A stretch of DNA of 64,000 nt from Bifidobacterium merycicum DSM 6492 (GTDB lineage: Bacteria; Actinomycetota; Actinomycetes; Actinomycetales; Bifidobacteriaceae), in assembly GCF_900129045.1 (NCBI RefSeq), contig NZ_FQTX01000002.1, forward strand, positions 248,001-312,000. Reading direction: 5' to 3'. This document shows positions 1 to 64,000 of this stretch, one piece after another. Both the position numbers and the translations under genes were made by a program. The notes below the pieces were generated by a model that was given only the letters and a program-made list of their open reading frames with translations, was not told where the DNA came from and searched no databases. How positions within the stretch are numbered: the stretch's first letter is position 1; each line of letters starts with the position of its first letter.

Positions 1-564
1 CGACTGCGTGGCATGGTGCAGTTTGCCGGAGCATGCCTGCTTGGTCTGCTGGGTGTGCTCGCCGATTCCAGACTGTCTTCCATAGCCGAGAACGGCGCGC
101 AGGGAGACGGTTCGTTCTTTGCGAGAATCTACCAAAGTCTCGATCCGCTCTGCGGCCTGCTTACCCATCCATGGACCCTGCTTACCGGTTATGGCGCGGG
201 CAACATCATCAACGCCGTGTGGGCTGGCGCATCCAAGGCCGAGCAGCTACTAAATGGTCTTGGCATGAACGGCGGCGCGGCCACAGGATTTGCGGCCGGC
301 ATGAATGCGGACACCGTATGGACGATGTGTGCCTACACCAGCATCATCGCCGAATACGGATTGATCGGCCTGGTTCTGCTGGTCATCGCTTCCATAGTTT
401 CCATGACGCGTGTCTTCGATACTGCAGCTGCCGAGCATGGTGTTTGGAGCAAGACTGTTATCTGCTGGCTTGTCCTGATCGTGTACCTGTATATCCAGTG
501 CGAGAACTATGCGTTCGCCGCGCTGCCATTGTTTATCTTCGCGGTAAGCAAGCTGCGCGAGTAA
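1..564 (+). CDS. O-antigen/polysaccharide polymerase (Wzy-like), C-terminal part
   Basis: The frame is open from the first base, so the gene starts before the window; the visible 187 residues end at a TAA. The protein is hydrophobic, with a long polar loop (about residues 25-110) followed by two or three membrane segments (for example around AEYGLIGLVLLVIASIVS and VICWLVLIVYLYIQ). This large loop then C-terminal helices is the usual layout of Wzy/O-antigen ligase proteins that join repeat units at the outer face of the membrane. The neighbouring Wzz/kinase gene supports an exopolysaccharide role. The polymer is unknown. Family assignment rests on topology and context, since these proteins are poorly conserved. 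Confidence 0.7.
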   Translation, partial: RLRGMVQFAGACLLGLLGVLADSRLSSIAENGAQGDGSFFARIYQSLDPLCGLLTHPWTLLTGYGAGNIINAVWAGASKAEQLLNGLGMNGGAATGFAAGMNADTVWTMCAYTSIIAEYGLIGLVLLVIASIVSMTRVFDTAAAEHGVWSKTVICWLVLIVYLYIQCENYAFAALPLFIFAVSKLRE

Positions 565-863
565 CCGTATTTGACGGGGTACGGATGTCTTCTTCTAGAT
601 AACGTACAGTTAGAGAAGCCGCTATCGCAAGTATTCTTTAACCTGTCCACAAGGCGGCTGACATTAGCAATCATTTGGGTAGGTAATGCGACTGTTCAGT
701 TTTTTGAGCCTTGCCGCTCTGGAGCTGCCATAAGCGAAATGAGACGTGTTTCGTTGCTGAGGGTGCAGTGGTCACGGCCTGTTCGGACCACAGCACCTCG
801 ATACTTATATGCAAGACGGCAGTCGATGGCCGTCTATGCTGGGTGAAGTGATCTGAAGTGATT
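565..863. other. Non-coding gap, no gene seen
   Basis: About 300 bases between the polymerase and two gene remnants. Open frames here have no ribosome binding site, no recognisable family and arginine-rich composition typical of spurious frames. No terminator with a T-run or clear promoter was identified. Confidence 0.5.
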
Positions 864-1010
864 TTACAAGCTGCGGATTTGCGAGCCGAACGGCCATAGC
901 GCTAATTTGGCCATCTTGAATGATTGAATGCCGAACGGAATGCCGATGATGGTGATGCAGTTCAACAGACCGGCGCCCACATAGCCGATCGCCATCCATA
1001 TTCCGGCCAG
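864..1010 (-). pseudogene. YccF-family membrane protein remnant
   Basis: The last 45 or so residues read on the minus strand resemble the YccF (DUF307) inner-membrane family, including the hydrophobic stretch around LLNCITIIGIPFGIQ and the family-typical LALWPFG near the end. Upstream of this the frame loses all resemblance and runs into sequence belonging to another remnant, and no start with a ribosome binding site is present. I read it as the 3' end of a gene whose 5' part was lost. The family is a small membrane protein of unknown function. Confidence 0.55.
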
Positions 1011-1022
1011 CACCACCCCGTG

Positions 1023-1231
1023 TTCACCGTCATGATCGCCCTCGGCGACGACATAGTGCTCGCCAGCGACGGCTACCCCTTCCTCGAACCCACGCTTGAT
1101 CAATCCGAAAGGGCGCTCGCGGAACTCAAAGCCAGCGACCCGCATCTCATCAGCCGTTCCCCACGACCAAAGGCTTCGAACCAGGGCTCGACTCCTTCGA
1201 CGACCGCGCATACCTGCGCTTCACCGTCTGA
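1023..1231 (+). pseudogene. C-terminal remnant of an unrecognised protein, frameshifted
   Basis: One frame reads ALGDDIVLASDGYPFLEPTL and continues to about position 1160. A second frame then supplies a plausible C-terminus, SFDDRAYLRFTV, ending at a TGA at 1229. The VLASDGYP core with a terminal SFDDR is reminiscent of the end of PP2C-like domains, where an acidic turn follows the last strands, but the fragment is too short to be sure. A frame change near 1155-1165 and the missing 5' part mark it as a remnant. It abuts the YccF remnant on the other strand, suggesting one deletion joined the two. Confidence 0.4.
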
Positions 1232-1244
1232 ACCCCCGAACACA

Positions 1245-1260
1245 CAAGCGTAAACGCTTG
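1245..1260. promoter_or_regulatory. Palindrome upstream of the kinase gene
   Basis: CAAGCGTAAACGCTTG is a perfect 7-2-7 inverted repeat about 105 bases upstream of the Wzz/kinase start. Its form resembles LacI-family or catabolite-type operators, but it could equally be a small hairpin. No regulator is identified. Confidence 0.3.
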
Positions 1261-1366
1261 CGGTGAGCGCTTATGAAAGTGTTGATGCAAAAACCGGTTT
1301 TGCTGAAAATAATCCCCCCGTGTCCGTAAACTGTGAATGATTGAGACAGTCAGACAGGAGAGAAGC

Positions 1367-2932
1367 GTGGCTGAAGACAAAGCCCAACAAAACAGCATTC
1401 TTATCCCGGAGAACCGTATCGATGCAAACCCGCAGAATGTGGTTCTCGCGGAACGATCAGAATCGGATGCAGACGAAGGCATGACCCTGATGGATCTGAT
1501 CCGCATCGTCGGCAAGCACATGTTCACAGCGATTCTGGTGTTCGTTCTCGTGGTCGTCGGCGTAACCGCATACACGCTGACCGCGCAGAAGAAATACACG
1601 GCAACGGCCCAGCTGTTCGCCAGCTACAACAACACCACCGCCGACGCGCTCGACAGCAGCGTGAGCAGCCAGAGCACAGCCGGCACCTACATCGCCACCC
1701 AGCTCAAGAGCTACCCGGATCTGGTCAAAACCGAGGCCGTGCTCCAACCGGTGATCGACGAACTGAACGACAACTCCATCACCACCGACGATCTTGCCGC
1801 CATGGTGACCGCCACCAACCCCACCGACACTTACATGCTCAACGTCTCCGTTGAAGCCACCAGCCCGGAACAGTCCGCGCAGCTGGCGAACGAAGTGTCG
1901 CAATCCCTTTCCAGAGTGGTCTCCTCCGAGCTGTACGCCTCCGGCAAGAAGTCCATGGTGAAACTGTCCGTGGTACAGAAAGCCAAGACACCCACCTCCC
2001 AAAGCTCGCCGAACACCAAGCTCAACATCGCCGTGGCTGTTGTCGCCGGCATCGTACTGGGCATCTTCGCGGCACTTGTACGCGACCTGCTGGCCCGCAA
2101 GCTGCAGGACCTCATGGACCTGCAGTCCATCGACCCCAACGGCAGCATCGCCGGCATTATTCCCAAGGACGAAGTGCTTAACGTCACCAAGCCGGTTATC
2201 GTTACCAAGCCGGACAGCCCCATCGCCGAGGAATTCCGCCGCATGCGCACCAACCTGTCGTTCGTCACCTCCAAAGACGGCGACAAGGGCCGCCTGATCG
2301 TAATCACCTCGTCCATGCCGTCCGAAGGCAAAACCACCGTGTCATGCAATCTTGCGGCCGCGCTCGCGGAGAACGGCGCATCCGTGCTGCTCATCGACGC
2401 CGATCTGCGCCACCCGTCCGTGGCCAAGCGTCTTGGTCTCGAAGGTGGCGTCGGTCTTGCTCATGTGCTGAGCAATCAGGCCAGCGTCAAGGACGTGGTG
2501 CAGCGTTACTGGAAGCCGAACCTGCATATCATGCCCGCCGGTCCGCGTATTCAGAACGCCTCCGTGCTGCTCAACTCCCGCATCATGCACGAACTGGTGC
2601 ATCAGGCCGTGCAGCAGTATGACTATGTGATCATCGACACCACGCCCATGTCCGTGGCGAACGATGCCGCCGTATTCGGCCAGATGGGCAACGGCGTGGT
2701 CATGATCTCCGCACGTGGAACGACCTATAAGAGCGCGTTGCGTGGCGCCGTCAACGAACTTCGCGATCTCGACGTGCCACTGCTCGGCTACGTGTTCAAC
2801 CTTGCCGACGAGAAGCGCAACCGTGGATACGGCAACTATTACTACTACGGTTCGTACTACAAGGGCGAGTACGGCAAGGAAGACAGCAAGAAAGACAGGA
2901 AGCGCCGCCGTTCGCACAGGCGTGGCAAGTGA
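1367..2932 (+). CDS. Polysaccharide co-polymerase fused to BY-type tyrosine kinase (Wzz-CpsD)
   Basis: A 521-residue membrane protein expected to control exopolysaccharide chain length and export. A GTG at 1367 is preferred because AGGAG sits 6 bases upstream; an ATG at 1337 lacks such a site. An N-terminal Wzz domain lies between membrane segments at about residues 50-71 and 215-238. The cytoplasmic C-terminal half carries Walker A (SEGKTT, near 320), the BY-kinase Walker A' (LLIDADLRHP, near 342) and Walker B (VIIDTTP, near 420). The tail at about 487-504 is a tyrosine cluster (YGNYYYYGSYY), the usual autophosphorylation site. Fusion of activator and kinase in one chain is the Gram-negative-like arrangement also known in Actinobacteria. 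Its expected phosphatase partner at 3106-3357 is truncated. Confidence 0.92.
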   Translation: MAEDKAQQNSILIPENRIDANPQNVVLAERSESDADEGMTLMDLIRIVGKHMFTAILVFVLVVVGVTAYTLTAQKKYTATAQLFASYNNTTADALDSSVSSQSTAGTYIATQLKSYPDLVKTEAVLQPVIDELNDNSITTDDLAAMVTATNPTDTYMLNVSVEATSPEQSAQLANEVSQSLSRVVSSELYASGKKSMVKLSVVQKAKTPTSQSSPNTKLNIAVAVVAGIVLGIFAALVRDLLARKLQDLMDLQSIDPNGSIAGIIPKDEVLNVTKPVIVTKPDSPIAEEFRRMRTNLSFVTSKDGDKGRLIVITSSMPSEGKTTVSCNLAAALAENGASVLLIDADLRHPSVAKRLGLEGGVGLAHVLSNQASVKDVVQRYWKPNLHIMPAGPRIQNASVLLNSRIMHELVHQAVQQYDYVIIDTTPMSVANDAAVFGQMGNGVVMISARGTTYKSALRGAVNELRDLDVPLLGYVFNLADEKRNRGYGNYYYYGSYYKGEYGKEDSKKDRKRRRSHRRGK

Positions 2933-2992
2933 TGGCACGAATGCGCGCCATATGCCTGACGACTTGTCGTGACAAGTGATTCCAAACTGATC

Positions 2993-3022
2993 GAGTCCCC
3001 GTTTCTTTTGGAGCGGGGACTC
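2993..3022 (+). terminator. Hairpin after the kinase gene
   Basis: GAGTCCCC pairs with GGGGACTC across a 14-base loop, 60 bases after the kinase stop. There is no strong T-run, so it may be a weak terminator. Confidence 0.45.
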
Positions 3023-3105
3023 GTCATACCTGAACGAATGTTACAGTGCTGGCCGTTGTGCGTTGCGAAGCGTGCGTGACTGGGCGTACGCCTGCTTGCA
3101 GGAAT

Positions 3106-3357
3106 TCAGGCCACCGCCGCGGCGATGGCGGCGGTCAACCGTCTTGAACGGAACGCGTCGACGGTCATCTGGCTGATATGGTTGCGCTGCAGCAGACGCT
3201 CGGCTTTCCACGAGATGGCATAGTCATGAAGCCCGTGTGTACCTGCGGAGGAGAATTCCAGGCTTGGTTCGTTGAAGATATGAGGGGCGAGAATCTCGGC
3301 CATGGGCGAGCGGGAGATATTGCCGGTGCAGACGAACAGTATATGCATGGCTTTCAC
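3106..3357 (-). pseudogene. Low-molecular-weight protein tyrosine phosphatase, truncated
   Basis: The N-terminus holds the P-loop CTGNISRS (Cys10, Arg16) of low-molecular-weight phosphatases followed by the family's SAGTHG, but the frame ends after 83 residues where about 150 are usual. The general-acid loop (DP motif near the C-terminus) is missing, so no catalysis is expected. The change comes at LTAAIAAAVA, where the family normally reads into an AD-containing strand. A second frame downstream carries a few plausible residues, so a frameshift is likely. Such phosphatases normally dephosphorylate the BY-kinase encoded alongside. The start could be GTG 3357 or ATG 3348. Confidence 0.7.
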
Positions 3358-3456
3358 TCTATGGGTTGGTGATGCCTGAGAGAAAGAGAAGATACCCTTG
3401 CTGGTACAGTGGCGGCGTGGCAGAGATCGAAGAGTGGCAGAGATCGAAGAATTGAG

Positions 3457-4002
3457 TATGGAAGAGCTGTCTGGCGATACCGGGAAACCGGTACCGGTGG
3501 CGTTGCTCGCGGCGGGTTGAACGAATCAAATGATGTCCCCGGATTAGGGGAGAGCGCTCGTCATCGAAGGCATCGCATACGGCGTCGTGTCCGCGAAGCG
3601 GTACTGCTCATCATGGCGGTTATCCTGTCCGCCATCATCCTGCTGGGCGTATATTTCGCGGTTTCCGCGGCCGTTGTAGCTAAAGAGGTCAAGACGGCGG
3701 CCGAGAGCGTGTCTTCGCTGAGCGGCGTGAATCTCACTGACGAGTGGTCTATCGCCAATCTTGACAGTACGGTCAGGAATCTTGATAGGCATGTCGGCAT
3801 CGCCTATGCCAATACCAGCAACCCCGTCTGGCGTATGATGAGCGGCATGCCGCAGTACGGTGGTAATGTCGCCGCCATCCGTACCGCCGTGGATGCGTTG
3901 CACGATCTGTCTCATGATGCGTTGCCGTTGATGGTCGACGCTATGGGAGATGTCGATTTGACACGATTCAGCGTCGAGGAATCTACGTGGCAATCGCCAT
4001 AG
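3457..4002 (+). pseudogene. DUF4012-family membrane protein, N-terminal fragment
   Basis: The readable protein has an arginine-rich segment, one strong membrane helix (VLLIMAVILSAIILLGVYFA) and an external region ending with NPVWRMMSGMPQYGGNVAAI, typical of the beginning of DUF4012 proteins found in actinobacterial exopolysaccharide loci. Full members are roughly 600 residues; this one stops soon after, so most of the extracellular domain is gone. The 5' end is also disturbed: an ATG at 3457 opens a frame that stops at 3521, and the membrane helix is in another frame. Coordinates span both pieces. Function of the family is unknown. Confidence 0.6.
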
Positions 4003-4009
4003 CATGAAA

Positions 4010-4035
4010 GGTCTCCCTCGGGAGGCCTTTTTTGT
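4010..4035 (+). terminator. Rho-independent terminator
   Basis: GGTCTCC and GGAGGCC pair around a CTCG loop followed by TTTTTTG, directly after the DUF4012 remnant. The T-run makes this a convincing plus-strand terminator. Confidence 0.8.
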
Positions 4036-4214
4036 TGCCGTTAACCGTATGCTCATGTTGCAGTTCGGTTCTAGCCGGTTAACATGCCAGCTGCAGGACG
4101 TAGGAAATAAGCGAAAAAAGACCGGGACGGAAAACGATGAACAAGCGGCACGACAAGGAAACGGCGGGAATCGGTTTTCGACGGTTGGCCACGAATACAA
4201 CAAGAAAATATAAC

Positions 4215-4250
4215 GGATAAAAAGAAGGTAGGGACGCCGTTGTCCCTACC
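4215..4250 (-). terminator. Terminator of the histidine kinase operon
   Basis: GGTAGGGAC and GTCCCTACC form a perfect 9-bp stem with a GCCGTT loop; read on the minus strand it is followed by TTCTTTTTATCC. It lies 90 bases after the kinase stop. The rest of 4036-4340 shows no gene. Confidence 0.8.
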
Positions 4251-4340
4251 GAAGACGCACTTGTGACAGGATATGATTACGTGATGTGATTGCGGATGCC
4301 CTCAATTGCCTTCTCGTACTACTCTTCCCAAGAGCATATG

Positions 4341-5411
4341 TTACCCCACAATATGGTATTTGGGCAGCACTATCTCAAAATTGGCACCTCGGGAATCGTC
4401 CACCACCTGAACGGTGCCCCCATGCAATTGTGCGGCCCACCGTGCGATGGACAGGCCTAGTCCAGTACCGCCGGACTCCGTGCCTGGGCCGGTTTTGGCG
4501 CGGACGAATCGGCGGAAGATATCGGAGCGTGAATCCGGTGAGATCTGCGAGCCGAAGTTCACCACGTTGGTCACCACAGTGCCATGCGGAATATCCTCAT
4601 GCGCCTCCACCAGCACATTCGTGCCGTCGGGGGAGTGCTTCAACGCGTTGCCGATGATATTGGTGAACAGCTGGCGCAGACGATCCTGGTCCCCTTCGAT
4701 CATGATGTCGTCGGGAACGTTCATTTCGATGATATGCGCATGCCCACCGTCGGCGATCTCCAGCGGTTCGATGGTGTCGTCAAGAAACTCGGCGAAGTTG
4801 AACCTTTCGATATCCAGGCTGGCGGCTCCGGCTTCCATGCGGCTCAGATCCAGCAGGAACGCGATCAGATCGCTTAGCCGGTGCGTCTGGTTGAGAATGC
4901 TTTCCAGATTCGCCGGTGTCGGCTCGGTGACACCGTCCGCCATGTTCTCCACCTGTGCCTGCAGGGCGGAAACAGGTGTGCGCAGCTCATGACTCACGTT
5001 GGCGATCATGTCCATGCGCATCTTGTCCGCATGCTGCAGTTCGGCGGCCATCTCGTTGAACGACCGCGCCAACTGCTCCACCTCGTCGTGGCTGGAATCG
5101 TCGATCGGCACGCGCACGCTGTAGTCGCCGTTCGCCATGGCCTCGGCAACGTCACGCAATTGACGTAGGCGTGCGGTCAGACCGCGGGAGAACGTATAGG
5201 TGAAGCTCAATGCCACCACCAGTGTAAGGGGCATGGCGATCCACCAGCTCAGATCGAGCTTGAGCAGGATCCAGCACACCAGGAACGCGATCGCCGTGGC
5301 GATCACGATCAGGGCACTGAGTTCCATTTTGAGGGAGCGAAGGAACAAGATAGGGCGCACGCCGGTACGACGTGCGCCCTGGAAGCGCGGTTTACGCTGT
5401 TTGACGTTCAT
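4341..5411 (-). CDS. Sensor histidine kinase
   Basis: A 356-residue membrane kinase. Two adjacent membrane helices (about residues 30-70) with almost no extracytoplasmic loop precede a HAMP linker ending in LARSFNEMAAEL. The H-box NVSHELRTPVSAL holds the phospho-accepting histidine (about residue 140). ATP-binding boxes follow: NIIGNALKHSPDG (N), DIFRRFVRA (F) and GGTGLGLSI (G). The lack of a sensor loop suggests sensing within the membrane or cytoplasm. ATG 5411 is chosen over an in-frame TTG six bases upstream. It lies 21 bases after the response regulator stop and is surely co-transcribed with it; the signal is not evident. Confidence 0.92.
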   Translation of the reverse strand: MNVKQRKPRFQGARRTGVRPILFLRSLKMELSALIVIATAIAFLVCWILLKLDLSWWIAMPLTLVVALSFTYTFSRGLTARLRQLRDVAEAMANGDYSVRVPIDDSSHDEVEQLARSFNEMAAELQHADKMRMDMIANVSHELRTPVSALQAQVENMADGVTEPTPANLESILNQTHRLSDLIAFLLDLSRMEAGAASLDIERFNFAEFLDDTIEPLEIADGGHAHIIEMNVPDDIMIEGDQDRLRQLFTNIIGNALKHSPDGTNVLVEAHEDIPHGTVVTNVVNFGSQISPDSRSDIFRRFVRAKTGPGTESGGTGLGLSIARWAAQLHGGTVQVVDDSRGANFEIVLPKYHIVG

Positions 5412-5432
5412 CAACAACCTTGGGTAGAAGCC

Positions 5433-6161
5433 TTATTCGCCGTCGGATGGCGGCTCAAAGGCATATCCTACGCCATGCACCGTGCGAATCATGTCAGGGC
5501 CGAGTTTGTGTCGCAACGCCTTGACATGGCTGTCTACGGTACGGGTGCCGGAGGCATCCACCCAATCCCACACCTCTTCGAGGAGCTTCTCACGGGTGAG
5601 CACGGACTTCGGCTTTCGGGCGAGGGTCGCCAGCAGGTCGAATTCGGTGGGCGTCAGGTGAACATCCTTGCCGTTAAGGCTGACGGTGCGCTGTGCCGGA
5701 TCGATGATCAGCGAGCCGAAGTCGAGAACCTTCTCGTTTTCCGCATTCTTGGCGATGACCTTTGCTCGGTCCACCCGGCGCAGCAGCGCCTTGCAACGGG
5801 CGATCAGTTCGCGCATGGAGAACGGCTTGGTCATGTAATCATCGGCTCCGGCGCCCAGACCGATCACCTTGTCCGCCTCATCGTCGCGTGCGGTGAGGAT
5901 GAGCACCGGTACCGGGCGGTCGGCCACGATACGTTTCGTGGCTTCAAGACCGTCCATTACCGGCAGCATGATGTCCATGATGACCAAATCCGGTCTCAGC
6001 TGAGCCGCCGCCTGAACGGCGCTTGCCCCGTCTCCGGCAACGCGTGCGGACCAACCTTCGGCGGTGATGCGCTGGGCGATGGCTGTGGCCAGCGTCGGTT
6101 CATCTTCGACGACCAGCACGGTGCGGGACTGAGCCTGCTGTTGTGCTGTTGAGTTGAGCAT
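5433..6161 (-). CDS. OmpR-family response regulator
   Basis: A 242-residue two-domain regulator. The receiver domain (about 14-125) has the acidic pair VVEDEP, phospho-acceptor Asp63 in VIMDIMLP, the switch LTARDD and lysine in TKPFS. The C-terminal winged helix (about 145-237) contains LTPTEFDLL and RTVHGVGYAF typical of the OmpR/PhoB class. It precedes its histidine kinase by 21 bases and follows glgB by 28 bases on the same strand, so the three genes probably form one transcript. Target genes cannot be told from the sequence. Confidence 0.95.
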   Translation of the reverse strand: MLNSTAQQQAQSRTVLVVEDEPTLATAIAQRITAEGWSARVAGDGASAVQAAAQLRPDLVIMDIMLPVMDGLEATKRIVADRPVPVLILTARDDEADKVIGLGAGADDYMTKPFSMRELIARCKALLRRVDRAKVIAKNAENEKVLDFGSLIIDPAQRTVSLNGKDVHLTPTEFDLLATLARKPKSVLTREKLLEEVWDWVDASGTRTVDSHVKALRHKLGPDMIRTVHGVGYAFEPPSDGE

Positions 6162-6189
6162 TTCGTTAGCTGCCTTTCAGCTGGATATA

Positions 6190-8454
6190 TCAGTTTTCCG
6201 GCTTCAAGAATACCGCAGCGAGCGCAGGGACGGTGATTCGTGCGGAAGCGGGGCGGGAATGGTATTCGCCCGCGTCCGCTTCGAACGTGCCGTTCGAAAT
6301 GCCGGAACCGCCGTACACGGTGGAATCCGTGGTGAGTACTTCCTTCCAACGTCCGCCGTGGGGGAGTGCGACCTGATAGTCGGACCATGCCTCGCCGGAG
6401 AAGTTCACCACCACGACGCATTCCTCGCCCTTCGTGCCGATGCGCACGAAGCTCAGGGTGTTGTGGTCGGCGTCGTCGCTGGTGAGCCATTGGAAACCGT
6501 CGGGGGTGAAGTCTTGGCTCCAGATGGCCGGTGTTTCCTTATACAGCTTGTTCAGGTCGGCCACGAGACGCTGCACGCCCATGTGCTCCTGCCAGTTCAG
6601 GCAATCCCAGTCGATGGAGTTGTCGTGATCCCATTCGCCCCACTGCGCGAGCTCGTTGCCCATGAAGGTGAGTTTCTTGCCCGGGTGTGCCCACTGGTAG
6701 GCGAACAGGGCGCGCACGCCGGCGTACTTCTGCCAGTTGTCGCCCGGCATCTTGCCGAACAGCGAACCCTTGCCGTACACGACCTCGTCATGGCTGATCG
6801 GCAGCACGTAACGCTCGGAGTAGGCATACACCATGGAGAAGGTGATCTCGTCGTGATGCCACTTGCGGTTGATCGGCGTCTCATGCAGGTACTGGAGCGT
6901 ATCGTGCATCCAGCCCATGTTCCACTTGAGGCCGAATCCCACGCCGCCAGCGTCGGTCGGAGCGGTGATGCCCGGGTAGGCGGTGGATTCCTCGGCGATC
7001 ATCATGATGCCGGGGTTGTTCTTGTACGCGGTGGCGTTGGCTTCCTTGAGGAAGTCGATGGCCTCCAGATTCTCACGGCCGCCGTAGATGTTCGGATGCC
7101 ACTGGCCGGGCTTGCGGCTGTAGTCGAGGTAGAGCATGGAGCTCACGGCGTCGACGCGCAGGCCGTCCATGTGGTATTCGTCCAGCCAGAAGCCGGCGTC
7201 GGCGACGAGGAAGTTGCGCACCTCGTGCCTGCCGAAGTTGAAGATGTACGTGCCCCAGTCCGGGTGTTCGCCGCGGGTCGGGTCCGGATCCTCGTACAGC
7301 GGGGTGCCGTCGAATCGGCCGAGAGCGAAATCATCCTTCGGGAAGTGCGCGGGGACCCAGTCCATGATGACGCCGATGCCGGCTTCATGCAGCTTCTCGA
7401 CCAAGTATTTGAAGTCGTCCGGACCGCCCAGTCGGGAATCGACCGCGTAATAGCCGGTGACCTGATAGCCCCAGGAGCCGGTGAACGGGTATTCGGCCAG
7501 CGGCATGAACTCGACGTGGGTGAAGCCCATCTTCTGCACGTAGGGCACGAGCTTGTCGGCGAGTTCGCGGTAGTTGTTCACGTCCTTGCGCCAGCTCAGC
7601 GCGTTGAGCTCGTAGATCGCGACAGGGCCGTTGTGCGGATCGGTGGCGGCGCGGCGGGCCATCCACTCTTCGTCATGCCACTCATGCTTGGAATCCACCA
7701 CGATCGATCCGGTCGCCGGCGGAATCTCGTGGGAACGCTCCATGGGGTCGGCCTTGTCGATCCACTCCCAATTGGCGTTGAGGATCTGGTATTTGTACAC
7801 GTCGCCGGCCTTGGCGCCCGGGACGAACAGCTCCCACACGCCGGAGGAGCCGAGCGCGCGCATTGCGTGGCAGCGGCCATTCCAGCCGTTGAAGCTGCCG
7901 ATCACACGCACCGCGTGCGCGTTCGGCGCCCATACGGCGAAGGAGACGCCGGTGACCTTCTCGCCCGGTGTGCCGTCCACGCCGCCCATCGGATCCTCAT
8001 ATTCACGTACATGCGCACCCAAGGCATCCCACAGACGTTCGTGGCGGCCCTCGCCGAACAGGTACATGTCCATTTCGCCGACGGTCGGCAGATAACGGTA
8101 CGGATCGTCCTGAACGGTTTCGGGAACGCCGTCGTACGCGACCTTCACACGGTAGTCCGGCACGGAATACCCGCCGTCCTCGTTGACGGTGGAGGGGATG
8201 ACCGCGACGAAAACTCCGTTGAACTCGTGCGTTGCCGCGTATTCGCCGGCCTGCGTGACGATGGTGACCGTCTTCGCAAACGGGCGCAAAACGCGGACCG
8301 TGGTGTACTTGGCATTCTCGCCTTCGGCGAGGTGACCGCCCAGAATGGCGTGAGGGTTGTAGAAAGCAGTGTTGCTTACCTGATCAAGGTCGCCCTGGTT
8401 AACCGGGACGGCAACGATATCGTCATTGATGTTCGTATTAGTGCTCATGTTCAT
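6190..8454 (-). CDS. glgB: 1,4-alpha-glucan (glycogen) branching enzyme
   Basis: About 754 residues, GH13 family, which transfers alpha-1,4 chains to alpha-1,6 positions in glycogen. An N-terminal beta-rich region with an additional CBM48 module (ending around FNGWNGR) precedes the catalytic barrel. Visible family signatures are the nucleophile segment [13 protein letters not shown], the acid/base segment [11 protein letters not shown] and the third acidic residue in [13 protein letters not shown]. The start is put at the ATG pair 8454/8448 (MNMSTNTN); an upstream in-frame extension has no support and overlaps the divergent carD promoter. Together with glgX at 39.6 kb it supports active glycogen metabolism. 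Confidence 0.95.
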
Positions 8455-8594
8455 TAGTGTACGGCGTGAACGCTTGAAAATGGAACATTTGGCGCGTCGT
8501 AGTGCAATTTTTCCGAACTTTTTCGCAAGTCCAGCGGCTATGGCATACTCGTTCAGGTTTTTTGTGTGTCCGCTCAAGCTCAATCGGAGGTTTC

Positions 8595-9188
8595 ATGGGA
8601 TACAAGGTCGGCGATATGGTCGTCTATCCGCGTCACGGCGCGGCAAGGGTTGAGGCCATCACCGAGCGGACGGTACGAGGGGTGACCCGCGAATATCTGG
8701 AGCTGTCGGTGCTTTCCTCCGACGGTCTGGTTATCAATGTTCCGGTGGATAATGCCAAGAAGGTCGGCGTGCGTGACATCGTCGACGCCAACGAGGTGGC
8801 CAAGGTGTTCGAGATCCTTCGCACCCCGATCATCGAGAAGGAAATGAACTGGTCCCGACGCTATAAGCTGAACGTCGAGAAGATCGCGACCGGCGACGTG
8901 AACAACATCGCCGAAGTGGTGCGTGATCTGGCGCAGCGCGACGTGGACGAGCACGGCCTGTCCGCGGGCGAGAAGCGCATGCTCACCAAGGCCCGTTCCA
9001 TCCTCACCTCGGAGATCGCGCTGAGTGAGAAGATCGAAGAGGACGAGGCCCAGCGCCTGCTCGACGTGAATTTGGGTTACCAGCCCGCTCAGCCGGGCGA
9101 CGAGAAGCACCACACCAAGGAGCCGGAGGAGGCCGCTAAGGACACTTTGGCCCGCGTGGAGGCTTCGAAGAAGTCGAAGAAGAAGTGA
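8595..9188 (+). CDS. carD: CarD-family RNA polymerase-binding regulator
   Basis: A 197-residue protein beginning GYKVGDMVVYPRHGAARVEA, the Tudor-like RNA polymerase interaction domain of CarD/CdnL (about 1-60). A helical DNA-contacting domain follows (about 65-160), including the NWSRRYKLN region and its conserved tryptophan. CarD binds the polymerase beta subunit and stabilises open complexes, especially at rRNA promoters. Compared with mycobacterial CarD it has an added lysine/glutamate-rich tail. GGAGG lies 5 bases before the ATG. The gene is followed by its own terminator and ispF, a frequent actinobacterial neighbour. Confidence 0.93.
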   Translation: MGYKVGDMVVYPRHGAARVEAITERTVRGVTREYLELSVLSSDGLVINVPVDNAKKVGVRDIVDANEVAKVFEILRTPIIEKEMNWSRRYKLNVEKIATGDVNNIAEVVRDLAQRDVDEHGLSAGEKRMLTKARSILTSEIALSEKIEEDEAQRLLDVNLGYQPAQPGDEKHHTKEPEEAAKDTLARVEASKKSKKK

Positions 9189-9237
9189 GCCGCGCGTCCA
9201 CGGTGCCGTAGGGTGCCGTGGACGTGGCGCGAAGAGG

Positions 9238-9274
9238 GAAGGAAGTCGCCGAAGGCGCTTCCTTCTTTTGTTTT
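9238..9274 (+). terminator. Terminator after carD
   Basis: GAAGGAAG and CTTCCTTC, extended by CGCC/GGCG, form a strong hairpin with a GAA loop followed by TTTTGTTTT. A second stem (GTCCACGG/CCGTGGAC) lies just upstream. Confidence 0.8.
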
Positions 9275-9323
9275 CCGGCGGATTCCTCGATTGGATTCGT
9301 CGGTCGGATTGGAGGCGGTGAAT

Positions 9324-9875
9324 ATGGGGATGCGTATAGGCCAGGGCTTCGATGCCCATCGTTTTGTGAGCGTTGACAGCGGCGACGGCGGTTGCGATGG
9401 TGATGGCCCGGCGACGGCGCGTGAGCTGTGGCTCGCCGGATTGCGTTGGGATGATGGGAGCGTTGCCATCGAAGGCGATTCGGACGGTGACGTGGCGGTG
9501 CACGCGCTGATCGACGCGTTCCTTGCCGCGTCCGGTCTGGGCGATATCGGTTCGCTGTTCGGTGTGGGGAAGGATTCGTGCGGCGCGGGCATGCATGGCG
9601 CCGACATGCTGCGCGACACCATCGATTATCTGCGTTCCCACGGATTCGTGCCGTGTTCGGCATCCGTCGCGATCATCGGCAACAGACCGAAGATCGGCCC
9701 GCGTCGCGCCGAAGCGGCAACCGTATTGTCCGATATCGCGGGATGCCCGGTTTCCGTGACCGCCACCACCACCGACCACATGGGCTTCACCGGCAGGGGC
9801 GAGGGCATCGCGGCCATCGCCAACGCGCTGGTGGACGACGCTCCGGTAAGAGACACCCTGGTGGAAGACGAATAG
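9324..9875 (+). CDS. ispF: 2-C-methyl-D-erythritol 2,4-cyclodiphosphate synthase
   Basis: A 183-residue MEP-pathway enzyme that cyclises CDP-ME 2-phosphate with loss of CMP to make isoprenoid precursor. The metal ligands appear in GQGFDAHRF (Asp and His) and GDSDGDVAVHALIDAFLAA (His). The C-terminus has TATTTDHMGFTGRGEGIAAI, the substrate-contacting segment. An extra glycine/aspartate-rich insert (about residues 15-35) follows the first motif. The ATG at 9324 has GGAGG 8 bases upstream; GTG 9318 and ATG 9330 are alternatives. No ispD is adjacent. Confidence 0.93.
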   Translation: MGMRIGQGFDAHRFVSVDSGDGGCDGDGPATARELWLAGLRWDDGSVAIEGDSDGDVAVHALIDAFLAASGLGDIGSLFGVGKDSCGAGMHGADMLRDTIDYLRSHGFVPCSASVAIIGNRPKIGPRRAEAATVLSDIAGCPVSVTATTTDHMGFTGRGEGIAAIANALVDDAPVRDTLVEDE

Positions 9876-9926
9876 GAAGCCAGGGTAGGACCTGAACGGT
9901 GCCGCCGATACGTTGGCGGAGCCGAT

Positions 9927-9981
9927 ACACGAAAGGCCGTGGACGAATGAATCGCTCTCATTCGTCCACGGCCTTTCGTGT
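9927..9981. terminator. Bidirectional terminator between ispF and a convergent gene
   Basis: A perfect 24-bp inverted repeat (arms 9927-9950 and 9958-9981) with a 7-base loop. It separates ispF (+) from the minus-strand gene ending at 10036, as expected for a shared terminator. Confidence 0.75.
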
Positions 9982-10035
9982 TGCCGGTCGTGTGCGTGCC
10001 GCCCGCGCGTAACCTGTGCGGCAGCCCTCCTTCCC

Positions 10036-10515
10036 TTACTTGCGGGAGGCTTCCACGGCCTTCACGGCCTTCTCAAGCGAGGCGGTGTGGCTCTTGTACC
10101 ACGAGATCTGATCGTTCAGCTTATCGGTGACCTCGTTGTACTCCCTCATGCTTTCGGCGGCGCACGCCATGTATTCCGGCGCCTGCGCCTCAAGCTCCTT
10201 GGCCAGCGCCTTGACGGTCTTCGGGTCCTTGACCTGATCGGCGGTGATGTCGCTTGCGTCGTTCGCATCGTTGTTCACGAGATTGTTGTACTCGTTCATG
10301 GCCACGCGCAGCGTGTCGGAGGTTTCCGCGCACTGCGCCTTCGCATTGGCGAAACGCTGCTTGTTCCACATGAACCAGCCGCCTGCGCACAGGCAGATCA
10401 CCAGCGCCACGGCCACGATGATCACCAGCGCGTGATGGTTCGCCTTCTTCTCCTGAGCGTCCTGCCCGCCGTTCACATTCTTGGTGTTCTTGCTGTTCTT
10501 CTCGACGTCTGCCAT
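10036..10515 (-). CDS. Single-pass membrane protein of unknown function
   Basis: A 159-residue protein: a charged cytoplasmic N-terminus of about 27 residues, one membrane helix (about 28-50, ALVIIVAVALVICLCAGGWF), then a 105-residue helical external domain. That domain holds two cysteines (the AQCAET and YMACAAE segments) that could form a disulfide. AAAGGA precedes the ATG by 7 bases. I do not recognise the family. It stands alone upstream of the metal transporter genes and could be a secreted helical-bundle protein anchored to the membrane. Confidence 0.75.
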   Translation of the reverse strand: MADVEKNSKNTKNVNGGQDAQEKKANHHALVIIVAVALVICLCAGGWFMWNKQRFANAKAQCAETSDTLRVAMNEYNNLVNNDANDASDITADQVKDPKTVKALAKELEAQAPEYMACAAESMREYNEVTDKLNDQISWYKSHTASLEKAVKAVEASRK

Positions 10516-10676
10516 CGCCGTCCTTTCTCTGTTCCGTTACTCCTGTTTCATCCGCCGCCCCACCCGGAATCAAGCCCTGATCGGGAAACGGCACAAGGGA
10601 CACACCTTAGCAGAGTTCGCGGATTCGATGGCGTGCGGCGTGTGATGTCACGGCTCGTCGGCAGTCGGGGGTTCGC

Positions 10677-11513
10677 CTAGCGGCGGCGCCAGGCCTCGAT
10701 GCCCTTGGCGATCGCCCAGAACAGTGTGGACAGGGTGACGATGATGAAACTCGGAGGAGCGGGGAACATCGCGGAGATCACCAGCCCGCCCCAAATAGCG
10801 GCGAGACACAGCAGTCCGGACACCACCATCGACCGGAACGGCGTGCCGGTGAGGATATTCGCGGTCGCGGCAGGCGTGATCACCAGCGCGAAGATGAGCA
10901 GCGTGCCCACGGCCGGCACTGCAATCGTGATCACCCCGGCCATAATCGCCATGAACGCCACGTTCATCACACCATTCGGCACGCCCTTGGCCTGCGCCAC
11001 CTGCTCATCCAGGGAACTGAACAGCAGCGGACGGTAGATCACGGCAAGCACCGCGACCAGCAGCACGTCGAAAACAGCGAAACCGATGACCTGCCCGGTG
11101 GTGATCGTCAGAATCGAACCGAACAGGATCGACTGCATCTGCGAGGAGGCCGACGACGACAGTCGCGCGAAGAACAAGCCCAGACCGGTGGCGAACGCCA
11201 ACACCGTGCCCGTGGCGATCTCACGCTCCGAAACACGCTTGCCCAACGCGCCGATCACCAAAGCGCCGGCCAACGCGAACACGCCCATGCCAAGGGACAC
11301 GGGCAACCCGAGCAGCACCGCGCCCGTCGCGCCGGGCAGACCGATGTGCGCCAGCGCGTGCGCCGCGAACGTGGAATGGCGCACGATGGTGAAATAGCCC
11401 ATCACGCCGGCGGCGAGCGCGATGCACAGGCCCGCGATGAAGGCGTTCGTCATGAACGGGGTGGTGAGCGTGTCCATCCAGTTCGGGTCGAAGCTGAAAT
11501 CGATGTTGGTCAT
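10677..11513 (-). CDS. Metal ABC transporter permease (ZnuB/MntB type)
   Basis: A 278-residue polytopic protein with about eight membrane helices. The family's cytoplasmic coupling region appears around FSSLDEQVAQAKGVPNGVMN. It forms the transmembrane channel of an ABC-3 type importer for zinc or manganese. ATG 11513 is chosen over upstream alternatives because AAGGA lies before it and the first residues lead straight into helix one. It lies about 200 bases after the ATPase gene on the same strand. Confidence 0.9.
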   Translation of the reverse strand: MTNIDFSFDPNWMDTLTTPFMTNAFIAGLCIALAAGVMGYFTIVRHSTFAAHALAHIGLPGATGAVLLGLPVSLGMGVFALAGALVIGALGKRVSEREIATGTVLAFATGLGLFFARLSSSASSQMQSILFGSILTITTGQVIGFAVFDVLLVAVLAVIYRPLLFSSLDEQVAQAKGVPNGVMNVAFMAIMAGVITIAVPAVGTLLIFALVITPAATANILTGTPFRSMVVSGLLCLAAIWGGLVISAMFPAPPSFIIVTLSTLFWAIAKGIEAWRRR

Positions 11514-11530
11514 GAGGAGTCCTTGGTTTG

Positions 11531-11578
11531 CTGAATGAGTGACTGGATGAGTGGTTGGATGGGCGGTTGGACGAGTGG
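11531..11578. repeat. Degenerate 12-bp tandem repeat
   Basis: Four 12-base units of the form CTGGATGAGTGG / TTGGATGGGCGG lie in the gap between the ATPase and permease genes. They are non-coding in the accepted gene models. Confidence 0.55.
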
Positions 11579-11709
11579 CGTGCGGCGGTGTCCACATACG
11601 TTGCGTTGGGCATGTCGCGCGTGTCGGAAACGCTGCGCGTGTCGTATCGCCGACTGTTCCGCGTTCGGATTCGCTTCGTCGTGAACACTACACGCGGCGT
11701 CTGCGCGGG

Positions 11710-12588
11710 TTATCGCGTTCCGCGCTCGCCATCGTGGCTGGCCTGCGTGTGCCGGTGCATGCGTGCGAGCTCGTCGGCGGTGTGCATGTCCTGGGTGCCG
11801 TCGTCCGGTTCGTCGGGGGTGGGGGTGACGAACATGTCGCCTTGGGGTGTGGTGACCACCTGCACGTTGGTGCCGTACAGGTGGGTGAGCAGCTTGGAAT
11901 CGAGGACCTGGCGCATGTCGGCGTAGTGCGGGTGGCCGTCGAGCAGGTAGACGGCGCCGGTGAGGATAGGCAGCAGCATGTTGAGGTCGTGTGCGACCAC
12001 TTGAATGGTCATGTCGAGTTCGCGGTTGAGCTGGTTGAGCAGATGTGCCACGGAACGTTGCGAGGCAAGGTCGAGGTTGGCGAGCGGCTCGTCGAGCATG
12101 AGCAGTTTCGGATCGGAGGCGATGGCCTGGGCGATGGCCACGCGCTGACGCAGGCCTCCGGAGAGTTCGGACAGGCGGAATTTCGCCTTGTCCGCGATGC
12201 CGACGAATTCCATGGCCTGGTAGGCTTTGGCGCGCTGGGCGCGGGTGGTGGGGTGCAGGCCGAATCGGGTGCCGGTGAGCCCCAGTAGCACCGATTGTTC
12301 GGCGGTGAGGTTCGATTCGATGTCGGCCGCGTAGTTCTGCGGGACGTAGCCGATGGACTTGTTGGCCTGTCCGGCCGGGACGCCGAGGACGGTCACGGTG
12401 CCGTGGGATAGGGGCAGCAGGCCGAGTTCCACTTTCATCATGGTGGTTTTGCCCGCGCCGTTCGTGCCGACGATAGCGGTCACCGATCCGGTGGGGATGG
12501 CGAAGGTGCCATGCTGCCAGATCGTGCGGTCGCCGCGTCTGACCGCGGCGTCGTTCAGTTCGATGGCATAGGCGGTCTGGTCTGACAC
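11710..12588 (-). CDS. Metal ABC transporter ATP-binding protein (ZnuC type)
   Basis: A 292-residue ABC ATPase with Walker A GTNGAGKTT, signature LSGGLRQR, Walker B LLMLDEP and switch histidine in VVAHDLNMLL. A histidine- and aspartate-rich C-terminal extension (about 245-292, with HTADELARMHRHTQASHDG) goes beyond the core fold and might bind metal. It energises the permease at 10677-11513; the lipoprotein at 13429-14616 is the likely binding protein. A Zur-like operator lies 65 bases upstream. Confidence 0.92.
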   Translation of the reverse strand: MSDQTAYAIELNDAAVRRGDRTIWQHGTFAIPTGSVTAIVGTNGAGKTTMMKVELGLLPLSHGTVTVLGVPAGQANKSIGYVPQNYAADIESNLTAEQSVLLGLTGTRFGLHPTTRAQRAKAYQAMEFVGIADKAKFRLSELSGGLRQRVAIAQAIASDPKLLMLDEPLANLDLASQRSVAHLLNQLNRELDMTIQVVAHDLNMLLPILTGAVYLLDGHPHYADMRQVLDSKLLTHLYGTNVQVVTTPQGDMFVTPTPDEPDDGTQDMHTADELARMHRHTQASHDGERGTR

Positions 12589-12651
12589 GATTGCAGCTCC
12601 TTGGCATTGGCGTTCCTGAAGATTCGTATGCTTGGATTATCCCAAACGATG

Positions 12652-12670
12652 TTGACAATCGTTTTCAATA
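12652..12670 (-). promoter_or_regulatory. Zur/Fur-like operator upstream of the metal ATPase
   Basis: TTGACAATCGTTTTCAATA is an imperfect palindrome whose reverse reads TGAAAACGATTGTCA, close to the TGAAAATCATTTTCA pattern of actinobacterial Zur boxes. Its position before the ATPase and permease genes fits repression by zinc. A match to a position matrix was not computed. Confidence 0.6.
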
Positions 12671-12853
12671 AGGGAGTGGTGGGGCGCGGAGGGGGAAGGA
12701 CCCAAGGCTTTAAGGCGGTGACGGTTTCTTCTTGTTGGTGGTGGGGGCGGAGGTGAGGGATTCCGGATGACGTGAGTCGTGATGGCGTCTGGACGTTCGG
12801 GCGAACCCTGCGGAAGTTTTGACTGGTGGGCTGTCGGAGATTCACTGGAGGCC

Positions 12854-13045
12854 ATCTCGCTTATATGTGGCAGATTTCACGGGCGCTGATGTGCTAGGTG
12901 GCTTATAGATGGCGTCCAATTCGCGAAACCCCGAGTATGAACGCTGGGGTTCCAAGGCGGATACTTGCGGTTTTCCGGATTACATGCCAGCTATAAGCCA
13001 CCTAGTGAATTCCGGAAGCCGAGATCTGCCACATATAAGCGAGAT
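12854..13045. repeat. Nested two-stem inverted repeat, 192 bp
   Basis: A perfect 22-bp outer arm (12854-12875 with 13024-13045) and a perfect 15-bp inner arm (CTAGGTGGCTTATAG, 12894-12908 with 12991-13005). They are separated by exactly 18 unpaired bases on each side and enclose an 82-base loop with its own small stem (AACCCC/GGGGTT). Both left arms contain GCTTATA. It may be a small non-autonomous element or a structured RNA. Confidence 0.75.
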
Positions 13046-13195
13046 AGCGGAAGTTGGCGGGGCGACAGTGGATATGGGTGGTGAGATATGGGTGGTGACG
13101 ATGGTTCTTCACGGGGCGGGATACAGACATCTGTGGAAGTGGGCTTCTACGGACGAAGGCATCTGCGGGCACAGCCGGAACGAAAGGCATTGCTT

Positions 13196-13243
13196 GCTTC
13201 CCCGGAACGCCACCGGAACCGGGCGGCGGCATTCCGGGGAAGC
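13196..13243. repeat. 12-bp inverted repeat
   Basis: GCTTCCCCGGAA (13196-13207) and TTCCGGGGAAGC (13232-13243) are perfect complements with a 24-base GC-rich loop. The role is unknown; it could be part of the same non-coding element or a secondary terminator. Confidence 0.5.
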
Positions 13244-13361
13244 GAACGCCGGCACGCCATCACCGCCTAACCGCATGGCTGCCGGCCGAACACCGTCAGA
13301 ACGAATCGGCCGCCCCATGCGCCCCGTGCCGCTCCGCGCAAACAACATGCACAAACAACAC

Positions 13362-13405
13362 GGCGGCGGCCGCTCCACACGAACCCGCATGGAATGGCCG
13401 CCGCC
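13362..13405 (-). terminator. Terminator of the metal-binding lipoprotein gene
   Basis: GGCGGCGGCC and GGCCGCCGCC form a 10-bp GC stem 24 bases after the minus-strand stop, followed on that strand by GTGTTGTTTGT, a modest T-rich tail. Confidence 0.55.
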
Positions 13406-13428
13406 CATTCGACCAGCGTCAGCCGGCG

Positions 13429-14616
13429 CTAGTTCTTACCGTCGCCGGTAGTGCCGTCGCTCTTCGTATTGGCCTCGTTGTTGCCGCTCGCGCCGGTATC
13501 GCCGGAACCCGAGCACTTCCTGCTCTTGCCGCTCTTGGCGGAATCACCGGCGTCCTTTGAATCCGAAGCGCTACCCGAAGCGTCACCCGAGCCGGCATCC
13601 TTCGCATCGTCGCTCTTCGAATCGCCATCCGAATCGGCGTCAGACTCCGAACCGTCCGAACCGTCGCCATCCTCCACAGCACACCCGAACTCCGGGTCAA
13701 CCGCCGTGGCAATACCATCAACCAACGCCGAAATCCAGTCAGTCAACGACTCATACTCCTTCGGCATCTGCTCACTCACATCCACCACCGGCACCTCCGC
13801 CTTACGCGCGGTACCCGTCAACATATTCGTCGCATCCGAAGCCTCCTGCGGATTATTCACTAACATGGAAGCCTTCTTGCCCTCCAACAACTCCTGGAAC
13901 TCCTGCAAATCACCCGGCGCGACCTCGCCGCCGTTCATCACCGCCTGCAGATACCCCTGAGGAGTCACATCCTTCAACCCCATATCAGACATCAGATAAT
14001 ACGCAACCGACTCAGTCGCCGCATACGCAGCCTTCCCATGCCCCTCCGCGAACTTCCGCATCGTCTCATCCAACGCCTTCTCCTGCTGCTGCCACTGCTT
14101 CAACCGCTTCTTGAACGCAGCCTTCTTCGCAGGGCGTGCCTTCGAAAACGCCGCCGTCAACTCCTGCGCCATACTCGAACGGGCGTCCTTCGAAAACCAC
14201 AGATGCGGATCGTCGCCTTTCGTCGCTCCCACGGTCTGCCCAGCTGAAACCACCGTCACATTACGAGACAACGACTTCGTAGCCCACGAATCATAATCCG
14301 CGCCATTGGCCACCACGATCTCCGCCTTACCCAACGCCCGCAAATCCGATGTCTTCGGCTCAAAATCATGCGCATCCACACCAGTCGACGCCAAAACCGA
14401 CGTCACCCTCACATCATCGCCGCCGATCTGCGCAGCCAACGACCCCCACTGGTTGATCGACGACACCACCGTAATCACACCAGTCTTCTCCACCACCTTA
14501 GGCTGAGGATCCGTGGTAGTGCGCCGATTGCCGAAACCACATGCAGCGCTCGCCAGCAGCACTGCGGAGGCGAGCAGTATTGCGGCCCCCTTGCGTATTG
14601 CGCGATTCGTTTGCAT
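13429..14616 (-). CDS. Metal ABC transporter substrate-binding lipoprotein (ZnuA type)
   Basis: A 395-residue lipoprotein. The signal peptide ends in the lipobox ASAAC (about residues 19-23). Cluster A-I solute-binding features follow: INQWGSLAAQIGG, the metal-site segment VDAHDFEPKTSD and DDPHLWFS (histidine ligands). The last 85 residues are a serine/aspartate/glycine-rich low-complexity tail (repeated DGDSKSDDAKDAGSG-like runs), an unusual addition that may span the cell wall or bind cations. AAAGGCGG precedes the ATG at 14616. It lies 0.8 kb upstream of the ATPase and permease on the same strand. Confidence 0.9.
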   Translation of the reverse strand: MQTNRAIRKGAAILLASAVLLASAACGFGNRRTTTDPQPKVVEKTGVITVVSSINQWGSLAAQIGGDDVRVTSVLASTGVDAHDFEPKTSDLRALGKAEIVVANGADYDSWATKSLSRNVTVVSAGQTVGATKGDDPHLWFSKDARSSMAQELTAAFSKARPAKKAAFKKRLKQWQQQEKALDETMRKFAEGHGKAAYAATESVAYYLMSDMGLKDVTPQGYLQAVMNGGEVAPGDLQEFQELLEGKKASMLVNNPQEASDATNMLTGTARKAEVPVVDVSEQMPKEYESLTDWISALVDGIATAVDPEFGCAVEDGDGSDGSESDADSDGDSKSDDAKDAGSGDASGSASDSKDAGDSAKSGKSRKCSGSGDTGASGNNEANTKSDGTTGDGKN

Positions 14617-14657
14617 GGTCACATTCCGCCTTTCTCGTGGCCGTACGTCGAAACAGC

Positions 14658-14680
14658 CGCTACGATATCCTATCGTAGCG
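14658..14680. promoter_or_regulatory. Perfect palindrome between divergent metal-binding protein gene and folD
   Basis: CGCTACGATA TCC TATCGTAGCG is a 10-3-10 perfect inverted repeat midway between the starts at 14616 (-) and 14724 (+). It suits an operator for a dimeric regulator, and a metal regulator is one possibility. It does not match the Zur-like box at 12652. Confidence 0.5.
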
Positions 14681-14723
14681 CCCCGCGAACGCGGGTGCGG
14701 AAACGACAGAAGAGGGAAGGCGC

Positions 14724-15611
14724 ATGTCCATGAAACTCGACGGCAAGGCAGTGTCCGCACAGATTAAGGATGATTTGCGCGAGCGTGTGGCGAACCTGAA
14801 GCGGCAGGGGGCCACGCCGGGCCTTGGAACGCTGCTGGTGGGCAACGACCCCGGTTCGGTCAAATATGTTGCCGGCAAGCACTCCGATTGCGAGGAGGTC
14901 GGCATCCGTTCGATCAAACGCGAACTGCCGGAGGATGCGACGTTCGACCAGATCGCGCAGGCCGTGCGCGAACTGAACGATGATCCGGAATGCACCGGGT
15001 TCATCGTGCAGATGCCACTGCCGAAGGGGATCGATACGAACGCGATCATCGGCATGATCGACCCGGCTAAGGACGCGGATGGCATGCACCCATACAATCT
15101 GGGCGAACTGGTGCTGCATGTGCGTGGGGACGTGTCCACGCCGCTGCCGTGCACGCCGCGCGGCATCATCGAATTGTTCAAGGCGTACGGCATCGATCTT
15201 GACGGCAAGGAGGTGTGCGTGCTTGGGCGTGGCATCACCGTCGGGCGTACGATCGGTCTGCTACTCGCCAGCCGTGGTGTGAACGCCACGGTGACTCTGT
15301 GCCACACCGGTACTAAGGACGTGCATAAGCATATGCGCAGGGCGGACGTGATCGTGGCGGCCATGGGCGTTGCGGGATTCGTCAAGCCGGAGGATGTGAA
15401 GGACGGTGCCGTTCTGGTAGACGTGGGTGTGAGCCGCGTGTTCGATGAGGAAGCCGGCCGCTACCGTATCAAGGGCGATGTTGACAAGGCCTGTTACGAG
15501 AAAAGCGCCGCGTACACGCCGAATCCGGGCGGCGTGGGGCCGATGACCCGAGCCATGCTGCTGGCCAATGTCGTGGAGGCCGCCGAACGGCAGGTTGCGG
15601 CACGCGCATGA
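14724..15611 (+). CDS. folD: Bifunctional methylenetetrahydrofolate dehydrogenase/cyclohydrolase
   Basis: A 295-residue one-carbon enzyme interconverting 5,10-methylene-THF, methenyl-THF and 10-formyl-THF with NADP. The family start ([19 protein letters not shown]) is clear. [15 protein letters not shown] holds the catalytic tyrosine and lysine region. The phrases [15 protein letters not shown] and [11 protein letters not shown] match signatures around the active site. [14 protein letters not shown] is the dinucleotide-binding turn, with GRG-TVGR in place of the more usual GRS-VG, and [11 protein letters not shown] closes the protein. AGGGAAGG precedes the ATG. Confidence 0.95.
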
Positions 15612-15766
15612 AAGGTGCGACACGCCTAGAATTTTGGGGCTGGGTGCCTGTAGACTGAATATCTGTGTGTGCACGCGGGATTATGTCTGCATGGCACCTG
15701 TTCGTGCGTACAGCCAAAACTGAATATCGAGTAATATCCACCAACTATAAGAAACCATTTATTTAT

Positions 15767-17239
15767 ATGGCACAGAACAATAACGAAGTCGCCAAGGTCG
15801 CCATCAACGACATCGGCACCGAAGAGGACTTCATCAAGGCAGTCGATTCCACCATCAAGAACTTCGACGATGGTGATCTGGTTGAAGGTACCGTCGTTAA
15901 GATCGATCACGACGAGGTGCTCCTGGATATCGGCTACAAGACCGAAGGTGTGATTCCTTCCCGCGAACTTTCCATCAAGAAGGACGTGGATCCGGACGAG
16001 GTCGTCGAGGTCGGCGACACCGTCGAGGCCCTTGTCGTCACCAAGGAAGACAAGGAAGGCCGTCTGATTCTTTCCAAGAAGCGTGCACAGTACGAGCGCG
16101 CTTGGGGCGATATCGAGAAGATCAAGGAAGCCGATGGTGTCGTCGAGGGCACTGTTATCGAAGCTGTCAAGGGCGGCCTGATCGTCGACATCGGTCTGCG
16201 TGGCTTCCTGCCGGCATCCCTGGTCGAAATGCGTCGCGTGCGCGACCTGTCCCCGTACATCGGCCAGAAGATCGAAGCCAAGATCCTCGAGCTCGACAAG
16301 AACCGCAACAACGTCGTTCTGTCCCGTCGCCAGTACCTGGAAGAGACCCAGTCCGAAGTTCGCGAGACCTTCCTCTCCCAGCTCAAGAAGGGCCAGATCC
16401 GCGAAGGCGTCGTGTCCTCCATCGTCAACTTCGGCGCGTTCGTCGATCTCGGTGGTGTTGACGGCCTGATCCACGTTTCCGAGCTTTCCTGGAAGCACAT
16501 CGATCACCCGTCTGAGGTCGTCAAGGTCGGCGACAAGGTCACCGTCGAGGTGCTCGACGTCGATCTCGACCGTGAGCGCATCTCCCTGTCCCTGAAGGCG
16601 ACCCAGGAGGATCCGTGGCAGCGCTTCGCTCGCACCCACGTTCCCGGCCAGATCGTCAAGGGCAAGGTCACCAAGATCGTCCAGTTCGGCGTGTTCATCT
16701 CCGTCGAAGACGGCATCGAGGGCCTGGTGCACATCTCCGAGCTCGCCAACCGTCACGTCGAGAACCCGGAGACCGTGGTCAAGCCGGGCGAGACCGTGTT
16801 CGTCAAGGTGATCGACGTCGATCTCGATCGTCGTCGCATCTCCCTGTCCCTCAAGCAGGCCAACGACTCCGTTGACCCGGCTTCCGAGGACTTCGATCCG
16901 GCTCTGTACGGCATGCCGGCAGAGTACGACGAGGAGGGCAACTACAAGTACCCCGAAGGCTTCGACCCGAACACCAACGAGTGGCTCGCCGGTTACGAGA
17001 AGCAGCGTGAAGAGTGGGAATCCCAGTATGCCGCTGCTCACGACCTGTGGGAAGAGCACAAGGAGTTCGTGGCCAAGGAACTCGAGCACGCGGAGGAATC
17101 CGCCGCTGCCGACGGCCAGGCTGCCAAGGAAGAGAAGGTCGAAGAGGTGTCCAACTACTCCTCCGAGAGCACTTCCAACGGCACCCTCGCCGATTCCGAT
17201 CAGCTCGCCGCCCTGCGCGACAAGCTGCTCGGCGAGTGA
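15767..17239 (+). CDS. rpsA: 30S ribosomal protein S1
   Basis: A 490-residue protein with four S1 RNA-binding domains (about residues 35-105, 120-190, 208-277, 294-363), each showing the G-x-V and HxSEL pattern (for example GLIHVSELSWKHI and GLVHISELANRHV). S1 brings structured mRNAs to the 30S subunit. The C-terminal 125 residues are acidic and without an S1 fold. Start ATG 15767 has no clear ribosome binding site, only AT-rich sequence upstream, which is usual for rpsA and linked to autoregulation in other bacteria. Confidence 0.95.
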   Translation: MAQNNNEVAKVAINDIGTEEDFIKAVDSTIKNFDDGDLVEGTVVKIDHDEVLLDIGYKTEGVIPSRELSIKKDVDPDEVVEVGDTVEALVVTKEDKEGRLILSKKRAQYERAWGDIEKIKEADGVVEGTVIEAVKGGLIVDIGLRGFLPASLVEMRRVRDLSPYIGQKIEAKILELDKNRNNVVLSRRQYLEETQSEVRETFLSQLKKGQIREGVVSSIVNFGAFVDLGGVDGLIHVSELSWKHIDHPSEVVKVGDKVTVEVLDVDLDRERISLSLKATQEDPWQRFARTHVPGQIVKGKVTKIVQFGVFISVEDGIEGLVHISELANRHVENPETVVKPGETVFVKVIDVDLDRRRISLSLKQANDSVDPASEDFDPALYGMPAEYDEEGNYKYPEGFDPNTNEWLAGYEKQREEWESQYAAAHDLWEEHKEFVAKELEHAEESAAADGQAAKEEKVEEVSNYSSESTSNGTLADSDQLAALRDKLLGE

Positions 17240-17299
17240 GCTGACAGCAGTCATTAAGGCTGTACCTGCCAATTAAGTTGCAACATCAGCTTTGAGCTG

Positions 17300-17335
17300 A
17301 ACGAGGCCCGACCGGTTATCCGGCCGGGCCTCGTT
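17300..17335 (+). terminator. Terminator after rpsA
   Basis: AACGAGGCCCG and CGGGCCTCGTT plus an inner CCGG/CCGG pair with one A-C mismatch form a long hairpin with a TTAT loop; the trailing sequence is T-rich but broken (GCGTTTGGTTGTT). Confidence 0.75.
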
Positions 17336-17461
17336 GCGTTTGGTTGTTCATTTGCGGCGTGTGCTGCGGTGTGTTGCGTAGCAGGGGAACGGCTTGATGT
17401 GAGCCCGCGGCGCGTTATGTTCCGTAGGCTTGAGGCGCGGTACGATACCTGTGTGAACGCT

Positions 17462-18073
17462 ATGAGAATCGGATTGACCGGCGGCATCGCCGCGGGGAAA
17501 AGCACGGTCGCCGCGCGTCTGCGTGACTTGGGCGCGTGTGTGATCGACTATGATGCACTGGCCCGCGCCGTGGTCGCACCCGGGGGAGCGTCGCTGCCCT
17601 TGATCGTCCAGACGTTCGGCGAAGCCGCCCTGAACGCGGACGGCACCCTGAACCGGGCGTGGCTCGCCGAACACGTGTTTGGTCCATCTGCCGAACCGGG
17701 TGCGCGCGAACGACTCGATGCCATCGAACACCCGCTCATCTACCGTGAGGCGGAACGTCTCGAACAGGCGGAATCGGACGAACATCCGCATGCGGTCATC
17801 GTGCATGACGTCCCGCTGCTCGCCGAAGTCATCGGCACCATCCCGTTCCGTTTCGACCATATCGTCACCGTCGAAGCGCCCGAGGAGACGCGCATCACCC
17901 GCATGATCGAAACGCGTGGCATGACGCGCGACCAGGCATGCGACCGCATCAGACATCAATCCAGCGCAGCGCAGCGCCTCGCCATCGCAAGCGACGTCAT
18001 CGACTCGTCGCAACCATTGGAACAAATGTTCGAACAGGTTGATAGGCTATATGCTCAGTGGAATAACGCGTAA
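17462..18073 (+). CDS. coaE: Dephospho-CoA kinase
   Basis: A 203-residue P-loop kinase catalysing the last step of coenzyme A synthesis. The start RIGLTGGIAAGKSTVAARL contains the Walker A loop. The CoA-domain DYDALARAVVAPGG and the lid segment with HDVPLLAE are conserved, and RQSS-like QACDRIRHQSSAAQR closes the nucleotide site. The start could also be GTG 17453; TACGAT just 6 bases before that GTG resembles a -10 box, so the mRNA may be leaderless. It precedes uvrB by 18 bases. Confidence 0.93.
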   Translation: MRIGLTGGIAAGKSTVAARLRDLGACVIDYDALARAVVAPGGASLPLIVQTFGEAALNADGTLNRAWLAEHVFGPSAEPGARERLDAIEHPLIYREAERLEQAESDEHPHAVIVHDVPLLAEVIGTIPFRFDHIVTVEAPEETRITRMIETRGMTRDQACDRIRHQSSAAQRLAIASDVIDSSQPLEQMFEQVDRLYAQWNNA

Positions 18074-18091
18074 CGGTTCGGCAAAGGGGTC

Positions 18092-20206
18092 ATGATGGGA
18101 TTCAACATCGAACGCACGAATAAGCCGTTTGTGGTCAAATCGCCGTACAAGCCGAGCGGCGACCAGCCCAAGGCCATCGAGGAACTCGCCACCCGCATCG
18201 AGAACGGCGAGAACGACGTGGTGCTCATGGGCGCCACGGGCACCGGCAAAACCGCCACCACCGCGTGGCTGATCGAACGGCTGCAACGCCCGACGCTCAT
18301 CATCGAACCGAACAAGACCCTGGCCGCGCAGCTGTGCGCCGAATTCCGCGAGCTCATGCCCGACAACGCGGTGAGCTATTTCGTCAGCTACTACGACTAC
18401 TACCAGCCGGAAGCCTACATTCCGCAGACTGATACGTATATCGAGAAGGATTCCAACATCAACGACGATGTGGAGCGTCTGCGCCATGCGGCCACCGCGA
18501 ACCTGCTCACGAGGCGTGACTGCGTGGTCGTGGCCACCGTCAGCTGCATTTACGGTTTGGGTACGCCAGAGGAGTATGCGGGGCGCATGCTGTTCCTGAG
18601 GGAAGGCGACCAGATCGAGCGCGACGATTTGTTGCGTCGCTTCGTGGACATGCAGTACAAGCGCAACGACATCGCGTTCACGCGCGGTACGTTCCGTGTG
18701 CGCGGCGACACCGTCGAAATCATCCCCGTATACGAGGAACTGGCCATCCGCATCGAATTCTTCGGCGACGAGATCGACCGTATTTCCACATTGCACCCGT
18801 TGACGGGCGACGTGATCGCCCACGAGAGCGAAGTGCATATCTTCCCGGCATCGCATTACGTGGCTGGGCCGGAACGCATGGCCCGTGCGCTGAAAAGCAT
18901 CCGCGCCGAGCTCGATGACCGCGTGGCCGAGTTGAAGAAGCAGGGCAAGGATCTGGAAGCCCAGCGTCTTTCCATGAGGACCACCTACGATCTGGAAATG
19001 CTGACCCAGGTAGGCGTGTGCTCGGGCGTGGAGAACTATTCGAGGCATTTCGACGGCCGTGCGCCGGGCACGCCGCCGCATACGCTGCTCGACTTCTTCC
19101 CCGACGATTTCCTGCTGGTCATTGACGAATCGCATGTCACCGTGCCGCAGATCGGCGCGATGTACGAGGGTGACGCGTCCCGTAAGCGCACGCTGGTCGA
19201 ACATGGGTTCCGTTTGCCGTCGGCGATGGACAATAGGCCGTTGAAATGGCCGGAATTCCTGCAGAGGGTCGGGCAGACCGTGTACCTGTCCGCCACGCCG
19301 GGCGACTATGAGATGGGGCTTTCCGACGGGGTGGTCGAGCAGATCATCCGCCCGACCGGTCTGGTCGACCCGAAGATCGAAGTGCGGCCCGTCGAAGGGC
19401 AGGTCGACGATCTGCTGGGCGAGATCAAGGCGCGTGTGGAGCGCAACGAGCGTGCGCTGGTCACCACGCTCACCAAGAAGATGGCCGAGGACCTGACGGA
19501 TTATCTGCTGGAACGCGGCATCAAGGTGGAATACCTGCATTCGGATGTGGATACGCTGCGCCGTGTGGAGCTGCTGCGTATGCTGCGCGAAGGCAAGATC
19601 GACGTGATCGTCGGCATCAACCTGCTGCGTGAGGGTCTTGATCTGCCGGAGGTTTCGCTGGTGGCGATCCTCGACGCGGATAAGGAAGGATTCCTGCGTT
19701 CCTACCGGTCACTGATCCAGACCATCGGCCGTGCCGCGCGAAACGTGGACGGCACCGTGCTCATGTATGCGGACAACATCACCGAAGCCATGCATGAGGC
19801 CATCGATGAGACGAATCGACGCCGTGAGATCCAGATCGCCTACAACAAGGAGCATGGCATTGACCCGAAGCCGTTAATCAAGAAGATCAGCGACGTGAAC
19901 GACATGCTCGCCAAGGAGGATGTGGATACGCAGACGTTGCTCGAAGGCGGTTACCGCAATGCGGGCAAGGCCGGCAACACGCATCTCGGCGTGCCAGTTC
20001 TGGACGAGGACGAGGCGAACAAGCGCCATGAGGAGATTCTCAAGGCCGGCCTGCCCGCACAGGACTTGGCGGGGCTGATCCGCCAGCTTTCCGAACAGAT
20101 GCATACTGCCGCCGAGCAGTTGCAGTTCGAGCTTGCAGCGCGTCTTCGCGATGAGATCCGCGACTTGAAGAAGGAGCTTCGCCAGATGACGGAAGCCAAT
20201 AAGTAA
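18092..20206 (+). CDS. uvrB: Excinuclease ABC subunit B
   Basis: A 704-residue nucleotide-excision-repair helicase-like protein that loads onto damage with UvrA and recruits UvrC. Walker A is [15 protein letters not shown]. The beta-hairpin region [11 protein letters not shown] and the motif with DESH are intact, as are the C-terminal helicase motifs ([16 protein letters not shown] [22 protein letters not shown]). The UVR domain at the extreme C-terminus (about 665-700) binds UvrC. AAAGGGG lies just before ATG 18092. Confidence 0.97.
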
Positions 20207-20346
20207 GGTTCGGATAGGGCGGGTGGAAGAACGTGGGCTGGGCACAGACTCGGCGAGCATAGGGCAAGCGCGGCGGCATGCAAGTATGTTTCTCCGATTG
20301 CGGAGCGCGATGCGTGCCGTCACCGCCAGCCCGTACCATGGTGAGC

Positions 20347-21363
20347 ATGGCTGAAACCCCTCTTGCTTTTGAAATCGCCACATTCGTGGTGCTCGCATTG
20401 TTCTTCGTGGTCGATCTTTTCATTATCGGACGTAAACCACACGTCCCCTCCACCAAGGAGTGCGTGCGGCATATCGCATTCTTCATCGTCATGGCGCTGA
20501 TTTTCGGAGGGCTGATCTGGGCGTTCGCTGGTTCCAAACCTGCCATTGAATTCTATTCCGGTTGGCTCACCGAATATTCGCTGTCCATCGATAACCTGTT
20601 CGTGTTCGTCATCATCATGTCGAACTTCGCCGTGCCCAAGCAGATTCAGAAGTACGTGCTGAGCGTGGGCATCACCTTCGCGCTGATCTTCCGCGGCGTG
20701 TTCATCCTCATCGGTTCGGCGCTGATCAGCCGTTTCACTTGGGTGTTCTTCATTTTCGGCGCGTTCCTCATCTACACCGCCATCAAGCTCGTCGTGGGCG
20801 ATGACGATGACGACGAGTACAAGGAGAACGGCGTGATCCGCATGCTGCGCAAGGTCGTGCGCATCAGCGACGAATACGATGGGGAGAAGCTGCGCACCAC
20901 GCGTGACGGCGTGCGCTACTGGACCCCGATGATGATCGTGTTCCTCGCCATCGGCACCACCGATGTCATGTTCGCCTTCGATTCGATCCCCGCGATCTTC
21001 GGCCTGACCAAGGACCCGTTCATCGTGTTCACCTCCAACGTGTTCGCGCTGCTCGGCTTGCAGCAGCTGTACTTCCTGCTCGGCGCGCTACTCGACAAGC
21101 TCGTGTATCTGCCTGCCGGCCTGTCCGTCGTGCTGGGCTTTATCGGCGTGAAGCTGGTGCTGGAGGCGCTGCATGAGAACTCGTTGCCGTTCATCAACGG
21201 TGGCCAGCCGGTCGCCTGGGCGCCGGAGATTCCCACGTGGGTGTCGCTGGCCGTGATCGTTGTGGCGATCGGAGGCGCGGCGTTGCTGTCCGTGATGAAG
21301 ATGAGGCAGCTTGACGCGGCTTCCAAGGGAGCCAAGGAAGTCAAGGGAGCCAAGGAAGCGTAG
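20347..21363 (+). CDS. TerC-family integral membrane protein
   Basis: A 338-residue polytopic protein with seven or more membrane helices carrying the TerC hallmarks: SIDNLFVFVIIMSNF in helix 3 and the acidic TDVMFAFDSIPAIFG in a later helix. TerC/Alx-type proteins are linked to tellurite resistance and to manganese export. The start is set at ATG 20347, with ATG 20338 and GTG 20341 as in-frame alternatives; TACCAT just upstream could be a -10 box of a very short leader. The tail is lysine-rich with repeated KGAKE units. Confidence 0.9.
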   Translation: MAETPLAFEIATFVVLALFFVVDLFIIGRKPHVPSTKECVRHIAFFIVMALIFGGLIWAFAGSKPAIEFYSGWLTEYSLSIDNLFVFVIIMSNFAVPKQIQKYVLSVGITFALIFRGVFILIGSALISRFTWVFFIFGAFLIYTAIKLVVGDDDDDEYKENGVIRMLRKVVRISDEYDGEKLRTTRDGVRYWTPMMIVFLAIGTTDVMFAFDSIPAIFGLTKDPFIVFTSNVFALLGLQQLYFLLGALLDKLVYLPAGLSVVLGFIGVKLVLEALHENSLPFINGGQPVAWAPEIPTWVSLAVIVVAIGGAALLSVMKMRQLDAASKGAKEVKGAKEA

Positions 21364-21386
21364 GTTTTTCGCTTTCGCGCTTTTCG

Positions 21387-21416
21387 GGCGGGTCCGCGTG
21401 GGCGGGCCCGCCTTTT
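21387..21416 (+). terminator. Terminator after the TerC gene
   Basis: GGCGGGTCCGC pairs with GCGGGCCCGCC (one G-T pair) around a GTGG loop followed by TTTTCG. Confidence 0.8.
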
Positions 21417-21917
21417 CGTATGTGTGGGACGTTATTCGCGGTTGCGTGAGGCTATATGCGCGGCTTTTTGCGGGCGATGTCGACGGTGATATCGACGGAT
21501 ATGCCGTGACGAATTCGAAACGGGCATGCATGCGTAATTCGTATCAATAGGTCGAGGAATATGCGTTCGGCGAAATGGGTGAGGGGAGTGATGGACGTCA
21601 AATAAATACTGGACGAATGTTAAGGAAATGTCTATTGAATAGCGACGGAATGGCGGATGAATAGTCGATGGACTTCGTTTGCCGTGGATTTTGGACGCGG
21701 GGAAGCCGTTGCCTGCAAGTAGCGTACGGTGTTTGGTGAATCGTTGGAATAATTGGGAAACGCCGTATCGACGGCGAATATGCATATAATTGTTAGCGCT
21801 AACATAAAAATTGGATAAAACGGTGTTTGCCACAAAACACGCGAGTAAACTTGCGCGAGGAAGACAAGGTTGTCACCTTGTCCGTTGCAATAACCGCAGT
21901 AGTTAAGGAAAAGGCAT
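21417..21917 (+). promoter_or_regulatory. Long leader and promoter region of pyk
   Basis: About 500 bases without a supportable gene, markedly AT-richer in its second half. The only clear element is the palindromic operator at 21791-21804. Transcription of pyk must begin here, but no unique promoter could be picked by eye. Confidence 0.5.
21791..21804. promoter_or_regulatory. LacI-family operator upstream of pyk
   Basis: TGTTAGCGCTAACA is a perfect 14-bp palindrome with the central CG typical of LacI-family operators. In bifidobacteria a LacI-type global regulator (AraQ) is known to control central carbon genes through sites of this form. Assignment to AraQ is inference. Confidence 0.7.
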
Positions 21918-23363
21918 ATGCGTAAAGCCAAGATCGTAGATACCATCGGTCCCGCCACCGAAACCCTCGAAGGTATCACCAGCCTCGTCGAAGCTGGCAT
22001 GGACGTGGCTCGTCTGAACCGCTCCCACGGCACCCCGGAGGATCACCTCAAGGTGTACAACAACCTGCGTGCGGCTTCCAAGGCTACCGGCCGCAACGTT
22101 GCGGCCCTCGTCGACCTGCAGGGTCCGAAGATCCGTTGCGGTTGGTTCAAGAAGAACGCCGAAGGCGAGGACAAGGTCCAGCTGACCGAAGGCCAGGAAT
22201 TCATCATCACCACCGACGACATCGAAGGCGACGAGCACATCACCTCCACCACCTTCAAGGGTCTGCCGGGCGACTGCCACGCCGGTGATCCGATCCTGAT
22301 CGACGACGGCAAGGTCCGTCTGGAAGTCACCAAGGTCGAAGGCAACAACGTGCACACCAAGGTCATCGTGGCAGGCCCCGTGTCCAGCCACAAGGGCATC
22401 AACCTGCCGGGTGTCGCCGTGTCCCTGCCGGCTCTGACCGAGAAGGACGAAGAGGATCTGCGTTGGGCCATCCGCACCGGCGCCGACATCATCGCCATGT
22501 CCTTCGTGCGTTTCGCCACCGACATCGACCGCGCCCATGAGATCATGGACGAGGAAGGTCGTCGCATCCCGGTCGTCGCCAAGATCGAGAAGCCGCAGGC
22601 TCTGGAGAACCTCGAAGAGATCGTGAAGGCCTTCGACGGCATCATGGTCGCTCGCGGTGATATGGCCGTCGAGTGCCCGCTCGAAGAGGTCCCGCTGGCT
22701 ACCAAGCGCTGCATCGAGCTGGCCCGCCAGTATGCCAAGCCGGTCATCGTCGCCACCGAGGTCCTGGGCTCCATGGTGAACTCCCCGGTCCCGACCCGTG
22801 CAGAGGCTTCCGACTGCGCCAACGCCGTGCTCGACGGCGCCGACGCCACCATGACCTCCAACGAGACCGCCGTCGGCAAGTACCCGGCAGTCACCGTGAA
22901 CACCATGTCCCGCATCTCCAACTACGCCACCGAGCACGGCTTCGACCGCATCCCGAAGCTGAGCGATCTGGACATGTCCTCCACCGGCGCCGTTTCCTCC
23001 GCCGCCGTGAATCTGGCCTACAAGCTGAACGCCAAGGCCATCGTCGCCTACACCCAGACCGGTTCCACCGTGCACCGCGTCTCCCGTGAGCGTCCGTCCG
23101 TCCCGATCTTCGGCATCACCAACAACGAGCACACCTACCACTGGCTGGCTTTGAGCTGGGGCACCGAATCCTTCCTGATCGACGAGGACTACCACGACAA
23201 GTCCCGCCGTGACCTGATGGAATTCACCGACAATATCCTGAAGGAAGCCGGTAAGGTCACCGATGGCGACAAGATCGTCGTGCTGAGCTCCGCTCAGGGC
23301 GAGCACCAGCCGGGCAGCACCGACAGCATCTACGTGCACACCGTCGGCGCCAGCCAGGAGTGA
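21918..23363 (+). CDS. pyk: Pyruvate kinase
   Basis: A 481-residue glycolytic enzyme making pyruvate and ATP from PEP, the last ATP-yielding step of the bifid shunt. The start RKAKIVDTIGPAT, the substrate loop DLQGPKIR, the active-site AKIEKPQALENLEEI (catalytic lysine) and metal-site MVARGDMAVE are intact, and the C-terminal regulatory domain is full length. AAGGAAAAGG precedes ATG 21918. Strong codon bias indicates high expression. A LacI-type operator sits about 115 bases upstream. Confidence 0.97.
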   Translation: MRKAKIVDTIGPATETLEGITSLVEAGMDVARLNRSHGTPEDHLKVYNNLRAASKATGRNVAALVDLQGPKIRCGWFKKNAEGEDKVQLTEGQEFIITTDDIEGDEHITSTTFKGLPGDCHAGDPILIDDGKVRLEVTKVEGNNVHTKVIVAGPVSSHKGINLPGVAVSLPALTEKDEEDLRWAIRTGADIIAMSFVRFATDIDRAHEIMDEEGRRIPVVAKIEKPQALENLEEIVKAFDGIMVARGDMAVECPLEEVPLATKRCIELARQYAKPVIVATEVLGSMVNSPVPTRAEASDCANAVLDGADATMTSNETAVGKYPAVTVNTMSRISNYATEHGFDRIPKLSDLDMSSTGAVSSAAVNLAYKLNAKAIVAYTQTGSTVHRVSRERPSVPIFGITNNEHTYHWLALSWGTESFLIDEDYHDKSRRDLMEFTDNILKEAGKVTDGDKIVVLSSAQGEHQPGSTDSIYVHTVGASQE

Positions 23364-23438
23364 ACGCGAATTGTGCCATACGGCATGACGTCGCGGTGTT
23401 GCAATAACCGTGACGATGTGATGCGATAACGCCTCACA

Positions 23439-23498
23439 AACGCATAATGCGGGTGCCCATCTTCTCGTTAGGGGAGATGGGCACCCGCATTATGCGTT
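23439..23498. terminator. Bidirectional terminator between pyk and a convergent NUDIX gene
   Basis: A perfect 24-bp inverted repeat (arms 23439-23462 and 23475-23498) with a 12-base loop. No long T-run is present, but the position between convergent genes suits termination from both sides. Confidence 0.7.
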
Positions 23499-23661
23499 GC
23501 ATTCCGGTTATGCATATGCGATTGCTTTGCGTTTGCGCTGTGTTTGCGCTGTGTTTGCGTCTCCACACCGCCCGTTACGAATCGCACGGTGACGATGCTG
23601 CAGGCCATGCCGGCCGTTGCGGATTCCGACTGAATCGTATGCCGGAAATCAAGCGTCGGAA

Positions 23662-24276
23662 TCAGTTGTCGGAATCAGGCGAATCATGATGGTCCAGCAG
23701 ACCATCATGCAGACTCAGCAGCGCGACCAGCGACTTCGCATCGAGAATCGTGCCATTGACGACCAGCTGATGCGCCTCCTCCGGCGTCACCAATCGCAAG
23801 CCCGGACGCGGCGTTTCAGGGCCGAAATCCGAGATCTGCGTGGGAGTGAGATCGGTCGCATAGAACAGCGACGTGTACTGGGTGGAATAACCGGGCATAT
23901 CCATGATGCGCGAGAACTGCTGGATCTTTCCGGCTTTGAAACCGGCCTCCTCCTCCAACTTCCGACGGGCGATATCCATAGGGCGATCCGTATGGGACGT
24001 GCCATGCCCGCCGGGAATCTCCAGCGTCCACCGATGGGTGGAAAGACGATACTGTTCGACCAACGGAATCCTGCCGTCGTTGGTGATGGCGAGCACCCCT
24101 ACCGTGTCGCCGTGCTTCACATGGATGAAATCGCGTTCGAAAGGCTTGCCAGCCAACGAGTCGAACGCCACATGATCGATGTTGAAACAATGTGTCTGCA
24201 GAATCACCTTGCGTGACATTTCCTGAACCGGGGCGATGCGCCACGGGTCGAATCGCCGATGTGTCTTGTTGCTCAT
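23662..24276 (-). CDS. NUDIX hydrolase with altered catalytic box
   Basis: A 204-residue protein of the ADP-sugar pyrophosphatase type: EQYRLSTHRWTLEIPGG leads into the NUDIX box. The box departs from GX5EX7REUXEEXGU: it reads ARRKLEEEAGF, so lysine replaces the first glutamate of REU and the outer glutamate is absent, while the EE pair and glycine remain. Metal binding might persist, but activity on the usual substrates is uncertain. AAGGAGG lies 6 bases before the ATG. It stands alone, convergent with pyk. Confidence 0.8.
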   Translation of the reverse strand: MSNKTHRRFDPWRIAPVQEMSRKVILQTHCFNIDHVAFDSLAGKPFERDFIHVKHGDTVGVLAITNDGRIPLVEQYRLSTHRWTLEIPGGHGTSHTDRPMDIARRKLEEEAGFKAGKIQQFSRIMDMPGYSTQYTSLFYATDLTPTQISDFGPETPRPGLRLVTPEEAHQLVVNGTILDAKSLVALLSLHDGLLDHHDSPDSDN

Positions 24277-24620
24277 ACGATCCTCCTTGCGTGAGCGAAC
24301 ACTTCCATTCTACGGGTGAAACGGTTGCAGGCATTGTGAAGTAATGTGAACGGCTCTGTTTCAGTGGGGACGCGGACGGGGTGCAGCGGGGAGCGGCTGC
24401 GGACGGACGGTGATGCGCGGTAGGCGAAAGCCGGAGTCTTGGCCGGGAGCGCCGGAGACGCGACGGGCGCGTTGTTATAACATTGTCAGCATGCTCCGGC
24501 GGTTTTATGTTGAAATCATCGGTGCCGTTCGACGTTGAGCGACGCACGGTCTACTCCTTCCCGCATAACCCATATCCGCACCCATATCCACACTCAGATT
24601 TCGCAAGGAGCGTGACGGCC

Positions 24621-25706
24621 ATGCGACATTTCTCACGCGGAATGCGACGTATGCCGTGGCGTTGCGACGGTATGGCCACACGATGCGCGGTTCTCGTGCT
24701 GGTCCTGCAATTCCTTATGTTGTCCGCCTGTACGCAACGCGCGAACATCGTGAAATTCTCCGACTTCGATCTGACGGATGTGGCGATCGCGATTTCGATG
24801 AACTATCAGGTACGGAAAATCGACATCGCGGAGCAGAGGACCATCCAAGAGCGGGACAACCAGCTGCAGCTCGTATGGTATACCCCCGACCTCACGAATA
24901 TGACCACCATCAACACGAATCGGATGCACGCCATCGCCTCATGCGACGGGCAAGTGTACGGCATCAGGCGGGAAACTCCGGTTCTCGACGACGATTTTCG
25001 GCTGAGCCTCGTCGCGCTCACGCCAGACAAGCCTGTTCGGAAAACCGTGTCCGTCAACAATGAGAACCCCAGCTTCGAAGTGCATGATGCGCCCAACGGA
25101 GTACCTTGCGCGGCGGGAAGAATATTACTGCTTGAGAGTCTGATCAGTGACCCCGACGAGTCGTTCATTCCCGATGACGAGCCTGGCGACGAGCCCGATG
25201 ACGAACCCGGCGGATTGCCGCCGCTCAACGCCACGTCCACTTTCAGGGCCGTCATAAAGTGGTGGGATGTCAAAACAGGTGATATTCAGACCATACCCGT
25301 TCGTTACCCGGATGGTACGGAACTGGGCGGCGAACGCATCATGGGATTTGAGTATGATCCGTACTGTCTTGATCAGGACGGGCGGATGCTTGTTGTTGAT
25401 TCGCGGACGGGAACATTGCGAGCCGTCGATTCGCGGACGGGAACGATACTGCAGCAAATACAACCGGCGCTCATCGAAAAGGAAAACAACGGCCACTTCT
25501 ATCTCCGGGCCACGCGCGACTACGCGTTCCTGTTCTTCAACGCGGTAAGCATCGGCTCATACCTTCCGAAGCTGTTCGTCTACAGGCTCCATGATTTGAA
25601 GCCGGTGGCGGATATCACGTTCAGCCCGGCGCTGATACAGCTGATCGATAACGAGCCGAACCTGCATTTCACTGAGTTCGTGCCCAATCCAGCGATTGTG
25701 TTCTGA
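24621..25706 (+). CDS. Lipoprotein of unknown function
   Basis: A 361-residue protein starting at ATG 24621, with AAGGAG ten bases upstream. The signal peptide ends in the lipobox LSAC (about residue 36), predicting a lipid-anchored external protein. The body is beta-rich and contains an acidic run of DEPGDEPDDEP repeats (about 195-207). A duplicated VDSRTGT near residues 257-270 is encoded by a 17-base direct repeat. Repeated segments of the form WDVKTGDIQ and VDSRTG recall beta-propeller blades, but the match is weak. I do not recognise the family. Confidence 0.75.
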   Translation: MRHFSRGMRRMPWRCDGMATRCAVLVLVLQFLMLSACTQRANIVKFSDFDLTDVAIAISMNYQVRKIDIAEQRTIQERDNQLQLVWYTPDLTNMTTINTNRMHAIASCDGQVYGIRRETPVLDDDFRLSLVALTPDKPVRKTVSVNNENPSFEVHDAPNGVPCAAGRILLLESLISDPDESFIPDDEPGDEPDDEPGGLPPLNATSTFRAVIKWWDVKTGDIQTIPVRYPDGTELGGERIMGFEYDPYCLDQDGRMLVVDSRTGTLRAVDSRTGTILQQIQPALIEKENNGHFYLRATRDYAFLFFNAVSIGSYLPKLFVYRLHDLKPVADITFSPALIQLIDNEPNLHFTEFVPNPAIVF

Positions 25707-25939
25707 GGTGTATGGTGCCGGGGCGGGAGCATGGCTGTGGGCGGTGGCTCGATGGGATGGGGGGATGGGTGGCTGGTGAGGGAATGCGGGTGACTGTGGG
25801 AGACTGCGGTGAGCAGCTGTGATTGGGATGGCGGATGAGGTGCTGAATCGGGTATTGGATTGGATGCTGGCTCGGATGCTGGCAACACGGCGTTGGAATT
25901 AATCCGGATTGTGTTGTATACTGCTCAAGGTTCAGATAC

Positions 25940-26013
25940 GCCCCTGTATCCCAATTGGTAGAGGAAGCAGCCTCAAAATCTGCGCAGTGTGGGTTCGAGT
26001 CCCACCGGGGGCA
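25940..26013 (+). tRNA. tRNA-Leu (CAA), short variable loop
   Basis: 74 bases fold as a cloverleaf: acceptor GCCCCTG/CGGGGGC, D-arm with the TTGGTA loop, anticodon loop CTCAAAA (anticodon CAA), a five-base variable loop and T-arm GTGGG TTCGAGT CCCAC. One pair of the anticodon stem (C-T) is mismatched. The encoded 3' end is ACC followed by G, so CCA is not encoded. Leucine tRNAs usually have a long variable arm; this compact form is recalled from other Actinobacteria. Confidence 0.85.
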
Positions 26014-26027
26014 CCGATTCGACGAAC

Positions 26028-26061
26028 AGCCGCGGCCGGGTATTTCCCGCCGCGGCTTTTT
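26028..26061 (+). terminator. Terminator of tRNA-Leu
   Basis: AGCCGCGG and CCGCGGCT with an inner CGGG/CCCG pair form a hairpin ending in TTTTCG, 15 bases after the tRNA. Confidence 0.85.
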
Positions 26062-26540
26062 CGTTTTGGGTGCTGCATTACCGTTGCATTAGTCGGGAGG
26101 AAACGTTGCTCGGCGCGGGGCGTAGTCGGATGGCGGTCTTTGCCATGCTCGGTTTTCGTGCCGAACGGGTAAGGTTGTGAAGAGTCCGGGTCAGCTATCG
26201 TGAACGCATCCCCGTACCTTAACCCGTACGGACGTGAGTGGGCGTTGTAGGCCAGTAGTCGGCCGAAACACTGGAATGTGTGATTGCGTATCCTCATCAA
26301 GAGGCTTTGTCCTGTAGCCGACAGTAACGAATGGCTCGGGTTTGATGGGGAAAGCGGCTGATTGTTGCTTTTCCTTTTTCTTATGGAAACTCCTGATGAC
26401 CAGCGGTCGGTTCTTGAGAACACGGAAAGCGACCGTTACCACGAGATAATCCTGAAGGTGCGGCCGGGCGCCTGCTCGACCACACTATAATCAAATTCAA
26501 CCGCAATGATGTTAAACGCATCCGATAGAAGGGGGCGGTC
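26062..26540 (+). promoter_or_regulatory. Non-coding upstream region of the 801-residue gene
   Basis: About 480 bases with no supportable gene. A consensus -10 box TATAAT lies at 26486-26491, 50 bases before the GTG start, but no good -35 is visible at the right spacing. The minus-strand open frame across the tRNA is an artefact. Confidence 0.4.
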
Positions 26541-28946
26541 GTGAACGAACCTGAAGATGGCATGATTATCCGTGACACATTCGAGTTGTCAGATTTCGTC
26601 AACTGGCTACGACGTTCGACCCGTGACCGGATCTGCATACTTGTCTCCGAACGCAAGAACGGACAACCGCTGATCCCAATCAAGCATATTCGTTCCGCAG
26701 TCAACGGTCGCGCCCTCGTCGTCGAACTACCCAATCATCTGCAATCCACATCCCGCACAATGCTGGACACCGTCAATCCCTACCTCGGCGCCTCCCGCAT
26801 CTTCCCGCCCGGCGATTCCTGGTGCACTGATTTCACTCTCGTCCCGTTTATACAACCGCAGCTCACTGAGGATGAATATCTGCGTCAAATCAGCGATTGT
26901 ATTGACGCCATCGAGCGCCCGCGCGTCGCGCGAACGGAACCGGCGGAGGATTCGTCTCCCTCGGAAGAGACCAGTCTCGCCGATGTTCGTGTCCGCGAGG
27001 ACATGAAATGGTATCTCATTGATGAAACGCATGTTGACGAATGCGTCGGGTCCATTCTTTCCATGAACCGTGACATTCCGGTGATTCTGGTCTCGAAGTC
27101 TCCATGGTATTCCAAACCGTTCATTGATGTGGAAGCGCTGGCAGAGGCCGTGGGTGATGGGGCGATCATCTTCGAAATCAAGGATGAGGCTACGAGCAGA
27201 CTGCTTTACGACAAGCTGCCTCATTGGGCTCGGGCGTACCATGGGGCGGTCAGATTCATTCCGTTCGACGCCATGGACGCTAATGGTGCCGGAACGAAAC
27301 TGTGCAGAATCCGCGGTGTCGCGGAAAGCAAGCAGACAGTGGAAGAGCTCGTTGACAGGGTCAATGAGGATCTGTCGTCGAGTGAATACGACAGTTACGG
27401 GCTCGATGAATCCGAAACCGACGAAGACTCTGGCAAGAATCGGGGCGTTGCCAACACTGAAAGTGTCGGAACCGAAGACTCCGACAGCGGTAAAACCGAT
27501 TCCGCATCAGCGGTTCCCAAGAAAAAGCAGGAAAGAAGCTGCGGCTTCTGGAAGCAGGTCGCGCATACGAATGCCTCGGCAACGAAGGCGACGGGAGATA
27601 TGGTCGAGGCTTATGTGAAGATGATTCTCGAAGGTGATGTTCCCTACGTGCAGATTCCCGGCGAGATGAAATTCCGTAAGGTGAACGTGGCCGGCTTGAC
27701 ACGTGAAGTCGCCGAAGCCTTCGTGAACGCGGGATACGAACCGGAACCGGGCGAAGGGCGCATGTATCCGAGCGACTGGATCCTCTGCGCGGGCCAGCAT
27801 GTGCGAGGCTGGCTTGATGGCCCCGATGGTTTCATATTGGATGCCGATTGGGTCGCAGCGCAACAGGCGTTGCGGCACTACACGTCCGGGAAAATAGTTG
27901 CCGGCGTGGTCACCTTCGTATGTGACGACATGTTCAAACTGATGCTCTACCCGGGGATCGGAGACAATCCGCCTGTAGAAGTGACGATCCAACGCGCCGA
28001 TTTCCTTTCCGGAACACACATCGCACCAGATACGGACCTGCGTCCCGTGCTGCACAAAGGTCAGGCCATCGCGGTAAAAATCATCTCGCGTGAACGGCGT
28101 GACATCCTTCCGGACGACGAATGGCTATGCGCGCTACCATCCCAAAACGAAACCGAAGTAGTGGAGGAACCGCCAAGCTTGCTGCCCGACGGTCCAAGCT
28201 GGCTTTGGATCAATCCCAAACTTATTGCCACCATCCCGCACAAGGGAAAGGAAAACAAACAATCCGGCGGCAGCAATCCATTCGCATATATGCCGTTCAT
28301 GCGATCCAAACAAACGCTCACAGCGGTCCCGTTCAAGGACCTTCTCGAATCAACGGCAACACTGGCCTCCGCGCACGAAACAATGCGCACGCTATACGAG
28401 CAGCTCGCAGACAGCCAGCAAAGAAACGAAAAACTCGAACAGGAAAACAAGCGACTCAACGGCAAAAACCAGAAACTCAGAGAGCAAAGCAAAGGAGCAG
28501 CAAAAATGCTAGACGATACCAACCCGATTACCTCATTCGAAGGGCACTTCGACACCTTGCAGGAAGAACTCGACTGGATGATACGAGCTCAGTCTCTTTT
28601 GCAATTCACCACAGCGGAGCGAGCCAAACGACCACTGGACGACTGGTCATATGGCCCGAACTTCTTTGATTCGCTACGCGAATGCGAACACGGCAACATG
28701 TCACACGCATCACTGATACGCACAATGGTGTTCGTCCTCATGGGCAATGAGGCGACGCAAAAAGGCCTGCAACAGCATCGACTCCGCGAAGGGCGCGGCG
28801 GCGATGACGCGGACCGCTTGGACGAGGAAGGCAACGTGATCTACAGAGTGACGGTGCACGGACAATATCGCCTGCACTACACGCGAGACGCTGTCAACCA
28901 CGTGAAATTCCTATCCGTCAACACCCATGACGAATTACTGAGATGA
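26541..28946 (+). CDS. Large multidomain protein of unknown function (S1-like, coiled coil, RelE-like end)
   Basis: 801 residues from a GTG with GAAGGGGG 4 bases upstream. Two alpha/beta modules of the same plan (about 20-110 and 155-250) each end in a similar phrase (VNPYLGASRIFPPG; YHGAVRFIPF), suggesting an internal duplication. An acidic linker follows (about 280-325). A beta-rich S1/OB-like region covers about 445-525 (VAGVVTFVCDDMFKLML), a charged coiled coil about 605-660, and a C-terminal domain about 690-801. The C-terminal end (YRVTVHGQYRLHYTRD ... FLSVNTHDEL) resembles the last strands of RelE/ParE-fold toxins. No membrane segments are seen. I recall actinobacterial proteins of this layout annotated only as hypothetical. 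An RNA- or ribosome-related role is an inference from the S1- and RelE-like parts. Confidence 0.7.
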   Translation: MNEPEDGMIIRDTFELSDFVNWLRRSTRDRICILVSERKNGQPLIPIKHIRSAVNGRALVVELPNHLQSTSRTMLDTVNPYLGASRIFPPGDSWCTDFTLVPFIQPQLTEDEYLRQISDCIDAIERPRVARTEPAEDSSPSEETSLADVRVREDMKWYLIDETHVDECVGSILSMNRDIPVILVSKSPWYSKPFIDVEALAEAVGDGAIIFEIKDEATSRLLYDKLPHWARAYHGAVRFIPFDAMDANGAGTKLCRIRGVAESKQTVEELVDRVNEDLSSSEYDSYGLDESETDEDSGKNRGVANTESVGTEDSDSGKTDSASAVPKKKQERSCGFWKQVAHTNASATKATGDMVEAYVKMILEGDVPYVQIPGEMKFRKVNVAGLTREVAEAFVNAGYEPEPGEGRMYPSDWILCAGQHVRGWLDGPDGFILDADWVAAQQALRHYTSGKIVAGVVTFVCDDMFKLMLYPGIGDNPPVEVTIQRADFLSGTHIAPDTDLRPVLHKGQAIAVKIISRERRDILPDDEWLCALPSQNETEVVEEPPSLLPDGPSWLWINPKLIATIPHKGKENKQSGGSNPFAYMPFMRSKQTLTAVPFKDLLESTATLASAHETMRTLYEQLADSQQRNEKLEQENKRLNGKNQKLREQSKGAAKMLDDTNPITSFEGHFDTLQEELDWMIRAQSLLQFTTAERAKRPLDDWSYGPNFFDSLRECEHGNMSHASLIRTMVFVLMGNEATQKGLQQHRLREGRGGDDADRLDEEGNVIYRVTVHGQYRLHYTRDAVNHVKFLSVNTHDELLR

Positions 28947-28999
28947 CCAACTGCATGCGCCGGTGGGCTTGACTCTCCGCCAAACAGAGGGACTCAAAC

Positions 29000-29548
29000 C
29001 TACCGCCGCAGCCACTCCTGATCATCAAGCTTGTCCAACGCCCGCAGCAACGAATCAACATGCCCCTTCGCACGCACGTTGTACCGGGCGACACGAATCA
29101 CACCCTCACCATCAATCACGAAAGTCGAACGGATCACACCCTCACGAACCTTGCCATACAACTTCTTCTCACCATACGCACCATACAAACGATGCGCGGT
29201 CAGATCAGGATCCGACAACAGCGGGAACGTCAGATGATCGCGCTCGCGGAATCGGACGAGCTTGTCCAATCGGTCCTTCGATACGCCGAACACGGTGAAT
29301 CCGCGGGAGGAGAGGCGTGCGAGATTGTCACGGAAGTCGCATGCTTCGGTGGTGCAGCCGGGGGTCATCGCCGCCGGGTAGAAATACAGGATGATGTTCT
29401 TGCCATGCAATGCGGAAAGTGTGACGGTGTCGCCGGTGTCGGAGGGGAGTGTGAAATCCGGTGCCGCTTGGCCTGCTTCGAGTCGCGCGGGAGCGGGAAC
29501 GGGTGCGGATTGGGTTGCTGGGGTTGTTGGCGGATTAATGCCGGTCAT
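29000..29548 (-). CDS. bcp: Peroxiredoxin, bacterioferritin comigratory protein type
   Basis: A 182-residue thiol peroxidase reducing hydroperoxides at the expense of thioredoxin. The core AAPDFTLPSDTGDTVTL and the peroxidatic segment PGCTTEACDFRD (Cys65, resolving Cys70) define the BCP/PrxQ group with both cysteines. The first 22 residues are an Ala/Pro-rich extension beyond the usual start, but AAGGAG lies 7 bases before this ATG and supports it. Important for an organism without catalase. Confidence 0.92.
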   Translation of the reverse strand: MTGINPPTTPATQSAPVPAPARLEAGQAAPDFTLPSDTGDTVTLSALHGKNIILYFYPAAMTPGCTTEACDFRDNLARLSSRGFTVFGVSKDRLDKLVRFRERDHLTFPLLSDPDLTAHRLYGAYGEKKLYGKVREGVIRSTFVIDGEGVIRVARYNVRAKGHVDSLLRALDKLDDQEWLRR

Positions 29549-29658
29549 GATCGTCTCCTTGCTGTTCCTTGAGTCGCGGGTGACGGTTGAACGGCGGTTA
29601 AGCGGCGGTTAAGCGGCGCGATGATTCGTTTGTCACATCAGGCGTCCGCAATCAGGCG

Positions 29659-30123
29659 TCATCCGTTAGCTAACAACAGCGACAGCTGTGTTTTAACGCT
29701 AATGATAGCCATGCTTTTGAAATTATCGAGAAGAAAACATAGGGATATGTAGCTGAGTATCATGACGGCACCGCAGATGACGGGGTGGCTACTGAGTCCT
29801 TGGCCGATGCTCAGAAGGGCTTTGCGGATATGCGAGGGCTCCTTGCTGGTGGTTCGGCTTTCGCCTTCCATGATTGATGCCAGCCTCTCATAGGCTGGAA
29901 GGAGCTCTTTCCTCCTGTACACCCGGAGTATGTCGATCAGAAGCAATATCGCGAATGCGGCGAGGATGACCGTGATATAGCTGAAGACTATGTCGACTTG
30001 GTTTTCCAGTTCCTGCTTCAACTTGGGAATCAATGCTTTCTGCTGGGCGATGAGTTCGCCCCTGGATTCACCGGCTTGTTGCATCTTCGCCATGAGATCC
30101 CGTAAAAGACGAGGTCGCGCCAT
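29659..30123 (-). CDS. Membrane protein of unknown function
   Basis: A 154-residue protein with two clear membrane helices (about 48-67 IVFSYITVILAAFAILLLID, and 117-136) joined by a charged loop (RVYRRKELLPAYERLASIMEG). The N-terminal 40 residues are amphipathic helix (QQKALIPKLKQELENQ). No ribosome binding site is evident at ATG 30123, so the true start may be the ATG at residue 12, or the gene may be a 5'-truncated copy. I do not recognise the family. It opens an accessory block of lower G+C. Confidence 0.5.
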   Translation of the reverse strand: MARPRLLRDLMAKMQQAGESRGELIAQQKALIPKLKQELENQVDIVFSYITVILAAFAILLLIDILRVYRRKELLPAYERLASIMEGESRTTSKEPSHIRKALLSIGQGLSSHPVICGAVMILSYISLCFLLDNFKSMAIISVKTQLSLLLANG

Positions 30124-30368
30124 TCATGTGCGTCCGCCAGATTGTGATTCCATGTCATAGTGCATACACGGGCATAGAAATCTGATACCAGAACGCTAAT
30201 TACTATACAATTCCAGTTCTTTTGACTAGTTTTCATATATTCAAAGGTGCGAAACCGCATACGTGGTTTTCATGGATTGCGTGAATATGCTTACAGTGAA
30301 CATCGCGAGCGTTGAATACTGTTTGTCTGTTTGCGATGCCATCGCCAGCGCGTGGTAGGGTGTCGGGC

Positions 30369-30935
30369 ATGACTGAGGTGTTGACTACCGAACGTTTGAC
30401 CCTGCGTCCCTGGAAGGTCGGGGATGCCGATGAGACACGCGTCTTGTTCTCGTTGGCTTCCAATCCACATATCGGTCCGAGGGCGGGTTGGCCGGCGCAT
30501 CGCAGTGTTGAGGATAGTGCTGCGATCATTCGCGGTGTGCTCTCTACCGATGAAACCTATGCGGTCGTGCTTTCCGCGACCGGCGAGCCGGTAGGCAGCA
30601 TCGGACTCAAGCCGTTGTCCGGCATCATCGCACCCAGCGCCGAGGAGAACCGGGGTGCGTTGGAGATCGGTTACTGGATTGGTGAACCGTACTGGGGTAG
30701 GGGATTGGTTCCCGAAGCAGCCCGGGAGCTGATGCGGTACGGGTTCGAGGATTTGGGGCTCGAAGCGATCTGGGGTACGCACGACGTAAACAACAAGCAG
30801 TCTTCGCGGGTGATGGACAAGCTCGGTCTGCGAATCGTGCGCACGCGTGACCATGTGTATTTCCCACTGATCGACGAATACCATGACGAGGCGATCCGTC
30901 GTATCACGCGTGCCCAATGGGAGCATGAGCGCTGA
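30369..30935 (+). CDS. GNAT-family N-acetyltransferase (RimJ/RimL-like)
   Basis: A 188-residue acetyltransferase. It opens with LTTERLTLRPWKVGDADE, typical of the Acetyltransf_3 group that acts on protein N-termini or antibiotics. The acetyl-CoA loop is GYWIGEPYWGRGLVPEAAREL, followed by ...VNNKQSSRVMDKLGLR, the conserved cofactor-contacting helix. Start ATG 30369 matches the family; a TAGGGT box directly upstream suggests a very short leader. Substrate is unknown. Confidence 0.88.
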   Translation: MTEVLTTERLTLRPWKVGDADETRVLFSLASNPHIGPRAGWPAHRSVEDSAAIIRGVLSTDETYAVVLSATGEPVGSIGLKPLSGIIAPSAEENRGALEIGYWIGEPYWGRGLVPEAARELMRYGFEDLGLEAIWGTHDVNNKQSSRVMDKLGLRIVRTRDHVYFPLIDEYHDEAIRRITRAQWEHER

Positions 30936-30965
30936 ACGTCCCATCGACCACATCGAGGCACTGAT

Positions 30966-31375
30966 CTACGCACCCAAATGCGTGACGTGATCGAGGTAAC
31001 AGCGCAACGCCAGCTTGTATTTGTCCCAGTCCTCTGCCGGATTGGGCACATTGATGTTGGCATCCATCGCGTCGATCACATAATGCAGGTACAGCAGGTA
31101 GTGGCGTGCACAAAGCTGCTTCTCGTAATGCACATTCAAGTCGTCGCAGTCAAGCCAGGAGATGCGGTATTCCGCCTTCCCCTCGCACTCCCCATACCAG
31201 TAATCGTACTGGCGATCCTCGTCATCATGATGATCATCGGGCAAAGCGATCGGAGGGAAGTCCCGGTGACGCTTTCGCCTTCAACAGCATCGAACATGAA
31301 CGTGATTCGGGTGAGGGGCATCTCCTGGGACTTGGTGCGCTCAATCAGCGGCGAACGGGTAATGGTACAGGTCAT
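30966..31375 (-). pseudogene. Small accessory protein, frameshifted
   Basis: The gene starts at ATG 31375, which overlaps the previous stop as ATGA and has AAGGAG upstream. The first frame gives MPLTRITFMFDAVEGESVT and then drifts. From about 31264 a second frame continues sensibly as DFPPIALPDDHHDDEDRQ and on to a stop at 30966, with two cysteines and an aromatic-rich helical end. Restoring one C near 31264-31268 fuses them into about 135 residues. I do not recognise the family. Translational coupling to the upstream gene indicates a two-gene operon. Confidence 0.6.
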
Positions 31376-32115
31376 TTGTGCTCCTTCTTCTGGTTGTTGT
31401 CGTACAAGGAACCGCAAATACGGTTCAGCTGTTCTTCCAGCGCAAGAATCTCCGACATCATGTCGCATTCATCAACCGGACTGTCATCGAACAGCTTCGG
31501 ATAACGTCCCATAAGTTCAGACAGCGAGATGCCATCCACGACCGAAGTCTCCATGCCCCAACCGCTGCTCCACTGATTGATGATGATGGCGGACTGGTCG
31601 GGAAGCAGAAGAACATTGCCCGTCGTCCGATCGTGCAACAGCAGAAGCATGGGGTCGTATTCGTCATACCTATCGTCGGAGATGAGCCCGTTTTCAACAA
31701 GCTCCTCGTAATGCGCGGTGGCCCAATGGGAATTGGACAGTTCCCTGCTCTCAATAGATCGACCATTCTTGCCAACGTCGAACGTCGCGAATTCGTAGGA
31801 GAAGGTTTGCATGTTGATCGGCTGATTCTCGCGCATTTCGTCCATGGTTGCGGCCTCCCAGCATTGCTGGAGATCGGCCACAGGTCGTTCCCTTTCATTG
31901 TCCGGCTGACTGTAGAGAGGCATATAACGCTTGAAATAGCGGCGCGATGATACGCAGTAACGGATGCAGACGGGGCGAATCACCTCATAGCAGGCGGCAA
32001 GGAAACCGATGTTGTCAATCTGCTCCTGGACGTGTTCGACGGCATCGTGCATCGTCGCGTTGCCAACCCAAACGATATAGCTGCTGGACGATTCCGTATT
32101 GACCGCGGTGTTCAT
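31372..32115 (-). CDS. Protein of unknown function, accessory operon
   Basis: A 247-residue soluble protein from ATG 32115, preceded at 11 bases by AAAGGAA. It has a helical N-terminal half (EHVQEQIDNIGFLAACYEVI) with several cysteines and an acidic C-terminal half. That half includes LLLLHDRTTGNVLLLPDQSA and a SMI1/KNR4-like phrase (GISLSELMGRYPKLFDDS), suggesting an immunity-type or regulatory fold, but this is tentative. It overlaps the next gene by ATGA and faces the gene at 32377 across a divergent promoter carrying two copies of TAACCGGACAA. Confidence 0.6.
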   Translation of the reverse strand: MNTAVNTESSSSYIVWVGNATMHDAVEHVQEQIDNIGFLAACYEVIRPVCIRYCVSSRRYFKRYMPLYSQPDNERERPVADLQQCWEAATMDEMRENQPINMQTFSYEFATFDVGKNGRSIESRELSNSHWATAHYEELVENGLISDDRYDEYDPMLLLLHDRTTGNVLLLPDQSAIIINQWSSGWGMETSVVDGISLSELMGRYPKLFDDSPVDECDMMSEILALEEQLNRICGSLYDNNQKKEHK

Positions 32116-32234
32116 ATTCGCATGTTCCTTTCTGCAAACAGTGGACGCACTCCCATACATGCGTCCCGCCTGCCTTGCTGGCCTCTTTCGGTTTTTACCG
32201 GTTTCCGCCGGGCTTCATCGGCCTCTACTTCGTA

Positions 32235-32333
32235 TAACCGGACAAATGATTCGTGTCTTAGAACGTTTTGAAGGAATGCCGACTGATGCCGTTCGGGACG
32301 CATGACACAGGATGCCGGCGAATTGTCCGGTTA
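32235..32333. promoter_or_regulatory. Paired inverted TAACCGGACAA sites in a divergent promoter
   Basis: TAACCGGACAA at 32235-32245 and its exact reverse complement at 32323-32333 lie between divergent genes starting at 32115 (-) and 32377 (+). The same 11-mer recurs at 33660, suggesting an operator of a shared regulator. Confidence 0.55.
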
Positions 32334-32376
32334 ATACCTGATGTAAGGAACAACGACCTCATGAAAGGGGATTGGA

Positions 32377-32670
32377 ATGGCATATCGTGAAGGCGCACAG
32401 CCCGGAGGAATTGAGTACGCGATCCGTCGCGATGAGGACGGTGCGTACTTCTTCGACGCGGACCTTGACGGCCGTGACACGTCCTGGGAGTTCGATGCGG
32501 AGAACGCCGTCTGGTTCGAGGACAAGGACCAGCTGGAAGGCTGCGCGATCATCAACGGTTTGGCCGGTGATGACGACGGGCTTCGGGACGGCCTGAAGAT
32601 CGTGTCGCGCGAATGGTACTACGAGGAGGATCTCATCCCCGACGAGGATGATGACGATCCGTACTGGTGA
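32377..32670 (+). CDS. Small acidic protein of unknown function
   Basis: A 97-residue, strongly acidic protein (about one third Asp/Glu) with aromatic residues spaced through the chain and a terminal DEDDDDPYW. AAAGGGG lies 6 bases before the ATG. Repeated short phrases (YFFDADLDGRD, WEFDAENAVWFEDKDQLEG) suggest a beta-rich fold. High charge and small size recall DNA-mimic or inhibitor proteins, but no homologue is recognised. It is followed by a terminator shared with the HAD gene. Confidence 0.65.
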   Translation: MAYREGAQPGGIEYAIRRDEDGAYFFDADLDGRDTSWEFDAENAVWFEDKDQLEGCAIINGLAGDDDGLRDGLKIVSREWYYEEDLIPDEDDDDPYW

Positions 32671-32736
32671 CCGGTACTGTTCCGAGGTGGTGTGTGCCGG
32701 TTTGCGCTGAGCCGCTTGCCGGTTCCGACACCTGAA

Positions 32737-32778
32737 AGGCGGGCGATTGGAGGAACGGATTCCCGCAATCGCTCGCCT
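32737..32778. terminator. Bidirectional terminator
   Basis: AGGCGGGCGATTG pairs with CAATCGCTCGCCT (13 bp, one G-T) around a 16-base loop, between convergent genes ending at 32670 and 32872. Confidence 0.65.
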
Positions 32779-32871
32779 TACGTATGCCGTATGGGAACAA
32801 AAAGACAGTGGTTGGGGCGGAAAATAGCGGCATGTTGTTTTCCGCCGTTGCCCCATCTCCGGTTTCGTCTT

Positions 32872-33573
32872 TCAGAAACCGTGATGGATGTTCTGCGTCG
32901 CGCAGGAGGGTTCCATATCAAATGTGACGGCGCTGAACTGTTCCGGCTGACGGACGAACGTGTCAATCAGCTTCCACTGGCGGCGGCTGATGCCGATGCG
33001 GTAATCCGGGCGGATCATGAGAATCGGCGCTTTCGGTTGCAGCTCCTCCAGTTGCCGTGCCCGCTGCGCGGTGCATTCGTCATCGTCGATCCAGACGAGC
33101 GGAGCCGGCCTGTCCATGCGGTTTTCGATGTTGGCATGGCGCAGAATCGTCTGCCATTTGCCGGTGCCGCGCCACGCGTTCGTAATCGGATCGTACCAGG
33201 TGACGACTTCCACCAGCTGGGGATCCCAGCCGAGCAGCGGGTCGAGTTGTTGCTCGCAGTATGGCTGCCAGGTGGACAGCCAGTAGAGTTCCGCAAGGCC
33301 ATCTGCCGCAAGCCGGTACATGGCATCGGACAGCTCGCTCGACCAGTGGATGCGCCACGAGCCTTCGGGCGTGTGCGCCACCTCGTTGCCGTCCGTGTGG
33401 AATGCGTTCGCCGGGTCATACAGCTTCGCGTACGGGCTGTCGGGTTTCGCCCATGACAGTACCTTGTTCACTCCGCCGCGGCGCAGCACCTTGCTGTCGG
33501 GGAACGTGTTGAGTACGCCGTCGAAATCCGTGAAGATCACAGGTCTCGAGAATGCTGTCCGATTCTTCGCCAT
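32872..33573 (-). CDS. HAD-superfamily protein (HAD_SAK-like)
   Basis: A 233-residue HAD-fold protein. VIFTDFDGVLNTFPDS holds the nucleophile Asp of motif I (DxDG). LYWLSTWQ is motif II (Thr). APLVWIDDDE supplies the acidic motif IV. The VLN variant of motif I and absence of a large cap match the HAD domain found in 'Swiss Army Knife' RNA-repair proteins and its stand-alone relatives. Nucleic-acid end-phosphate removal is a possible role. Two TAACCGGACAA-like sites lie about 90 bases upstream. Confidence 0.75.
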   Translation of the reverse strand: MAKNRTAFSRPVIFTDFDGVLNTFPDSKVLRRGGVNKVLSWAKPDSPYAKLYDPANAFHTDGNEVAHTPEGSWRIHWSSELSDAMYRLAADGLAELYWLSTWQPYCEQQLDPLLGWDPQLVEVVTWYDPITNAWRGTGKWQTILRHANIENRMDRPAPLVWIDDDECTAQRARQLEELQPKAPILMIRPDYRIGISRRQWKLIDTFVRQPEQFSAVTFDMEPSCATQNIHHGF

Positions 33574-33659
33574 TGCGGCTCACTCTTCCTTTCCGCTTGT
33601 CTGACCCCTTCTCCTGTCTGAAGGAATCTTAGCCTGCCCGTATAAGGGCATGTCATATC

Positions 33660-33683
33660 TAACCGGACAAACTAACTGGACAA
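33660..33683. promoter_or_regulatory. Two tandem TAACCGGACAA-like sites
   Basis: TAACCGGACAA (33660-33670) and TAACTGGACAA (33673-33683) lie 13 bases apart, upstream of the HAD gene (start 33573, minus). The motif matches the pair at 32235 and 32323. Confidence 0.55.
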
Positions 33684-33691
33684 AAGCGTGC

Positions 33692-33812
33692 GGGGCCGCG
33701 TCCCATTTTCAGACAGAATTAGCTGGATTCTGTCTGATTCTGGGAAAGCGGTCGGGGCTGCGTCCTCGTTTTCGGACGGGGTGGGGTGGGTTTTGTCTGA
33801 TTCTGGGGAAAG
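33692..33812. repeat. Two-copy tandem repeat, about 62-bp period
   Basis: Each unit begins GGGGC(C/T)GCGTCC, continues with a TTTTC(A/G)GAC segment and ends with TGTCTGATTCTGGGAAAG or its GGGG variant (33731-33748 and 33794-33812). The repeat lies between the HAD gene and the ANTAR regulator; no gene is seen in it. Confidence 0.65.
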
Positions 33813-33973
33813 GGGCGGCAAGGTAGGTGAAAAGGGGAGCCCCACGGGGATGTCTCATAATGTGAATCAATGGTTTGACGTAAAGCCCTTGGCTGGCCCG
33901 CTTATTGTGTTATTGTGGTGGCTTGAGAGTTACATTTGGAGCGTTTTCGAGTCCAAAGAAACGAGGTTGATTT

Positions 33974-34735
33974 ATGGTGTCTAGCACAAGCGAAGAGGGA
34001 ATGGAACCCGTGCTGACGGCCGAGGAGCTGCAGGCCGCCGCCCGTGCCGAAGAGGCTCCCGAGGAGAATGAGAATCGCAAGCGTACCGTCGTGGTCGCCG
34101 AAGACGAGTCCGTGAACCGTATGGATCTGGTCGGCATGCTTGAGGACAACGGCTACGAGGTCGTTGGCGAGGCCGCCAACGGTGAGGAAGCCGTTGAGCT
34201 CGCCCGCAGCAAGCGCCCTGACGTGGTCTGCATGGACGTCAAGATGCCGCGCATGGACGGCATCACCGCAGCCGGCATCATCTGCGACGAGAACATCGCC
34301 CCCGTGGTCATGCTGACCGCATTCTCCCAGCCCGACCTGGTCAAGAAGTCCACCGGCGCCGGCGCCATGGCTTACGTGACCAAGCCGTACGAGGAATCCA
34401 AGCTTATTCCGGCTCTTGAAGTCGCCATGGGTCGTTTCGCCGAAATCAACGACCTGCTCGACAACGTGGAGCGTTCCGAAGCCAAGCTCAAGGCCACCGA
34501 AGACGAGCTGGCCAAGGCGCAGGCCGATCTGCAGAAGGCTCAGGAAACGCTGGAAGAGCGCAAGCTCATCGACCGTGCGAAGGGTCTGCTGATGGACAAG
34601 GCCGACTTCTCCGAACAGGGCGCGTTCCGTTGGATTCAGAAGACCTCCATGGATCAGCGCATCCCGAAGAAGCATCTGGCCATGGCCATCATCGAGAAGT
34701 ACAGCGATCCCAAGCCCGCACGCGACGATCACTGA
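33974..34735 (+). CDS. Response regulator with ANTAR RNA-binding output domain
   Basis: A 253-residue regulator: an acidic N-terminal extension of about 37 residues, a receiver domain (38-160) with phospho-acceptor Asp88 in VVCMDVKMP and lysine in VTKPYE, a coiled-coil linker rich in KAQADLQKAQ, and an ANTAR domain (about 190-247). ANTAR proteins bind paired hairpins in mRNA leaders to prevent termination. GAGG lies 7 bases before the ATG. No partner kinase is adjacent. It lies 22 bases upstream of polA. Confidence 0.93.
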   Translation: MVSSTSEEGMEPVLTAEELQAAARAEEAPEENENRKRTVVVAEDESVNRMDLVGMLEDNGYEVVGEAANGEEAVELARSKRPDVVCMDVKMPRMDGITAAGIICDENIAPVVMLTAFSQPDLVKKSTGAGAMAYVTKPYEESKLIPALEVAMGRFAEINDLLDNVERSEAKLKATEDELAKAQADLQKAQETLEERKLIDRAKGLLMDKADFSEQGAFRWIQKTSMDQRIPKKHLAMAIIEKYSDPKPARDDH

Positions 34736-34757
34736 GAATCAAACCGATACCGAACCT

Positions 34758-37628
34758 ATGATTGATACCGTATCCGACGAAACGCGCGGAACGCTGCTGG
34801 TCGTTGATGGCCATTCGCTGGCGTTCCGCGCGTTCTTCGCTCTTCCCGTGGAAAACTTCTCCACCTCCTCCGGTCAGGCCACCAACGCGGTCTGGGGCTT
34901 CGCGACCATGCTCGCCCAGGTGATCGACGCGGAGAAGCCCGACCATCTCGCCGTCGCATTCGACGTCAAAGGCGGCACGTTCCGCAACACCATGCTGCCG
35001 CAGTACAAGGGCACGCGCGACGCCGCCCCCGAGAACCTGCTCAGCCAGCTGCCGATCATCCAACAGATGCTCGACGCGCTGGGTGTCACCTACATCGAAA
35101 AGCCGGGATTCGAAGGCGATGACGTGATCGGCACGCTCGCCACGATGGGCGAACAGGCGAAATACAAGACGCTTGTCCTGTCCGGCGACCGAGACGCATT
35201 CCAGCTCGTGGACGACTGGATCACCGTACTGTACCCGGGGCATCACTTCAAGGACCTGAAGCACATGACGCCCGAGGAGGTGCTCGCCAAATACAAGGTG
35301 ACACCCGCGCAGTACCCAGATCTGGCCGCGCTGCGAGGCGAAACCGCCGACAACATCCCCGGCGTGCCGGGCGTGGGCGACGGATTCGCCGCCAAATGGA
35401 TCAACCAGTATGGCTCGCTCGAAAGCATCTGCGAACACGCCGAGGAGATCGGCGGCAAGAAGGGCGAGGCGCTGCGTGCGAACCTCGACCAGGTGAAACT
35501 CAACCGCAAGGTCAACGCTCTGGTGCGCGACATCGACCTGGGAGTCTCCGTCGATGATCTGACCTTTGGCGGCATCGACGTGGACAAGCTCAACGAACTG
35601 TTCTCCTCGCTGGAGTTCGGTTCCCGCACCAAATCCCGCGTCCTCAAGACCTTCAACGGGGGAGTGGCGCCGAAATCCAATGGCGGCACGGGCGTCGGCG
35701 AGAACGGCAACGGCAAAGGCATCGAGATCTCCGACGTGGAACACGCGCAGGACGCCGAAACCCTGAACACATGGGTGGCCAAGCACCTGCCGAACCCGAC
35801 TGGCGTGCTCACCGATGCCGGTAACGATGAGTCCGACGGACGATTCTCCATCGATCATGCGCTGCGCTGCAACGGTGACGTCGAACACTCATGGGTCATC
35901 AACGCATCCGGCAACGCCAAGCCGGGCCGCGTCACAGCGAACGCGATCACCCTGCAGCATGGTGATGCCGTGCTCGTCATCGAAATACGCGGGAACGCCC
36001 TGCCGGACGCCGCATTACGCGACGCGCTGAACGACATCCTCGCCAAGTACGCAGGCGCCATGGTCATGCACGGGTACAAGGAACAACTGCACCTGTTCGC
36101 ATCCCTCGGCATCAGCCTGCCGCAACCCCTGTTCGACACCAAGCTCGCCGGCTACCTCGTGCAGCCCGACTTCCATGCGGACACGCTCGAACAGGCCGCC
36201 GCCCACTTCCTCGACCTCCACGTGGAGGAGAAGAAGGAGGAAGCCACCCAAGGGCTGCTCGATCTGGATGACGACACCAACACGGTGGGGGAGGAGTCGC
36301 AGACCTCGACCCTGCTGCAGCATGTGGGCATCATCGCCGAACTCGCTAGGACGCTCGCGCCGCAACTCGACCAGCGCGAACAGTTCGGCCTGCTGCGCAG
36401 CCTCGAACTGCCCGTATCCCGTGTGCTGTACGGCATGGAATCGCAAGGCGCGAAGGTCGACATGCATCGTCTCGACACCATGCGCGACACCTTCGCCGCG
36501 GAAGCCCGTCAGGCGCAGGAGATCGCATGGGATTTCGCGGGCACGAACGTGAACCTGCAAAGCCCCAAGCAGTTGGGCAAGCTCCTCTTCGAAGACATGG
36601 GCCTCAAACCCACCAAGCGTACGAAGACCGGCGGCTACACCACCAACGCGGACGCCCTGCAGAAGCTCTACTTCAACTACGCGTCCGATGAACGCGCCAG
36701 CGGATTCCTCGGCGCACTGCTCAAGCACCGTGAAACGAATAAGCTCAAGCAGATCGTCGCCACGCTCATCGACGCCACCAATCCGTCCGACGAGCGCATC
36801 CACACCACGTTCGAACAGACCGTGGCCGCGACCGGACGCCTGAGCTCCGTGGACCCGAACCTGCAGAACATTCCGAACCGTAACGCCGCCGGGCGTGAGA
36901 TCCGATCCGCGTTCGTGCCGGGTGAAGGATTCGAATCGCTGATGAGTTGCGATTACTCGCAGGTCGAACTGCGCATCATGGCGCACCTGTCCGGCGACGA
37001 GTCGCTGATCGAAGCGTTCAAGAGCGGCGTCGATTTCCACAAGTACGTGGCGAGCCTCGTGCACGGCGTGCCGGTCGATCAGATCACGCCCGACCAGCGC
37101 AGCCACGTGAAGGCGATGAGCTACGGCTTGGCCTACGGTCTGAGCTCGTACGGTCTCGCGCAGCAGCTCAAGATCCGCCCCAGCGAAGCGGATGCGCTCA
37201 AGGCGAAGTATTTCGCCACGTTCGGCAAGGTGCATGATTTCCTGGAATCCTGCGTGAGCAGGGCGCGTGAGCTTGGCTACACCGAAACGATGTTCGGGCG
37301 CAGGCGCTATTTCCCAGCCCTGCGGTCCACGAACCGTGCGGCCCGGGACGCGGCCGAACGCGCGGCGTTGAATGCGCCGATCCAAGGCAGTGCGGCGGAC
37401 ATCATGAAGATCGCGATGATTCGGGCGAGCAAGGCGCTGGCGGATGCGGGTATGAACAGCCGCATCATCCTGCAGATCCACGATGAACTCGTGGTGGAGA
37501 TCGCGCCGGGGGAGACCGAACAGGTGACTGCCCTGGTGCGCGACGCCATGGAAAACGCCGTGCATCTGGATGTGCCGTTGGACGTGTCCACGGGTGTAGG
37601 CGCGGACTGGCAGCTCGCTGCCCACTGA
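34758..37628 (+). CDS. polA: DNA polymerase I
   Basis: 956 residues. The N-terminal 5'-nuclease domain (about 8-290) has YKGTRDAAPENL and GFEGDDVIG. The middle 3'-5' exonuclease-like domain (about 320-500) lacks the DxE metal motif, so proofreading is not expected, as is typical for actinobacterial PolA. The polymerase domain (about 560-956) has motif A SCDYSQVELRI (Asp near 731), motif B RSHVKAMSYGLAYG and motif C QIHDELVVE (near 907). No clear ribosome binding site precedes ATG 34758, and the 22-base gap suggests coupling to the ANTAR gene. Confidence 0.97.
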   Translation: MIDTVSDETRGTLLVVDGHSLAFRAFFALPVENFSTSSGQATNAVWGFATMLAQVIDAEKPDHLAVAFDVKGGTFRNTMLPQYKGTRDAAPENLLSQLPIIQQMLDALGVTYIEKPGFEGDDVIGTLATMGEQAKYKTLVLSGDRDAFQLVDDWITVLYPGHHFKDLKHMTPEEVLAKYKVTPAQYPDLAALRGETADNIPGVPGVGDGFAAKWINQYGSLESICEHAEEIGGKKGEALRANLDQVKLNRKVNALVRDIDLGVSVDDLTFGGIDVDKLNELFSSLEFGSRTKSRVLKTFNGGVAPKSNGGTGVGENGNGKGIEISDVEHAQDAETLNTWVAKHLPNPTGVLTDAGNDESDGRFSIDHALRCNGDVEHSWVINASGNAKPGRVTANAITLQHGDAVLVIEIRGNALPDAALRDALNDILAKYAGAMVMHGYKEQLHLFASLGISLPQPLFDTKLAGYLVQPDFHADTLEQAAAHFLDLHVEEKKEEATQGLLDLDDDTNTVGEESQTSTLLQHVGIIAELARTLAPQLDQREQFGLLRSLELPVSRVLYGMESQGAKVDMHRLDTMRDTFAAEARQAQEIAWDFAGTNVNLQSPKQLGKLLFEDMGLKPTKRTKTGGYTTNADALQKLYFNYASDERASGFLGALLKHRETNKLKQIVATLIDATNPSDERIHTTFEQTVAATGRLSSVDPNLQNIPNRNAAGREIRSAFVPGEGFESLMSCDYSQVELRIMAHLSGDESLIEAFKSGVDFHKYVASLVHGVPVDQITPDQRSHVKAMSYGLAYGLSSYGLAQQLKIRPSEADALKAKYFATFGKVHDFLESCVSRARELGYTETMFGRRRYFPALRSTNRAARDAAERAALNAPIQGSAADIMKIAMIRASKALADAGMNSRIILQIHDELVVEIAPGETEQVTALVRDAMENAVHLDVPLDVSTGVGADWQLAAH

Positions 37629-37708
37629 TGAACTGAAAACAACGCGTGTGCCTTCCCGGGAACAAGCTTGGAAAGGCACATGGGAAAACAAAACATGCGG
37701 AAAGGGAC

Positions 37709-38665
37709 ATGATGAGGCTCAAGCAGGTCGTCGACGTACTGGAAACGCTCTACCCGCTGCGATACGCGGAAAACTGGGATGAACCGGGCCTCATCGTGGG
37801 CGACCTGCGCCAGCCGGTCACGCGCATCGCCTTCGCCGCCGACCCGACTAGCGCCATCATCGATCAGGCCATCGCTTGGGGCGCGGATCTGCTCATCACC
37901 CACCATCCGCTCTTCTTCCGCTCTGTGCACCAAGTCTCCGGTCTCGGTTTCCGCGGCGATCTCGTCACCAAGCTCAACCGCGCCGGTTGCGCCCTATGGG
38001 TGGGGCACACCAACGCGGACGCGGCGTGGCGTGGCGTGGGCCAGGCCGCCGCCGACTACTTCGGCCTCATCGACCAGAAGCCGCTTGCACCCATCGACGA
38101 TCCGACCGCGCCCCACCCCGTCGGTTTGGGGCGCGTGGGGCGCTTGAGCAAGCCCATGACCTTGGGGGCGTTCGCCCGCCGTGTCCATGCTGAAGTCAAC
38201 GAGCATGGCATGGCCACCGCGCTCGGCATCCAAATGTGCGGCGACCCGGACACCCTCGTCTCCACCGTCGCGATACTGCCCGGTTCCGGCGACTCCCTGT
38301 TCGACGAGGTGCGTGCCACCGGCGCGGACGTGTACGTGACCAGCGACCTGCGCCATCATCCTGTCACCGACGCCATCGAACAAGCCCGCTACGAGGCCGC
38401 CATGCGCGCCGAAGGCATCGAGCTCGGGCACGGCGAGCCCGGCCAAGGCGAACCGCACGTGCGCCCATGCTTCATCAACACTCCGCATGCGGCCATCGAA
38501 TCCATGTGGTTCAACTACGCGACCGAGGATGTGCCCGCAGCCCTCGCCGCAACCACCGGCGAAGAGGTGGAAACGAACTGGATCCGCACCACCACGGACC
38601 CATGGACATGGCTCATCAACAGCGCGGGCATCGCCAGCGCCACCGGTCCTGTAACAGCCGAGTGA
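37709..38665 (+). CDS. NIF3/DUF34-family metal-binding protein
   Basis: A 318-residue NIF3-like protein. The start LKQVVDVLETLYPLRYAENWDEPGLIVGD is diagnostic, ITHHPLFFRSVHQV supplies the di-metal histidines, and WVGHTNADAAWRG the next ligand segment. The C-terminal part has VYVTSDLRHHPVTDAIE. The family is widespread and of debated function (GTP cyclohydrolase-like or protein-interacting). AAAGGG precedes the ATG pair at 37709/37712. Confidence 0.9.
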   Translation: MMRLKQVVDVLETLYPLRYAENWDEPGLIVGDLRQPVTRIAFAADPTSAIIDQAIAWGADLLITHHPLFFRSVHQVSGLGFRGDLVTKLNRAGCALWVGHTNADAAWRGVGQAAADYFGLIDQKPLAPIDDPTAPHPVGLGRVGRLSKPMTLGAFARRVHAEVNEHGMATALGIQMCGDPDTLVSTVAILPGSGDSLFDEVRATGADVYVTSDLRHHPVTDAIEQARYEAAMRAEGIELGHGEPGQGEPHVRPCFINTPHAAIESMWFNYATEDVPAALAATTGEEVETNWIRTTTDPWTWLINSAGIASATGPVTAE

Positions 38666-38783
38666 CCGGCGGCTAGCGAAGCAACCAACAGCTGTTGATC
38701 GGCAATCAGCAATCGGCGATTAGCGAAGGCCGACGCCGCACAACGGTGACCCGGACGGCACGGCAGGAAGGAACGGGAAAACC

Positions 38784-39464
38784 ATGAGCGAGATTACGGA
38801 CACAACCGTGGAGAGAAACGGGCAGGCGAAGGGCGCCACCACCACGGGAAGCGCGGTGGACGCGCGGCTCGCCGCCCATGGTGACGGCATCGACATGTCC
38901 GTTCCGGCGAAACTCTTGGAAAGCCATGAAGTCTACCGCGGGGCGATCTTCCGCGTGGAGGACACGGTCGTAGGCTTGACCACCACGAGCGGCGAACTCG
39001 TCCGAATCCGCCGTCAGGTATTGCGTCACGCGCCATGCGTGGTGATGCTCGTGCACGACACGCTCACGGACCGTTACCTCATCGAACGCGAATACCGTAT
39101 CGGCAACGATTCGTTCGCCTACGGACTGCCTGCCGGGCTGATGGACGACGGCGAGGACGCGCGCGAGGCTGCATTGCGCGAACTGCGCGAGGAGACCGGC
39201 GTGACACCCATCGCGCCGGATCGCATACGCATCGATCACGTCATCGACTGCTACTCCTCCGAAGGCATGACCGACGAACTCGCCCACATCATGGTGATCC
39301 ACTTGGACGGATTCAACCGCGTCGAACGCCATTTCGACCAGGATGAACACGTGGAATCGGCATGGGTCGGCTGGAACGAACTCCTCGCCACGCACGTGAC
39401 CGCAAGCAACTCCGTCATCGCCATCCAACACGAACACATCCGCAGACTCCGCGAAAACGCCTGA
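38784..39464 (+). CDS. NUDIX hydrolase, ADP-ribose pyrophosphatase type
   Basis: 226 residues with an intact NUDIX box: GLMDDGEDAREAALRELREE and the closing TGV, with all catalytic glutamates. Upstream RNRV-like strands (YLIEREYRIGNDSFAYGLPA) match the ADP-ribose pyrophosphatase group, which cleaves ADP-ribose to AMP and ribose 5-phosphate. A low-complexity N-terminal extension of about 45 residues is unusual. GGAAGG lies 11 bases before the ATG. The adjacent glgX could make ADP-glucose an alternative substrate. Confidence 0.88.
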   Translation: MSEITDTTVERNGQAKGATTTGSAVDARLAAHGDGIDMSVPAKLLESHEVYRGAIFRVEDTVVGLTTTSGELVRIRRQVLRHAPCVVMLVHDTLTDRYLIEREYRIGNDSFAYGLPAGLMDDGEDAREAALRELREETGVTPIAPDRIRIDHVIDCYSSEGMTDELAHIMVIHLDGFNRVERHFDQDEHVESAWVGWNELLATHVTASNSVIAIQHEHIRRLRENA

Positions 39465-39592
39465 TCCCACGCCCCTCCAACCACACACAACCACCCTCCA
39501 ACCAACCCGCAACCCCACCGGAAACACGCGGCAAGATGGGGGCATCTTGTGGCGGAAGTCACAAAAACGAAGCACAGGGGCAGGGCGCGTGG

Positions 39593-39598
39593 GATAAT
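39593..39598 (+). promoter_or_regulatory. Possible -10 box of glgX, leaderless transcript
   Basis: GATAAT ends 7 bases before the ATG at 39606, placing transcription initiation at or next to the start codon. There is no ribosome binding site, consistent with a leaderless mRNA. No clear -35 is seen. Confidence 0.45.
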
Positions 39599-39605
39599 GT
39601 GTAGC

Positions 39606-41747
<2,142 letters not shown>

Positions 41748-41770
41748 TCTTCGTTTCTCCGGTTGGATAT

Positions 41771-41822
41771 CGGCGTGTTGCCGGTCCGGGAGCACTCCCG
41801 GACCGGCAACACGCCGTTTTTG
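41771..41822 (+). terminator. Strong terminator after glgX
   Basis: A perfect 21-bp stem (41771-41791 with 41796-41816) with a GCAC loop, followed by TTTTTGC. Confidence 0.9.
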
Positions 41823-42513
41823 CATGTTTTTGCATGTTTGCGCGTATGTTTGTGTGAACGTCTATAGGCGTAACTTGACGGTTTTAGATGCGTCCTGCCG
41901 CTTTGCCGACGCGAATCCGTATGCTTTCGTGGTATGGCGCGCGGGCTGCTCCGGCTTGAATTGTCGCGGTTTTGCATGCCGGTTATTGACATAATACATT
42001 GAAGTGTTCATTTCACGACAGCTTATGTGAAGATTCTGTGAAGGGGGCGTAGGGATTGACGTTTTGTCCAGTTCTCTCTGAACGTCGTGATAAAAGGCGA
42101 TTTGACGTCTTTCGGACGGCAAACGTTCACACCCCTCTGCTCTGTGGGGACGCGCGGTATATATCCCGTGTCGGTTTAGTGATTCGATAAACAGATAAAC
42201 CATGTCATGATGTTCAGTATCGTCCGGATTATCGCCGGACTTTGAGCCATCGGTCTTTTGCTACGTTGGGAGCGTCCATACAAGGGACAAGGGATTGCCG
42301 ACACCGGACAAAATCGGGATCAGCGTAATCATCATAATCATCACAATTCGGGTATTCATGGGAGAAGACTATCCAGACAGGCATTGCAGCCTGCAAGGAC
42401 ACGGTTCTCCGGTGGCCGCCGGCATGCCCATTACGAATAAGAAGTCGTCCGGAACGGATTCCGACCATGATGGCACGGCCGTCCCGGGTGACACACAACG
42501 GAAGGAGGAGATC
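41823..42513 (+). promoter_or_regulatory. Upstream region of the pilus genes
   Basis: About 690 AT-rich bases with no supportable gene. A -35-like TTGACA lies at 41986-41991, without a good -10 at standard spacing. The region starts with a repeated TTTTTGCATG. The pilus promoter is probably in the distal part; AAGGAGG at 42503-42509 is the ribosome binding site of the adhesin. Confidence 0.4.
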
Positions 42514-45500
42514 ATGGCGAAGCTGAGGAACACGGGCTTCGGCAGAGCCGAAAACGGTCCGAGAACGGCCGGAACGGTACGACGAAGGTCCCTCAGAACC
42601 TACGTGGGAGTCGTGATCACGCTGGGCATGATCGTGGGATTCCTCGCACCCACTTGCGCGTATGCCGTCGGTAACGGCACCGTGGGCACCGCGCAATACG
42701 ACGACGAATCCGTTTCGGAGGTGTCCATCCAACAGGGGGGAGGGGAATGTCGCGGCAACGCCCCAAGGCTCCGGCCCCATCGACGGTACGAGCGGTGTGA
42801 ACGCCGTAATCAGCACGAACGGCACAAACAATGGCGCCATCAAGGAAGACGGCGCAAGCGATACGCCCGTCGCAGGCAAATCCGAGGAGAACGGCGGAAC
42901 CGCCGATAGCCAACGGAACAACGCCACCGGGGAAACGGTCAACGCCGCGACGAATGAGGTGGCCAGCGGCACGCAGGCCGGTGAAGCGGACAAGAAAAAC
43001 GATGACATGAAAACTGCCAGCACGGTAGTCATCGATAACACGAAAATCATGTTGGCCCCACGCATCACCACGGCCGCCCAGGCCAATGCCGTCAATGGCG
43101 AGGTCATCCTGCCTCCCAGCTGGGATGATGACATGAACCACATCTTCTATGACCGGGTGCTGCGCTTCCTGATCGATCAGGAAATCAAGAGGGAATTTAG
43201 GGGTGTGGATCTGTCCGACAGTGCAACCTTGGATATTCTCTCCTGGATGACCGGCGATGACAATGCCAACAATACGTGGGACCTGTACAGTGCCTATGAT
43301 GCATGGAGGAAACAGAAGATAGCCGCGGGGACGTTCAATGAGAAGGAAGACCGCATCAAGCTCCTTAACGGCATCCAGCACCTGACCAATCTGGAAACGA
43401 TCACCGCGAAGAACACCCCCAGAGGGGAAGGTGTAGGCTTACAGACGTTCGCCTTCCCTGGCATCGATGCCGGGGCCAGCATTCCTGATTTGGAATTGAC
43501 GTATAACAACCTTCACATTTTCCCGAGCATCATTTTCCCGGAGAGGCAGGGGAGATCCTACAATTTGCCAAAAACCCGACGTAGTCCTATTCCGTCACGC
43601 AGGATATGTGCCATCACGCAACGGTCACCTATGTGCGTGACGGCGAAGGTGGCAAGAAAGTGAAATTCCTCGGAGACATCTACAAGCTGTGCAATGATAA
43701 CGGCTCGGCGAATGACATGGACGCGTGTACGGTGCCGATTTTCGACGAGTCTGCCGACAAGGATAAGGAAAACTACAATACCGTCAACGGGCTGACCGTG
43801 GGAAGCAAAACCCAGATAGGCTTCACCGCCACCGCTGGAGGCAACGAAGCGGCGGACGGCCAATTGTACCGGCAAGTAGGTTATGAATACATAGTCATCA
43901 ATGCCGATAGCCAGCATAACCGCGATGTTTACTCCTTCAGCTACGGCTATCACCTATCGGTGAACTATCTGAGCACGGTCAAGCAGAGCGGCACCACCAA
44001 GGTACTGGGCGATTTCAAATTCAAGAAAACCAGCTCCGGCAATCCCGCCGTCGTTCTGAAGAACGCTGAATACGTGTTGAAGACCACCGACGGCAAGTAT
44101 CTCACCGGCACACACCGTGATGATGCCTATTGGATCGACACCGACGACAATGGCGCATTGGTCACCACCACCGACAAGTCCAAGGCCCTGCGACTCGTCA
44201 CCAACAGGGAAGGCACCTTCACCGTGCGTGGCGTGCCCGGATCCAAGGACGGTGTGGACTCTACCTGCTCGAAGAGACCAAGGCCCCGGCAGGCTACACG
44301 CCGTCCAACAGCGACGTGCACGTCAAGGTGCGCGTGGCGGCCGACCTCGTCACCCAGGTGACCGGCGGTGAAGGCGCGCAGCAGACCGTTACCGCCGATT
44401 CCATCAAGGCCGATGCCTCCGACAGCGACGAATGGGTGCATTCCACCAGACGCCTGACGCTGCCCAGAGGCCAAGCCAACCCGAATGCAAATCGCAGTCA
44501 ATACGATTACGCCAGATCGGGCGATCCGATGCTTCTCAGAGGCACGGATGGCAGCACCGCAAGCGCGCAATCCACCAGAAACGCCTCCGACTACGACGGC
44601 GGCGCCGACCTGTTCATGAAGAACGGCGGCAACCAGGTGACCTTCTCCGCCGTCGCAAGCGAAGGCGCCACGCTGCCCGAAGGCTATCAACTGGAACGAC
44701 AGGAATCCACACTCACCGACGGCACCGGCACAACACTGCTGAAAAGCAGCGACGCCAACGCCCTCGGTAAGGTAAGCGACTACGTCAACGACATCATCGA
44801 CAACTCGAAGATGACCAAGACCACCGACTACTACAACGTCAACACCGTCGCCATCTACCACGATTCCACCAGCGCCGACACCCTCAACAACTTCATCGTC
44901 TCCAACGACGGAAACGGCGACCAGAACGTCCAACGAGACGAAGTGAAACCGCTCCAAGTCACGTTCAACGCCACCAAGAAACTGCTCAGGAACGGCGAGA
45001 AGCAACAGGTGAAAGCCGGCGAATTCAAGTTCAACTTGGAACCGGACGCCGCCTCCGCGGCAAAGGGCGCCACCACGTTCAGCCAGGCCACCGTCGAGGT
45101 GGGAGCCGACGGCACCGCCACATGGTCGCCGCTCACCTTCACCGCCGACTGGTGGAAGAGCCTGAGCGAACAAGCGAGAAAGAACCCCGAGGGAGTCCTC
45201 TACACCTATAAGATGAGCGAAGTCAACACCGGCAACCCGCGGTACGACTACGACACCACGACCTACAGCATCCGTTTGCGTATCACCGAAAAAGAGGAAT
45301 ACCAATACGGCATAACCAACGGTCTGACCTTGCGCGTCTACGTGAACGGAATAGAGAAACTGCACGCCTACAGCGCCGAAACCGACCCGGAGAACGTGCC
45401 CGTCGTGGCAGTACGATCGCAAACCGACCGCGACGCCACCTTCACCAACACCGAGAAGACAACCGACTTCGAATTTACCAAGAAAGACGGCGAAAGCGGC

Positions 45501-45989
45501 GACGCGCTCGCCGGTGCCGAATTCCAGCTGTACCGCTACGACGGCGACTGCGATGAGACCTGCAAGGCCACACCACTCGACCGGCTCAGCCCCGGCAAGT
45601 GGCAGCGCATCGACATACAGACCAGCGGTGGCGACGGCAAGGTGAAATTCGGCGGGCTCATGGAAGGCGACTACCGTCTCCTCGAGACCAAGACCCCAGA
45701 CGGTTGCCTCAAGCCCAAGGGCCAATGGAACGTCGTCATTGATATGAGCAAAACCGAAAAGGAACAGCTCGTCATTACCGCGGTCACGGACGGCGCCAAA
45801 CCGCCGGCATTCGAGACCAGTGAGGAGCAGGGCCTTTCCGTGGTGAACTATCATGCTACGTCCGTTCCGTCGACGGGCGGACGAGGGCTGATGATCTTCA
45901 CTCTGGCAGGTGCGACGCTTGTGCTTGCCGGAACCGTGATAACAGTCAGGAGGATGCGCGACTCGCAGGAACCGGCTGCCACGGTGTAA
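42514..45989 (+). pseudogene. Pilus tip adhesin (sortase-anchored), broken by several frame changes
   Basis: Starts at ATG 42514 with AAGGAGG upstream and a signal peptide (ITLGMIVGFLAPTCAYA). Frame one is left at a G-tract (42735-42745), where removing one G would restore reading into the next frame. A second change lies near 43560 with a TAG at 43582, and a third near 44260. The repaired protein would be about 1,155 residues: a long N-terminal adhesive region, a CnaB-like segment (LLEETKAPAGY), further fibre domains with the phrase RLLETKTPDG, and a C-terminal VPSTGG sorting signal, hydrophobic helix and basic tail. It precedes the major pilin and sortase as in two-component sortase pili. 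Confidence 0.8.
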
Positions 45990-46151
45990 GCCGATACACC
46001 AGTCGACGCGGGCCCGGTCCGCCTCGGTGCGGCTCGTGCACCGGTCGGACCCGCGTCGACCGAACCACCATCAAACAACCATCATCGACAGAAGCCGGCG
46101 GGAGAAACGCCGGGTGCAATAACCACGAATACAAGTCCGAAGGAGGGCATC

Positions 46152-47813
46152 ATGCCAGTAGAACAGTTGAGAAAAGGCATCGTCGCCGCAGTAGCCATCG
46201 TCACCGCAGCAACGGTAGGTGGTCTCGGAATCACCTCTGCCGCGAGCGCTTTGGAGGAAACCTCCACCGGCAGCATCACCGTCAGCAACCTTGCCGACTC
46301 CGGTGAGAGCGTTGACGTGACCGCCAAGGCGTACAAGATCATCGACGTGAACTATGACTACGACACCGATCAGCCGGAGACCCCGGAGTTCACCTGGAAC
46401 TTCGCTATCACTGGATGGGTCAAGAGCAACTTCCCCGAGTACATCGGAGCCGATAACTCCGTGACCGGGGAATATGAAGGTCTGCCGAATGTCGAAGGCG
46501 AAACCACCTCCGGCATCGCCAACAACGAGACCACCGGCGAAATCGCCGAGTTCTTCGACAAGCTGGGCGCCAGCGGCAAGCTGGCCACCGTTGCCGGAAG
46601 CGCGAAGAACACGGGCAACAGCGTCACCATCAACGGTCTTGCCATCGGCGGCTACTACGTCGAGGTCACCAACAACAGCGACGAGTCCACAACCGCCAAC
46701 GGTCTGTACGTGTATCGTGCGGTTGACGCGAACGTGCTCCCGAAGTACGTCGACAAGCAGTGGGTCGTGGACAACGCGACCATCGTCGCCAAGCGTTCCA
46801 AGCCGAGCATGGATAAGTCCATCAACGAATAGCGCACCAGCAGCGAGATCAACACCGGTCTCGACAAGCGCGACCAAGGTTCCGACACCGCATACATCGG
46901 CGAGAACGTCAAGTTCGACCTGCGCACCGACGTGCCCGCCTACCCGTCCAATGCCATCAGCAAGTCGTATTGGATCTCCGATGCGATGGATGAGGCGCTG
47001 ACCTTCAACGACGACATCACGGTCGAAGGTGTCAAGGCCGACGGTTCCACCGTGGACCTGACCGGCACGGACGCGTATGTCAAGATCCTGAACACCAAGG
47101 ACATGGGCGACCATGACGTCACCTTCCTGCTCAAGTTCGACTACGACAAGATCCGCGCGTACTCCAAGATCCACGTGAGCTACTCCGCCATCGTGAACGA
47201 GAAGGCCGTGGTCGGCACCGCCATCGTCAACCACGCCGAGCTGCAGTACAACAACAACCCATACAACGGCAACGACTACACCACCATACCGGACGATACC
47301 AAGGTCTATGTCTTCGGCATCAAGGTGAACAAGATCGCCGCCGGCACGAAGACCCCGCTGTCCGGCGCCGAGTTCAAGCTGCAGCGCAACGGCGAGACCT
47401 CCAAGTTCGTGGAAGTGAGCACCGGCGTGTACCGCAAGGCCCTGAACACCGAAACCGGCAGCGAGACCCTGGTGACGGATGCCAACGGCAAGCTCACCGT
47501 GTACGGTCTGAAGGGCGCCGACGATGACGGCAACCAGCTGACCTACCAGCTGGTGGAAACCAAGGCTCCCGGCGGCTACAACAAGCTGGGCGCGCCGATC
47601 GACGTCACCCTCACCCCGATCCAGGACGAGGCCAAGGACTACACCGGCCACCTCGAGGGCGAAAGCGAAATCGGCTACGTGGCCAAGGACGTGGAGAACA
47701 AGACCGGCAAGCTGCCGAAGACCGGTGGCATCGGCACCATCGTATTCAGCGTGTTGGGCGTACTGATGATCGCCGGTGGCGTGATGCTGGCCGCCTCCCG
47801 CAAGAAGGCGTGA
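46152..47813 (+). pseudogene. Major pilin subunit (FimA-like) with an in-frame TAG
   Basis: GAAGGAGG precedes ATG 46152. After a signal peptide (about 1-32) the chain reads as a fimbrial backbone pilin of 553 residues. TAG at 46830-46832 interrupts it after residue 226, and the same frame continues intact to the end. C-terminal features are an E-box in a CnaB domain (LVETKAPGGYNKLG), the sorting signal LPKTGG, a hydrophobic helix and RKKA. Because frame and composition are undisturbed after the stop, a single base change from a sense codon is the simplest explanation. Without readthrough neither fragment can be polymerised: the first lacks the sorting signal. Confidence 0.85.
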
Positions 47814-47942
47814 ATCGCATCGCATAAGCCGAAGCCGCACGGGCATGGCATGCGAAAAGCATGACATACGAAGTGCGGCGCCGGCATCGGCGAAACGGAT
47901 GACGCTCCCACAGGAAAACGGGGGATGATTTCAGCAGAGTGG

Positions 47943-47980
47943 ATCGGGTCGCATACCTGCAGCGTATGCGACCCGATTTT
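47943..47980 (+). terminator. Hairpin between pilin and sortase
   Basis: A perfect 14-bp stem (ATCGGGTCGCATAC) with a CTGCAGC loop followed by TTTTC. Placed inside the operon, it may attenuate transcription into the sortase gene so that pilin exceeds sortase. Confidence 0.75.
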
Positions 47981-48051
47981 CTACATTCGACGGCATGTCG
48001 GTCCGGCGATATTCGCCGGGCCCGTGAAGGAACGAACAGAGGCTTTCCATC

Positions 48052-49026
48052 ATGGCAGACAACGAATCAGGGCACACAGGTACAGGCGAGCGCGCAGGCG
48101 AGCGCGGCGGCGGAACCGGCGGCAAGCTCGGCAAGGCTCGCGACAAGGATCGCGCTAAGGGACGAGGTAAGGCCGGCCGTGTGTGGACCAACATCCTGGC
48201 CGTACTGCTCGTCATCGGCGGCATCGCGATATTTGCATACCCGAGCGTCGCCGACCTGCTCGCATCGAGGGAACACACCGAGGTCATCGACTCATACCAG
48301 AAGAAGACGGCCACCATGCCGTCGGATAAGGTCAAGGCGGAACTGGGTGCGGCGCGAACCTACAACGAGGACCTGAACGGCGATCCGGTGCACGATCCGT
48401 TCGTGAGCGACAGCGGGTACGTGCTGCCCACCAACTATTCCAACGTGCTCAACGTGAACCATGACGGGGTGATGGGATACCTGAGCATCAGCAGAATCTC
48501 GCTGAAACTACCAATCTACCACGGCACTTCGGAGGACGTGCTCGCCAAGGGCGTGGGACACATGAGCCAGACATCGTTGCCAATCGGTGGCAAGGGGACG
48601 CACGCCGTGCTGACCGGCCATAGGGGGCTTCCCTCGGGCGAGCTATTCACAAGACTCGGGGAAATGCGCAAGGGCGGCCTGTTCCGCATCGAAGTGCTGA
48701 ACCGGACGATCACATACAAGGTGACGGATATCCGCGTGGTGGAACCGGATGAAGTGAATGAGCTGGTGATTGAACCGGGACGGGATCTGGTGACGCTGCT
48801 GACGTGCACGCCGTATGGCGTGAACACGCACCGTCTGCTGGTGACGGGGGAGCGCACCGCGAATGTGCCGGAAGGCGAAAGCGTGGGGGATTCCGCGGCG
48901 ATCCCGACCTCACCGGACTGGTGGGTGAGCACCTGCCCGCTCGTCGGCGGGGCGGTGCTGGTGGGAACGCTGGGATTCGCCGCATGGCGCAGACGCCGTC
49001 GCAAACGTGCCGTGCGGGAACGCTGA
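48052..49026 (+). CDS. Class C (pilus-assembly) sortase
   Basis: A 324-residue membrane transpeptidase that joins pilin subunits. A basic, glycine-rich N-terminus precedes a membrane helix (about 46-66). The catalytic residues appear intact: His in AVLTGHRGLP, Cys in the TLTC-type LVTLLTCTPYG, and Arg in NTHRLLVTGER. The segment before the domain (VHDPFV) may act as the lid, where class C enzymes usually carry a DPW/DPF motif. A second membrane helix near the C-terminus and a basic tail are typical of class C. It is the only intact gene of the pilus locus. Confidence 0.93.
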   Translation: MADNESGHTGTGERAGERGGGTGGKLGKARDKDRAKGRGKAGRVWTNILAVLLVIGGIAIFAYPSVADLLASREHTEVIDSYQKKTATMPSDKVKAELGAARTYNEDLNGDPVHDPFVSDSGYVLPTNYSNVLNVNHDGVMGYLSISRISLKLPIYHGTSEDVLAKGVGHMSQTSLPIGGKGTHAVLTGHRGLPSGELFTRLGEMRKGGLFRIEVLNRTITYKVTDIRVVEPDEVNELVIEPGRDLVTLLTCTPYGVNTHRLLVTGERTANVPEGESVGDSAAIPTSPDWWVSTCPLVGGAVLVGTLGFAAWRRRRRKRAVRER

Positions 49027-49203
49027 TACGCGCACAGCGGTAAAATCAGGCAATCGAATCGCAAACGTACGCGCCGAACGTAGAATCGAAGAAGCGTGGT
49101 TCCCGAGCATGCGCGACGGCGCATGCGTTCGCGGAAGGCGCCGCACCGAATCCGAAACACGGGTCCGGGATACGCGCATGGCGTTGGCGGAGGGAGAAAC
49201 ATC

Positions 49204-50463
49204 ATGGTTCAGGGACGCCATCAACGTGCGGAAACCGGCGGCTTGATCTCATTCATCATCTGCGCAGCCGTGGGTGCCATCTCCATGAACGTCTACCTCG
49301 AATACGCGCCCGCCATCTGGCAGCTCATGCTGCGCCGCTTCATCGTCTGCTCCGGCATCGGCGCCGCCTGCGCCGTCGTCTCCTTCCTCATCGGCTACCT
49401 GAGCCAGTCGCGATCCATGAACCTGAAGCACGGTTGGCTCGTCATGCTGCGCAGGCTCATCGAATCCCTCGCGCTATCCGCGGTGTACGCGGCCACCACG
49501 TTCCTGACCTCGTTCGCATTGTTTAGCGTGATCAACGAAGTCATGGGTCCGAAGATCTTCGTAGGCTATATGTCCGCCATTTGCGCCGCGGTCTCCGGCG
49601 TGGTCGGCTATATGACCTTCGTGCAAGCGCGCATGATGAACGCGAAGACGCTGGCATCACTGCTCCCGTTCTTCATCATCTCCGGCGTATGCGTGGCCGG
49701 ACTGACCACCGATGACCCCTACTGGTATCACAACAACTTCTCGCAACTGGGCGATCGCACCACTTTCGCCGCCACCATGTTCAACTCCACGCTCATGCTC
49801 GGCGGACTGTGCATCATCATTATCAGCTACTTCGCGGTCTCCGAACTCGTAACCACGGAACGGCTCACGCGCCTGCGCGGCAACGGCACGGGCGCAGGCG
49901 CGGGCGCAGACGAAGATGCCAGCGAAACGTCCGTCGGCGATTCCGGCAGGAATACCGGCAAGCGATTCAGAAGAACTCCCCGCAAAGCCGATGATCCGAA
50001 CCATGGGTTCCTCATCCCGCATTACCGGTTGCGCACCGGCATCCTCAGCGTCATGCTCACGCTTTCCGGTATCGCCTTCGTCGGCATAGGCGCGTTTCGT
50101 TACACGCCGCACCCGATCCTGCACAACGTATTCGCGCGCGGCCTGCCGGTGCTCATGCTCATCCTGTTCCTGCTGCTGCCATGGCTCGCGCCGCGCCTGA
50201 TCCGCACCGTGATGGTGATCTCCGACCTGATGCTCATGGTGTGCGCCGCGTTCGGCGTCGACTGGCTGATGGGCAACGTCACGCTCACTGACGTGGAAGC
50301 CTTAGCATGCATGGTGTATCTGGGATGGTTCATCGTGTTCTCCAGGCAGATCGCCGCACTCGAGGCGGACCGCATCGCATTGCAGGTCACGCAAACGCAG
50401 ATTCGCCCAGAAACGAGCGAACAGGTACGCAAACTCGAATCGCGCATCGCCTCGGACCGATAA
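49204..50463 (+). CDS. Polytopic membrane protein of unknown function
   Basis: A 419-residue protein with about nine or ten membrane helices. A polar loop (about 218-265) rich in Gly, Ala, Asp and Arg separates an N-terminal six-helix half from a C-terminal half, and the end is a short coiled coil (RPETSEQVRKLESRIASDR). GGAGGGAG precedes ATG 49204. The two-half layout resembles DUF998-type or transport-associated proteins, but no motif secures a family. It follows the sortase by about 180 bases on the same strand. Confidence 0.75.
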   Translation: MVQGRHQRAETGGLISFIICAAVGAISMNVYLEYAPAIWQLMLRRFIVCSGIGAACAVVSFLIGYLSQSRSMNLKHGWLVMLRRLIESLALSAVYAATTFLTSFALFSVINEVMGPKIFVGYMSAICAAVSGVVGYMTFVQARMMNAKTLASLLPFFIISGVCVAGLTTDDPYWYHNNFSQLGDRTTFAATMFNSTLMLGGLCIIIISYFAVSELVTTERLTRLRGNGTGAGAGADEDASETSVGDSGRNTGKRFRRTPRKADDPNHGFLIPHYRLRTGILSVMLTLSGIAFVGIGAFRYTPHPILHNVFARGLPVLMLILFLLLPWLAPRLIRTVMVISDLMLMVCAAFGVDWLMGNVTLTDVEALACMVYLGWFIVFSRQIAALEADRIALQVTQTQIRPETSEQVRKLESRIASDR

Positions 50464-50493
50464 GTCACCGTTACCGAACGGTTTCTTCTGCTA

Positions 50494-51060
50494 TCAGTTC
50501 GACGGGCCACGGCCGGGACGCGGATCGTACCGGTAAACCCGAGGATCGGCGTGGGACACGATATCGATCACCTGATTCTGCGTGCGTACGCCGTAATGCC
50601 TCCACCGGTACGGGAAGAACCCGCCATCATCCCACTGCTGCGCATCGGTCGAAACCGAAAGATAATCGAGCAGAGCCGACTTCTCGAACACAACCAGATA
50701 CTTCCCGGTGCGGCTCTCAGGCGGATCGGGAGCGCAGTAGGACTCGTTGCGCACCTGGTAAATGATGTAATCCTCGAATACGAGCTCGATCCACGGACCG
50801 TCGCCCGGCTCTATAGGCCTGCAATCCCGAAGTATGCCCTCAAGCGCCGCATTGCCGCCATGCGAAGGCGAGGGATGCGGGGCAGCGGCGTCGCCGTCAA
50901 CGTTGCCGAGTCTCGAACCGTTGATGACGATGCGCAGCTCGTTATCCCCTTACTCACCAAGCCCGCACAGAAAGGGAGCATGATCGTCCCGATCAACCAA
51001 ACGGGCGGCATCCGAAAACGATATGCGTGCCTTCTTTCCTTCTGTCGTTTCTTTTGCCAT
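50494..51060 (-). pseudogene. Protein of unknown function interrupted by TAA
   Basis: From ATG 51060 (AGGAAA upstream) the frame reads MAKETTEGKKARISFSDAAR and stops at TAA 50950-50952 after 36 residues. The same frame then continues for 151 codons with good composition (ELRIVINGSRLGN, WIELVFEDYIIYQVRN, KYLVVFEKSALLDYL). A single nonsense mutation in a 188-codon gene explains this best. Re-initiation at GTG 50754 could yield only the last 86 residues. I do not recognise the family. Confidence 0.6.
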
Positions 51061-51128
51061 TTCTTTTCCTATCGCGACCGCAGCTCCGATTTCCCTCTAG
51101 CATAATGGCGAAGTGGGCAAGGGCGTAG

Positions 51129-51332
51129 TTGTCGTGCCGATTCCGACAGGGCAACCTAGTGAATTCGCCGACAAAGCCGTTGTCGTCGGATACGACGCTT
51201 GCACCCCGACATCGAAGCCGGAACGCCGGATGGAAAAATAGGAGGAGGGGACATGTCGAAGAAGGGCAGGAAGCCGCATTGGACAAGTTCAACGTGATTA
51301 AGAAACCAAACTTCCAGGAGAGCCTGATATGA
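51129..51332 (+). CDS. Possible small gene coupled to the DUF1828/1829 gene
   Basis: The frame ends in LDKFNVIKKPNFQESLI, and its stop overlaps the next start as ATGA, the usual sign of translational coupling. The upstream part has no good start codon or ribosome binding site, so this is probably the remnant of a longer small gene, as expected for the first member of a two-gene cassette. Another frame over the same stretch (VVVVPIPTGQPSEFADKAVV) also looks protein-like, hinting at a frame change near 51230. Confidence 0.35.
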   Translation: MSCRFRQGNLVNSPTKPLSSDTTLAPRHRSRNAGWKNRRRGHVEEGQEAALDKFNVIKKPNFQESLI

Positions 51333-52102
51333 ACAGCGAGTGCATCAAGCCTGACAAGCTCATCGAAGAGTACGGTGAATGGCTCAAGCGTGAGGCGTCC
51401 GCCAAGGACCTTGGAGATTGGAAGGAGATCACGCTCCCGATGCTCGACGGCTCCAACGACGGCCTGATCTTCTACGCCAAGACCGACGGCCACGGCATCA
51501 TGTTCACCGATGACGGGTACGCGCTCGAATCGTTCCACCAGAACGGCGTCACACTCACGGATGCGAGGCGTGAGCGCATGGAGCGCATCGCGCACAAATA
51601 CGGCGCCGGCATCAGGAACGGGCAGATCGTGCTCGAGTCCGAGGGGAGCTGCGCGGACGCGATGAACCGGTACGCGCAGGCGCTCCTCGGCGTCGGCTCC
51701 ATGATGGAGGCCGTGCAGCACAGGGTGGCAGAGTACTTCGCCGACGACGTGGCCGCCGTGCTCGACGAATGCAACGTGTTCTACACTGCGAGCGTTGGAA
51801 TCCGCGGCGTGTCCAAATACGAGCACAACTTCGACTTCATCTTCCAGCGTAGCGCAAACCATCCGACGCGCTTTTGCCAGGCGCCGAACAAGTTCGACAA
51901 GAACGCGGTGAGGGACATCATGTGGGGATGGGAGGACACCCGCAAGGCCAAGGAGCGTGCAGGGGCGAGGCTCGTGGTGATCGGCGATGACAGGGAAGGC
52001 CCGTTGCAGGACGGCGCGCTCGACGCGTTCACGAACTGCGGGGTGAGCGTGATCCCGTATTCGAAGCTCGCCGAGAGGGCGCCGCGGGAGCTCGCCGCGT
52101 GA
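51329..52102 (+). CDS. DUF1828/DUF1829 domain protein
   Basis: A 257-residue protein. An N-terminal DUF1828 region (about 25-120) has ITLPMLDGSNDGLIFYAKTD followed by FTDDGYALESF. A C-terminal DUF1829 region (about 150-250) has KYEHNFDFIFQRSANHPTRF and ends with a nuclease-like strand (ARLVVIGDD). The pair of domains is found in mobile islands and in putative toxin- or defence-type cassettes with unknown activity. It overlaps its neighbours on both sides (ATGA, GTGA), so three genes are coupled. Confidence 0.8.
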   Translation: MNSECIKPDKLIEEYGEWLKREASAKDLGDWKEITLPMLDGSNDGLIFYAKTDGHGIMFTDDGYALESFHQNGVTLTDARRERMERIAHKYGAGIRNGQIVLESEGSCADAMNRYAQALLGVGSMMEAVQHRVAEYFADDVAAVLDECNVFYTASVGIRGVSKYEHNFDFIFQRSANHPTRFCQAPNKFDKNAVRDIMWGWEDTRKAKERAGARLVVIGDDREGPLQDGALDAFTNCGVSVIPYSKLAERAPRELAA

Positions 52103-52395
52103 CGGACGAAAACACGGAACCGTCGCGAGGAAACCACGGAAACTGGGGGAAATATGTGAAAAACAGGATTCCCGACATGAAAACACGAATCGGCAATCGT
52201 CAAAGAATCTTCGACAACCCAAAAACGTTGGAAACACTAGGAAATGAACATTTTGCTGACGCCAGCAAAATGTTCGCAGCGAGAAAGAAGGAAATATGGA
52301 CAAGGAAACCATCGCACAGCGGTCGTCACAGCTCGACTCCATGTCGAATATGGATCCGAACGGTGTTGAATTCTGGTACGCCAGAGACCTTATGA
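52099..52395 (+). CDS. Small protein coupled to the DUF1828/1829 gene
   Basis: A 98-residue frame starting at GTG 52099 within the previous stop (GTGA). The first 65 residues are hydrophilic and helix-prone; the last 30 overlap the start of the dinD remnant and look like out-of-frame dinD sequence. The real gene may therefore have been cut by the recombination that brought dinD here. Unrecognised. Confidence 0.4.
   Translation: MTDENTEPSRGNHGNWGKYVKNRIPDMKTRIGNRQRIFDNPKTLETLGNEHFADASKMFAARKKEIWTRKPSHSGRHSSTPCRIWIRTVLNSGTPETL
52246..52275. repeat. Perfect 13-bp hairpin before dinD
   Basis: GAACATTTTGCTG and CAGCAAAATGTTC around an ACGC loop, 20 bases before the dinD start. Without a T-run it is more likely an operator or leader hairpin than a terminator. 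Confidence 0.55.
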
Positions 52396-53043
52396 GGCCG
52401 TGTAACCATCGCCAACGGCGGAATCCGTTCCATCGACGATGTGAGGCTGACCCGTTATGCCTGCTATCTGGTGGCTCAGAACGGCGACCCGCGTAAGGAG
52501 GAGGTCGCACTGTTGCAAAGTTATTTCGCGGTACAGACGCGCACCGCAGAACTTCTGGAACAGCGCATGGGCGAGATTCTGCGCATCGCGGGCAGGCACG
52601 CATTGACCGCCGAGGAGAAACAGCTCAGCTCGCTTGCTTACAAGCGCGGAGTCGGGGAGAAGGATTTCGGTGTGATTCGCTCGCGTGGCGATCAGGCGCT
52701 GTTCGGTATAAGCACGACGGAGATGAAATTCAAACTCGATGTGCCGAAGGGGCGTCCGTTGGCCGACAAACTCCATCCGATCGCGGTAACCGCGAAGCAA
52801 CTTGCCACACAGATGACGAACTATGGAATCCAGGAACGTGACTTGCATGGGGCTCCATCGATCACCAATGAGCATGTGAGCAACAACAAAGCGGTGCGGA
52901 GGAGTCTTATCGACCGCGGCATCGCACCGGAGGACCTTCCGGCGATGGAAGACATCAAGAAGGTCGAGCGCAGGGCGAAGCGCGACGAGAAACGTATCGA
53001 GGGGACCGGCTTCAGGAACGAGGACACTGAAGCCGGTGAATGA
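52296..53043 (+). pseudogene. DinD-family DNA-damage-inducible protein with internal deletion
   Basis: Begins at ATG 52296 as MDKETIAQRSSQLDS ... VEFWYARDLM, the DinD/BRO-N-like start. It then jumps, in another frame from about 52396, to VTIANGGIRSIDDVRLTRYA, which in intact DinD lies some 35-40 residues further on. The remainder (RKEEVALLQSYFAVQTRTAE onward) is complete to the normal C-terminus. A short deletion with loss of frame is inferred. DinD is an SOS-induced inhibitor of RecA-mediated strand exchange in enterobacteria. Confidence 0.75.
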
Positions 53044-53408
53044 AGCATCCGGTATGCGAGCGTCTATGTGGGCGAGTCTGTGCACAAAACATACAAGTTG
53101 TCCATGATTCTTTGACAACTGATGGAAGGCTTGGAATTTAGGGGAATCAACGAGAGAACCATATCCGGGTGTGGTAATCGGTATCGATTGTCGCGTACCG
53201 AACATGCTGTTGGCCGACGTGATGGATGTGTGCGTGGATGCAGCCGAGGTGCTGCGCGAGCACATGCTGGAGGACTGACCTTGCGGAAGGGAGAGGGAAG
53301 AGGCAGGAATTAGCGGGAGGTTGCTCCGTGTTTGTACGGTTTTGTACCGGAAAATACTTCAGGAACGGGTCAAACCGTTCGAAACGCCTTTGTTCCCAAC
53401 GGTTTTCG
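53044..53408. other. Degraded stretch before tRNA-Pro
   Basis: About 365 bases between dinD and the tRNA. One frame (GTG 53171 to TGA 53278) gives a clean 35-residue end, VVIGIDCRVPNMLLADVMDV, that looks like the C-terminus of a lost gene. Nothing else is supported. No second copy of the tRNA end was noticed that would mark an attachment site. Confidence 0.4.
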
Positions 53409-53482
53409 TCGGGCTGACAGGATTTGAACCTGCGACATTCTGCTCCCAAAGCAGACGCGCTACCAAGCTGCGCTACAGCCCG
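53409..53482 (-). tRNA. tRNA-Pro (TGG)
   Basis: On the minus strand 74 bases fold as a cloverleaf: acceptor CGGGCTG/CAGCCCG, D-loop with TTGGTAGC, anticodon loop TTTGGGA (anticodon TGG), T-arm with GGTTCAAATCC, discriminator A. CCA is not encoded. It marks the edge of the decaying accessory region at 49-53 kb. Confidence 0.92.
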
Positions 53483-53514
53483 TTGCAAAAAGCAACATCA
53501 GCCATTGTACATGA

Positions 53515-53632
53515 GCACCCGACCCAACCACGACGCACGACACCCAAACCCACACCACACAAACCACCACAACACCACGCCCAAACCAACCACCCACCAC
53601 GAAAACCACCAACCCCCACGACAAACACACTG
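53515..53632 (+). other. G-poor, CA-rich leader upstream of the TetM-like gene
   Basis: Over roughly 115 bases the plus strand is almost all C and A with very few G and T (runs such as ACCACCACAAC). As RNA it would be unstructured and C-rich, like a Rho-loading site, or it could be a purine/pyrimidine-biased spacer. TAGGGT at 53635-53640 next to the start could be a -10 box. Confidence 0.4.
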
Positions 53633-53646
53633 GTAGGGTAAACACC

Positions 53647-55788
53647 ATGAAGCGCATCGTAACCGGAATCCTCGCACACGTCGACGCAGGCAAAACCACA
53701 CTCTCCGAAGCCCTCCTCTACAAAACCGGACAACTGCGCAAACCAGGCCGCGTCGACCATGGCGACGCCTTCCTTGACACCAACACCATGGAACGCGCCC
53801 GCGGCATCACCATCTTCACCGAACCAGCCATCATCCACACCAACGACACCACCATCACCCTCCTCGACACCCCAGGCCACGTCGACTTCTCCGCCGAAAC
53901 CGAACGCACCATACGCGCCCTCGACTACGCCGTCTTCGTCATCTCCGCCACCGACGGCATCCAAGGCCACACCGAAACTCTCTGGCGACTCCTCACACGT
54001 TACAACGTGCCAACCATCCTCTTCGTCAACAAAATGGATGCACCAGGCGCCAACGCAACCACCATCCTCAACCAACTCCAACACCGCTTCCACGACGCCT
54101 GCATCGACTTCACCAACCCCGCGCTCGCCGACACCATGGAAAGCATCGCCATGCAGTCGGAACAGGCCATGGACGAATATCTCGACACGGGAACCGTGAA
54201 CACCGCCACCATCCGCAACATGATTGAACGGCGTGAACTGTTCCCATGCTTTTTCGGATCCGCGCTCAAAATGGAAGGCATCGACGAATTCATCCACGGC
54301 TTCGCGACATACACGCAGGAACCGCAGTACGCCGACGAATTCGGTGCCCGTATTTACAAGATCTCCCACGATGCCCAAGGCAACCGCCTGACATGGTTGA
54401 AAGTGACCGGCGGGGAACTGCACGCGAAGACAATGCTGAACGGCGGCAGCGGTGAACTGGCCTGGAACGAGAAGGCCGACCAAATCAGAGTCTATTCCGG
54501 CGCGAAATACTCCACGGTCGGATCCGTCCCCGCGGGAACAGTATGCGCGGTGACCGGCCTGACCCGCACCTTCCCCGGCGAAGGCTTGGGATTCGAACAG
54601 TCGGCAGAAAACCCGATCCTGCAACCCGTCCTCACCTACACGCTGCTGCCCGGTGGCAATGACACCCACAAATGCCTGCTCGCCTTGCGTGAACTGGAAG
54701 ACGAAGACCCGCTGCTGCACGTCGTATGGCATGCGCGCCTGCAGGAAATCCACCTGCAGCTCATGGGAGCCGTGCAACTCGAGATCATCCAGCAGATGAT
54801 GCATGACCGGTTCGGTTTGGACGTTGAATTCGGCCCCGGCGCGATTCTGTACAAGGAAACCATCACGGAACCGGTCGAAGGCGTGGGGCATTACGAACCG
54901 TTGCGCCACTATGCCGAAGCCCATGTTCTGCTTGAACCGTTGCCGGCCGGCAGTGGTATGCAATACGCGACTGATTGCAGTGAGGACATCCTCGACCGCA
55001 ACTGGCAACGACTCATCCTCTCGCATTTCCAGGAACGCGAACACCTCGGCGTGCTCACCGGCTCACCCATCACCGATATCAGACTCACGCTGCTCACCGG
55101 GCGTGCACACCTGAAGCATACGGAGGGCGGTGATTTCAGACAGGCAACCTACCGGGCGATCCGACAAGGGCTCATGGAAGCACGTGCCGGTGTACCAGAT
55201 GAGACAGGAGCGTTCGATGTCGCGCAACGATTCGCGGGCGACGGCGACGATCACGACATCGAAACCGCTGACATCGACAGTATCGGCAGCGCCGATGCCG
55301 ATAGCATCGATAACATTGGCGAAACACCGCAATGCCGCATCCAAGGCATGGGCAACTGCCGTCTGCTGGAACCTTGGTATCGGTTCCGTCTGGAAGTCCC
55401 GCAAGACATGCTCGGACGCGCCATGAGCGACATCCAACGCATGAGCGGCGAATTCGACCCGCCGCAGAACGACGCCGACGGCGAATACGCCGTACTGAAC
55501 GGTACCGCGCCGGTCAGCGAAATGCGCGACTACGCCATGGATGTGAACGCCTACACGCACGGACGTGGCCATCTCGGCTGCACATTCGCGGGATACCGTC
55601 CCTGCCATGACGCCGAAACCATTATCAAGCAAGCGAACTACAATCCCGAATCCGATCTCGACCACACCACGGACTCCGTACTCTGCGCGCACGGTGCAGG
55701 TTATCCGGTGAAATGGTACAAGGTGCCCGAATTCATGCATCTGGACTACGCATGGGACGGCATGAGCTCACCTGATCAGCGCTCTTGA
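53647..55788 (+). CDS. EF-G-like translational GTPase, TetM-type
   Basis: 713 residues with the domain order of EF-G and the ribosomal-protection proteins. GTP-binding motifs are AHVDAGKTTLSEALL (G1), RGITIFTEP (G2), LLDTPGHVDF (G3), FVNKMD (G4) and FGSALKMEG (G5). Domain II and the C-terminal domains IV and V follow. An acidic insert (about 535-560, TADIDSIGSADADSIDNIG) in domain IV is unusual; there the resistance proteins normally carry the loops that contact the drug site. It looks like a chromosomal paralogue rather than an acquired tet gene. Tetracycline protection cannot be asserted. Confidence 0.8.
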   Translation: MKRIVTGILAHVDAGKTTLSEALLYKTGQLRKPGRVDHGDAFLDTNTMERARGITIFTEPAIIHTNDTTITLLDTPGHVDFSAETERTIRALDYAVFVISATDGIQGHTETLWRLLTRYNVPTILFVNKMDAPGANATTILNQLQHRFHDACIDFTNPALADTMESIAMQSEQAMDEYLDTGTVNTATIRNMIERRELFPCFFGSALKMEGIDEFIHGFATYTQEPQYADEFGARIYKISHDAQGNRLTWLKVTGGELHAKTMLNGGSGELAWNEKADQIRVYSGAKYSTVGSVPAGTVCAVTGLTRTFPGEGLGFEQSAENPILQPVLTYTLLPGGNDTHKCLLALRELEDEDPLLHVVWHARLQEIHLQLMGAVQLEIIQQMMHDRFGLDVEFGPGAILYKETITEPVEGVGHYEPLRHYAEAHVLLEPLPAGSGMQYATDCSEDILDRNWQRLILSHFQEREHLGVLTGSPITDIRLTLLTGRAHLKHTEGGDFRQATYRAIRQGLMEARAGVPDETGAFDVAQRFAGDGDDHDIETADIDSIGSADADSIDNIGETPQCRIQGMGNCRLLEPWYRFRLEVPQDMLGRAMSDIQRMSGEFDPPQNDADGEYAVLNGTAPVSEMRDYAMDVNAYTHGRGHLGCTFAGYRPCHDAETIIKQANYNPESDLDHTTDSVLCAHGAGYPVKWYKVPEFMHLDYAWDGMSSPDQRS

Positions 55789-55942
55789 GTAGTGAGAAAA
55801 ACCGGACGTTTATCGCACGCAGGCAATAAGGTGAAACGCAGCCGAACCGTGGCATGCTGGGCGGCGCTTTACGCCTGAAACACCTGACACCGTGCCACGG
55901 CGCAACACGCGACATTTACGACAACAGACAGAGGAAACACCC

Positions 55943-57277
55943 ATGAGCGAAACCACCGCCACCGTCTGGCCCGCGCCCACGGCCGCCAAGCCGCTCGACG
56001 CCACCGTCGAAATCCCCGGCAGCAAATCCCTGTCGAACCGTTACCTCATCCTCGCCGCACTTGGCGGCACTCCCATCACCCTTACGGGTCTGCTGCGATC
56101 CCGCGACACCGACCTCATGATGGACGCGCTTACGGCGCTTGGCGTCAGCTGCGACATCGACCCTCATGTTCCCACCACCGTGCGCGTCACCCCGCCCGCG
56201 ACGGGTCGGTTCACCGGCAACACCAGCGTCTACTGCGGTCTGGCGGGCACCGTCATGCGTTTCGTCCCCGGCCTCGCGTTGTTCGCGGACGGTCCGGTTC
56301 GGTTCGACGGCGACCGTCAGGCGTACGCGCGTCCTATGAAGCCCGTGCTCGACGGCTTGGAACAGCTCGGCGCGACCGTCGAATACCACGGCGAAACCGG
56401 CGGACTGCCCTTCACTATCACGTCGCCCGCCGAACTTGTGACAGAGCGCTGTGGCGTCACCATCGACTCCTCCGGCTCCTCCCAGTTCATCTCCGGACTG
56501 CTGCTGATCGCCTCCCGTCTGCCGGGCGGCATGACGCTCACGCATGTGGGCGGGAAGACCCCGAGCCTGCCGCATATCCGCATGACCGTCGCCGACGTGA
56601 CCGCGGCCGGTGGCAGCATCACCGCCGACGAGAATGCACATACGTGGACTGTTGAGCCGCGCCCGCTGCAGCTGCCCGAACACATCACCGTGGAACCCGA
56701 TTTGTCGAACGCGGCCCCGTTCTTGGGTGCGGCGCTGATTGCGGGCGGTACCGTGCGCGTGCCGAACTGGCCGGAAACCACCACGCAGCCGGGCGGACTG
56801 CTGCCCGGATACTTGGAACGCATGGGTGCGAAGGTGACGTTCTCCGTGGAGAACGGTGTGCGCTACTGCAATGTGACCGGTGGGGACGTGATTCATGGTC
56901 TGGGTGATTTCGACCTGACCGCCGCGGGTGAGATTGCGCCTTCGCTGGCCGCGATTCTGGTGTTCGCGGACGCACCGACCAACATGATCGGTATCGGGCA
57001 TCTGCGCGGGCATGAGACGAACCGTCTGGAAGCGTTGGTCAACGAGATCACGCGCGTCGGGGGAAAGGCTTGCGAACTGGCGGACGGCATCCGTATCGAA
57101 CCGGTGGCGGAGGCCGCGTTGCACGGTGCCGAAATGGAAACGTATGCGGATCATCGTATGGCGACCTTCGCGGCGATGCTCGGCCTGCGCATCGACGGCG
57201 TGACCGTGCGCGACGTGGAGACCACGCGCAAGACGCTGCCCGACTTCGTGGGCATGTGGACCGGCATGCTGGGCTGA
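55943..57277 (+). CDS. aroA: 3-phosphoshikimate 1-carboxyvinyltransferase (EPSP synthase)
   Basis: 444 residues; adds enolpyruvate from PEP to shikimate 3-phosphate. Substrate-binding GSKSLSNRYLILAALGG, GLAGTVMRF, SSGSSQFISG and PDLSNAAPFLGAAL are intact, and YADHRMATFAAMLGL closes the active site. The usual Arg-containing segment near 115 reads GDRQAYARPM, a small departure. GAGGAA lies 7 bases before ATG 55943. Confidence 0.95.
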   Translation: MSETTATVWPAPTAAKPLDATVEIPGSKSLSNRYLILAALGGTPITLTGLLRSRDTDLMMDALTALGVSCDIDPHVPTTVRVTPPATGRFTGNTSVYCGLAGTVMRFVPGLALFADGPVRFDGDRQAYARPMKPVLDGLEQLGATVEYHGETGGLPFTITSPAELVTERCGVTIDSSGSSQFISGLLLIASRLPGGMTLTHVGGKTPSLPHIRMTVADVTAAGGSITADENAHTWTVEPRPLQLPEHITVEPDLSNAAPFLGAALIAGGTVRVPNWPETTTQPGGLLPGYLERMGAKVTFSVENGVRYCNVTGGDVIHGLGDFDLTAAGEIAPSLAAILVFADAPTNMIGIGHLRGHETNRLEALVNEITRVGGKACELADGIRIEPVAEAALHGAEMETYADHRMATFAAMLGLRIDGVTVRDVETTRKTLPDFVGMWTGMLG

Positions 57278-57322
57278 TATATCTGATACATCGGCTGGCT
57301 CGGCTGGTTCGCTTATTGCGAT

Positions 57323-57372
57323 CGGTGCCCGCTACTCCGCGGCTGTGAACGGCTACGGAGCAGCGGGCACCG
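57323..57372 (+). terminator. Hairpin after aroA
   Basis: CGGTGCCCGCT and AGCGGGCACCG with an inner CTCCG/CGGAG segment and one mismatch form a long GC-rich stem. No T-run follows. The remaining gap to 57575 shows no gene. Confidence 0.6.
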
Positions 57373-57575
57373 TCATACGGGTGTCGCCGTATCGCTGATG
57401 TCCGCATAGTGGTCTCGACATGTGAAACGCTGAATGCCATGGAACCTTGCAACGGCGCAATCGTTCCCTCGCGGTAACCAAGGCACAATAATGTGCCGTC
57501 CTTACAAACCGGGGCCACGGTGATACGGTGAAGCCAAAGTCGGTGGGAACGCCGGTACGGAGAAAGAGGTGCGGC

Positions 57576-58430
57576 ATGAATCAGGATGAGCGCAGGCGAC
57601 TGCTGCTTCAAGGCCTGCTGGACGAGCGTCGGTCCTGGATGGGCGATGATTCCGCTGATGACGCTTCGGGCATCAGCATCCCGAACGATCCGGACCAGCA
57701 GCGCATACTGCTGCGCGCCCTGATGAACGTGCGCGAGCCGTACCCCGTCGACGAACGTCTTCTGCGCATTCAAGACGACTATCTGCATGCGGAAACCGCA
57801 GTCAAAGGCATCACCGACATCGCCGATCTCACACCGATCCGGACGGTGCCGAGTGCCGGGACGCAGACGGAACTCTACCTTTGGCAAGGTGACATCACGA
57901 CACTCAGGTGTGATGCCATCGTCAACGCGGCGAACAGCGGCATGACCGGCTGTTACGCGCCGAACCACCGGTGCATCGACAATGCGATCCACACCTATGC
58001 CGGCATGGAACTGCGGTTGGCGTGCGCGGAACTGATGGAACGGCAAGGGTACCCGGAGCCGACCGGGCAGGCGAAGATCTCGCCGGCGTTCAACCTGCCG
58101 TGCCGATACGTGCTGCACACGATCGGACCAATCGTGGACGGGCGCGTGACCGCCGAGCACGATCGGCTGTTGGCATCCTGCTACCGTTCCTGCCTGAGGC
58201 TGGCGGCGGAACATGGGTTGGAAAGCGTGGTGTTCTGCTGCATCTCGACCGGCGAATTCCATTTCCCCAACGAGCGGGCGGCAGCAATCGCCATACATAC
58301 CGTTGAGGAATTCACGGCAGAACGAACCAGCGTGAGGAAAGTGGTGTTCAATGTTTTCAAGGATACGGATTACGAAATCTACGAACGGCTGCTCCGAACC
58401 GAGCGATCAGCCGACCGGCCAACCGGCTGA
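57576..58430 (+). CDS. Zinc-containing macrodomain (protein ADP-ribose hydrolase)
   Basis: 284 residues: an N-terminal helical part of about 95 residues, then a macrodomain beginning LYLWQGDITTL. The loop IVNAANSGMTG is followed by GCYAPNHRCIDNAIH, whose Cys126, His131 and Cys133 match the zinc ligands of Zn-macrodomains that reverse SirTM-catalysed ADP-ribosylation. CCISTGEFHFPNERAA is the second phosphate loop. A possible GAGG lies before ATG 57576. The gene directly precedes a class M sirtuin, the known partnership. Confidence 0.9.
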   Translation: MNQDERRRLLLQGLLDERRSWMGDDSADDASGISIPNDPDQQRILLRALMNVREPYPVDERLLRIQDDYLHAETAVKGITDIADLTPIRTVPSAGTQTELYLWQGDITTLRCDAIVNAANSGMTGCYAPNHRCIDNAIHTYAGMELRLACAELMERQGYPEPTGQAKISPAFNLPCRYVLHTIGPIVDGRVTAEHDRLLASCYRSCLRLAAEHGLESVVFCCISTGEFHFPNERAAAIAIHTVEEFTAERTSVRKVVFNVFKDTDYEIYERLLRTERSADRPTG

Positions 58431-58440
58431 CAAGCCGACC

Positions 58441-58472
58441 GGCAGATGGGCTGATCGGCAGATGGGCTGATC
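58441..58472. repeat. Two-copy 16-bp tandem repeat
   Basis: GGCAGATGGGCTGATC occurs twice in a row between the macrodomain stop and the sirtuin start, preceded by related GCCGACCGGC repeats. Confidence 0.7.
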
Positions 58473-58510
58473 GGCTTGGTTTGACCAACGGATTCGGCCG
58501 GAACGAGTCG

Positions 58511-59380
58511 ATGAATCGGTTTGAAGTGTCGAACGACCCTGATTTCGCCCTACGACTTGACCTGCTGAAAACGGCGTGGCATGAGGCCGACGCCGTGATC
58601 ATCGGTGCGGGATCGGGACTGTCCACGGCGGCGGGCTTCACCTATGCTGGCGAACGATTCGAACGGTACTTCTCCGATTTCGCCGCGACCTACGGCATTC
58701 GCGACATGTATTCGGGAGGCTTCTACCCGTTCGCCTCGCTGGAGGAATACTGGGCGTATTGGAGCCGATTCATAACCGTCAACCGCTACCACGACGTGCC
58801 GAAACCGGTGTACGCCGATCTGCTGAAACTCGTGGCGGGCAAGGACTATTTCGTCATCACGACCAATGTGGACCACTGCTTCCAGAAAGCTGGGTTCGCC
58901 CGCGAACGCCTGTTCTACACGCAGGGCGACTATAGCCTGTTCCAATGCAGCGTGCCATGCCGACAGGAAACCTTCGACAATGAGGCGGTTGTGCGGGCCA
59001 TGGTCGAACGGCAGGAACATATGCGGATTCCGACGGAACTCGTGCCATCCTGCCCGTACTGCGGCAGGCCCATGACGATGAACCTGCGTTGCGACGATAC
59101 GTTCGTGGAGGACGAAGGCTGGCATAAGGCCGCGGAACGATACGATGATTTCCTGCGCACACGAGTCCGCGCAGAGCGCAAGGTGCTGTTCCTGGAACTG
59201 GGTGTGGGCGGCAATACGCCCGTCATCATCAAATACCCGTTCTGGCAGATGACGGCGAGCAGCACCGACGCCGTCTACGCCTGCAGCAACCTGGGCGAGG
59301 CGAACTGCCCGGCCGACATCCGGCGGCAGTCCATCTGCATCAACGCGGACATCGGCGACGTGCTGGCGCGACTGCGGTAG
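58511..59380 (+). CDS. Class M sirtuin (SirTM), protein ADP-ribosyltransferase
   Basis: 289 residues with the NAD-binding start VIIGAGSGLSTAAGFTYAG. TTNVDHCFQKAG carries Asn119 and Asp121. The segment LFYTQGDYSLFQC has Gln138 where deacylase sirtuins have the catalytic histidine; in characterised SirTMs the equivalent Asn and Gln support ADP-ribosyl transfer. Zinc cysteines are seen in FQCSVPC and CPYCG. ATG 58511 is preferred over TTG 58481. It lies 80 bases after the macrodomain gene. Known SirTM operons also encode GcvH-L and a lipoate ligase as target and modifier; neither is present here. Confidence 0.9.
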   Translation: MNRFEVSNDPDFALRLDLLKTAWHEADAVIIGAGSGLSTAAGFTYAGERFERYFSDFAATYGIRDMYSGGFYPFASLEEYWAYWSRFITVNRYHDVPKPVYADLLKLVAGKDYFVITTNVDHCFQKAGFARERLFYTQGDYSLFQCSVPCRQETFDNEAVVRAMVERQEHMRIPTELVPSCPYCGRPMTMNLRCDDTFVEDEGWHKAAERYDDFLRTRVRAERKVLFLELGVGGNTPVIIKYPFWQMTASSTDAVYACSNLGEANCPADIRRQSICINADIGDVLARLR

Positions 59381-59403
59381 GGGAGAAGCGCTCTTCCATA
59401 TAC

Positions 59404-59453
59404 GTTGAGGCCCCTGTGCGGTTCAGTTTGCTGAACCGCACAGGGGCCTCAAC
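59404..59453 (+). terminator. Terminator after the sirtuin gene
   Basis: A perfect 23-bp stem (59404-59426 with 59431-59453) and TTTG loop end the sirtuin operon and coincide with the change to AT-rich foreign sequence. Confidence 0.8.
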
Positions 59454-59749
59454 ATCAGCGTTTGGTTACACGCTATGACATCTTCGCCAACAGGGCAATC
59501 ACTCGAACTCTACAACAGGACCCATTTCTTAAACAGTTTTGTTTAGAAGATATGTATTCCTGTTCTTCTGATTATTTGTGGTATCCATATTATCCTGAGT
59601 ATCACAGCTATTGTTATCAAAATGTTATCAGCCGTGATAACACGGGATTGTCCCCTGCGGATAATATCAATTGGCTTGGGTGTATTATAGCATCCAGAGG
59701 GGTAAATCTCAACATCCGATTTGATCCGGATGAGCGATTAAACTGAAAT
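59454..59749. other. AT-rich junction, no gene
   Basis: About 300 bases of low G+C marking the left edge of the foreign block. It contains the repeat at 59612-59631. An open plus-strand frame has no ribosome binding site and no family resemblance. Confidence 0.5.
59612..59631. repeat. Left copy of a 20-bp repeat flanking the AT-rich block
   Basis: TGTTATCAAAATGTTATCAG matches 61729-61748 at 19 of 20 positions in direct orientation. Each copy is itself two TGTTATCA units. The pair encloses the Firmicutes-like genes and could be a footprint of integration. Confidence 0.5.
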
Positions 59750-60139
59750 TTATCGAAGTTTCGCTTCAATTTCTTTATCTGGCCAATAGCCCCATGATTC
59801 AACAATCTTGCCGTCCACAACCCTAAAGTTCTCCAATGCCTCAAAGCTAATATGCTTTCCGGTAGCCGGTATTCCCATACAAGTTCCGGCATGAATACCC
59901 TGATAGAGAATTCTGGTTGCAACCATATCCTCCTCACCAAATACATCAAGCACCTCAATTTTCAGGTCAGAGAATTGTCCCTCCACAATTTTCAAGATGC
60001 CCACGGCATCAGCATTACTTCTTGCTCCGGCAGGACTGTGGTCTATGTAGTCCTCCGCCATACATTCCATGATAAAGTCGTAATTGTGATTGATATATCC
60101 TTCCACAAAAAAGTGACTTACCAGTTCTTTGTTATCCAT
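59750..60139 (-). CDS. SnoaL-like (NTF2-fold) protein
   Basis: A 129-residue protein of the SnoaL/ester-cyclase-like group. The helical start VSHFFVEGYINHNYDFIMEC leads to DYIDHSPAG, whose histidine-aspartate is typical, and the end has FRVVDGKIVESWGYWPD. These small cavity-forming proteins act in catalysis or binding of varied ligands; substrate is unknown. AAGGAGG precedes the ATG by 10 bases. Codon use is AT-rich like Clostridia, unlike the rest of the window. Last of a three-gene minus-strand run. Confidence 0.85.
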   Translation of the reverse strand: MDNKELVSHFFVEGYINHNYDFIMECMAEDYIDHSPAGARSNADAVGILKIVEGQFSDLKIEVLDVFGEEDMVATRILYQGIHAGTCMGIPATGKHISFEALENFRVVDGKIVESWGYWPDKEIEAKLR

Positions 60140-60204
60140 AACTGTTGTTCCTCCTTGTCGTTAAGATTTATATGTTTATTATCATTGTAGACGCAAATTC
60201 AAAT

Positions 60205-60381
60205 TTACTGCTGATTCTTCTTGCTTCTCCAATATAAAATTGCGGCTATACACAGTTCCAGTATTCCTATTGCCAGCCACACAATTCCCATGGCGATATT
60301 TCTGACCCATAAGAACCAGATCGCGGAACAAAGTATAAATGTTATTCCCAATATGATAAAAGTTTTGCCATTCGTTTTCAT
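60205..60381 (-). CDS. Small membrane protein, 58 residues
   Basis: Reading from ATG 60381 (AAGGAG 10 bases upstream) gives 58 residues ending at TAA 60205. It has two membrane helices (TFIILGITFILCSAIWFLWV and IVWLAIGILELCIAAILYW) joined by a short RNIAMG turn and a basic tail RSKKNQQ. It lies between the SnoaL-like and XRE genes on the same strand, 45 bases after the XRE stop. Helix pair and neighbours resemble small membrane proteins paired with XRE regulators in Lachnospiraceae, of unknown function. Confidence 0.75.
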   Translation of the reverse strand: MKTNGKTFIILGITFILCSAIWFLWVRNIAMGIVWLAIGILELCIAAILYWRSKKNQQ

Positions 60382-60426
60382 AACTCACATCTCCTTATCG
60401 TTACTCTTATGATTTGATTGCACAGA

Positions 60427-60921
60427 TCAAGCGTAAAGACAGTGTTCTACGTAAGCCATCATCTGATTATTCTGATAGCCATATTCAACAAGTGCCAACA
60501 GGGGGACAAGTCCGACAAGCCACGACCTGTCAAATACGAACGGCAGCACAGCGGCTGCAATTAGAAGAAGCCCAAGCAAAACAAACAGCGCTGTATGTTC
60601 TTTGCGCCATTTCTTTTTGAAATAAGCTTTTCTTTCCTCGAGGGAAAACGCGCTCGATTTGGAAACAGCGATGACATTTTCATCCGCCTTTTTCCTGAAT
60701 TCTTCATCCGATAGGAACTCGCCTGCCAGCAGCTCGTTAACGCTGACGTTCAGCTCTTTTGACAGCAGTTGGAGCATCTCAATGTCAGGCATATAATTTG
60801 CGTTTTCCCAGCGGGATACAGTCTTGTTGGTGACACCGAGTTTTTCGCCCAACGCCTCCTGTGTAAGGTTGTGCTGTTTACGTAGATAAGCGATAAATTT
60901 TCCTGTTTTAATCTGATCCAT
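60427..60921 (-). CDS. XRE-family regulator with C-terminal membrane helices
   Basis: 164 residues: an N-terminal helix-turn-helix (about 5-60, LRKQHNLTQEALGEKLGVTN followed by KTVSRWE) and a linker. A C-terminal membrane segment follows (about 110-150, ALFVLLGLLLIAAAVLPFVF, plus a second helix). Such membrane-tethered XRE regulators are common in Firmicutes. GGAGGTGA lies 5 bases before ATG 60921, a strong Firmicutes-type site. It heads the minus-strand group and probably regulates it. Confidence 0.88.
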   Translation of the reverse strand: MDQIKTGKFIAYLRKQHNLTQEALGEKLGVTNKTVSRWENANYMPDIEMLQLLSKELNVSVNELLAGEFLSDEEFRKKADENVIAVSKSSAFSLEERKAYFKKKWRKEHTALFVLLGLLLIAAAVLPFVFDRSWLVGLVPLLALVEYGYQNNQMMAYVEHCLYA

Positions 60922-61123
60922 GTTGTTCACCTCCGTAAACAATATATCCCTACCGGTGTGAGAACTCTTCCCCACAAACAGCGAATTCGCCAAATGACAC
61001 ATTGTTTTGAATCTTGCAGTTACAAATTCAAATTTATCATCTCTTGCAGTTTGTCAACTTCTTCCGGTGTTAGCTGGAGACTGCTCTTATAAATACAAAA
61101 TCCATGAACCAATAACTCTCCGT

Positions 61124-61249
61124 TTATATATGGATTGTTTCTATAAAGTCGCGAATAATTGCGTTGACTTTGTCCGGTTGATCGTCATTTGCATTATGCG
61201 CTGCCCCCTGAATCATGATGAGTGGAAAACCGGTGCGCTGCTCCCATCT
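61124..61249 (-). pseudogene. Alpha/beta hydrolase, C-terminal fragment
   Basis: The last 41 residues of a minus-strand frame, FPLIMIQGAAHNANDDQPDK then VNAIIRDFIETI, match the end of alpha/beta hydrolases, including the catalytic histidine region (GAAHNANDDQP). The rest of the enzyme is missing: upstream sequence belongs to another fragment on the other strand. Confidence 0.6.
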
Positions 61250-61308
61250 CTTGGGATGTTTCTCCCTCTGCGCTGGCAGTTCCCGATATAGACACCAATA
61301 TTGGCCTG

Positions 61309-61584
61309 ATGCATACATTGTTTGCCCTGGAAGATCTGAGAGGTCTTAAAGTAGGTCAGATTGACGGAGAGCTTTGCCTCCGACTCGACAAACACAAAGG
61401 TCTCGAATACATTTCCATGTTTGATATGCTTTCTGCCTGGTATGAGCAGGAAGAGAAGTACCGTAATGGTGAGATCACCAAGGAAGAGTACGACCAGTGG
61501 AGATACAACTATCCAAAGTATGACACCTATAGCCGCCGGGCAAAGGTTCCTTCTCAGGAGATTTCAGATCTGTTCACCAAGTAA
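61309..61584 (+). pseudogene. C-terminal fragment of an unrecognised Firmicutes-type gene
   Basis: The frame from about 61309 to TAA 61584 gives 91 well-formed residues (LEDLRGLKVGQIDGELCLRL; MLSAWYEQEEKYRNGEITKE; EEYDQWRYNYPKYD), acidic and helical with AT-rich codons. No ribosome binding site precedes it and the sequence before it belongs to the hydrolase fragment, so the 5' end is lost. It is followed by a good terminator, as for a real 3' end. It recalls proteins of clostridial mobile elements, but I cannot name it. Confidence 0.5.
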
Positions 61585-61602
61585 AACTCTATAGACGCAA
61601 AA

Positions 61603-61643
61603 AATCCCTTGCCGAGATTTCTCTCAGCAAGGGATTGCTTTTT
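61603..61643 (+). terminator. Rho-independent terminator
   Basis: AATCCCTTGC and GCAAGGGATT with an inner GAGA/TCTC pair, followed by GCTTTTTAAT. It serves the plus-strand fragment ending at 61584. Confidence 0.85.
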
Positions 61644-61925
61644 AATATGGATACCTTTCGAACACCTTTTGAAATCATTCTTTACTCCAAAACCACTTGG
61701 TACGAAGAATGATGCTCCTTCAGAGTTCTGTTATCAAATTGTTATCAGAAGAGATTTTCAAATTCAGAAACCCCAGTGTTTTTCAAGGCTTCCGGGCTTT
61801 TCGCTATTATTCCCACTCAATGATTCCCGCGCTTGCGGGAATTGCATTCTCGTATTGTTTCATATCGTCTCGTCTCACTCGTTGCTTCTCGTGCATGGTG
61901 AGTATTTACATTGTAGCCTAGTTGT
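61644..61925. other. Right edge of the foreign block, guaA-end-like segment
   Basis: No gene is supported. It contains the right copy of the 20-bp repeat (61729-61748) and, at 61807-61827, TTATTCCCACTCAATGATTCC. On the minus strand that reads ...IIEWE-stop, the conserved C-terminus of GMP synthase, a known integration target of genomic islands. Confidence 0.45.
61729..61748. repeat. Right copy of the flanking 20-bp repeat
   Basis: TGTTATCAAATTGTTATCAG, direct orientation, one mismatch to 59612-59631. Distance between copies is about 2.1 kb. Confidence 0.5.
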
Positions 61926-62165
61926 TGGAACTCACTTGGAACTCAGTCGGGTGAGTTCCAGTTGGAACTCACTTATGGGGAGTATTTTGCCCGACATGGG
62001 GAGTATTGCCCCTGACCTGCGGTTTTGCCGCTCCATCGTGATGGAGTGAGTTCCAGTCGGGTTTTCGGCCCTTCCGGCTGATATGGGGAGTATTGTTTTT
62101 CGACATGGGGAGTATTGCGGTTTACCTGCGGAAACGCCATCTTCTCCCCTAGCGGGTGAGTTCCA
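61926..62165. repeat. Iteron-like array of two motifs
   Basis: ATGGGGAGTATT occurs four times (61975, 61996, 62083, 62105), in pairs 21-22 bases apart. GTGAGTTCCA occurs three times forward (61951, 62046, 62156) and twice exactly in reverse (61926, 61963), plus once with one change (61937). The sites at 61951-61972 form a perfect palindrome. Two larger units of about 109 bases are evident. It is non-coding and ends about 100 bases before the nuclease-like gene. Confidence 0.8.
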
Positions 62166-62268
62166 ATCGATTGCGTGCAATGAATAGCAACACTTCAAGG
62201 ATCGCTCGCAAAGCTAATTGCAACGCATGATTGCTTGACGTGCCCGTCTTGCGAAGTCCAAAGGTAAA

Positions 62269-63501
62269 ATGTCGAAAAGCAAGGACAGTTCATTGGAGAG
62301 CAAAATGGCCGAAGGCGAAATACTAATCAACCAACTCTTCGCTGGCAGGTATTTGAGCGAAGGTGGCAACATCGGCCATGAGGTTATCAATCTGTTTGAA
62401 GACGACAATGGAGACAGGTACCTCTATGTCACGCCAAGCGGGATAGTGAAGGGTCACGACGTCGACACGGTTATCTTCGTCCGGAATGTACGGGCCAGAA
62501 AGACCGTCGAGGTAATCGCTATAGGTCTTGGCTTATCAACTGTCTCCGACAGAGACGTCGAGAGGATTACCTACGGCGGGGCAACGCTGGACCAGATCTT
62601 CCGGGGCAATACGTATCACGGTGGCCAGGACGTATTCTCTGGCAACGTGACATACAAGGCCGAACAGGTGCTCGTGCCCGCCGGAGAAAAGCGAGTGTTC
62701 ATAACCATCGACCCCGAAAACGAAATCTCCATTCGGGAGGGTTTGACGCAACTCGACTCTACCAGGAAAGTCATCATCCCCCAGGGAATGCGTACGTACT
62801 ACTCTCAATCCAACGACCCCAAGGCGTATGGGCAACTGCGCAGCATGGTTGACAACGCGTCGCTCTGGCAGCAAGCCGCGCCCGGAAAGCTCGTCGCCGA
62901 CAGCGCCGAGAGCTCCATGGCACCGACTTTCCTTGAGATAATCGGCAAGGAAGATGACGAGCTGGCGTTCTCGAACCTTTTGGCGCACTACTTCGACTAC
63001 AGCCACGCCTCCTTCAGAGAGTTCGCAGAATCCGACGATCTTCTCGGTATAAGCGGAATGGACCCCGACTTCGAAATCGTGCGCGAAACGAACCACAACA
63101 TCGATCTTTGGATCGAAAGCGCGGCCCATGTCATCGTCATCGAGAACAAGGTCCGCTCCGGTGTCAACGGGATCGACGAAAACGGGAAATCACAGCTGGA
63201 CAAGTACCGGTCTAAGGCGGAGGAATACGCACGCGAGGCGGGCAAGTCGCCCCACTTCTACATTTTCGCGCCGGATTACAGTGGCATAGATTTTGCTCAA
63301 TACGACCCTGAGGGCGCCTACAAAGTCATCCCCTACAGCGCAATACACGCGTTCTTCGCACGGAACTGCTCGGCCTACATCGCCGATAGGTATTTCCCGG
63401 AGTTCCTGCGTGGGCTCGAGAGACAGGCAATGACGATGTCCGAGCTCAATTTCAGGACGATGCGCTCGCGCTTCATGAGGAAGATTTCGGAAGCGCAGTA
63501 G
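62269..63501 (+). CDS. PD-(D/E)XK nuclease-superfamily protein
   Basis: 410 residues. The N-terminal 170 residues are beta-rich and unrecognised (NIGHEVINLFEDDNGDRYLY). The C-terminal half has the nuclease core: IDLWIESAAHVIVIENKVRS provides the Asp and the E-x-K pair, followed by SQLDKYRSKAEEYA as in the PDDEXK_4 group. Members occur in islands and near restriction or phage-defence genes, but activity here is unproven. Start ATG 62269 has AAAGG 4 bases upstream; ATG 62305 is an alternative. The repeat array lies directly upstream. Confidence 0.75.
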   Translation: MSKSKDSSLESKMAEGEILINQLFAGRYLSEGGNIGHEVINLFEDDNGDRYLYVTPSGIVKGHDVDTVIFVRNVRARKTVEVIAIGLGLSTVSDRDVERITYGGATLDQIFRGNTYHGGQDVFSGNVTYKAEQVLVPAGEKRVFITIDPENEISIREGLTQLDSTRKVIIPQGMRTYYSQSNDPKAYGQLRSMVDNASLWQQAAPGKLVADSAESSMAPTFLEIIGKEDDELAFSNLLAHYFDYSHASFREFAESDDLLGISGMDPDFEIVRETNHNIDLWIESAAHVIVIENKVRSGVNGIDENGKSQLDKYRSKAEEYAREAGKSPHFYIFAPDYSGIDFAQYDPEGAYKVIPYSAIHAFFARNCSAYIADRYFPEFLRGLERQAMTMSELNFRTMRSRFMRKISEAQ

Positions 63502-63676
63502 CAGGCGATCCCAAAAGCAAAAAAGGCTTAGACGGGCTTAGCAGGGCTTAAGTCCTGACGACACGTTGCACCGCGTCAAATCCACCGATATAAGCATCCC
63601 CATCGCCGTCGACTCGGCGGCAATGCAGGGAAAGCAGGCGCTTCGGTGCCAAGAGGTGCGATTCGCGGGGTGCGCA
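63502..63676 (+). other. Short gap before the HTH gene
   Basis: Begins with three short GGGCTTA-type repeats (AGACGGGCTTAGCAGGGCTT). The HTH frame is open from about 63540, so the gene could start earlier, at ATG 63623. Confidence 0.4.
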
Positions 63677-64000
63677 ATGATTGACGAAATTCTCGAGATG
63701 ACCCGTTCGGTGGGACAAACACGGGACACACGTTTTGACAAATCGGAAGATAATGAAAACCTGGTTCACCAGATTTACGAGACGGTGGCGATTGGAGATG
63801 CTGGAGAAGCAGGCGAACAGGGCACCGAGGGAGAGGCCAGGCTCCTTGACGCGGCCGAGGTCGCCGAGCGCCTCCACGTCTCCCGATCCCTCGTCTACAA
63901 GATGATAGAGCGCCGCCAAATCCCCGCCATCAAGATAGGTCGTTGCGTGCGAGTGGACCCGCGCGCCCTAGAGGCGGTCCTTCAAAGTCAAAGCTGGGCA
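63677..64000 (+). CDS. Excisionase-type HTH protein, partial
   Basis: 108 codons run off the window end. After a hydrophilic N-terminus of about 55 residues the sequence LLDAAEVAERLHVSRSLVYK followed by MIERRQIPAIKIG is a MerR-like/HTH_17 domain found in excisionases and plasmid or integrase-linked regulators. VRVDPRALEAVL matches the end of the domain. ATG 63677 is chosen; ATG 63623 is in frame. It suggests that an integrase lies beyond the window and that 59.5 kb onward belongs to an integrative element. Confidence 0.7.
   Translation, partial: MIDEILEMTRSVGQTRDTRFDKSEDNENLVHQIYETVAIGDAGEAGEQGTEGEARLLDAAEVAERLHVSRSLVYKMIERRQIPAIKIGRCVRVDPRALEAVLQSQSWA

Follow-up and report, generated by a model that had tools for sequence, protein, structure and literature searches.

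A minimal class M sirtuin and zinc-macrodomain pair in Bifidobacterium and the redox neighbourhoods of its relatives

Which protein does a class M sirtuin (SirTM) modify when its gene stands beside a zinc macrodomain (Zn-Macro) gene and no lipoyl carrier is encoded next to them? Lipoylated GcvH-L is the sole known SirTM target, and the targets of other SirTM/Zn-Macro systems are described as elusive in the available text of PMC11490716. The pair studied here lies in a window of 64 kb, the whole stretch of DNA that was analysed, which corresponds to bases 248001-312000 of contig C5 in a genome of 2.27 Mb and 15 contigs. It places the system in Bifidobacterium, a genus absent by name from the available main text of PMC4518038 and PMC11490716; Bifidobacterium together with macrodomain and sirtuin was not found in our literature search. 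We consider it probable (about 0.7) that the pair is a minimal lone SirTM/Zn-Macro operon, forming a reversible ADP-ribosylation switch with a non-lipoyl and most likely redox or electrophile-defence target.

Two adjacent enzymes and their locus

A sequence-only reading of this DNA had proposed adjacent SirTM and zinc-macrodomain genes, and both were confirmed at 57576-59380 as intact frames on the same strand. The features of the locus are as follows.

57324..57371, no strand: inverted repeat ggtgcccgct...agcgggcacc between aroA and the macrodomain gene, terminator-like and without a T run (found by eye, putative function)
57576..58430, + strand: Zn-Macro gene, a MacroD-type zinc macrodomain with an N-terminal part, predicted (ADP-ribosyl)hydrolase (eraser)
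57951..57974, + strand: zinc loop CYAPNHRC with Cys126 (57951), His131 (57966) and Cys133 (57972), from sequence
58511..59380, + strand: SirTM gene, class M sirtuin, predicted protein mono-ADP-ribosyltransferase (writer)
58865..58924, + strand: SirTM catalytic positions Asn119 (58865), Asp121 (58871) and Gln138 (58922), from sequence
59404..59453, no strand: long inverted repeat shortly 3' of the SirTM stop, terminator-like (found by eye, putative function)

The Zn-Macro gene starts at ATG 57576 (a GTG at 57528 would give a longer frame). Its product matched Macro PF01661 at E 1.8e-36 in a profile search and cleared the NCBIfam model NF003163, 'protein-ADP-ribose hydrolase', with 335 bits against a cut-off of 272. 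The top PDB relatives were, in order, 8RSI (E 3.4e-73), 5KIV (E 4.3e-66), 8RSL and 8RSM, all of them Zn-Macros, followed by the fungal fusion 8RSN. As in Zn-Macros, a C-H-C zinc loop replaces the glycine-rich catalytic loop. Of 84 related frames 80 retain this motif, and the remaining four are short and gapped there. The sequence together with this alignment confirms the residues Cys126, His131 and Cys133 named before.

The SirTM gene starts at ATG 58511, with TTG 58481 as an alternative, and with the ATG start the earlier numbering of Asn119, Asp121 and Gln138 is correct. Its product matches SpySirTM (5A3A) at E 2.7e-67. Across 119 aligned SirTM rows Asn119 and Asp121 are each invariant and Gln138 is kept in 117, the remaining two having Glu. 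Gln138 aligns opposite Gln137 of 5A3A, which according to the available text of PMC4518038 stands where other sirtuins have the catalytic His. The catalytic position is therefore predicted to be Gln and not His, as the earlier reading had held. This exchange (QG, not HG), the NAD-site Asn and Asp, the GVGx[NT]TP pyrophosphate motif, here GVGGNTP, and the adjoining macrodomain gene all argue for class M. In a fold comparison against the PDB only, an AlphaFold2 model of SirTM (pLDDT 88.0, pTM 0.86) ranked 5A3A first (E 2.2e-30, TM 0.88), with 8RSN, the fungal fusion of macrodomain and SirTM, second and deacylating sirtuins after it. Both enzymes are thus identified by homology, with the fold model as additional support for SirTM, and their activities are predicted.

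The gene order is consistent with a lone pair, with aroA on the 5' side. Since inverted repeats flank the pair on both sides, one towards aroA and one after SirTM, the two genes may be co-transcribed as one short unit, which may end at the repeat at 59404..59453. A phmmer search of the whole 64-kb window with GcvH, LplA, OYE and neighbour queries matched only the pair's own genes, which bears out the claim that no GcvH or LplA carrier gene accompanies the pair. Neither the GcvH-L gene nor the LplA2 gene of the extended lipoyl operon is present at the pair, and no HxlR, Rrf2, SDR, PNPOx or nitroreductase gene lies in the window.

Directly after the pair, the stretch 59381-62200 has a GC content of 0.44 compared to 0.59 window-wide and may have been recently acquired. 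It includes a SnoaL-like gene (59750-60139, - strand) and an XRE-type regulator gene (60427-61002, - strand). The SnoaL-like gene was rejected as a partner, having no homologue in the related loci that were scanned. Further upstream, a divergent EF-G-like gene (53647-55788, + strand), found at the same place in the congener G059, has ribosomal protection proteins as its best NCBIfam match, with 383 of 775 bits and far below the cut-off.

GcvH in the genome and among relatives of the pair

A GcvH-L/LplA2 module elsewhere in the genome had been named as a finding that would speak for a lipoyl target. One half of this holds: a GcvH gene and an LplA-like gene exist on a contig other than that of the pair, but the GcvH is canonical.

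C6:90945-91292 (gene in locus L003 at 13940-14350, - strand): GcvH, the genome's sole GCV_H match
C6:83878-84513 (in locus L003 at 6858-8117, - strand): LplA-like gene, 6.4 kb from GcvH

Glu24 and Asp27 are found in GcvH-L proteins, and SpyGcvH-L is without the C-terminal helix (PMC4518038, available text). Judged by its residues and matches, the genome's GcvH is canonical and not GcvH-L. In the PDB it is closest to the E. coli protein and other ordinary GcvHs (E 1e-28), with SpyGcvH-L 5A35 reaching 6e-6. It also clears the gcvH profile models, retains a C-terminal extension and carries Tyr in the column of Glu24. Moreover, neither GcvP nor a 2-oxoacid dehydrogenase E2 acyltransferase was found in the genome with queries that each gave matches in 10 of 14 controls. 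This GcvH therefore probably has no role in glycine cleavage. Full-length GcvH is common in the genus and may have another role there.

The pair could nevertheless act in trans on this orphan GcvH after its lipoylation by the LplA-like ligase. Apart from the presence of both genes and the probable lack of a glycine cleavage role, which has a parallel in S. pyogenes, likewise without a glycine cleavage system (PMC4518038, available text), the Glu at the Asp27 column is acidic as in GcvH-L. Furthermore, an OYE-type flavoenzyme gene (L003:1979-3343, - strand; NamA-like below the cut-off) is located some 3.5 kb away from the LplA-like gene, and OYE is likewise a component of lipoyl SirTM operons. 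The residues and the distribution of GcvH in the genus speak against it. In an alignment of 30 genus GcvHs, the best-scoring of 99 full-length ones with our own included, the Glu24 column is Tyr or Phe in all 30, and the Asp27 column is acidic in 19 and non-acidic in 11. Full-length GcvH occurs in 99 of 112 genus genomes (100 match, one of them partially), compared to SirTM in 18. Together with the scarcity of GcvH in the genomes of related SirTMs and the inactivity of a lone-pair Zn-Macro on GcvH-L, both described below, these points make action on GcvH in trans unlikely.

To see how usual the absence of a carrier is, we turned to the best 80 SirTM loci listed (at least 80 exist), which are mostly from Clostridia, with three labelled Treponema, and which comprise 3.3 to 16.9 kb of DNA each (median 13.1 kb). 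A macrodomain frame is present in 59 of them, and none of the 80 has a GcvH or LplA match within its stretch. In L153 and L157, which are extended operons, the same queries did recover GcvH-L and LplA2; with the Aerococcus versions of both proteins as queries the result was likewise 0 of the best 80 loci listed. Independent operons of SirTM and macrodomain have already been published (PMC4518038 and PMC11490716, available text). Given these and the 0 of the best 80 loci listed, the absence of GcvH-L is usual for this branch. The lack of GcvH-L to which the sequence-only reading had drawn attention is thus real and no anomaly, lone pairs being the published minimal operon in the available text. 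The pairs of Methanobrevibacter oralis, Enterococcus faecalis and Treponema pedis (PMC11490716, available text) consist of the same two adjacent enzymes, and like them the window's pair has no lipoyl carrier or ligase; its closest solved macrodomain is that of M. oralis, 8RSI. The window's copy differs in having no redox gene adjacent. With the extended SirTM operon of S. aureus, S. pyogenes and Aerococcus tenax (L153) the pair shares both enzymes and the same catalytic residues, whereas GcvH-L and LplA2 are absent from the window. The window's SirTM shares 41% identity with its counterparts in L153 and L157 and at most 72-73% (best segments) with those of the clostridial loci listed. Within the genus and phylum, some SirTMs of lone type (43-46%) are almost as distant from it as the lipoyl-operon ones.

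Among genomes from 50 of the best 80 loci listed, whose completeness was not given, only five have a full-length GcvH, 13 have short partial matches alone and 32 have none (PF01597). The short matches are perhaps biotin carriers, and genome incompleteness alone is unlikely to explain the 45 genomes without a full-length GcvH. One of the five full-length GcvHs sits, by eye, between gcvP- and gcvT-like frames. Because full-length GcvH is so rare in genomes that encode a related SirTM, we judge it unlikely that lone pairs generally act on GcvH. MorMacro, a Zn-Macro of a lone pair, also failed to demodify GcvH-L (PMC11490716, available text). The suggestion that the target differs from lipoylated GcvH-L is therefore favoured and probably correct, as no GcvH-L was found and genomes with related SirTMs are mostly without GcvH.

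A writer without an eraser was also observed: among the 58 listed loci that extend at least 2.5 kb upstream, 14 have a SirTM with no detectable macrodomain neighbour. Examples of such SirTM genes are L019, L037, L054, L059, L063 and L080.

Redox genes around related pairs

The redox neighbourhood of the relatives is the new and more interesting result, the lone pair itself being already a published type. Clustering of neighbours in the best 80 loci listed and eight plasmid or phage-collection loci gave five recurring kinds: HxlR regulators in divergent orientation, proteins that combine a PNPOx domain with 4Fe-4S ferredoxin motifs, nitroreductases, radical SAM/SPASM proteins and Cys-rich repeat peptides. 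On a Roseburia plasmid (L159), the radical SAM protein clears TIGR04340 (ACGX system) and the peptide clears TIGR04341 (ACGX-repeat peptide). The complete order HxlR (divergent)–ACGX–radical SAM–nitroreductase–PNPOx/ferredoxin–macro–SirTM occurs in nine clostridial loci among the matches listed. Frames, measured from stop to stop, overlap or abut in 54 of 57 cases for macro–SirTM, 14 of 21 for PNPOx/ferredoxin–macro, 6 of 11 for nitroreductase–PNPOx/ferredoxin, 9 of 13 for radical SAM–nitroreductase and 3 of 15 for ACGX–radical SAM, which suggests operons. The window's copy is homologous to this type of cluster (e.g. L159) in macro and SirTM, and the other five genes are absent from its vicinity. 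Nine congeneric loci have the order HxlR (divergent)–SDR–macro–SirTM, in which SDR and macro frames abut in one of nine, and a Treponema locus and an Enterococcus plasmid locus carry Rrf2, SDR or NAD(P)H-binding, and PNPOx genes.

Clusters of an ACGX peptide and a radical SAM gene ending in macro and SirTM were seen in L159, L006, L014, L028, L035, L036, L061, L071, L076 and L079; they link an uncharacterised peptide-modification system to ADP-ribosylation, and no description of such an ACGX-type macro–SirTM cluster of Clostridia was found in our literature search.

We counted HxlR, Rrf2, SDR, PNPOx, PNPOx-ferredoxin and nitroreductase genes within -5/+2 kb at loci with at least 2.5 kb upstream. 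This left 58 clostridial loci among the matches listed (22 of the best 80 dropped out for short flanks), 15 congeneric loci (two of 17 fetched regions dropped out, one for its flank and one for a weak SirTM) and 14 same-phylum loci, of which L211 and L212 fall outside the main SirTM branch. A regulator of the HxlR or Rrf2 type and/or redox enzymes were nearby in 40 of the 58 clostridial, 11 of the 15 congeneric and 9 of the 14 same-phylum loci, where the clostridial count is not independent because the queries were mostly derived from the same loci, and where some congeneric loci are near-copies. Counted on their own, redox enzymes were present in 26, 10 and 8 loci of the three sets, and HxlR or Rrf2 in 34, 10 and 8; loci without redox neighbours numbered 18, 4 and 5. 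The queries matched 0 of 65 control stretches of seven kb, taken from 33 of 40 contig starts (seven starts were shorter than 7 kb) of clostridial-set genomes only. Since the queries came from SirTM neighbourhoods, this rate is a minimum for how common the families are overall.

HxlR-family regulators sense electrophiles via an N-terminal Cys. Such a Cys is present in all 50 HxlR frames of SirTM loci (34 clostridial, 9 congeneric and 7 same-phylum), in a motif that is CPVxTT-like in 47, CPVAAT in two and CPYVT in one. The one HxlR that was tested resembles the redox regulators RrpB/RrpA, below the cut-off. The combination of HxlR and SDR is also seen in congeners that have no SirTM. In the window's own genome the HxlR query had no match, nor did the PNPOx-ferredoxin query in a search without a positive control. 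The SDR query gave a weak match alone (25%, E 8.6e-4), and SDR as an obligate target is judged unlikely for this genome.

The relatives' redox neighbours, the lipoyl operon's OYE and LLM enzymes, which also point to redox, and the oxidative-stress link reported in the available text of PMC4518038 together lead us to favour a redox or electrophile switch. SirTM would move ADP-ribose from NAD+ to a side chain of a specific protein as mono-ADP-ribose, and Zn-Macro would remove it again. The target would not be lipoylated GcvH-L and would be encoded elsewhere in the genome; judging from the neighbours of related pairs, a redox or electrophile-defence protein seems most likely. These neighbours provide a candidate list that makes the published question of the targets testable.

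A broader proposal, which we put forward tentatively and hold to be rather doubtful as a whole, is that redox switching, governed by a thiol-sensing HxlR (or Rrf2) regulator, is the basic function of SirTM/Zn-Macro systems. The modified protein would then usually be encoded close by: an NAD(P)-binding SDR, a PNPOx-ferredoxin protein, a nitroreductase, HxlR at its cysteine or the Cys-rich ACGX peptide. Cysteine might be the acceptor, given reports that Zn-Macros cleave Cys-ADP-ribose. On this view the lipoyl GcvH-L operon would represent a single specialised offshoot, and the pair in the window would be a copy that no longer has its target's gene in the operon.

Distribution, maintenance and other roles

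SirTM matches occur in 18 of 112 genus genomes, our own included, several of them partial or broken, and in a phylum sample in 20 of 396 genomes, again with our own and some of them weak. This patchiness could suggest an accessory pair without a present function, which was transferred in, severed from its old neighbours and is now decaying. Broken or partial SirTM copies are indeed seen in congeners, namely L177 (G038), L176 (G064) and L174 (G027), the last of which retains its SDR neighbour, and in 15 other genomes of the genus no pair was found in the 0.5-1.5 kb after aroA, with pieces of less than 130 bases in a few. However, the window's pair has intact frames and its catalytic residues, and it is shared, at 88% protein identity, with G059, in which the region corresponding to 53313-59504 lies at the same place with 85% DNA identity. 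Between the window and this nearest congener, dN/dS is 0.134 for SirTM (273 codons) and 0.195 for the macrodomain gene (274 codons), near the 0.137 of aroA (431 codons). With values of 0.13-0.20 so near that of aroA, the pair is maintained under purifying selection, and its decay is improbable.

In the SirTM tree, the window and G059 group together (100/100) amid mainly clostridial lone-type loci, the SirTMs of the two lipoyl operons branch off by themselves (100/100) and the congeneric group requires at least three changes on starred branches; with 119 rows, only two extended-operon rows, several long branches and an unsettled bootstrap, the deep placements are unsure.

Some Sir2-family proteins are defence effectors, which raises the idea of an anti-phage module of Sir2 type acting by NAD+ depletion or signalling. 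PADLOC returned no match for the macrodomain, and its one match for SirTM, to Dsr1, is at chance level (E 0.022), a result on which we judge a defence role of the pair unlikely. An eraser as partner would moreover sit badly with NAD+ depletion, and the relatives' neighbours are often redox genes. Such a module is the most improbable of the readings considered here, and a reversible switch on a redox or electrophile-defence protein remains our preferred one.

Carriage of the window's DNA on a plasmid or phage was rejected, as plasmid DNA of near identity was not found. Around 40 kb, the window does match plasmid-borne glgX genes in 44 records; Streptantibioticus, Nonomuraea and Streptomyces rank best, and 19 of the records are Rhizobium. 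SirTM relatives do occur in 31 plasmid records and three phage-collection records. One of the latter, L157 (OR849908.1), is labelled Staphylococcus phage and is probably host DNA; its operon has the order GcvH-L–macro–SirTM–LplA and is accompanied by an OYE frame.
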